NCBI GenBank assembly: GCA_007135115.1
Contig: SLJN01000011.1
Coordinates: 1-34,145 of the forward strand
DNA: 34,145 bases
Source: Balneolales bacterium
GTDB taxonomy: Bacteria > Bacteroidota > Rhodothermia > Balneolales > Natronogracilivirgulaceae
Direction of reading: 5' to 3'
This document shows, in pieces, positions 1 to 34,145 of the stretch. The notes under the pieces are model-generated. The model did not search any database and was not told the DNA's origin. It was given only the letters and a program-made list of their open reading frames with translations. Both the position numbers and the translations under genes were made by a program. Numbering within the stretch: position 1 is the stretch's first letter; each line of letters opens with the position of its first letter.

Positions 1-860
1 ATTTTGCCGCGGATTTTCGCGGATGAAACGCGGATTTTTTTTGGGATTTTCTGTTAGCTCACTGCTGTATTTAACTACTCGTACAAAAATAGCTTTTCCG
101 AGAAAGTAGAATACAATTTAGGCATTTTTTCGCGCGGCGAAGCCGCGCCATCTCTTCCCCAACAGCCAGTGTCATCCCGACCGAAGGTGAGCTGACTCTG
201 TGAATAATGGTTTCGATGTTAGCCGAACCGTAGCGGAGGGATCTGCCACCATTAAGCAGTTACATGTGCCAGTAGAACTGATTTTTAATTTCATATGGTA
301 GAAGTTTTTGGCAGGGGGAGTTGCTCGTTTTGACAGATATCTCCGTTACGGCTCGGCACACACCGAGTTTAAGCATAATTCAAGCCTCTCCTCCAGTTCA
401 TTGACAGATTGTTTTTGCCGCGGATCTGCACGGATTAAAAACGGATACTGATCATGGATAAAAAAACGTCCTGAAAGGACGCAACGTGAATAACCCGGGG
501 TTAAGCGAAGCGCAACCCCGGGATCCAAGACGCCCACAACCCAACATCCCGAGGCGATAATGTAGAACTTGTTATCATGGGTAGTCGAGGGATGCACGGG
601 AGTACGCCGGTCAACACAACCTCCGCGAGGACGCGAAGTGATAGTGGGCCGGTGCGGGGATCCGCCGGTAGTCGGACACAGCGCACACGGCCGGCTAAAA
701 GCCCCCGATGTGCGAATTGGGGGGGATAGCAGCTATCCGTAGGTTAAAACCTACGGAAATAGATGATTGGTCTGATTAATAGATATGAAAGGTCACGAAA
801 ATTGATGAACCCTCTATTAAAAAGTCCGAACCGGATTTTTAGATTAGTTCTTGGATGAAC
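1..860. repeat. Non-coding region rich in palindromes, probably several dispersed repeat elements
   Basis: Two copies of a CCGCGGAT..CGGAT-type motif (about 5-40 and 417-453). GCGCGGC-GAA-GCCGCGC hairpin (132-148). CCCGGGGTT/AACCCCGGG hairpin (494-502/514-522). CCGTAGGTT/AACCTACGG inverted repeat (737-756). No credible protein family in the ORFs. The claim that these are dispersed families is from memory of similar sequences in related genomes, not from a search. Confidence 0.5.
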
Positions 861-924
861 TCTAAAAACTAATTATCCACCCACATAACTTACTATAGCA
901 CATTTACCTCGTCAATGCCACCAA

Positions 925-1608
925 TCACTCCGTGAGGTTTACATAATAGTTTTCGAAGAGTTCTTCTTCGATGCCGAGTCGTTGTGCGCGGCCGGCGATG
1001 CGGCTCATTAGAGGGGTTAAAGCACTGAAGATGCCGGGGGCTCTGGTGTCGCTTAATACCATGAAGATAGCTGTATAATAGATACTTTCAGGGGCGCCGT
1101 CTTCATCCAATTTACCGTCCCGGCCTAATCCATAGAGGATGTAGAGTGCTTTTTCAAATCCGGAGGAGCCGGGTTCAATCAGTACTTGAAATGTGATGGC
1201 TTCATCATCCGAAGGGTTGAAAAACCGGTGTTGTTCACCCGGTTCTACGATGACGGAGTCGCCAACTTCCACTTCCATATCTTTGCCATCGTGGTGGACA
1301 CCAAGAGTGCCGGATTTAGGGTAAAATGTTTCCGAAAAACGGTCATGGAAGTGTACCGAGTTGCCTCTTCCCGGCTCAAGTTCAACTTCAAGCAGCGTAT
1401 ATTCTTCATCGGTTTCATGAGCCATCTCCAGAAATGTAGTACGCTGACCAACATAGGGATGCTCCTGCGTCCGCTGAATATTATCAGGTGGTTCCATATG
1501 GAAATAGGGGGATTTGTCCGGATCATACGGAGCACCCAGAAAAAGAAATAACCCGGTAAAAAAAGCCAGTATAAAAACTACAACCCCGATCAGTATTTTT
1601 TTCCACAA
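925..1608 (-). CDS. Cupin-domain protein with N-terminal membrane anchor
   Basis: Hydrophobic N-terminus (KILIGVVVFILAFFTGLFLFL) followed by cupin-like region (GRGNSVHFHDRFSETFYPKSGTLGVHHDGKDMEVEVGDSVIVEPGEQHRFFNPSDD). Confidence 0.8.
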   Translation of the reverse strand: MWKKILIGVVVFILAFFTGLFLFLGAPYDPDKSPYFHMEPPDNIQRTQEHPYVGQRTTFLEMAHETDEEYTLLEVELEPGRGNSVHFHDRFSETFYPKSGTLGVHHDGKDMEVEVGDSVIVEPGEQHRFFNPSDDEAITFQVLIEPGSSGFEKALYILYGLGRDGKLDEDGAPESIYYTAIFMVLSDTRAPGIFSALTPLMSRIAGRAQRLGIEEELFENYYVNLTE

Positions 1609-1701
1609 CCTGTATAAAAAATTTAATCAACCTAAATTAGTATTTGCAACTTGCGTGATGCAAGCAGAGCAATGTACGAAAAGAAAGTTTATAATGCTCG
1701 A

Positions 1702-3447
1702 TTAAGGCTCTTCAGCAATTTCGAGTTGGGTATTTTGCTTCATTTTCTTGCCGTCGGCACCTGCTACTACATTCAGGATGTGGTCTCCGATACGTTCAAG
1801 CCTGTTAATAAAATCGAGGAAGTAAACTCCGGCTTTAACCGAATAATTGCCGCTTTCAAGGCGATCAAAGTGCCGGGTCTTGAAATCGTCGCGAAGCTGG
1901 TCAATACGATTTTCAATATCGATGGTGTATTCCAGGTCGAGTTTGTGCGGACCTTCCTCAAGAACCACGCGCATATTCTGGATAGCTTCTAAAACCGTAT
2001 CCAGGAGTTGCTTGAGGTCATTGACTGCTTCTTCAGAAAGATAAATTTCGCGCGACTGCATTTGTTCGAACGACATTGACATCTGGTAATAAATATCGGT
2101 GATGCGCTCCAGTTCATTGATCATCACATGCATCGTGCGAACGCGTCTTTGCGCATTTTGCGAAAGGTTGCTGTTTTCGGAAATCCGGGTCAGGTAGTTC
2201 CCCACCTCCAGTTCAATCTCATCCGAAATCTCTTCGCGTTTCTGGATTTTCTTGAGAAACTTCTGCTGCTTCTTCTGTTTTTTGAAAAACAGGGCATTGA
2301 AACTGAAGTGCATTTTCTCAATCAGCTTAGCAAACTGTTCGATCTCTTTTCGCGCCTGCTCGATGGATAATTCAGGAGAAGACAACAAGCCGGAGCGGAT
2401 ATATTGTAGTCGGAATTCCTCGTCGGAAGCTTTTGTAACAGGTTGCACCCATTCCACAAACTTTATGATCCAGGGTACAAATGCAAAAAGCAGTACGACA
2501 TTTAGTACATTAAAGGAGGTGTGAAACAGCGATATTGCAAGGGTGGCCTGGGAGCGGGCAAGGTCTCCTTCTTCAAATACAGATGGTGCTTCCGGTGCGA
2601 AAATATGCATGAGACCGTCTATGCCGTGGAGAAAAGGGGTGATGATACTAAGCATCCATGCCACCCCGATTAAATTAAACATCAGGTGGAAACGTGCAGC
2701 GCGCTTGGCGTATACATTTCCGACAATGGCGGCAATATTGGCAGTGATCGTGGTACCGATATTTTCCCCGAGAATCATGGCGGCAGCTATGGGAAAGTCA
2801 ATCCAGCCTTCGAAAAGCATCACCAGGGTAATGGTGGTAGCCGCACTTGAGGATTGTGTAATCAGGGTCAATAGCGTACCGACCATCAGGAAAATAAGTA
2901 CCGTTGCAAAACCGAGATCGGTAAACTGGTCCAGAAAAGCCAGTATTTCAGGGTTTTCATCAATATTGGGGACGGAATCCTGTATGAATCGAAGGCCGAT
3001 AAATAGAATACTAAAACCAATGGCCGCCTCACCGTAGTGATTCAATTTGGGATTATCCAAAAAAAGGAAGGGCACGGCAAACCCAATCAGAATAATGGCG
3101 ATCGTAGAGATGTTAAACTGAAACCCGAATACCGCAACCATCCAGGCGGTTACGGTTGTGCCGATATTTGCCCCCATGATGACGCCGGTGGACTCAATGA
3201 AGGTCAGCAGGCCGGCATTGACAAAGCTTACTACCATTACCGTTGTTGTGGTAGAAGACTGCGTAACCGTTGTGGAGAGGAAACCGGTTCCAACGCCAGC
3301 AAGACGGTTGGTGGTCATTCCTTTTAAAATCGCTCTGAGCTTATCTCCCGCTATTTTCTGAAGCCCGTCACTGAATAGTTTCATCCCGTAAATAAAAAGG
3401 CCGAGAGAACCAATCAGCGCAAGGAAATCAATAAGAGTATAATTCAT
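1702..3447 (-). CDS. Na/Pi cotransporter family protein with C-terminal PhoU-like region
   Basis: GLFIYGMKLFSDGLQKIAGDKLR, TVTQSSTTTTVMVVSFVNAGLL, GANIGTTVTAW and the repeated QSSSAATTITLVM..GENIGTT are hallmarks of NptA/PNaS transporters. Helical C-terminus. Confidence 0.92.
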   Translation of the reverse strand: MNYTLIDFLALIGSLGLFIYGMKLFSDGLQKIAGDKLRAILKGMTTNRLAGVGTGFLSTTVTQSSTTTTVMVVSFVNAGLLTFIESTGVIMGANIGTTVTAWMVAVFGFQFNISTIAIILIGFAVPFLFLDNPKLNHYGEAAIGFSILFIGLRFIQDSVPNIDENPEILAFLDQFTDLGFATVLIFLMVGTLLTLITQSSSAATTITLVMLFEGWIDFPIAAAMILGENIGTTITANIAAIVGNVYAKRAARFHLMFNLIGVAWMLSIITPFLHGIDGLMHIFAPEAPSVFEEGDLARSQATLAISLFHTSFNVLNVVLLFAFVPWIIKFVEWVQPVTKASDEEFRLQYIRSGLLSSPELSIEQARKEIEQFAKLIEKMHFSFNALFFKKQKKQQKFLKKIQKREEISDEIELEVGNYLTRISENSNLSQNAQRRVRTMHVMINELERITDIYYQMSMSFEQMQSREIYLSEEAVNDLKQLLDTVLEAIQNMRVVLEEGPHKLDLEYTIDIENRIDQLRDDFKTRHFDRLESGNYSVKAGVYFLDFINRLERIGDHILNVVAGADGKKMKQNTQLEIAEEP

Positions 3448-3800
3448 GTATCAGACTGAGGTAGTAATTTTAGGAACGACCCATAAGAATACTTTGCCAA
3501 GGTTTTGGTTTTGCAAAGCACTCTAAAACCTGAGCGTTGCAATATTAAGAAAAAACAGGTTCTCTGTGAAATGTAGCTACTTCTTGTAATATTAAGGGAG
3601 TTTTTGGTGTGTAAAACACAGAGAGGCAACAAGTAAAGAAAAATGAAAAAGTATTTTGGGAGATGAGCTTATTTTGAGATGATGAAATCAGGGGAGGGTG
3701 TAAGGTTAGCAAAATCAACCATGTAGAATAGTAGGGGAAAGTCGCCGCTTTTCAACGATGACATGAATTCTTAATAGTTTGTTAACATAGAATCATGCGA

Positions 3801-6800
3801 TCAGTAATCGAAGCGCCACATCAGATCGACACCGCTGCGGTAGTCGTCGCTTGCCGTGAGGATGAGTTCGAGATTGGAGCGGATCAGGTATTCAATGATA
3901 ACCTGCCGGCCGGCCCGGGTTCCGCCGAGCTCCTGAAGGTAGGCTACAAACAGTCGATCCGTTAAAAACGTACCCGCTTTGATACTGGTACCACCGCCGG
4001 TGCTCCGCCGGGAGTTGTCGATTTCAATGACATCGATTCCCAGACGAGCGGCGGCAAGAGCTTCCACCCGATCAAGCAGGATATCCAGAGCGATATCGGA
4101 GGCGATATTGGCCTCACCGCGACCGGAAACCGTTCGTTCCCAGCCCGCAAGAGATTCAAAGGGTCGGCCAAAGAGGGTATAGCTGATGATATCCTGAAAC
4201 TCCATTTCAGGTTCGCTCTCATACGTAAAGTCCGGTTCTTCGACCGTGCCGGAGATCACGTACCAAATGCGAATATCTTCGGCTTGTTGCCGCGGGCGGT
4301 AGAGCGCCCGGATGTCCAGCTCAGGATTCATAGCATCGCCGCTGAACAGTATGGCTCCGCTGTCAATGTCAAAGCGTTTGTTGAGGATGGTGGTAACGTG
4401 ACCGGAGGGGATATTCAAATCGCCGAAGACTTCGAGGTCTTCCATGTGTGATTTTACGATTTCAAGATCTCCGCGTAGCGCCAGATTCATCTCAGGATCC
4501 CTGCGGTTACGGAGAAATACGTTGCGATCCATGGAAATCGACATCTCAATGGCCAGGTTATTAAAGAAGTCGATTTGTTCAGCAGCTTCGAGTATCTCCT
4601 GATCGTCATCAAGCTCAACATCCTCTACGGTACGTTCTCCGAAGTTATCCAGATAAAGCGTCCCGCGGTCCACTCTGAAATCACCGGTAATCGAAGGTTG
4701 CTCCAAGTCTCCGGTGATACGGGTATTCAAACTGACAAAAGCTTCGATATCTCTGGTGTTGAAGGCTCTGAAATTGCGTCCGTTTATTCTGAGATTAAAA
4801 TCATCCGGGGTAAAACCATCCAATCCAATGGTACCCGAGCCGGATACCAGGCCATTGCTTCGGGCCTGGAAAGACTCCAGCGTTAGCTTTTCGGGATCCA
4901 GCCCTAAAAACAGCTGAATATTGGATAGCCGGACGTTGTTTTCAACCAGAAAAGCCGATCCGCCGGTATAGTTGATGTTTCCGTCGAGATCAGGGTCGGC
5001 GATGGTACCGGTGATATCGATATCGGCATTGAGGCGACCCTCAAGATCTCTAATGAGGTTGGCAGGCAGAAAATCATTAAATGCCGCCATACGGAAATCC
5101 GTAGTGGTCAGGCTGAATGACAGCTCATCGTCTTCATCGGGTACATCTACCGCAAACCTTTGGAAATCGGCATAGAACGGTAAACTTCCTTCGAGATCAG
5201 CCACGCGCTGGCCAAGGGATTCAACATTAGACCGGATGCTGATTTCTTCAGCGGCATGTTCGTAGTCCCATGCAAATCTCAGTGAATCTACAGCGATGTC
5301 GGATAGGGTGGCATCATACAAAATCATATCGCCAAAGAATTTAGGCGAGCCGGCCGTACCGGAGAGGTCGGTGTCCATCGCTAAGGTACCTTGCTGCTGA
5401 CCGATGCCGGCTTTTTCCATGAAATCATGAAATCGGGAAATATCGACCGGGTCAATCGTGAGGTAGCCCTCTACGTGTTCTTCGAAAAACGATTCATCGA
5501 GCTCTTGAGGGGCAATGGGTTCGAAGGGAAGGTCAAACCGGGAGTCAGCAAGTCGCTCGCCTTCATCTTCTACGAAGAATTCCGTGTTGAGTCTTTGATC
5601 TTCAATATCCAGTTGTAAACTCATCAAATCCAGCGTAAGCTGATTGTAGTAGAAGTCAGTCAATCGGATATCGGAATGTACTTCGATGTCCTCACCGTCC
5701 AGGCGGAAGTCGGTTTCACCACTGAGCAGACCTTTAAAAATCGGTTCATCAATGAATGCACTTTGGATGACCCCGAGGTCAGCCCGCTGGCCGTCTAAAT
5801 ACCCGGTCATAACCCCGGTGGTATCCTGATTGAAGGCCATGGATAAAGTAGATTCGTCGTCCGAAGCCAATGTAAGGGTATCCAAAGTGATGCCTTGGTC
5901 ATCGAAGGTAAAATCAAACGGATCTTTGAGCCGATACTCAATAGAGGGATCAAAAATCGAAAGGAGAGAGGTTGTCAGTTTTAAATCACCGTCTGCAAAA
6001 TCATAAGCGGCTTCCTGGGCGAGTCCGCTTTCATCACTAATATTAAATTCAAAACGATAATCTCCGGCTACCAGCCCTTCATCGATGCTGCCTGCTGTAG
6101 ATATATTCAAGTCCTGAACGCCGAATGAGCCCAGGCGTGGTGATAAAAACTCAATATCGGCATCGTAATCCGGTCTACGGGTCAGACCCGAATGTGCTCT
6201 GCCGTTGACTTCATCCACAAACAGCGTATCATAGACCACATTGCTAAGATTTAACTCGCCGTCAAACGACAACTCCTGATTATCATCCTGTTCTATCATA
6301 CCGGCCATGGTTCCGGTCGCCGATAAGGTATCCGCACCGGCGATTTCGGCAAACGGCTGAAGGTCTTTGACTTCCAGATCGAAATTTAACCGATTGGCCA
6401 GATCGGTGTAATCCAGTAGATTGTATCGTGCGGTAACACTCGCATCAGCGATGCTGCTGGAGAAGTAGGATTCATCAACCGTTAAAATGGTGTCGGCTAT
6501 GGTAAAAGAGGATGAAAGTGCCTCAAGTGCACGGCCGTCGAGTTCGGAGCGGCTCATATCAAGTTTACCGGTCAAATCAAGATCTTCAATGGAGATCCCG
6601 CTGCCTTCGGCCTCAAAATTAAAATTCAGGTCACTGGGCAATTCTTCGAGCATCGAAATCTGAGAAAGATCGAGGTTGGTTACCTCCGATTGCAGTGCAT
6701 AGGTGATCGGATCATCCTGCCAACCTGACTCAAAATGGGTGGTCAGCATCCCTCTGGCCAAACGCATTTCGGCATCGGCCTCTACATAATCCTGATCCAG

Positions 6801-8288
6801 AAAGCCGTTGATTAACAGGTCGTCGATGCGTTCATCCATCAATTCGATGCGGTCAAAATCGATGAGATAGGCAATGGGCTGATCAGATAGCATGAAGTCC
6901 TGACCATCTGCGTCTAACGTGCCGTTAACTCGCCCTTCGAGTGTTTCATCTGCTGCCCATAGTGCCGGGTTTATCGAGCGAAGGTCAAGATGAGCCTCCC
7001 AGAAGCGATCTTCAAAAAGGTCGGTAATGGAGAGATTCAGGGCAATTTCTTCATCTTCCAGTGATAACAACTGCTGAATATCGGCTTGCTCTCCTTCCCA
7101 GTTGATATCAGCCGAATAGGCATCCAGCCGGTAAGGGTTGTAGATGATGTCGTTGATGACCAGTGAACCGCTAAGACTGCCGTTTTGCCAATCATCTATC
7201 GGAACGGCCCCGTATAGGTCCAGATCAAAGCTGTTAAGCGTCGGCAGATCTTCATCAATTAAAACTGTCGGATCGACCCGCCCGGTTGCCAGACGCAGCG
7301 ATGTTAACTGAAGCGGTGAGCCGGTTTGAAACCCCGCATCGATGGTTACGTCTTCCAGGCCATCGGCCGAGAGCTCGATTCCGGCAGTAAAATCCGACAA
7401 GCTACCCGAAGATCTCAGGTTTACGGTAATATCCTGCACGAGCGGCAATTCATCAACATAAGGGCTGATATCCTGATAGCCGAGCGGATTGAGAAAGGCT
7501 TCCACCGAAAAGGTTTCGTCTTCAGCGTCGAATTCTCCCGAAGATTCCAGAAAGGTGTGCGCTCCGGCAAGCGAAAGCGACTGGAGGGTGATGCGATCGT
7601 CTTCCATCCGGGCTGAAGTGGCAAATTCAAGCGGTCCGTCGAGACGTCCTTCGGTGAGGACAAAATCCAGATTTTCCAACCTTGCTTCCTGATAACCATC
7701 GACAAAACGCACGCCGGCGTGGAGGTCCAGGGATTCAATCAACGCATATTCGTCGGGCAATTCGGGTGAGGTTACCGATATTTCGTGATTGTGCAGCGCT
7801 ATATCGCGGACTTCAAAATCGGGCAAGTCCAGGGGTTCTTCGTCCGGGTCCGGTTCGGCATCCGGGAGGATATTGAGGAGGTTCCATCCGGTTTCATCCT
7901 CCACAACATCCGCTTTTAGTTGATGAATATCCAGGCGATCAAGGGTGTGCGGACTTCGGATCAGTTCCATCAAACCGTAACGAACGCCGATGCTATCAAT
8001 CGAAGCCAGTTCTGAGCCGGTTATATCCGCTACGGAAACCCCCGAAATATCGATGTGAGAAAATAAATCCCCCCGCATCTGATCAATACGCAGCTCTCCT
8101 TTAAGAGTATCATTGGCCGTTCGTTCTACATACTGTTTTATCTGAGAAAAAAACCAATCTGCCTGAACGGTGTACCGAATGAATGCAGCCAACAGCACCA
8201 GAATAACGAGGGTAATCCACGGCCATTTACGCCATTTTCGGCGCTTCGGCTTCTCGGATTCGTTATGTTGAGGGGTGTTTTCTGCCAT
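3801..8288 (-). CDS. tamB: Translocation/assembly module TamB-like protein (DUF490)
   Basis: 1495 aa, N-terminal TM, long repetitive beta-rich AsmA/TamB-type sequence, C-terminal segment of TamB character. Adjacent to the BamA/TamA-family gene. Confidence 0.85.
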   Translation of the reverse strand: MAENTPQHNESEKPKRRKWRKWPWITLVILVLLAAFIRYTVQADWFFSQIKQYVERTANDTLKGELRIDQMRGDLFSHIDISGVSVADITGSELASIDSIGVRYGLMELIRSPHTLDRLDIHQLKADVVEDETGWNLLNILPDAEPDPDEEPLDLPDFEVRDIALHNHEISVTSPELPDEYALIESLDLHAGVRFVDGYQEARLENLDFVLTEGRLDGPLEFATSARMEDDRITLQSLSLAGAHTFLESSGEFDAEDETFSVEAFLNPLGYQDISPYVDELPLVQDITVNLRSSGSLSDFTAGIELSADGLEDVTIDAGFQTGSPLQLTSLRLATGRVDPTVLIDEDLPTLNSFDLDLYGAVPIDDWQNGSLSGSLVINDIIYNPYRLDAYSADINWEGEQADIQQLLSLEDEEIALNLSITDLFEDRFWEAHLDLRSINPALWAADETLEGRVNGTLDADGQDFMLSDQPIAYLIDFDRIELMDERIDDLLINGFLDQDYVEADAEMRLARGMLTTHFESGWQDDPITYALQSEVTNLDLSQISMLEELPSDLNFNFEAEGSGISIEDLDLTGKLDMSRSELDGRALEALSSSFTIADTILTVDESYFSSSIADASVTARYNLLDYTDLANRLNFDLEVKDLQPFAEIAGADTLSATGTMAGMIEQDDNQELSFDGELNLSNVVYDTLFVDEVNGRAHSGLTRRPDYDADIEFLSPRLGSFGVQDLNISTAGSIDEGLVAGDYRFEFNISDESGLAQEAAYDFADGDLKLTTSLLSIFDPSIEYRLKDPFDFTFDDQGITLDTLTLASDDESTLSMAFNQDTTGVMTGYLDGQRADLGVIQSAFIDEPIFKGLLSGETDFRLDGEDIEVHSDIRLTDFYYNQLTLDLMSLQLDIEDQRLNTEFFVEDEGERLADSRFDLPFEPIAPQELDESFFEEHVEGYLTIDPVDISRFHDFMEKAGIGQQQGTLAMDTDLSGTAGSPKFFGDMILYDATLSDIAVDSLRFAWDYEHAAEEISIRSNVESLGQRVADLEGSLPFYADFQRFAVDVPDEDDELSFSLTTTDFRMAAFNDFLPANLIRDLEGRLNADIDITGTIADPDLDGNINYTGGSAFLVENNVRLSNIQLFLGLDPEKLTLESFQARSNGLVSGSGTIGLDGFTPDDFNLRINGRNFRAFNTRDIEAFVSLNTRITGDLEQPSITGDFRVDRGTLYLDNFGERTVEDVELDDDQEILEAAEQIDFFNNLAIEMSISMDRNVFLRNRRDPEMNLALRGDLEIVKSHMEDLEVFGDLNIPSGHVTTILNKRFDIDSGAILFSGDAMNPELDIRALYRPRQQAEDIRIWYVISGTVEEPDFTYESEPEMEFQDIISYTLFGRPFESLAGWERTVSGRGEANIASDIALDILLDRVEALAAARLGIDVIEIDNSRRSTGGGTSIKAGTFLTDRLFVAYLQELGGTRAGRQVIIEYLIRSNLELILTASDDYRSGVDLMWRFDY

Positions 8289-10240
8289 CAGAAGGATTGT
8301 CCAATGCTAAAGTGAATGCCCCAGCGGTTTATCGGCGACCCATAATCGGTACCCTCATGGATATTGAGGTCTTCATCGGATGGATTGATTTTATAACCCA
8401 GGTCAATGCGGACCGGTCCGATAGGTGAACTGTAGCGAAATCCGCCGCCGACTCCGAATTTTAAATCACCGGGATCGAAATCGGACGGTTCATCCCAAAT
8501 CTGGCCGCCATCCAGGAAAAAGGCCATACCTAAATTGTTGAGCAGAAAATCCATTTGCTGGCGAAATTCGATGTTAAAGGTGGACATCGCATTCCCGCCC
8601 ACAGGCAGATAGGCCTGAAATTCGCCATCATCAAAAACCGGTCGTTTGGAGCCGAGCATTCGACGCTGCCATCCGCGTACGGAGTTGGTGCCACCGGCAT
8701 ATAGCCGGATATTTTCGGGAAGAGGACGATCTTCATCGGAGTAGATCATACCGCCATCGAGACGCATAGCGATTTGGGAATCGGTAGGCAGGTCAACATA
8801 GCGTCGTACATCCAGCAAAAAACGCTGATAGGAAAGGGAACCGGAACTCAGGATTCCAGAAAATTCCGCAAAAGGTCGCACAATCCAGCCTTCGCCCCAG
8901 TCCGGCATAGTTTTCCCGTAGTAAGAGGATAACTGAAGCGCGGAGATGTTATACAGATTCGGCGGGCGGTCGACGATATCAGGGTAGTCAATGAGGTCTT
9001 CCCGGTTACGAGTAAACTCATAAGAAACGGTTGATGTAAAATCCTCGCTGTGCTGGTAGATAAAACTGTTGGTAATACCACCCCGCAGAAGCAAGTAGTT
9101 CGTCTCATCGAGGCGTTGGCCAAATGGGTTGATTGTTACACGGCTGCTGGAGTTAAAGACGTAGGGGAACAGATATTCAAGGTCGAATGACTGTTCGATG
9201 AAAGATCCGCGAACCCGGCTTTGAAAGCGATGACCGGTCCCCCAGGGATTGCGGTGTTCCCATCTGACGGATGCTCGCAAAATTTCTTCCCAGCCCGCGC
9301 CGATTTGGGTCTGGATACTTCTTCGTGGATATTCGCGAACACGAACACGGACAGAAACCGTTGAATCGCGAGCCTGTTCCGGAAGGCCGATCGTGGCAAA
9401 GCGAAACAGATGATGACTGTACACATTGCGCTGGCTATCGCGAATCTTATTCTGTTGATAGATGTCGCCTTCTTTAAGGTTAGATTGCCGGCGAACTTTA
9501 CGTTCATCAATGGATTCGTTGCCCTCGACGAAGATTTCTCCGATTCGGGCAAGTGGTCCCGGATCGATATGGATATGGACATCGGCAGAGTTTTCGGTTT
9601 CGTCAACTTCCGGCATAACATTAACTCTGGCAAAGGGGTATCCGATATCATTGAGTGCATCCAATATACGGGCCTCTACATCGCTGTGTAGCAACAATTG
9701 GTAGCGCTCGCCGGGTTGAAGTTCGTGGCGGTCCAACGCTCTGCGAAACACCGAGTGCTCTTTTAGTTCAGCTTCCTGAGAGTTGCCTTCTTCAAAACCA
9801 TAGGTTACTTCGTTAATGGTTGTTTCCGGACCTTCTTCGATTTCAAATAAGACATTACGCCGCCAGTCTCGGCGACCTTCATCAACCTGGTAGCTTACGT
9901 TAGTGTGATAAAAGCCACGGCGCCGATAAAAACGCTCAATTCTAATTACATCCCTGCGCACTTCATTCTCGCTGAAATCATAGCCTGAGCGGTTCCAAAA
10001 TCGCAACTTTCGCATCATGGAGGGCGCTTCGGTGGCAATTTGGTTTCTTATCACCATGGAGCGAAAGGTATTGTTGCCTTTGATATCTACATTCCACACC
10101 ATCGGGTTTTCGGCAGTTCGAGGCTGAGCCGGAGCATTAGTGGTGGTGGATGCATCGGCATTACCGGCCGGATAAGCTGTCAATGGCGCAAATAAAACCA
10201 GACTTGATAGAATTGTAATGATGTTAAGTAACCGAGGCAC
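8288..10240 (-). CDS. BamA/TamA-family outer membrane protein (POTRA plus surface-antigen beta-barrel)
   Basis: Signal peptide, POTRA-like repeats, RLYAGGTNSVRGWQRRMLG and GPVRIDLGYKIN..HFSIGQSF C-terminal barrel signature. Confidence 0.88.
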   Translation of the reverse strand: MPRLLNIITILSSLVLFAPLTAYPAGNADASTTTNAPAQPRTAENPMVWNVDIKGNNTFRSMVIRNQIATEAPSMMRKLRFWNRSGYDFSENEVRRDVIRIERFYRRRGFYHTNVSYQVDEGRRDWRRNVLFEIEEGPETTINEVTYGFEEGNSQEAELKEHSVFRRALDRHELQPGERYQLLLHSDVEARILDALNDIGYPFARVNVMPEVDETENSADVHIHIDPGPLARIGEIFVEGNESIDERKVRRQSNLKEGDIYQQNKIRDSQRNVYSHHLFRFATIGLPEQARDSTVSVRVRVREYPRRSIQTQIGAGWEEILRASVRWEHRNPWGTGHRFQSRVRGSFIEQSFDLEYLFPYVFNSSSRVTINPFGQRLDETNYLLLRGGITNSFIYQHSEDFTSTVSYEFTRNREDLIDYPDIVDRPPNLYNISALQLSSYYGKTMPDWGEGWIVRPFAEFSGILSSGSLSYQRFLLDVRRYVDLPTDSQIAMRLDGGMIYSDEDRPLPENIRLYAGGTNSVRGWQRRMLGSKRPVFDDGEFQAYLPVGGNAMSTFNIEFRQQMDFLLNNLGMAFFLDGGQIWDEPSDFDPGDLKFGVGGGFRYSSPIGPVRIDLGYKINPSDEDLNIHEGTDYGSPINRWGIHFSIGQSF

Positions 10241-10431
10241 TTTGATAACTTAAGTAGCGTAAATTATTGAATATTCAGACAGTAAAAGATCAGCACAGAG
10301 GAATATAGTGATGATTCGGGGAGCAACCCTAACGCATTTTTGGAATATAAAGTTTGATCTGAATTTTTAAAGACCTGGAAGCTATGTTGTAAGTCTTTTA
10401 AAGTTTTGACGTAAGTGTTTAAAACTCTCGA

Positions 10432-11319
10432 TTAATTGAAAACCGTGGGGGGCTCTCCTTTGATTTTTGCTCCGAAATCGACTTCGTCCATTTCAACGGG
10501 AAGCTGTTCGATAATTTCATCAAGGGTGTCTTGCATATAATCGGCCAGTCGCTGGTGTTGCGTGAAGTCGGGGTCGCTTTCGGCTACTTCTTCGTTTACT
10601 ACGAATGTAGCCAATATCCCCGTACCGACATAAGGGTGATCTTTAAATGATATGTGAGCATCTTCTTTCCAGTTAAAACCGGACAAGCTCAAGAAAGTGT
10701 TGTAGTCATCCCGGAATTCATCCGTCGCAAGATCCAGTCGTTTGAGCAGAAGCTCCATCGTGGAGACCGTTGAAGTTGGGGCATTGAAATCAAAATGCTC
10801 AAATGATTCTCCATCATCCCGGTTCGGAATGAGATAACGGGCATTTTGGAGGTTGCTTAAAACATTTTCTCCGGTTTCGCGAGTGGTGTCGATCGCTACA
10901 AAGAAACCGAGGGAATCCGCCCTGGGCGAGTATTTTTTGACTTCGTTGATAAACATCCTCCCGAGACGGTAATGTTGTTGTTGATCAGGGTCTTGATCGG
11001 AGACTTCTTCATCAACCGAAAAAAAGATGGTAATGCCTTGATCGTGCTGTGGTGTAGGATATAAATGTACTTCAGCCTGATCGGGAAGGTCAAAGGATTC
11101 GGGCTCCCAGTATTCAGCGTAAATATTGTTGAGCCGGGGTAATAAGTATTTCAGTCGCTGTCTTTCGATGCTGACCATAGACAACTCGGCTTGTCCGCCT
11201 TGAGCTTCCAGTATCTCATAGGGGTCGAAAGGATCTGGAGGATCATCAGTGTAATCCAACGATGATACGAGTATCCCTGAAAAAATTAGCCCTGAGAGAA
11301 ATATATATAGCTTCAACAT
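10432..11319 (-). CDS. Uncharacterised exported protein with two internal repeats
   Basis: Hydrophobic N-terminus. Residues about 83-142 and 222-284 share the pattern GI..FxVxEEV...DPD..QH.RL. Confidence 0.7.
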   Translation of the reverse strand: MLKLYIFLSGLIFSGILVSSLDYTDDPPDPFDPYEILEAQGGQAELSMVSIERQRLKYLLPRLNNIYAEYWEPESFDLPDQAEVHLYPTPQHDQGITIFFSVDEEVSDQDPDQQQHYRLGRMFINEVKKYSPRADSLGFFVAIDTTRETGENVLSNLQNARYLIPNRDDGESFEHFDFNAPTSTVSTMELLLKRLDLATDEFRDDYNTFLSLSGFNWKEDAHISFKDHPYVGTGILATFVVNEEVAESDPDFTQHQRLADYMQDTLDEIIEQLPVEMDEVDFGAKIKGEPPTVFN

Positions 11320-11619
11320 GCTTGGAAATGCTACTAACCCGGTTTAAGTAGATCTAAAATACACTTCCCTTGATGAGAAGTACAGGCCCATGAAAGGATT
11401 TCCTTAAACCTTTTTAATGCGAGTAGACCTCGTGAGGTAAAGCCTTGGTTACTAATAACGGCCACAAAAATATCATCGAAACAACCACACCGTATGGCAC
11501 TCCATTTGTGTGGTACTAAGCAATTGCGGGGTTGTACTATTGTAATTAGATCCCCGGAGTATCAATACTAACGGGAACAATTAGTTCCCTTATGACTGAC
11601 CTACTGAAAGGGAGTAAAA

Positions 11620-12462
11620 ATGAGCAGTGAAGCCATCCGGCAAACTTTAAATTATTATTTGGATAAACTTGCAGAAAGTAACGAATCGATTGTAGGCAGG
11701 TTTTTTGATAATGTTCGGTTTCGGTATAAATGCTTTCGTCTTCGGAATGAAATCAATTTCAGTGATTATGAGATGCCGGAATTCCGGATTATGGAGCATT
11801 ATTTAAAGCAGCGGCCGGGAGCAGTAATAGATGCAGGGGCTAACTACGGGGTTTTTAGTGTGTTTTTTTCAAGGCATAGCAGTCAGGTGCTGGCGTTTGA
11901 GCCTGTGCCGCTTTCGAGTCGATTGTTAAATCATTTGCTGCAAAAATACTCCGCCGAAAATGTAACGACTTATTGCGAAGCCCTGTCAGATAATGTGTAC
12001 CGGAAAGAACTTTCCATACCGGTGGTGAATGGAACACGCAACTATTTTCTCGCGAGTTTGGAAGAGTCCGGAAGTTCTGAAAATCATGTTGTCAGAGAAG
12101 TGGTATGTAATACCATTGATAACCGGGCGAGGCAGTTATCCGGCGTTAGTTTTATAAAAATTGACGTGGAAGGACACGAATCCGCAGTTTTGAGGGGCGC
12201 TGCCAAAACGTTAGCCCAATACAAACCGGGTTTAATGATAGAGTTTAACAGCCCTCCCAAGGCATCAAACCCCGAGTCATACAGCATCTACAAAAACTTA
12301 TCTGAGATGGGCTATCTATGTTTTTATGCTGATGATGAACACACTTTCCGACTATGGGATGAGTCGGCGGACCCGCCGCATGTCAACTATTTCTTCTTCA
12401 CTCCTGAAGATGCAAAAATTATAGCCTGCTTGACCGACAAAATTACCTTAAATGAAGCATAA
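11620..12462 (+). CDS. FkbM-family methyltransferase
   Basis: SAM-binding VIDAGANYGVFSVFFSRHSSQVLAFEPVP and FIKIDVEGHESAVLRGA motifs. Confidence 0.9.
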   Translation: MSSEAIRQTLNYYLDKLAESNESIVGRFFDNVRFRYKCFRLRNEINFSDYEMPEFRIMEHYLKQRPGAVIDAGANYGVFSVFFSRHSSQVLAFEPVPLSSRLLNHLLQKYSAENVTTYCEALSDNVYRKELSIPVVNGTRNYFLASLEESGSSENHVVREVVCNTIDNRARQLSGVSFIKIDVEGHESAVLRGAAKTLAQYKPGLMIEFNSPPKASNPESYSIYKNLSEMGYLCFYADDEHTFRLWDESADPPHVNYFFFTPEDAKIIACLTDKITLNEA

Positions 12463-12666
12463 GGATTTAAGTTTTGCACAGTTGACAGAAGTATCGCGAA
12501 AGGATGTACTTTTAACTCAAAGAGGTAGTATCTTTATTAGTCTGATTCGGTATGGCAAAGCTTGAGTTTTGAACCGAAGGATGAAGCCAACGAGAAAAAC
12601 TCTAAGTGATGCAAAGCAACCCTTAGTTATGTGTGTATACTTTAAAATTTAAATAGGATTGAAAAA

Positions 12667-13479
12667 ATGCGTTCAAAAAAAACTTACCTCAAAATTAGCG
12701 CTATCGGACTAGCCGTGATTTTAATGATGACGGGCTTGAAAGGCTGTTTTTCCTTTGACCAGGCGGCGCGATCAGCAGTAGATCAGGCAATTGGTGCCGC
12801 TGTTGAGCGGGAGTTGGAGGCGATGCTCTACGGGTATACTGATTTAATGTTGTATCAGCTGGCGTATACCCAAATGTTTCATATCGGAGGATACGGGCTC
12901 CATCACGATGAATTTGAAGAAGGCCAGGGTGCCGTTTGGCGCATGGTAGCCATCGAAGATGATGAACGAACAACATTTACAGCTGAGCGGGCATTACTGA
13001 GCCGCGAAGATGATGGCTCAAGCTGGTGGTTTTTAAAATATACTCCGGAAGATGCCGAAACCATCGAGTACGAAATTTTGGTCGATCGCGATCTGAATGC
13101 ACGTGAGATGTATCTGAAAGACCCGGAAACCGATGAAATTCGTCATCACCGCTTTACCGGCGATGAGCAAGAGGAGCAAGAGCGGCGTGAAGGAGAAGAA
13201 TCACTTGAGGAAGCCGGATACCACACCGAATCGTTTTATCCGGAAGACCGGGATGAGTACCGAGTTGACCGTGAGACAGTTACCATTGGTGCCGGATCTT
13301 TCGAAACAGAAGTGCTTTATCATGAAGAAGACGGCTTTGAGTACACCTGGTGGTTATCAGATACTGTTCCGGGTCAACTGGTGAAGTATTTGTTTAAGGA
13401 CACCGAATCCGGAAGCACCTTCGAAGGTGAAATGATGGAAATGCGGGATGATTACGGATTCGCGCTGCGCGGCGTTTAA
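12667..13479 (+). CDS. Putative lipoprotein of unknown function
   Basis: N-terminal signal followed by lipobox-like LKGC. Highly acidic remainder without a recognised domain. Confidence 0.65.
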   Translation: MRSKKTYLKISAIGLAVILMMTGLKGCFSFDQAARSAVDQAIGAAVERELEAMLYGYTDLMLYQLAYTQMFHIGGYGLHHDEFEEGQGAVWRMVAIEDDERTTFTAERALLSREDDGSSWWFLKYTPEDAETIEYEILVDRDLNAREMYLKDPETDEIRHHRFTGDEQEEQERREGEESLEEAGYHTESFYPEDRDEYRVDRETVTIGAGSFETEVLYHEEDGFEYTWWLSDTVPGQLVKYLFKDTESGSTFEGEMMEMRDDYGFALRGV

Positions 13480-13775
13480 AAATTTATTCTGCCGGAACAT
13501 CTACAAGCAGAAGACTTTAGTGTAAAATTCCTGTTTGATCCGTCTCGTGATGATGAGCGAGTGAATCTATTTCCTCCTGCGGGCACTGTAATCAGGTACT
13601 GTTAAAACTCGTATCAAAGTCGTTTCAAATTCGAATCAAATTCGAATATTTACGTATTTGATACGAGTTTGATTCGACTTTGGTAGCTTGTTTACCTGAG
13701 GCATCTATATATATAGGAGAACCGATTGAGGGTGGTAAAGGAGGGCAGAAATGGATATTTGGATAAGACAAACAA

Positions 13776-13807
13776 AAAAAGGGACAAGGCATGCCTTGTC
13801 CCTTTTT
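13776..13807. terminator. Perfect palindromic intrinsic terminator (bidirectional; serves the tRNA on the minus strand)
   Basis: AAAAAGGGACAAGGCA/TGCCTTGTCCCTTTTT, perfect 16-bp inverted repeat with flanking A/T tracts. Confidence 0.85.
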
Positions 13808-13814
13808 GAAAATG

Positions 13815-13898
13815 TGCCCTGGACTGGATTCGAACCAGCACGGCCTTGCGGCCACTGACCCCTCAAGCCAGCGCGTCTACCAGTTCCGCCACCAGGGC
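13815..13898 (-). tRNA. tRNA-Leu (anticodon GAG)
   Basis: Reverse complement GCCCTGGTGGCGGAACTGGTAGACGCGCTGGCTTGAGGGGTCAGTGGCCGCAAGGCCGTGCTGGTTCGAATCCAGTCCAGGGCA: 7-bp acceptor stem, class II long variable arm, anticodon loop TTGAGGG, GGTTCGAATCC T-arm. CCA not encoded. Confidence 0.95.
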
Positions 13899-14177
13899 TT
13901 ATTGAAATGACAGCTAATCTTTAGTCCTTTCAATTCAAGATTCCAAATATACAGCATTAACCCTTGCTTCCGCAACAGTCAATTCATGTAATAAGTGAAA
14001 AGTTGGGGATACAAAAGTTGAGAAAGTAAGCGGTATTAGAAGAATATATTCTTTCATCCGATTATTGCATAGGAGTAAATATGGGCTAATAATCTTTAAG
14101 AAAGTTATGTGTTTAAAGTCCGGGAGTTCGGCCAACAAGGCATTGGAAGCGAATCAGAAATTTTTTTAAAAAAAATA

Positions 14178-14208
14178 TTTAAGTAGCCAACCCCCGCGAC
14201 GATAACTC
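14178..14208 (+). promoter_or_regulatory. Sigma28 (FliA)-type promoter of flagellin 1
   Basis: TTTAAGT-N15-CGATAACTC. Fits the TAAAGTTT-N11-GCCGATAA class and is shared with flagellins 2 and 3 at identical spacing. Confidence 0.75.
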
Positions 14209-14277
14209 CAATCACAACGGCTCAAGGACGAGTCGTTCACCAACAACAACCAGGATAATAACAAAAAGGAGTTTGTT

Positions 14278-15138
14278 ATGGCTTTTGGTGATTTTAATCG
14301 CATTAATACCAATCTGTCTTCGCTGGATGCCCAATTCAGCTTAAATCAGGTTAACAGGGATCTGGGAGAAAACCAGTTACGCCTTTCTACCGGTAAGCAA
14401 ATCAACAAAGCAGAAGATGACGCCGCCGGTTTTTCTATCGCTTCTAAACTCGGTGCTCGTATTGCCGGACTGGAGCAAGGACTGCAAAACGCCGGGGATG
14501 CCAAATCCGTTTTGGATATTGCCGAAGCAAGTTTTGATAACATCACGGATATACTTACCGAGATCAAAGTCAAAGCTACTCAGGCTGCTAACGACACCTA
14601 TGGTGATGAAGAGCGTGAATTTATTCAGCAACAAATAGATTCGCTTACTGATGAGCTTGATAGTTTAGTCGATCAAACCGTATATCAGGAAATACCATTA
14701 TTGGACGGTTCCTACGAAGCCTCTTTTCAAGTAGGAGAGAGAACCGACGATGTGCTCGATGTTGAGATTTCACAGGATGGTGACGGCTTTTATGCCGAAG
14801 ATCTTGGGCTCGATGAGCTTTTTGTAACCGATGACGGCTCTGAGGATGCGGCTCACGATAATGCTCAACTAACCATGGAAGCCGTTGACGACGCTCTTAC
14901 CTCAGTTGCGTCTGTAGTCAATGACATCGGAATTTACCAAACCCAACTTTCTATCAGGGAGGAAATTCTGACTCAGGCTGTCAATAGTAACGAAGCTGCA
15001 CAGAGCCGAATCGAAGATGCCGATTTTGCCGCAGAGCAAAGTGATGCTGTAAAGAATCAGATTCTCCAGCAGACAGCTACATCCTCCCTGGCTCAGGCCA
15101 ATCAAGCCCCGGAAGCCGTATTAGGATTTTTAGGATAA
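14278..15138 (+). CDS. Flagellin 1
   Basis: N-terminal RINTNLSSLDAQFSLNQVNRDLGENQLRLSTGKQINKAEDDAAGFSIA and C-terminal SRIEDADFAAEQSDAVKNQILQQTATSSLAQANQAPEAVLGFLG. Confidence 0.97.
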   Translation: MAFGDFNRINTNLSSLDAQFSLNQVNRDLGENQLRLSTGKQINKAEDDAAGFSIASKLGARIAGLEQGLQNAGDAKSVLDIAEASFDNITDILTEIKVKATQAANDTYGDEEREFIQQQIDSLTDELDSLVDQTVYQEIPLLDGSYEASFQVGERTDDVLDVEISQDGDGFYAEDLGLDELFVTDDGSEDAAHDNAQLTMEAVDDALTSVASVVNDIGIYQTQLSIREEILTQAVNSNEAAQSRIEDADFAAEQSDAVKNQILQQTATSSLAQANQAPEAVLGFLG

Positions 15139-15331
15139 CCTTTAACTGAGGGATAAACGGGAAGAGCGGTCCCGGTTATCATAAAAACCTCAAAACCGAG
15201 CCTGGTCAGCTCAAAACGATTCTGTTAAAACAAGCAGAAGAGGAGCGGGAGATCAGCGAAGCGACCGACCGACCAACCGCTCATCCTACTCTGACTTCCT
15301 GCTCTTTCGTTCTTACTCTTACTGCTTACAT

Positions 15332-15538
15332 AAAAAGAAGAGCGTCGTTGTAGTGGTTATCTCCAAGCCATGGTCACGTGCTTCATTTTTTCCACTCTTC
15401 TCGCTCTTTCTTTTTATATTTTTCAGAAGCCGCAACGTCGGCTCACAAATGATCTCCAAAGCCATGGTCACGTAAGTTTTTGGGGAGTTTGTGCACAAAA
15501 AAGGTCACTTCGGATCCGCTCCGGGGTGGCCTTTTTTT
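15332..15538 (+). ncRNA. Candidate antisense sRNA with two flagellin-start-complementary stem-loops and an intrinsic terminator
   Basis: Stem-loop 1: AAAAAGAAGAGCG (15332-15344) pairs with CGCTCTTTCTTTTT (15402-15415), inner AGTGG/CCACT, loop region holds ATCTCCAAGCCATGGTCACGTG (15359-15380). Stem-loop 2: CACAAA (15444-15449)/TTTGTG (15488-15493) plus CTCC/GGAG, holding ATCTCCAAAGCCATGGTCACGT (15452-15473). Terminator 15497-15538. No clear promoter; the 5' end is unknown. Confidence 0.5.
15497..15538 (+). terminator. Intrinsic terminator
   Basis: AAAAAAGGTCAC-TTCGGATCCGCTCCGGG-GTGGCCTTTTTTT: strong stem followed by a U tract. Confidence 0.85.
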
Positions 15539-15649
15539 ATTTGCGAACAGAAAAGGCGGTTCAGCAGATTTTTTTCATTGCTAAGGCTATGAATACAAAA
15601 GCATTAAACAGATTTAGGATTACTCAATTTAATAATTTTTGAAGAAAAA

Positions 15650-15680
15650 TTTAAAAAATGTAAACCATGGTCGATAACTC
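15650..15680 (+). promoter_or_regulatory. Sigma28 (FliA)-type promoter of flagellin 2
   Basis: TTTAAAA-N15-CGATAACTC, same spacing as flagellins 1 and 3. Confidence 0.65.
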
Positions 15681-15727
15681 TTTTGGTCGAAGAGCAGGAA
15701 TGAGTTATTAACCTAATTTACAACATC

Positions 15728-16597
15728 ATGTCTTTTGGTGATTTAAATCGAATAAATACCAATTTACAGTCTCTGGATGCTCAGTTTTCGTTGAATAAAA
15801 TCAACAGAGATCTCGGGCAAACGCAGCTTCGTCTATCGACTGGGTTGCGAATTAACAGGGCTGAAGATGATGCCGCCGGTTTTTCTATAGCATCCAAACT
15901 TGGAGCGCGAATTGCCGGATTGGAGCAGGGGTTGCAAAATACCGGAGATGCTAAGTCGGTGCTTGATATAGCCGAAGCAAGCTTTGATTCTATAATAGAT
16001 ATCCTTACAGAAATGAAGGTCAAAGCTACGCAGGCAGCCAATGACACGCTCGGTACCGATGAACGCGGTTTTATCCAGCAGCAAATCGACTCCCTTGAAG
16101 GGGAATTGGATGCCCTGGTGGATCAAACCGAGTTTCAGGGTGTTAGTTTGTTAGACGGCTCCTACGAGGCGAGCTTTCAGGTTGGGGAGCGAACCGAGGA
16201 TGTCATTTTTGTAGACATTCAGAATGAAGACGGGCCTGCAGATGGTTTTAATGCCGAAGGACTCGGTGTGGTGGACCTTTCAGTAACGGAAGACGGGGAT
16301 GAGGATACTGCTCACGAGAATGCTCAGGTTGCAATTGCAAGTATCGATGATGCATTAACCAATGTGGCAAGTGCGGTAAATAAACTGGGTATTAACCAAA
16401 CCCAGTTGACGATACGTGAGGAAATACTTTCCCAGGCGATCAACAGCAACAGCGCCGCTCAAAGTCGTATCCAGGATGCTGATTTCGCCGCCGAGCAAAG
16501 CGAAGCAATTAAATTGCAGATTTTACAGCAAACAGCAACTTCTGCATTAGCCCAGGCCAACACCGCACCACAGGCTGTACTCGGGTTTCTGGGATAA
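15728..16597 (+). CDS. Flagellin 2
   Basis: Conserved flagellin N- and C-terminal D0/D1 sequences. Confidence 0.97.
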   Translation: MSFGDLNRINTNLQSLDAQFSLNKINRDLGQTQLRLSTGLRINRAEDDAAGFSIASKLGARIAGLEQGLQNTGDAKSVLDIAEASFDSIIDILTEMKVKATQAANDTLGTDERGFIQQQIDSLEGELDALVDQTEFQGVSLLDGSYEASFQVGERTEDVIFVDIQNEDGPADGFNAEGLGVVDLSVTEDGDEDTAHENAQVAIASIDDALTNVASAVNKLGINQTQLTIREEILSQAINSNSAAQSRIQDADFAAEQSEAIKLQILQQTATSALAQANTAPQAVLGFLG

Positions 16598-16621
16598 TTT
16601 CTGAAAATCTACCCTTTTTAT

Positions 16622-16662
16622 AAGGTCATGGCCATCTGTAGGTTATGGCCTTTTGTTTTTTT
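16622..16662 (+). terminator. Intrinsic terminator after flagellin 2
   Basis: AAGGTCAT..ATGGCCTTTTGTTTTTTT stem-loop with T tract. Confidence 0.75.
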
Positions 16663-16698
16663 GGGAAGGGTGATTTGAGAAAAAAAATGATAAAAAAG

Positions 16699-16729
16699 TT
16701 TAAGTCGGCAATCCCTTGAACGATAACTC
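16699..16729 (+). promoter_or_regulatory. Sigma28 (FliA)-type promoter of flagellin 3
   Basis: TTTAAGT-N15-CGATAACTC. Confidence 0.75.
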
Positions 16730-16781
16730 TATCGGTCGCCAGAGTAGGATCGAGCGAACAACATAAAGTTCGGAGTGCATT

Positions 16782-17648
16782 ATGTCATTCGGAGACTTAA
16801 ATCGCATTAATACTAACTTACAGTCACTTGATGCTCAGTTTTCGCTCAATCAGACAAACCGGGACTTAGCTGAAACACAACTTCGGCTTTCCACCGGTAA
16901 GCAAATAAACCGCGCAGAGGACGATGCTGCCGGATTTTCCATCGCATCGAAACTCGGCGCGCGAGTAGAAGGCCTTGAGCAAGGCTTGCAAAACACCGGA
17001 GATGCTAAATCGGTATTGGATATTGCCGAGGCCAGCTTTGACTCCGTCATCGATATTCTCACAGAAATGAAAGTTAAAGCTACTCAGGCTGCGAATGATA
17101 CCTACGGCGAAGAAGAGCGTGGGTTTATTCAACAGCAATTAGAAGCACTTTCAGATGAATTGGATTCAATCGTCGAACAAACTGAATTCCAGGAGCAAAA
17201 TCTTTTGGATGGTAGTTTTGATGCCACCTTTCAGGTTGGCGAGCGAGTTGATCCGGGTGGAGAAGAAGATGATACCATCAATGTTACTATAGAGCAGGAT
17301 GGTAGTGGATTTGATGCTGAAGACATGGGAGTAGATTTCCGTGATGATCTCGATGTAGACAATCATGATAACGCTCAGGAAGCTGTTGAGGCAGTAGACA
17401 ATGCACTTACATCAGTAGCTGAAGCCGTGAACACGATCGGTATTAATCAGACTCAGCTTACGATTCGTGAAGAAATTTTGACTCAGACCATCAACAGTAA
17501 CGAAGCGGCTCAAAGCCGAATCGAAGATGCTGATTTTGCTCAAGAGCAAAGTCAGGCGACCCAGTTGCAAATTCTGCAACAGACGGCTACAGCTTCCCTG
17601 GCCCAGGCCAATCAGGCGCCTGAGGCCGTATTGGGATTCTTGGGATAA
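16782..17648 (+). CDS. Flagellin 3
   Basis: Conserved flagellin termini. Confidence 0.97.
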   Translation: MSFGDLNRINTNLQSLDAQFSLNQTNRDLAETQLRLSTGKQINRAEDDAAGFSIASKLGARVEGLEQGLQNTGDAKSVLDIAEASFDSVIDILTEMKVKATQAANDTYGEEERGFIQQQLEALSDELDSIVEQTEFQEQNLLDGSFDATFQVGERVDPGGEEDDTINVTIEQDGSGFDAEDMGVDFRDDLDVDNHDNAQEAVEAVDNALTSVAEAVNTIGINQTQLTIREEILTQTINSNEAAQSRIEDADFAQEQSQATQLQILQQTATASLAQANQAPEAVLGFLG

Positions 17649-17704
17649 TCCGTTCATCAGCGATTATCCGATTACCTCTTTGACAATTGAACAGATTCGG
17701 GTTA

Positions 17705-17743
17705 CGGGAAAGGGCTTCGGCTGCTTTCCCGTCTCCTGTTTTT
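17705..17743 (+). terminator. Probable intrinsic terminator between flagellins 3 and 4
   Basis: GGGAAAG..CTTTCCC stem-loop around GGCTTCGGCTG followed by GTCTCCTGTTTTT. Confidence 0.55.
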
Positions 17744-17771
17744 AAATAAAAACCCAAAAAACCACGTGACC

Positions 17772-18698
17772 ATGGCTTTTGGAGATTTAAACCGAATCAA
17801 CACGAACTTGCAATCACTGGATGCCCAGTTTAGTCTGAATCAGACCAACCGGGATCTTGCTGAGACGCAGTTACGTCTTTCTACCGGTAAACAAATTAAC
17901 CGCGCAGAAGACGATGCTGCCGGATTTTCCATCGCATCGAAACTCGGCGCGCGAATCGAAGGCCTTGATCAAGGCCTTCAAAATACCGGTGACGCTAAAT
18001 CCGTACTGGACATCGCAGAAGCGAGTTTCGACTCCATTACGGATATTCTTACCGAACTGAAAACCAACGCTACCCAGGCCGCCAATGATAGCCTCGGCAG
18101 TGATGAGCGAGAATTCATCCAGCAACAGATGGATAGCCTTGTCGAGGAATTGGATTCATTGGTAGAGCAAACCGAATTTCAGGGACAAAACCTGCTGGAT
18201 GGCGAATTTGATGCTACGTTCCAGGTAGGTGAGAGAACTGCTGATGAGGATGAAGGTACTGACGGCGATGTAATCAATGTTCAGATTAATCATGACGATG
18301 ATTCCGGTTTTAGTGGTGAAGGCTTAGAGCTTCATGACGGAGACCTGGGTGACTCAGTTGATGATGGCAACCGAGCACTTTGGGTAACCGAAGACGGGCC
18401 GGAAGATACTGCTCATGAAAATGCCCAAGCAGCAATTGAAGATATTGACGATGCATTGACAACCGTAGCCTCTGCGGTTAACTCTATCGGGATTAATCAA
18501 TCACAGCTTACGATCCGCGAAGAAATCCTGACACAATCTATCAACAGTAATGAGGCTGCTCAAAGCCGCATTCAGGATGCTGATTTTGCAGCGGAGCAAA
18601 GTGAAGCAGTGAAATCCCAAATCCTTCAGCAAACCGGTATCTCTGCATTAGCGCAGGCTAATCAGGCGCCGGAAGCTGTACTCGGATTTCTCGGATAG
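17772..18698 (+). CDS. Flagellin 4
   Basis: Conserved flagellin termini. The ATG at 17772 (MAFGDLNR, as in its paralogs) is preferred over the in-frame GTG at 17766. Confidence 0.97.
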   Translation: MAFGDLNRINTNLQSLDAQFSLNQTNRDLAETQLRLSTGKQINRAEDDAAGFSIASKLGARIEGLDQGLQNTGDAKSVLDIAEASFDSITDILTELKTNATQAANDSLGSDEREFIQQQMDSLVEELDSLVEQTEFQGQNLLDGEFDATFQVGERTADEDEGTDGDVINVQINHDDDSGFSGEGLELHDGDLGDSVDDGNRALWVTEDGPEDTAHENAQAAIEDIDDALTTVASAVNSIGINQSQLTIREEILTQSINSNEAAQSRIQDADFAAEQSEAVKSQILQQTGISALAQANQAPEAVLGFLG

Positions 18699-18702
18699 TA
18701 GC

Positions 18703-18730
18703 GAATAGCTCAAATGAGCTATTCCATTTT
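18703..18730 (+). terminator. Hairpin after flagellin 4 (possible terminator)
   Basis: GAATAGCTCA-AA-TGAGCTATTC perfect 10-bp stem, followed by a short T run (CATTTT). Confidence 0.5.
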
Positions 18731-18812
18731 AAATCAGAGCTTTGCTGTAGCATTTATAGCTGCAGCACTGCTCTGATACCAATGTTGTAATACAAACCAA
18801 AACCACGTGACC

Positions 18813-19745
18813 ATGGCTTTTGGAGATTTAAACCGAATCAATACGAACCTGCAGTCGCTGGATGCCCAGTTCAGTCTGAATCAGACGAACCGCCAGCTTG
18901 CAGATACCCAACTGCAGCTTTCTACCGGCAAGCAAATCAACCGGGCGGAAGACGATGCTGCCGGATTTTCCATTGCTTCCAAACTGGGAGCACGTGTCTC
19001 AGGTTTGGAGCAGGGACTTCAGAATACCGGCGACGCTAAATCCGTACTGGACATCGCAGAAGCGAGTTTCGACTCCATTACGGATATTCTTACCGAACTG
19101 AAAACCAATGCTACCCAGGCTGCCAATGACAGCCTCGGCAGTGATGAGCGCGAATTCATCCAGCAACAGATGGATAGCCTTGTGGAGGAATTGGATTCAC
19201 TGGTAGAGCAAACCGAATTTCAGGGACAAAACCTGCTGGATGGCGAATTTGATGCTACATTCCAGGTAGGTGAGAGAACAGCTGATGAGGATGAAGGTAC
19301 TGACGGTGATGTAATCAATGTTCAGATTAATCACAACGGTGAATCCGGTTTTAGTGGTGAAGGCTTAGGACTTCATGACGGTGATCTTGGTGACGCAGTT
19401 GACGAAGACAACCGTGAACTTTGGGTAATCGATGATGATGAGGCCCCCGGAGATAGTGCTCATGAAGCTGCTCAACAAGCAATAGCCGATATAGATGAAG
19501 CATTGACAACCGTAGCCTCTGCAGTTAACACTATTGGGATTAATCAGTCACAGCTGACGATCCGCGAAGAAATCCTCACGCAATCCATCAACAGTAATGA
19601 GGCCGCTCAGAGCCGTATTGAAGATGCCGATTTTGCAGAGGTTCAAAGCGAATCCGTAAAAATGCAAATTCTTCAGCAGACCGGTATCTCTGCATTGGCC
19701 CAGGCCAATCAGGCTCCCGAATCTGTTTTCGGGTTCCTTGGCTAA
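18813..19745 (+). CDS. Flagellin 5
   Basis: Conserved flagellin termini. Middle section nearly identical in nucleotide sequence to flagellin 4. Confidence 0.97.
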   Translation: MAFGDLNRINTNLQSLDAQFSLNQTNRQLADTQLQLSTGKQINRAEDDAAGFSIASKLGARVSGLEQGLQNTGDAKSVLDIAEASFDSITDILTELKTNATQAANDSLGSDEREFIQQQMDSLVEELDSLVEQTEFQGQNLLDGEFDATFQVGERTADEDEGTDGDVINVQINHNGESGFSGEGLGLHDGDLGDAVDEDNRELWVIDDDEAPGDSAHEAAQQAIADIDEALTTVASAVNTIGINQSQLTIREEILTQSINSNEAAQSRIEDADFAEVQSESVKMQILQQTGISALAQANQAPESVFGFLG

Positions 19746-20022
19746 TAAATTCTATTAGTGGTTGTAACGTGTTGATGTTAGCCATCCATTAATTTATTGA
19801 ATTTATTGGCATCGATTTAAGTGTGTCCACCGGATTCCGGATGGTTTAGTCTCCTCCATCAGGAGCAAATTCGGTTGGCTGCACTCATTTTTCTGCTTAT
19901 TCAGACAGGCTCCCGGCTGTGATAACTGGTCGGTCTTATCCGGCCGGTGGTCTGATTTTTGGATAATCGGAAAATCAAGCAAGGAACATGGACCTTGTGT
20001 AATCCAAATAAATAACAAAACC

Positions 20023-20934
20023 ATGGCATTTGGAGACTTAAACCGAATAAATACCAATCTTCAGTCCATGGATGCGAAGTTCTCGCTCGACCGGGTCAAC
20101 CGGGATTTGGGCGAGACCCGGCTGAAACTTTCAACCGGACTTCAAATTAACAGGGCTGAAGATGATGCTGCCGGGTTTTCTATAGCTTCCCGGCTTGGCG
20201 CCCGCATAGAAGGGTTAGAGCAGGGGTTACAGAATACCGGCGATGCAAAATCTGTGTTGGATATTGCCGAGGCGAGTTTTGATTCCATTATCGATATACT
20301 GACGGAAATGAAAGTCAAAGCCACGCAGGCAGCTAATGATTCTCTCGGTAGTGATGAGAGGGGTTTTATCCAGCAACAGATGGACGCCCTGGCAGATGAG
20401 ATCGACGATATTGTCGATCAAACCGAATTTCAGGGTGAAGTCCTGCTGGACGGAGACTACAGTGCTTCGTTCCAGGTGGGTGAGCGCGCTGAGGATGTTA
20501 TCAGCGTGGAAATCCAACAGGATAATGAAGATGGTTTTGCTTCTGAAGACTTGGGAGTTCATGATCTCGAAGTGGATGAACATGGCAATGCCCAGTCAGC
20601 GGTAGAAGCAACCGATGATGCCATTACTGCCGTTTCTGAAGTGGTAAATCAGCTGGGTATTAGTCAGGCTCAGTTGACGATCCGCGAAGAAATCCTGACG
20701 CAATCAGTGAGCAGTAACCAGGCAGCACGCAGCCGCATTCAAGATGCAGATTTTGCGAGCGAACAAAGTGAGGCTTTAAAGCTGCAAATTCTGCAACAAA
20801 CGGCTACGTCTGCTCTGGCGCAAGCCAACACAGCTCCTGAAGCTGTCCTGGACTTTATTACCATTAACGGTAACGGAAATGGTAATGATGACAACGGTAA
20901 TGGAAATGATAACGGTAATGGCAACAACGGATGA
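20023..20934 (+). CDS. Flagellin 6 with C-terminal Gly/Asn-rich extension
   Basis: Flagellin D0/D1 sequences. The usual LGFLG end is replaced by LDFITI followed by NGNGNGNDDNGNGNDNGNGNNG. Confidence 0.95.
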   Translation: MAFGDLNRINTNLQSMDAKFSLDRVNRDLGETRLKLSTGLQINRAEDDAAGFSIASRLGARIEGLEQGLQNTGDAKSVLDIAEASFDSIIDILTEMKVKATQAANDSLGSDERGFIQQQMDALADEIDDIVDQTEFQGEVLLDGDYSASFQVGERAEDVISVEIQQDNEDGFASEDLGVHDLEVDEHGNAQSAVEATDDAITAVSEVVNQLGISQAQLTIREEILTQSVSSNQAARSRIQDADFASEQSEALKLQILQQTATSALAQANTAPEAVLDFITINGNGNGNDDNGNGNDNGNGNNG

Positions 20935-20951
20935 TAAAATCATGCCAAATT

Positions 20952-20989
20952 ATCGGGGTATCGGCACAATCCGGTACCCCGATTTTTTT
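20952..20989 (+). terminator. Intrinsic terminator of the flagellin array
   Basis: ATCGGGGTA-N14-TACCCCGAT followed by TTTTTT. Confidence 0.85.
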
Positions 20990-21168
20990 ATTCAACTGAT
21001 TAAAGAGAGCACGGCCTGCCTTTTAAGTTTTTTAGATTTCTGTCGATAAATAATCATACCATTTCGGATCAATGACAACAAGCAAAAAATTACATCGAAA
21101 CGGTCATTTTTTCCGCCTGAGATAACAGTAATACCTTTGCAAGTGCATGTAATAAAGTGTCGTAGATG

Positions 21169-21183
21169 TGGCACAATGCTTGT
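21169..21183 (+). promoter_or_regulatory. Candidate sigma54 (RpoN) -24/-12 promoter upstream of fliS-fliD
   Basis: TGGCAC-AATGC-TTGT against consensus TGGCAC-N5-TTGC; one deviation at -12. A sigma54 activator is encoded nearby. Confidence 0.55.
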
Positions 21184-21227
21184 AATGCAATGATCATCTT
21201 GAAACAGAATAATAAAAATCATCTGGT

Positions 21228-21548
21228 ATGAAAAACCCTGCAAATGTCTATGAACGGCAGGCGGTGATGAACGCCACCCCTGAAGAACTCGTTACCAAAC
21301 TCTATGACATTGCCATACAGTGCTGTTATCGAAAAGATTCGAAAAAACTCGTCGAAGTTCTTGCAACACTTATTCGGGGCTTGAATTTCGATTATGAGAT
21401 ATCCGGAGATTTTTTCAGGCTGTATGAATATTGCCAGCGGCAAGCCCGGAAAAAAGAATTTGACGAGGTGCGTGAACTAATTGAGGGCATCCGGGATACC
21501 TGGGATGAACATGTTGTAAAAGGCCAGAAACAGCAAAAACAAGCCTAA
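21228..21548 (+). CDS. fliS: Flagellar export chaperone FliS
   Basis: Short helical protein with N-terminal NVYERQAVMNATPEELVTKLYDIAIQCC typical of FliS. Located between flagellins and fliD. Confidence 0.85.
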   Translation: MKNPANVYERQAVMNATPEELVTKLYDIAIQCCYRKDSKKLVEVLATLIRGLNFDYEISGDFFRLYEYCQRQARKKEFDEVRELIEGIRDTWDEHVVKGQKQQKQA

Positions 21549-21554
21549 CCCCTT

Positions 21555-22988
21555 ATGTCAGACATTCAATCCATATTTCGCCAAAACGATCCTTTCGAGC
21601 AGCTCGTAGATCAGATTATAGAAGCTGAGAGTACGCAGCTGAACGAAGTAAAAGAGCGAAAGGCGGAGCACGAGCAGCGTCAAGCGGCAGTTAGTGATGC
21701 CGGCTCTAAGCTTTCTTCGTTAAGCAGTACCGTCACGGATTTTCGCGATCCTTCTGCAAATATGTTCAACCCGCTTGATGTAAGCTCAACCAACGACAAT
21801 GCATTCGAGCTTACCGTGGATGAAATGCAGCTTGAAGAACCCGGCGAGTTCGATATCAATGTAGATAATGTTGCTCAGCGCGATATTTTGCTATCTGATA
21901 CAATCAATAATGAGGGGGATGAACTGACCGGCGACCAGATTGAAATGGACATCACGGTAGGTGGAGAAACCCAACCCATCCAGGTTGATGCGTCTGAGGC
22001 TGAAGATAATCAGCAGGTAATGAACATGGTCGTAGATGAAATCAATGAGCAGTTTGATGATGTTGAAAACGGGCTTCAGGCAAGTGCCTTTAATGTTGAT
22101 GGACAAAATTCTCAAATTTCCATTAAAAGTGATGAAACCGGAAGCGACAACCGGATAAACATCGATGGCGGTGAAGAGTTCGGTTTTAATCATCTAAACT
22201 CGGAGGAAGATCTCAACGCCCGCTTTACTGTTGATGGTGTTGATTTCACCCGTCAGACGAATTCCATAGAAGATGTCATTGATGGAGTGAACGTTGAGCT
22301 GCTGCAGGAAACCGGTAATGAACGGATATCCGTATTCCGGGATCAGGAGCAGGCGATGGAAAATGTAGAAAGCTTCATCTCCGAGTTTAACGAGGTTAAC
22401 GATTATATCCGCGAGCAAACGTTCCTTGATGGAGAGTCCGGAGAACGCGGACCACTACAAAGAGACCGTGTCTTCCGAACGTTAATGCAGGATCTACGAC
22501 TTGATATGTCAGCTGAATTTGGCGCAGGTTTAAGTGATGAAGAAAAAGGTGATCTGCCTGATGTCGCGTACGATACACTTATGGAAATGGGTATCAATTT
22601 CCGCCAGAATGGGGAAATGTATATTGAAGACCAGGGGCAGCTCGAAGATGCATTGCAGTCCAACCCCGATGATGTTCAGGAACTATTTGCCAATCCGGAT
22701 GGAGGTGTATTAAGCCGTGCAGAAAACCGGATCGACGAATTTGTCAGCGGTAGCGGATCGGTGATAAACTCTCTTGAGAACACCATCGATCAGCGAATGG
22801 ATCATTACGAGACCCGCGTAGAACGTGAAGAAAACCAGCTTGAAAACCGCCGCGACCAACTTCGGGATGAGTTTACTGAAATGCAGCAGGTTATGACCGA
22901 TGCCCAAAACCAGATGCAGAATATGCAGGCCATTCAGGGTCAAATGGGTGGTATGGGCGGCGCCGAACAAATGATGATGATGCAGTAA
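21555..22988 (+). CDS. fliD: Flagellar filament cap protein FliD
   Basis: FRQNDPFEQLVDQIIEAES start, DGVDFTRQTNSIEDVIDGVNVELLQET and SRAENRIDEFVSGSGSVINSLENTIDQRM C-terminal pattern. Confidence 0.88.
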   Translation: MSDIQSIFRQNDPFEQLVDQIIEAESTQLNEVKERKAEHEQRQAAVSDAGSKLSSLSSTVTDFRDPSANMFNPLDVSSTNDNAFELTVDEMQLEEPGEFDINVDNVAQRDILLSDTINNEGDELTGDQIEMDITVGGETQPIQVDASEAEDNQQVMNMVVDEINEQFDDVENGLQASAFNVDGQNSQISIKSDETGSDNRINIDGGEEFGFNHLNSEEDLNARFTVDGVDFTRQTNSIEDVIDGVNVELLQETGNERISVFRDQEQAMENVESFISEFNEVNDYIREQTFLDGESGERGPLQRDRVFRTLMQDLRLDMSAEFGAGLSDEEKGDLPDVAYDTLMEMGINFRQNGEMYIEDQGQLEDALQSNPDDVQELFANPDGGVLSRAENRIDEFVSGSGSVINSLENTIDQRMDHYETRVEREENQLENRRDQLRDEFTEMQQVMTDAQNQMQNMQAIQGQMGGMGGAEQMMMMQ

Positions 22989-23003
22989 TTGTAAATAAGC
23001 TTT

Positions 23004-23405
23004 TTGATGGATAATCTGCAACGACAATCGCTGGAGTTATTGGATCAGTGCATAAGCCGCACCAGAGAGATCCTGTCGTGTTTTGAAACGGAACAGCAAT
23101 ACACGGCAGCAGATTTAAGAAAGTTGTTTTCCCGGCGTTCGGAAGAAATAAGCAGACTGTACGAACTTACCCACAGTCAGCAGTGGCAGGAAAGCAAAAA
23201 AGATGATAACTTTAAAATCATCCAACAGCGATTTCGATTACTGCAAGATTTAGATCAACTGTTACGTTCACAGTTGCAGACGCGGTACAACGAAACGAAA
23301 AACGCTTATAAAAAAGCCAGTGACGACGCCGATGCCGATAACAAATACCGCAATGTCGGCCGGCATAAATCCTCGTTATTTATAGAATCTTCTTTGAAGG
23401 GGTAA
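23004..23405 (+). CDS. Small helical protein, possible FliT-like chaperone
   Basis: 133 aa, predicted helical, positioned directly after fliD. Sequence similarity not established. Confidence 0.4.
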   Translation: MMDNLQRQSLELLDQCISRTREILSCFETEQQYTAADLRKLFSRRSEEISRLYELTHSQQWQESKKDDNFKIIQQRFRLLQDLDQLLRSQLQTRYNETKNAYKKASDDADADNKYRNVGRHKSSLFIESSLKG

Positions 23406-23408
23406 CCC

Positions 23409-23876
23409 ATGGATATACCCAACATAAATAACAATTCTCTCAACCCTCAAAATAAAGCTGATAAAGCTTCTCAGGGTGAAAAGTCCGCTAAAACGGATGC
23501 TGCGGGTAACAGCAAAAATGTGAAGCAGTCATCCTCCATTCAGTCGGATGAGCTTTCCATTAGCAAGTCCGCGAATGAGGGTGAACTTAAGTTTGCACTG
23601 GCAGAGTATCAGAAACTCCAAAAACAGTCTGTAGAATCTCTCCGCGAAATTAAGCAAAACATCGATAACGGAGTTTACGAGCAGGATAAAATTCAATCTC
23701 AGGTATCTGATCGAATACAGGGAGAAATATCGGCTGTAGAAGCCATAGAACATCAGGGAGAGACACAGAAAACGAATACGGAACTAACTCCTGAACTCAA
23801 AGACCGGTTACTCAATGATGAGTCGGTTCTGGATCAAATTTCACAGAAGTTAATTGATGATCTTTCGAGGTTGTAA
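23409..23876 (+). CDS. FlgM-like anti-sigma28 factor
   Basis: DELSISKSA...LREIKQNIDNGVYEQDKIQSQVSDRI resembles the FlgM core. Located in a flagellin operon with sigma28-type promoters. Confidence 0.55.
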   Translation: MDIPNINNNSLNPQNKADKASQGEKSAKTDAAGNSKNVKQSSSIQSDELSISKSANEGELKFALAEYQKLQKQSVESLREIKQNIDNGVYEQDKIQSQVSDRIQGEISAVEAIEHQGETQKTNTELTPELKDRLLNDESVLDQISQKLIDDLSRL

Positions 23877-23941
23877 ACTTCTGATTTAGAATTATATATT
23901 GCGGAACGGTTTTCTGTTCACCTCTAAGTGATTGTATCGAT

Positions 23942-25384
23942 TTGAAAGGTAAAATAATCGTTCTGGACGATGAGCCCTTGATGCTTCGTTATCTGGAGAA
24001 GCATCTCGGAATGCATCAATACGAAGTAACAGCATTTGAGTCTCCTTCTGAAGCTCTTTCTTCCCTGTCGGAAAAAAGTGCTGACTTGGTGATATCTGAT
24101 GTTAAAATGCCCGAAATGACCGGAGATGAAGTGCTCAATCATATCATGGAGCACCATCCCGATGTTGGTGTAATTCTTATTACCGGCTTTGGCAGTATTA
24201 ATCACGCGGTGAATACGGTTCAAAAAGGGGCGTTTGATTATATCACCAAACCCTTCAGCGGCCCTGAAATCCTGGCTCGCGTTAATCGGTTTTTTAAAGT
24301 AAAAGAAGATACCGGCAAGGTTCGCCATCAGGAGGAGATGCAAGCTCCGAAATCTGCATCTGCCGACTCTGAATCGAAGCCTGACAGCAAAAAAAGCAAA
24401 TCTTCATCCGATGATACCGGGGACGGGCGATATGAAGTTAAATTCATCGGAGAGCACCCACGAGTAAAACAGCTGGTCGATTCGCTTCCCCAAATTGCCC
24501 AGAATAACGCCCCCGTGTTGATCCAGGGGGAAAGCGGATCCGGTAAGGAAGTATTCGCATCACTGGTTCATTATAACAGCGAACGCGCCGATAAACCCTA
24601 CGTAAAAATTAATTGCGCGAATTTGCCGTCCGAGCTGGTTGAAAGTACTCTTTTCGGTCATGTAAAAGGCGCGTTTACCGGTGCTGTAAGTGACTCAAAA
24701 GGTGCTTTCCTGGAGGCCGATGGAGGCACGCTGCTGTTAGACGAGATTACCGAAATTGATATCAATATCCAGGCAAAACTGCTTCGGGTGTTGCAGGAAA
24801 GTGAGTTTACCAGGGTCGGCAGTCAAAAACCGACCAAAGTGAATGTCCGGATCATTGCCACGACCAACAGAAATGTCAGCGATACGATTCGGGAAGGGCA
24901 GTTCCGCGAAGACTTGTACTACAGGCTGAATGTGTTCCCGATTGCCATTCCGCCATTGAGGGAGCGTCGCGATGATATCCCGGTATTGGCGGAATATATC
25001 GTTGAAAAATATGTCCATGAATACGGTCTGGAACCCAAGACCATCTCCCCGGAATTAATGGATTTTTTGAAGCAACAGTCCTGGAAAGGTAATGTGAGGG
25101 AGCTGGATAATTTCATGCAGCGCGGGGTGCTGATGTCGCATGGCTCTAAGGAAATCACACAGGATCATGTGCAAAACCAGCTATTCGAAGGTGTTGATGA
25201 AAACCTGAAGCAGGAATTGATGGATGATATGCCTCTGGTGCCCATTGAGGAAATGGAATTGAAGATGATCCGCATGGCCCTGGAGCGTACGAATGGCAAC
25301 CAGAAGGAGGCCGCCGATCTTCTTGGTATATCTGACCGGACGATCCGCAATAAAATCAAAAAGCTAAAAGACGACGAAGAATGA
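23942..25384 (+). CDS. Sigma54-dependent response regulator (NtrC/FlrC/FlgR-like)
   Basis: Receiver (LDDEPLMLRYL..DVKMPEMTGDE..TKPF), AAA+ with GESGSGKE, GAFTGA, GGTLLLDE, and FIS-type HTH (NQKEAADLLGISDRTIRNKIKKL). TTG start. Confidence 0.95.
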   Translation: MKGKIIVLDDEPLMLRYLEKHLGMHQYEVTAFESPSEALSSLSEKSADLVISDVKMPEMTGDEVLNHIMEHHPDVGVILITGFGSINHAVNTVQKGAFDYITKPFSGPEILARVNRFFKVKEDTGKVRHQEEMQAPKSASADSESKPDSKKSKSSSDDTGDGRYEVKFIGEHPRVKQLVDSLPQIAQNNAPVLIQGESGSGKEVFASLVHYNSERADKPYVKINCANLPSELVESTLFGHVKGAFTGAVSDSKGAFLEADGGTLLLDEITEIDINIQAKLLRVLQESEFTRVGSQKPTKVNVRIIATTNRNVSDTIREGQFREDLYYRLNVFPIAIPPLRERRDDIPVLAEYIVEKYVHEYGLEPKTISPELMDFLKQQSWKGNVRELDNFMQRGVLMSHGSKEITQDHVQNQLFEGVDENLKQELMDDMPLVPIEEMELKMIRMALERTNGNQKEAADLLGISDRTIRNKIKKLKDDEE

Positions 25385-27798
25385 GTGCTGAGCAACCATC
25401 TGAGGAAGCCTTAAAGAATATCAATGATATCGCCGCTAAAGTGGTGATGTTAGAGGCTGATGATATTCAAACACTCGGAGAAATTCTCAAGATGGCTGAG
25501 GAGTTGCAGGTTTCCGGGTTTGAAGAATATATCGAACAGGTGCGCAGTGTTGCTGAGCGTCTCATCCTTGATGAGTATGAAAGTTCGGAAGTCGGACTTG
25601 AAGAGCTAAGCGCGGCGGTAGAACAGCTTCAGATTGCCACCGAAGATTCTGGTATGCTCAGCGGTGAGCAGTATGAAGAGAAAAAAGAGCAGCTGGAAGA
25701 ACAGGAAAAATCCGAGTCCGCCACAGAGGATTCCGATTCCAAAATAGTTTTTGATCAGGAAACAGAGGAGAACTCGGGCGGACAAACGGAGACTCAGGAA
25801 GAAAAGCCTGCTCAAAAAAGCAAAAAAGGTACTTCTGCAAGTAAGGGAAAAAGCAAATCCGGCAAGAAAAAGAGCGGTAAGAAGACTGGTGAAGAAACAA
25901 CTGCCGCCGGTAAGAAAGAAGATCAGACCGAAACTACCGAAGAACCTGACTCAAAGTCTGTTGAGGCCGCTGAACCCGTAAAAACAGGCGGTAAGTTATC
26001 GGATGAAGAGATTGAAAAAGAAGTAAAGAAATATACTCAGAAGAAAGATGATCCGGATCTAATCGCTCAAACTATTGTTGAAGATCCGGAGCTTGTACAG
26101 GGTTTCATTGAAGAGTCTCAGGAAAATATCCAAATGATTGAAAACGGCCTGCTCGAGTGGGAGGCCGACCCGGATAACACTGAACATGTTGATTCGGTAT
26201 TCAGGCCATTTCATACGATTAAAGGAGTCGCAGGATTTTTGAACCTGTCGGAAATCAATAGTTTTGCGCACCTTTATGAAGACTTGCTCGATGATGCCCG
26301 TAAGGGTGATATCTTTTACAATGAGCAGATTTCCGAAGTGGTCTTCGATGGTGTTGATGCACTGCGGGATATGGTCGCAGCGGTATCAGCTTCCAGTAAT
26401 GCCCGGGATTATGTTCCCCATGATGTGGATATTCCGGAATTTGCAAGGCGGATCATCAAAATCCGCGCCGGGGATATTGATGAAACCCAACCGATATTGC
26501 CTGAAACGACACCGGCTGAAACCGATGAATCTACCGACTTAACGCAATACCAGCAGTTAGCGAAGGACAATCCGGAACCAGCAAAAAGTCCGGCCACTAC
26601 CGGCCAAACAAATAAAAGCCATGACAGCTCGGTTAAGGTTAACATTCAAAAAATGGATAACCTGATTGATCTGGTGGGTGAGTTGGTCGTAACTCAAAAT
26701 ATGGTGGTGGAAAACGATGTCATCAAAAAAAGTACGGACAAAAGACTCGAACAGGATATTGGTCAGCTAAAGAGGATTACCTCCAATTTGCAAGACCTTT
26801 CGATGTCTCTGCGGATGGTTCCCGTGAAGGATATTTTCCAAAAAATGCACCGGATCGTTCGTGATTTGAGCAGAAAATCCGAAAAACAAATTGTGATTGA
26901 GATGCACGGTGAACAAACCGAAATCGATCGCAATATGGTTGATGAGCTTTATGAGCCTCTGGTGCACATTATCCGGAATAACTGCGATCATGGTATTGAG
27001 TCTCCCGAAGAGAGACGAGAGGCCGGCAAGCCGGAAACCGGTACGATCATGCTCAATGCTTATTACCGCGGCGGGATGGTGGTTATCGAGATTTCGGATG
27101 ACGGTGCCGGAATTGATATCCAGGCCATTAAAAGTAAAGCCGTCGAACGGGGGTTATGCCAGGCCGACGATGGTCTCAGCGATCAGGAGATTCTGAACTT
27201 TATTTTCACCTCCGGTTTTTCAACAACAAAAAATATCACCGATGTTTCGGGGCGTGGTGTGGGTATGGATGTTGTTAAAAAAGCGATAGACCGGTTGCGT
27301 GGAAATGTTGAAATCAACACCAAACAAGGCAGGGGTACAACTTTCTCGATGCGCTTGCCATTGACGCTTGCTATCATCGACGGGGTTATTATAAAAGTGG
27401 GAAGCGAGCGCTATATCATCCCGACGATTACGATAAAAGAGTCGATCATACCCGAGAAAAAGCATTTTAATACCATCGCGGGCAAAGGAGAAACCGTACT
27501 TATTCGCGATAAAGTATTACCGCTTTTGAGGTTAAATAAAATCTTCGGAATTGAAGACGGAGTTGAAAATGCCGAAGAAGGATTGCTTATTATAGTAGAA
27601 AGTGATGGGCAGGAGGCGGCCATCCTTATTGATGATTTGTTCGACAAGCAGGAAATAGTAATTAAATCATTGGGTGAAAGTCTTAATCAAATACAGGGAC
27701 TGGCAGGGGGCGCCATTCTTGCAGATGGGAATGTAGGCCTTATAGTTGATATTCCTACATTGTTGCCCAAATCAAAAATGCGGTTTAAGAGCGAATAA
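25381..27798 (+). CDS. cheA: Chemotaxis histidine kinase CheA with N-terminal extension
   Basis: HPt FHTIKGVAGFLNL, dimerisation/kinase NCDHGIESPEERREAGKP, DDGAGID, GRGVGMDVVK, CheW-like C-terminus. Confidence 0.96.
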   Translation: MSAEQPSEEALKNINDIAAKVVMLEADDIQTLGEILKMAEELQVSGFEEYIEQVRSVAERLILDEYESSEVGLEELSAAVEQLQIATEDSGMLSGEQYEEKKEQLEEQEKSESATEDSDSKIVFDQETEENSGGQTETQEEKPAQKSKKGTSASKGKSKSGKKKSGKKTGEETTAAGKKEDQTETTEEPDSKSVEAAEPVKTGGKLSDEEIEKEVKKYTQKKDDPDLIAQTIVEDPELVQGFIEESQENIQMIENGLLEWEADPDNTEHVDSVFRPFHTIKGVAGFLNLSEINSFAHLYEDLLDDARKGDIFYNEQISEVVFDGVDALRDMVAAVSASSNARDYVPHDVDIPEFARRIIKIRAGDIDETQPILPETTPAETDESTDLTQYQQLAKDNPEPAKSPATTGQTNKSHDSSVKVNIQKMDNLIDLVGELVVTQNMVVENDVIKKSTDKRLEQDIGQLKRITSNLQDLSMSLRMVPVKDIFQKMHRIVRDLSRKSEKQIVIEMHGEQTEIDRNMVDELYEPLVHIIRNNCDHGIESPEERREAGKPETGTIMLNAYYRGGMVVIEISDDGAGIDIQAIKSKAVERGLCQADDGLSDQEILNFIFTSGFSTTKNITDVSGRGVGMDVVKKAIDRLRGNVEINTKQGRGTTFSMRLPLTLAIIDGVIIKVGSERYIIPTITIKESIIPEKKHFNTIAGKGETVLIRDKVLPLLRLNKIFGIEDGVENAEEGLLIIVESDGQEAAILIDDLFDKQEIVIKSLGESLNQIQGLAGGAILADGNVGLIVDIPTLLPKSKMRFKSE

Positions 27799-27813
27799 TA
27801 AAATGGTTGTGAT

Positions 27814-28497
27814 ATGAGCAAAAAAAAGAGCAAGAAAACGGATAACTCCAATGAGATGGATGAGCTTCTCAAGGAGATAGAAAACGATCCTAAATTGCAG
27901 GAAAAGCCGGAATCTGCAAAAGAAACTGATTCTAATAAGCCGGTTAAAAAGAAAGATGCGCAGGTCTCTCAAAAGAAGAATGATTCCGAGGCAGATGATA
28001 ATGCCGATGAAGAAGCGCAACTAAAAGCCAAACCGGGAAAATATATTACCTTCAGGCTGGCAAAGGAAGATTACGGGATATACATCCTGAGCGTTAAAGA
28101 AATCATCGGGATGATGAATATAACGAAAGTCCCCCGTACGCCGGATTTTGTGCGCGGAGTCATCAACTTAAGAGGGAAAGTTCATCCTGTTATTGATCTT
28201 CGTAAACGATTTGGTATGCCCGAGAAGGAAGATGATGAGCGAACCCCGATTATCATTGTTGAAATAAAAAGTCAGCAAACCACTTCTCATCTGGGCATTG
28301 TAGTAGATGCGGTTTCAGAAGTGCTTAATGTGGGCGAAGACGATCTCGAACAAACGCCCTCGTTTGGTGTTGACCTGGATACCGATTTTATCCTGGGCCT
28401 TGCGAAAAGTGAAGAACGGGTAATTACACTCCTGGATATTGACCGGATTCTCACAAGCCGTCAACTGGTAATGCTTGATCAGGCGAAATCGGGATAA
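27814..28497 (+). CDS. cheW: Chemotaxis coupling protein CheW with charged N-terminal extension
   Basis: YITFRLAKEDYGIYILSVKEIIGMMNITKVPRTPDFVRGVINLRGKVHPVIDLRKRFG. Confidence 0.95.
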   Translation: MSKKKSKKTDNSNEMDELLKEIENDPKLQEKPESAKETDSNKPVKKKDAQVSQKKNDSEADDNADEEAQLKAKPGKYITFRLAKEDYGIYILSVKEIIGMMNITKVPRTPDFVRGVINLRGKVHPVIDLRKRFGMPEKEDDERTPIIIVEIKSQQTTSHLGIVVDAVSEVLNVGEDDLEQTPSFGVDLDTDFILGLAKSEERVITLLDIDRILTSRQLVMLDQAKSG

Positions 28498-29379
28498 ATG
28501 GCGCAGGCAGCTACCGAAGGAAATGCACCTTTTCGGTATCACGAAATCAGCGATACGGAGTTTGAATATCTTCGTGATCTGATTTACCGTGAGGCCGGCA
28601 TCAATTTGACGCCACAGAAAAAGTTGCTGGCTCAGACCCGCCTTGGAAAACTGATGCGCAGAAGGAATATCAGCGGCTATGAAGAACTTTTTTCAATGAT
28701 CCAGGATGACAAGAGCGGGTTAGCTCTTGAAATGGTAATCGATGCCATATCAACCAACCATACGTTTTTCTTTCGCGAGGATGCCCATTTTAAGCTGCTG
28801 AATGAAGAGATTATTCCTGATATTCTTAGCAAGAAAAAGACGAACAAGCAGCTCATTCGGTTGTGGTCTGCCGGATGCTCCAGCGGTGAAGAACCCTACA
28901 CAGCCATCATTACATTTCTGGAAGCACAGCGCAACAAGCTCATTCCACCCGATACCCAACTCGAAGTAGTTGGTACCGATATTTCCAAAGAAATTCTGGA
29001 TAAAGCGGCAGCGGGATTATATCCTGCTGAAGTTGTTGAGAATCTGGATTATAACCTGAAAAAAAAGTATTTCCAGAAAGGCCGGGGAAGCTATCATAAG
29101 TATGTTAGAATCAAGCCTTCGGTCAATGAAAAAGTGACCTTCAGAAGGCACAATCTGCTGTTTCCGTTCTCGGATTTCGGAATGTTTGATATTATCATTT
29201 GTCGAAATGTAATGATCTATTTTGATCAGCAAACCAAACAAAAAGTATTGGATAACATGCTTCAAAGTATGCACACCGATAGTTTTCTGATCATAGGGCA
29301 TTCCGAAAGTTTAAATAATATTAGGCATTCGCTGAAAACATACAGACCAACCATCTTCAGACCTAAAGAAGGGTTTTAA
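28498..29379 (+). CDS. cheR: Chemotaxis methyltransferase CheR
   Basis: NHTFFFRE, RLWSAGCSSGEEPYT, VVGTDISKEILDKA, DIIICRNVMIYF, IIGHSESL. Confidence 0.96.
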   Translation: MAQAATEGNAPFRYHEISDTEFEYLRDLIYREAGINLTPQKKLLAQTRLGKLMRRRNISGYEELFSMIQDDKSGLALEMVIDAISTNHTFFFREDAHFKLLNEEIIPDILSKKKTNKQLIRLWSAGCSSGEEPYTAIITFLEAQRNKLIPPDTQLEVVGTDISKEILDKAAAGLYPAEVVENLDYNLKKKYFQKGRGSYHKYVRIKPSVNEKVTFRRHNLLFPFSDFGMFDIIICRNVMIYFDQQTKQKVLDNMLQSMHTDSFLIIGHSESLNNIRHSLKTYRPTIFRPKEGF

Positions 29380-29390
29380 CAAAGCGCTGA

Positions 29391-29921
29391 ATGAGTTTAA
29401 TTGCTACAGAACAAAAACTGGAAAAAAAAGTGGTCGGGATATCTGACATGCAAGTCAGCAGTGATCCTTCCGATCTGCTGGTGACCTACTCATTAGGATC
29501 ATGCCTGGGGGTGGTGTTATACGATTATATGAATCAGGTTGGGGGTTTAAGCCACATCATGCTTCCCGAGTCGGGATTGGAAAAACTTTCCGATGATTCC
29601 ATTGCCTTCAACCCCTTGAAGTATGTTGATTCGGCTATGCCGGTTTTTTTGAATGATTATTATGATGCAGGTGGCCGGAAGAAATCAACGGTAGTAAGTG
29701 TTTTTGGAGGTGCCAAGCTTTTTAAGCAAAAAGATATGTTCAATATCGGTAAGCGAAACTTTGCGGAATTTCGTAAATATTTATGGAAAGCGGGCTTGTT
29801 AATTAAGCACAAACATGTTGGTGGTACGGCTCACAGGACGGTTAAGCTTTTTATGGACACTGGTATCATAAAAGTTGAAGTAAATAAGGAAGACAATATC
29901 ACTTATAAATGTGGTCGTTAG
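29391..29921 (+). CDS. cheD: Chemoreceptor glutamine deamidase CheD
   Basis: VTYSLGSCLGVVLYD, GGLSHIMLPES, VFGGAKLF, VGGTAHRTVKLFMDTG. Confidence 0.93.
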   Translation: MSLIATEQKLEKKVVGISDMQVSSDPSDLLVTYSLGSCLGVVLYDYMNQVGGLSHIMLPESGLEKLSDDSIAFNPLKYVDSAMPVFLNDYYDAGGRKKSTVVSVFGGAKLFKQKDMFNIGKRNFAEFRKYLWKAGLLIKHKHVGGTAHRTVKLFMDTGIIKVEVNKEDNITYKCGR

Positions 29922-29949
29922 GGTAACTAATACTAAATAATTTTGTACC

Positions 29950-30339
29950 ATGGCCTTTAATATTTTAATAGTCGACGACTCCCCGGTGATGAGAAAGGTT
30001 ATCAATAGGACGGTAAATCTGTCAGGCATAGAAGTTGGTAATATTGTGGAGGCCGGTAACGGAAAAGATGGACTTGAAAAACTTGAAGAAAACTGGGTGG
30101 ATCTGATCTTGACCGATATAAACATGCCGGTCATGAACGGAATTCAATTCATCGAATCCCTAAAAACCGATGAAGTTATGAAATCTATCCCTGTGATTGT
30201 AATATCCACGGAGGGTAGAGATACCGTGGTTCAACAGGCTCTGTCTCTGGGAGCAGCTGATTACATAACCAAACCATTCCAGCCGGAGGAAATCGGTCAG
30301 GATATTCTAAAAATTCTGGGATATGATGTTGAAGAATAA
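29950..30339 (+). CDS. cheY: CheY-like response regulator (a)
   Basis: ILIVDDSPVMRKVINRT, LTDINMPVMNGIQF, VISTEG, ITKPFQPEEI. Confidence 0.9.
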   Translation: MAFNILIVDDSPVMRKVINRTVNLSGIEVGNIVEAGNGKDGLEKLEENWVDLILTDINMPVMNGIQFIESLKTDEVMKSIPVIVISTEGRDTVVQQALSLGAADYITKPFQPEEIGQDILKILGYDVEE

Positions 30340-30775
30340 ACAAGTTTTGGATGAAGTCATCCACGAGATTATGGATGATATGTTTTTCATGTTTCCTGAA
30401 ATAGACGGAGATGGAAATCCGCTTCAGGCTGAAGAACTGGAGGACCCATACATGGATGTCGGGATTCATTTCAATAAAGAGCATTTGATCCGGATTCGAA
30501 TCGAACGATCCATGCTGACAGAAATGGCAGCCAATTTTACCGGCCTTTCGCCTGAAGAGATTGAGCAAGATCATCTTGAATCAACCGCGACTGAAACGGC
30601 AAACATTATTGGGGGTAATTTTTTAGTTAAAATTGATCCTCAGCAGCAGCTAAGCTTATCGATTCCGGAGGTTTTTAATCCGGATGAAGCAATTCCGAAA
30701 GATGAAAGACCCTGGCAGCTATCTTTTGTCACCGACAGCGGCGGCCTGCTCTGCTGGCCGGAACCCCTGCGCTAA
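30323..30775 (+). CDS. CheX-like CheY-P phosphatase
   Basis: ESTATETANIIGGNFLVKI resembles the CheX/CheC-family E..N.(I/V).GN motif. Overlaps the cheY end by 17 nt. Confidence 0.7.
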   Translation: MMLKNKQVLDEVIHEIMDDMFFMFPEIDGDGNPLQAEELEDPYMDVGIHFNKEHLIRIRIERSMLTEMAANFTGLSPEEIEQDHLESTATETANIIGGNFLVKIDPQQQLSLSIPEVFNPDEAIPKDERPWQLSFVTDSGGLLCWPEPLR

Positions 30776-30799
30776 GCCGCCAAGAAACCAATCAGCTGA

Positions 30800-31913
<1,114 letters not shown>

Positions 31914-31943
31914 CGCCGGGGAAACACCTCCTTCAAATAAAAA

Positions 31944-31977
31944 AACCTTTACTACCTGATGGAAGGCAGTAAAGGTT
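31944..31977. terminator. Intrinsic terminator between convergent cheB and the cheZ-like gene (strongest for the minus strand)
   Basis: AACCTTTACT..AGTAAAGGTT inverted repeat, A tract on the left side (U tract for minus-strand RNA). Confidence 0.8.
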
Positions 31978-32008
31978 GAGCAAATCTAATTTTTGTCGCG
32001 GAAGTAAA

Positions 32009-32722
32009 TCAGTTGAACAAATCGTCGATATCGTTCTGAGAGAATTTTGACGATTCGTCTTTCTTCTCTCGCGGATCGGGATCGTCGGCTGTCAGGCGGC
32101 TTTGATCATCAATTTTTGTTTCCATGATCCGCTCGAATTCCTCAACATTTACACCCAGAGTTTGCAGGATGTTTTCTTTTACATCCTTGTCGATATCCAT
32201 GTCGTAGATGCGGGTAAACAGGGTGAGCATCTTCTTTTGAACTTCGGCAAGAACATGGCGAACGTGAACCAGCTTTTGAGAGACGATATCATGAAACTGC
32301 AGAGCATTCATGATTTGAGAGGTATTATTTCTGATTTCAGACGCCGGATTTTTAACCTGATCAAGACCTTCGATGTTTTCGGTAGCTTTTTGGAACTCAT
32401 CGAGTTGCTTGAGGATATTCTCGACGTTCTCCATAATCTGGTAGGTTGCATCAGAGGTTTCCTCAACAGCCGCATCGATTTCTACAGCCGCATCCGGCAT
32501 CATCCCTGAGGTATTCATCAGCGACTCCGATACATCATTAAGCAGCGGAGTTACTTCACGCAAAAAGATGAACAGCTCTTCAAGAAACGGTAAAATCCCC
32601 TCGCCGAAAGCAAACAAACTTTTTATATGTTGAATGCGATCGAGAATTTCGTTGTAATCCTCACCCTTAAGCAAATCGGGGTCTTTGGCCTTATCAGTTT
32701 TCTTCGACTTATCGGTGCCCAT
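32009..32722 (-). CDS. CheZ-like protein phosphatase
   Basis: Long helical protein, NALQFHDIVSQKLVHVRHVLAEV resembles the CheZ active-site helix, and the C-terminal tail FSQNDIDDLFN resembles the CheZ CheY-binding peptide. Adjacent to cheY. Confidence 0.65.
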   Translation of the reverse strand: MGTDKSKKTDKAKDPDLLKGEDYNEILDRIQHIKSLFAFGEGILPFLEELFIFLREVTPLLNDVSESLMNTSGMMPDAAVEIDAAVEETSDATYQIMENVENILKQLDEFQKATENIEGLDQVKNPASEIRNNTSQIMNALQFHDIVSQKLVHVRHVLAEVQKKMLTLFTRIYDMDIDKDVKENILQTLGVNVEEFERIMETKIDDQSRLTADDPDPREKKDESSKFSQNDIDDLFN

Positions 32723-32733
32723 GGTGATGATAC

Positions 32734-33117
32734 TCAGATTAGTTTGTTAATTTTTTCTTCAAGCGTTTCCGGGGTGAATGGTTTAACAATGTAATTGTTG
32801 ACCCCGGCCTGCACAGCCTGGAGAACATCGTCTTTCATACCACGCGTGGTAATCATCAAAATCGGCAGATTCTCATATTCAGATTGACTGCGAATTTCGG
32901 TTACGAATTCTAACCCGTTCATTTCGGGCATATTCCAGTCTGTAATGACAAAATTGATAGAATTTTCCTTCAGCATATCAATGGCTTCTTTACCATTGGA
33001 GGCATCGATTGAGTTTTTGTAACCGATTCGCTCAAGGGTATTCTTAATGATCCGTCGCATCGTCGGCGAGTCATCGACAATAAGAATATTGAGATCTTCT
33101 TGGCTCATTGAGGACAA
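32734..33117 (-). CDS. cheY: CheY-like response regulator (b)
   Basis: ILIVDDSPTMRRIIKNTLERIGY, ITDWNMPEMNGLEFV, MITTRG, NNYIVKPFTPETLEEKI. Confidence 0.95.
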   Translation of the reverse strand: MSSMSQEDLNILIVDDSPTMRRIIKNTLERIGYKNSIDASNGKEAIDMLKENSINFVITDWNMPEMNGLEFVTEIRSQSEYENLPILMITTRGMKDDVLQAVQAGVNNYIVKPFTPETLEEKINKLI

Positions 33118-33174
33118 TAATGGTTAGTAGTTGTTCTATGACGGACTTACAGATACTGCAATCCACAGAGATTG

Positions 33175-34145
33175 TCAAGCAAATTTTGTATGGTGTTCTG
33201 CTATGATCTCCTGGGCTTTCTCTACATTTTTTGATCTGACCAACGCTGCGACCCAGCGCCGCGTCAGCTCAGGTTTTTCAGGATTATTCTGGCACAACAG
33301 CTCATACACCTGAAGGCTGAAATCGTACCAACCCTGTTCCATGAATAATGAAAGAATCTCCAGTATCCTTGTTTCATCAGAAGCAGAAAGCGGCTTTTTT
33401 ACAACCTCACCGAATAAATGATTGAAATAAATCAAGGATTTATCATACTCACCCAGTTCAATTGCATATAGCAACAATCGTTCGATCACTTCCGACTGAA
33501 TGTTACCTTTCTTAAGGTCGTAATACTGTTCGTAATGAGCAAGTGCCCTTTCGTGCCATCCGTTACGGTAGGCCGATTCCCCCAGAAGATACTGCGTATC
33601 TGACAAAGGAAAAACCACATCCTGATTAACACGGGTTCCCGATGCAAGTACCTCAAGATAGGAGTACAGGTGATCATAAGCCTCTGTCCACCGGTTTGAT
33701 GCGAAAGCGGTTCGGAACAATACCAAAAATGGCATGCGCTGTTGCCGCGTGATTTCCAGTGATTGTTCGGCATGCTGTTTACTCTCATGCCAGCGATTTA
33801 ATTCATACGAAGCATCCGCCAGACCGTTGAGAGCTGCTGCGTGATCAAAGCTTAACAACCTCTTGGAATGTATCGCACTTTTAAAGGTAACGGAGGCCGT
33901 TTGGTAGGCACGGGAAGCAGCTTGATTAACACCTTTCATCAACAAGGCCGGACCGTGCTGCGGGTCTGAGGATATTTCTTCTTCCAGATCGATATTGCCG
34001 ATGAATTCATGATCCCTGACGATATCGAAAAAGTCATCGCTGACCTGCAACTCATTTTTTTGCAGTGCCGGATAAAAGTCGCGCAGATTGATTCCCTTTA
34101 ATTCAAAGTCATCGGTTTTAGGAAATAATCGAATTTCATTAAAAA
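33175..34145 (-). CDS. TPR-like repeat protein, truncated at window edge
   Basis: Helical repeat character. The frame stays open upstream of the listed TTG start to the window end (..FNEIRLFPKTDDFELKGINLRDFYPALQKNELQVSDD..), so the true start lies outside the window. Confidence 0.6.
   Translation of the reverse strand, partial: FNEIRLFPKTDDFELKGINLRDFYPALQKNELQVSDDFFDIVRDHEFIGNIDLEEEISSDPQHGPALLMKGVNQAASRAYQTASVTFKSAIHSKRLLSFDHAAALNGLADASYELNRWHESKQHAEQSLEITRQQRMPFLVLFRTAFASNRWTEAYDHLYSYLEVLASGTRVNQDVVFPLSDTQYLLGESAYRNGWHERALAHYEQYYDLKKGNIQSEVIERLLLYAIELGEYDKSLIYFNHLFGEVVKKPLSASDETRILEILSLFMEQGWYDFSLQVYELLCQNNPEKPELTRRWVAALVRSKNVEKAQEIIAEHHTKFA

Follow-up and report, generated by a model that had tools for sequence, protein, structure and literature searches.

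A structured, probable flagellin 3'UTR with antisense matches to sister flagellin starts and leaders in a Balneolales flagellin array

The choice, timing and amount of flagellin in bacteria with several flagellins are mostly attributed to promoters, CsrA/FliW and secretion. Regulation by RNAs that derive from untranslated regions has been described in other systems. FliX, UhpU, MotR and FlgO of E. coli are sigma-28-dependent sRNAs of this origin; one of them, FliX, arises from the fliC 3'UTR by cleavage, pairs with the fliC mRNA and lowers flagellin (PMC10578931). In S. aureus, pairing of a 3'UTR motif of icaR with the Shine-Dalgarno region prevents initiation and creates an RNase III substrate (PMC3868564). 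OppZ, as far as its source outlines it, is a 3'UTR-derived sRNA that exerts feedback on genes of the same operon (PMC7398697). In C. jejuni, a dual-function flaA mRNA titrates CsrA through GGA motifs (PMC4894983). The initial annotation of the locus described here knew of no named system like it; FliX and icaR are precedents in kind. A literature search returned no paper naming both Balneolales and flagellin, and we know of no flagellar small RNA described from this group.

The window, that is, the whole stretch of DNA that was analysed, was the entire contig C119 (34,145 bp) of the 3.78-Mb assembly G000. Its closest named relatives were Balneolales MAGs. It contained six flagellin genes in tandem at 14278-20934, with fliS, fliD and chemotaxis genes downstream. 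A seventh flagellin gene of the same genome was located on a separate contig (C315, L076). The genes of the array and the promoter matches were as follows.

14178-14205, plus strand: sigma-28-type promoter of fla1 (TTTAA-N17-CGATAA), a pattern match presumed to drive fla1 and the 3'UTR RNA
14278-15138, plus strand: fla1 (Pfam Flagellin_N/C)
15650-15677, plus strand: sigma-28-type promoter of fla2, a pattern match
15728-16597, plus strand: fla2
16699-16726, plus strand: sigma-28-type promoter of fla3, a pattern match
16782-17648, plus strand: fla3
17772-18698, plus strand: fla4, with its ATG at 17772 and no promoter-like match of its own
18813-19745, plus strand: fla5, with its ATG at 18813
20023-20934, plus strand: fla6
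21022-21049: sigma-28-type promoter match upstream of fliS/fliD, 28 nt long like those of the three flagellin genes

TTTAA-N17-CGATAA, the spacing of which is that of a sigma-28 promoter, was searched as an exact pattern. It matched four times in the window (fla1, fla2, fla3 and fliS), compared with 0.18 matches expected, and the same search found none before fla4, fla5 or fla6. Several other features were observed around the array. The tail of fla6 (20860-20934) and the C-terminus of the C315 flagellin were Gly/Asn-rich (e.g. NGNGNGND...), which is unusual among flagellins. The fla5-fla6 gap contained a long imperfect inverted repeat (19889-19925 and 19936-19974) just 5' of the fla6 leader (p 9e-4). 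A tRNA-Leu gene (anticodon GAG; 13814-13898, minus strand) was located immediately upstream of the array, and four ORFs near the flagellar genes had no Pfam match (10432-11319 on the minus strand; 12667-13479, 23004-23402 and 23409-23873 on the plus strand).

The gap between fla1 and fla2 was predicted to fold as four hairpins followed by a terminator, with an MFE z of -5.5, which would give an RNA of about 300-400 nt with the following parts.

15139-15540, plus strand: structured, presumed 3'UTR RNA of fla1, with a conserved core at about 15230-15540
15234-15325, plus strand: predicted hairpin 1, with the anti-fla3 and anti-fla2 segments
15330-15417, plus strand: predicted hairpin 2, with antisense site 1 in apical position
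15428-15443, plus strand: predicted hairpin 3 (AGCCG/CGGCT)
15444-15493, plus strand: predicted hairpin 4, with antisense site 2 in apical position
15499-15535, plus strand: intrinsic terminator hairpin, then a T run; stem kept in the sister species G001

The element had originally been placed at 15332-15538. Its downstream boundary was retained, as the terminator ends near 15537 and is kept in the relative, but the element starts 5' of 15332 and takes in the sites at 15278-15306. A plus-strand RNA from this gap, as originally proposed, is supported as a reading, but a stand-alone sRNA gene appears less likely than a 3'UTR of fla1. An exact pattern search found no sigma-28-type promoter within 15139-15540, and the RNA interval contained no sigma-70-type match on the plus strand. 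From the fla1 stop codon (15138) to the RNA, the plus strand contained no terminator-like site. Because the interval has no promoter match of its own, fla1, fla2 and fla3 each have one, and no terminator intervenes, the interval is probably best read as the 3'UTR of fla1. An independent sRNA gene with the same targets would need its own promoter just 5' of about 15230; it would be compatible with repression, the origin of the RNA being the sole difference. Identity to G001 was 66% over the 90 nt that follow the fla1 stop and 88% over the core, as if the RNA began near 15230. However, the missing promoter and terminator matches argue against a separate gene, and in the relatives with 3'UTR pairing (see below) the sites are likewise found 3' of a flagellin stop codon. 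A separate gene is therefore considered rather unlikely.

As in a 3'UTR-derived sRNA, the RNA lies between the fla1 stop codon and an intrinsic terminator, and its complementarity to the leaders and start sites of its putative targets exceeds chance. As in FliX, and judged by sequence alone, it is part of a flagellin 3'UTR under a sigma-28-type promoter (14178-14205). A known Rfam family was rejected as the identity of the RNA, since at gathering score the window matched only a tRNA and nine related loci matched nothing. Hfq (PF17209) was not found in G000 (89% complete), in G001 (80%) or in G007 (92%), a genome of a second genus, and consequently no known chaperone can be assigned to the RNA.

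The antisense sites within hairpins 2 and 4 and their target sites were as follows.

15359-15380, plus strand: antisense site 1 to the fla4 and fla5 start codons (direct reading, inverted-repeat search); identical in G001
15452-15484, plus strand: antisense site 2 to fla4, fla5, fla6 and the C315 flagellin (inverted-repeat search, local antisense alignment)
17753-17786, plus strand: target site over the fla4 start codon (-19..+14); G001 counterpart at L036:6106-6139
18792-18827, plus strand: target site over the fla5 start codon (-21..+14) (local antisense alignment)
20020-20036, plus strand: weaker target site over the fla6 start codon (p 4e-3)

Direct reading and an inverted-repeat search agreed with the original description of the copies at 15359-15380 and 15452-15473 as reverse complements of CACGTGACCATGGCTTTTGGAGAT at the fla4 and fla5 starts. 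The target-side bulges of 2 nt and 1 nt in the fla4/fla5 pairing were found as claimed, and so was the pairing of copy 2 with fla6 (20020-20036) over 16 bp with one nucleotide bulged. The duplex of copy 2 with fla4 reached further 5' than first noted, covering 17753-17786 (~33 nt).

Pairing was scored by local antisense alignment with strict scoring, as laxer scoring had given gapped artefacts; full-length duplex prediction against each leader was set aside because the duplexes were long and uninformative. Against dinucleotide-shuffled leaders, the Gumbel p values were 3e-6 for fla4, 9e-7 for fla5 and 4e-3 for fla6. Specificity was assessed with a background of 143 other gene starts, taken from 20 stretches (169 kb) of the same genome. 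The RNA scored 55 with both fla4 and fla5, and the best background start scored 38, whereas fla3, fla6 and the C315 flagellin were each equalled or beaten by one of the 143. A search of the 3.78-Mb assembly for the core CCATGGTCACGT gave five occurrences, of which two are the RNA copies, two lie at fla4 and fla5, and one falls within another ORF. The last copy, on contig C338, was rejected as a target and attributed to chance, since it lies inside an ORF (DXR-like, by eye). The predicted mean unpaired probability was 0.50 for site 1, 0.31 for site 2 and 0.37 for the whole RNA. Predicted accessibility is thus moderate, and hairpin 4 would have to open for pairing at site 2.

In addition, hairpin 1 contained segments complementary to the leaders of fla3 and possibly fla2.

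15278-15293, plus strand: antisense to the fla3 leader, CGCTCATCCTACTCTG; 16 bp with a 1-nt bulge, p 6e-3 and p 6e-4 in two tests
16740-16756 (-42..-26), plus strand: fla3 leader target, CAGAGTAGGATCGAGCG
15296-15306, plus strand: possible antisense to the fla2 leader (15690-15700); 11 bp, p 9e-3

The anti-fla3 site was of moderate strength, and both site and target were identical in G001. The anti-fla2 site was weak, with six of the 143 background starts equalling or beating fla2, and it was not found in G001. The fla2 and fla3 starts had been said to differ from the others. This holds for the fla3 start codon, which is unmatched, but the fla3 leader is matched by 15278-15293. The match to fla1, described at the outset as weak, scored 20 between the RNA and the fla1 leader. 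As 107 of the 143 background starts scored at least as high, the RNA avoids the flagellin gene directly 5' of it.

The comparison within the genus was made with one genome, G001, in which contig C397 (L036) carries fla1, the RNA, fla2, fla3 and fla4 and is cut shortly after the fla4 start codon. When the window was compared with G001, the RNA core was 87.6% identical, versus 76.9, 73.3 and 72.1% for the coding sequences of fla1, fla2 and fla3, respectively, and 57-65% for the other gaps. The DNA 3' of the terminator gave no meaningful alignment. None of the 96 consensus pairs of the predicted fold was broken; the changes were one-sided, with no double compensatory change. The terminator stem was kept through two one-sided pair changes, and its loop differed. 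The MFE z of the G001 RNA was -8.2, and the G001 fla4 start matched the equivalent of site 2 in its own RNA with p 3e-8. Co-conservation of the seeds with the fla4 start, named beforehand as a comparative check, was thus found in the sister species. Beyond the genus, the same RNA was absent from the 135 genomes of the order searched other than G001, with a single, chance-like match of 29 nt in G008.

In the second genus, G007 (L068) encoded four flagellins, and its fla1-fla2 gap was unrelated in sequence to that of the window, ended in a terminator and had an MFE z of -8.0. The G007 RNA (5524-5550) matched its own fla2 leader in two perfect blocks of 14 and 13 nt (p 4e-7). This pairing spanned -43..-3, with 14 nt of the leader looped out, and ended 3 nt 5' of the ATG. 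Weaker matches were obtained with fla4 (6/500 shuffles) and fla3 (42/500 shuffles), and fla1 of the same genome was unmatched. In a cross matrix, the G007 RNA scored 18-24 on the leaders of the window and G001, compared with 52.5 on its own fla2. Strong pairings were confined to combinations within a genus, and swapping the RNAs between G007 and the window genus abolished them.

Two further readings were weighed. Flagellin inversion systems exist, and the inverted repeats of the window flank fla2-fla3, so that they might be DNA recombination sites for phase variation or leftovers of an inverted duplication, in either case with no RNA function. However, the copies differ by indels of 1-2 nt, and those of G007 by a 14-nt gap, which makes them unsuited to strand exchange, and no recombinase was found among 20 ORFs scanned with Pfam; Hin-like phase variation by invertible DNA was rejected on these grounds. 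Leftovers would not be expected to exceed the coding sequence in conservation, or to give way to new complementary pairs in other genomes. Such an origin of the repeats is highly improbable. The RNA might instead be a CsrB-like sponge for CsrA, with the antisense matches secondary, as CsrA is encoded in G000, G001 and G007 and flagellin mRNA is under CsrA control elsewhere (PMC4894983). A sponge of this kind requires many exposed GGA motifs. The window RNA contained six GGA (four in G001 and four in G007), about the composition expectation, and none was predicted to be unpaired; the sponge was rejected as very improbable.

The class was surveyed in 252 genomes, of which 75 had flagellins, and 40 regions were fetched. 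In 267 tests of 3'UTRs against leaders, 23 antisense pairings were significant at p<0.005, compared with 1.3 expected; at this threshold the controls of the same survey gave two (reversed), one (parallel-complement) and three (sense). The 23 significant tests stem from 16 loci, some being one genome retrieved twice, from different collections. Most Balneolaceae arrays tested (Fodinibius, Gracilimonas and others) showed no 3'UTR-leader pairing. In L083 (8869-8885; contig shared with L210; MAG M1805), the fla1 3'UTR matched the fla2 leader in antisense, with 17 bp and one bulged nucleotide (p 6e-3). The leader motifs ATTGGGCAA and TTACCCAAC, which are near-complementary with one mismatch, recurred in Balneolales flagellin leaders (L069, L070, L071 and L072).

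In the Rhodothermales, GGTTCTGG was present in the 3'UTR of the last flagellin gene, with GGTTCAGG in its place in one group; the complement was carried by the fla1 leader. An exact antisense 8-mer was present in 15 of the 19 loci, versus a mean of 3.2 and a maximum of 8 in shuffles. Matched partners scored above all 20000 permutations, a test that is inflated by kinship. Furthermore, a two-sided change replaced GCCAGAACC/GGTTCTGGC by GCCTGAACC/GGTTCAGGC in one group. A conserved hairpin presenting the motif is suggestive: predicted single folds placed the motif in a loop only in some cases, and a consensus fold of 12 hairpins gave no common pairs, the stems being too divergent to align. In L087 and L099, TTTCTCCAAAGC was located in a terminator-proximal hairpin and was antisense to the ribosome-binding region GCTTTGGAGAAACATCATG (-17..-5). 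This hairpin of the fla1 3'UTR, ~90 nt long, was 91% identical between the two genomes, above the identity of their flagellin genes.

The paired leader block of most Rhodothermales was located at about -60 to -20, off the start codon, with an additional block closer to the start in L106, L107, L176, L178 and L183. Since the block is upstream of the start codon, the sign of the effect could differ in these loci. The selected pairing might stabilise or activate its targets, through joining of the 5' and 3' ends, protection from nucleases or opening of inhibitory leader hairpins. The position of the block is in keeping with such an effect, as are the 14 nt looped out in the G007 fla2 pairing and the single-flagellin loci L190-L192, in which leader and 3'UTR of one mRNA pair with each other. 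However, the pairing in the window spans the start codons of fla4 and fla5, and that in L087 and L099 covers the ribosome-binding region. Stabilisation or activation is accordingly judged quite unlikely.

The pairing itself is very probably real and selected, and RNA-target pairs are conserved or replaced across the class. A block of initiation is the best fit for a duplex that covers the start codon or the ribosome-binding region, as in the window, L087 and L099, or that ends just before the ATG, as in G007. The reading proposed at the outset, in which a plus-strand RNA covers the fla4 and fla5 starts and sets the ratio or order of the flagellins, appears to be the best supported, given the co-conserved seeds, the G007 RNA of the same logic and the complementarity in relatives. 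Antisense repression of sister flagellin mRNAs, encoded in the fla1 3'UTR, is likely on this evidence. We infer that the RNA is made, acts in trans, represses its targets and has a role in filament composition.

Transcription from the sigma-28-type fla1 promoter would continue through the 3'UTR and end at the terminator (15499-15537). The product, a hairpin RNA of some 300-400 nt, would be stable, either as a portion of the fla1 mRNA or after being cut from it. The fla4/fla5 start region would be presented in antisense by hairpins 2 and 4 and the fla3 leader by hairpin 1, and pairing with the sister flagellin leaders may begin at these parts. Initiation would be blocked by the duplex over a start codon or leader, possibly with cleavage by RNase III. 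Production of fla1 would in this way repress the other flagellins and set their order or ratio. A wider generalisation is plausible but falls short of probable: throughout the Rhodothermia, one 3'UTR may serve as an antisense address book with one element per sister leader, the host gene being exempt in multi-flagellin arrays and the elements co-evolving with the leaders or being replaced with them, as an Hfq-free, RNA-only code for flagellin order and ratio.

The locus offers a testable RNA-level answer to the question of flagellin choice, in which the message of one flagellin would be directed at the starts of the others. As a comparative case of putative RNA-RNA pairing in trans it is unusual, with pairing kept by conservation, by compensatory change and by outright replacement. 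Cultured relatives exist (Roseithermus, Rhodothermus-like, Gracilimonas and Fodinibius), which makes experiments feasible.

When the locus was compared with the known systems, FliX shared the origin in a flagellin 3'UTR, the sigma-28 dependence and the pairing with flagellin mRNA, features that in the window are read from sequence. FliX differs in that its pairing falls inside coding sequence, its targets include ribosomal-protein mRNAs, Hfq was part of its characterisation and it acts on a single flagellin (PMC10578931), whereas in the window several paralogs are matched by the RNA hairpins, at start sites and in leaders, and none of the three genomes checked gave an Hfq match. The icaR mechanism is closest to the single-flagellin loci of Rhodothermus type. 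It acts on its own mRNA, whereas the 3'UTR of the window matches other mRNAs; icaR-type pairing with the own leader is absent in the window, the fla1 leader being at or below background. OppZ, within the outline given by its source, shares the use of an mRNA 3' end as the source of a regulatory RNA but depends on sRNA processing by a major endoribonuclease (PMC7398697), and the putative targets in the window are separate paralogous genes. The flaA mRNA of C. jejuni is likewise a flagellin mRNA that regulates other flagellar mRNAs, but it works through titration of CsrA instead of base pairing, and the window RNA is predicted to have no exposed GGA motifs. The best reading is that the regulation is known in kind, from FliX and icaR, and new in form, in that a single 3'UTR would be directed at the leaders and start codons of several sister genes.
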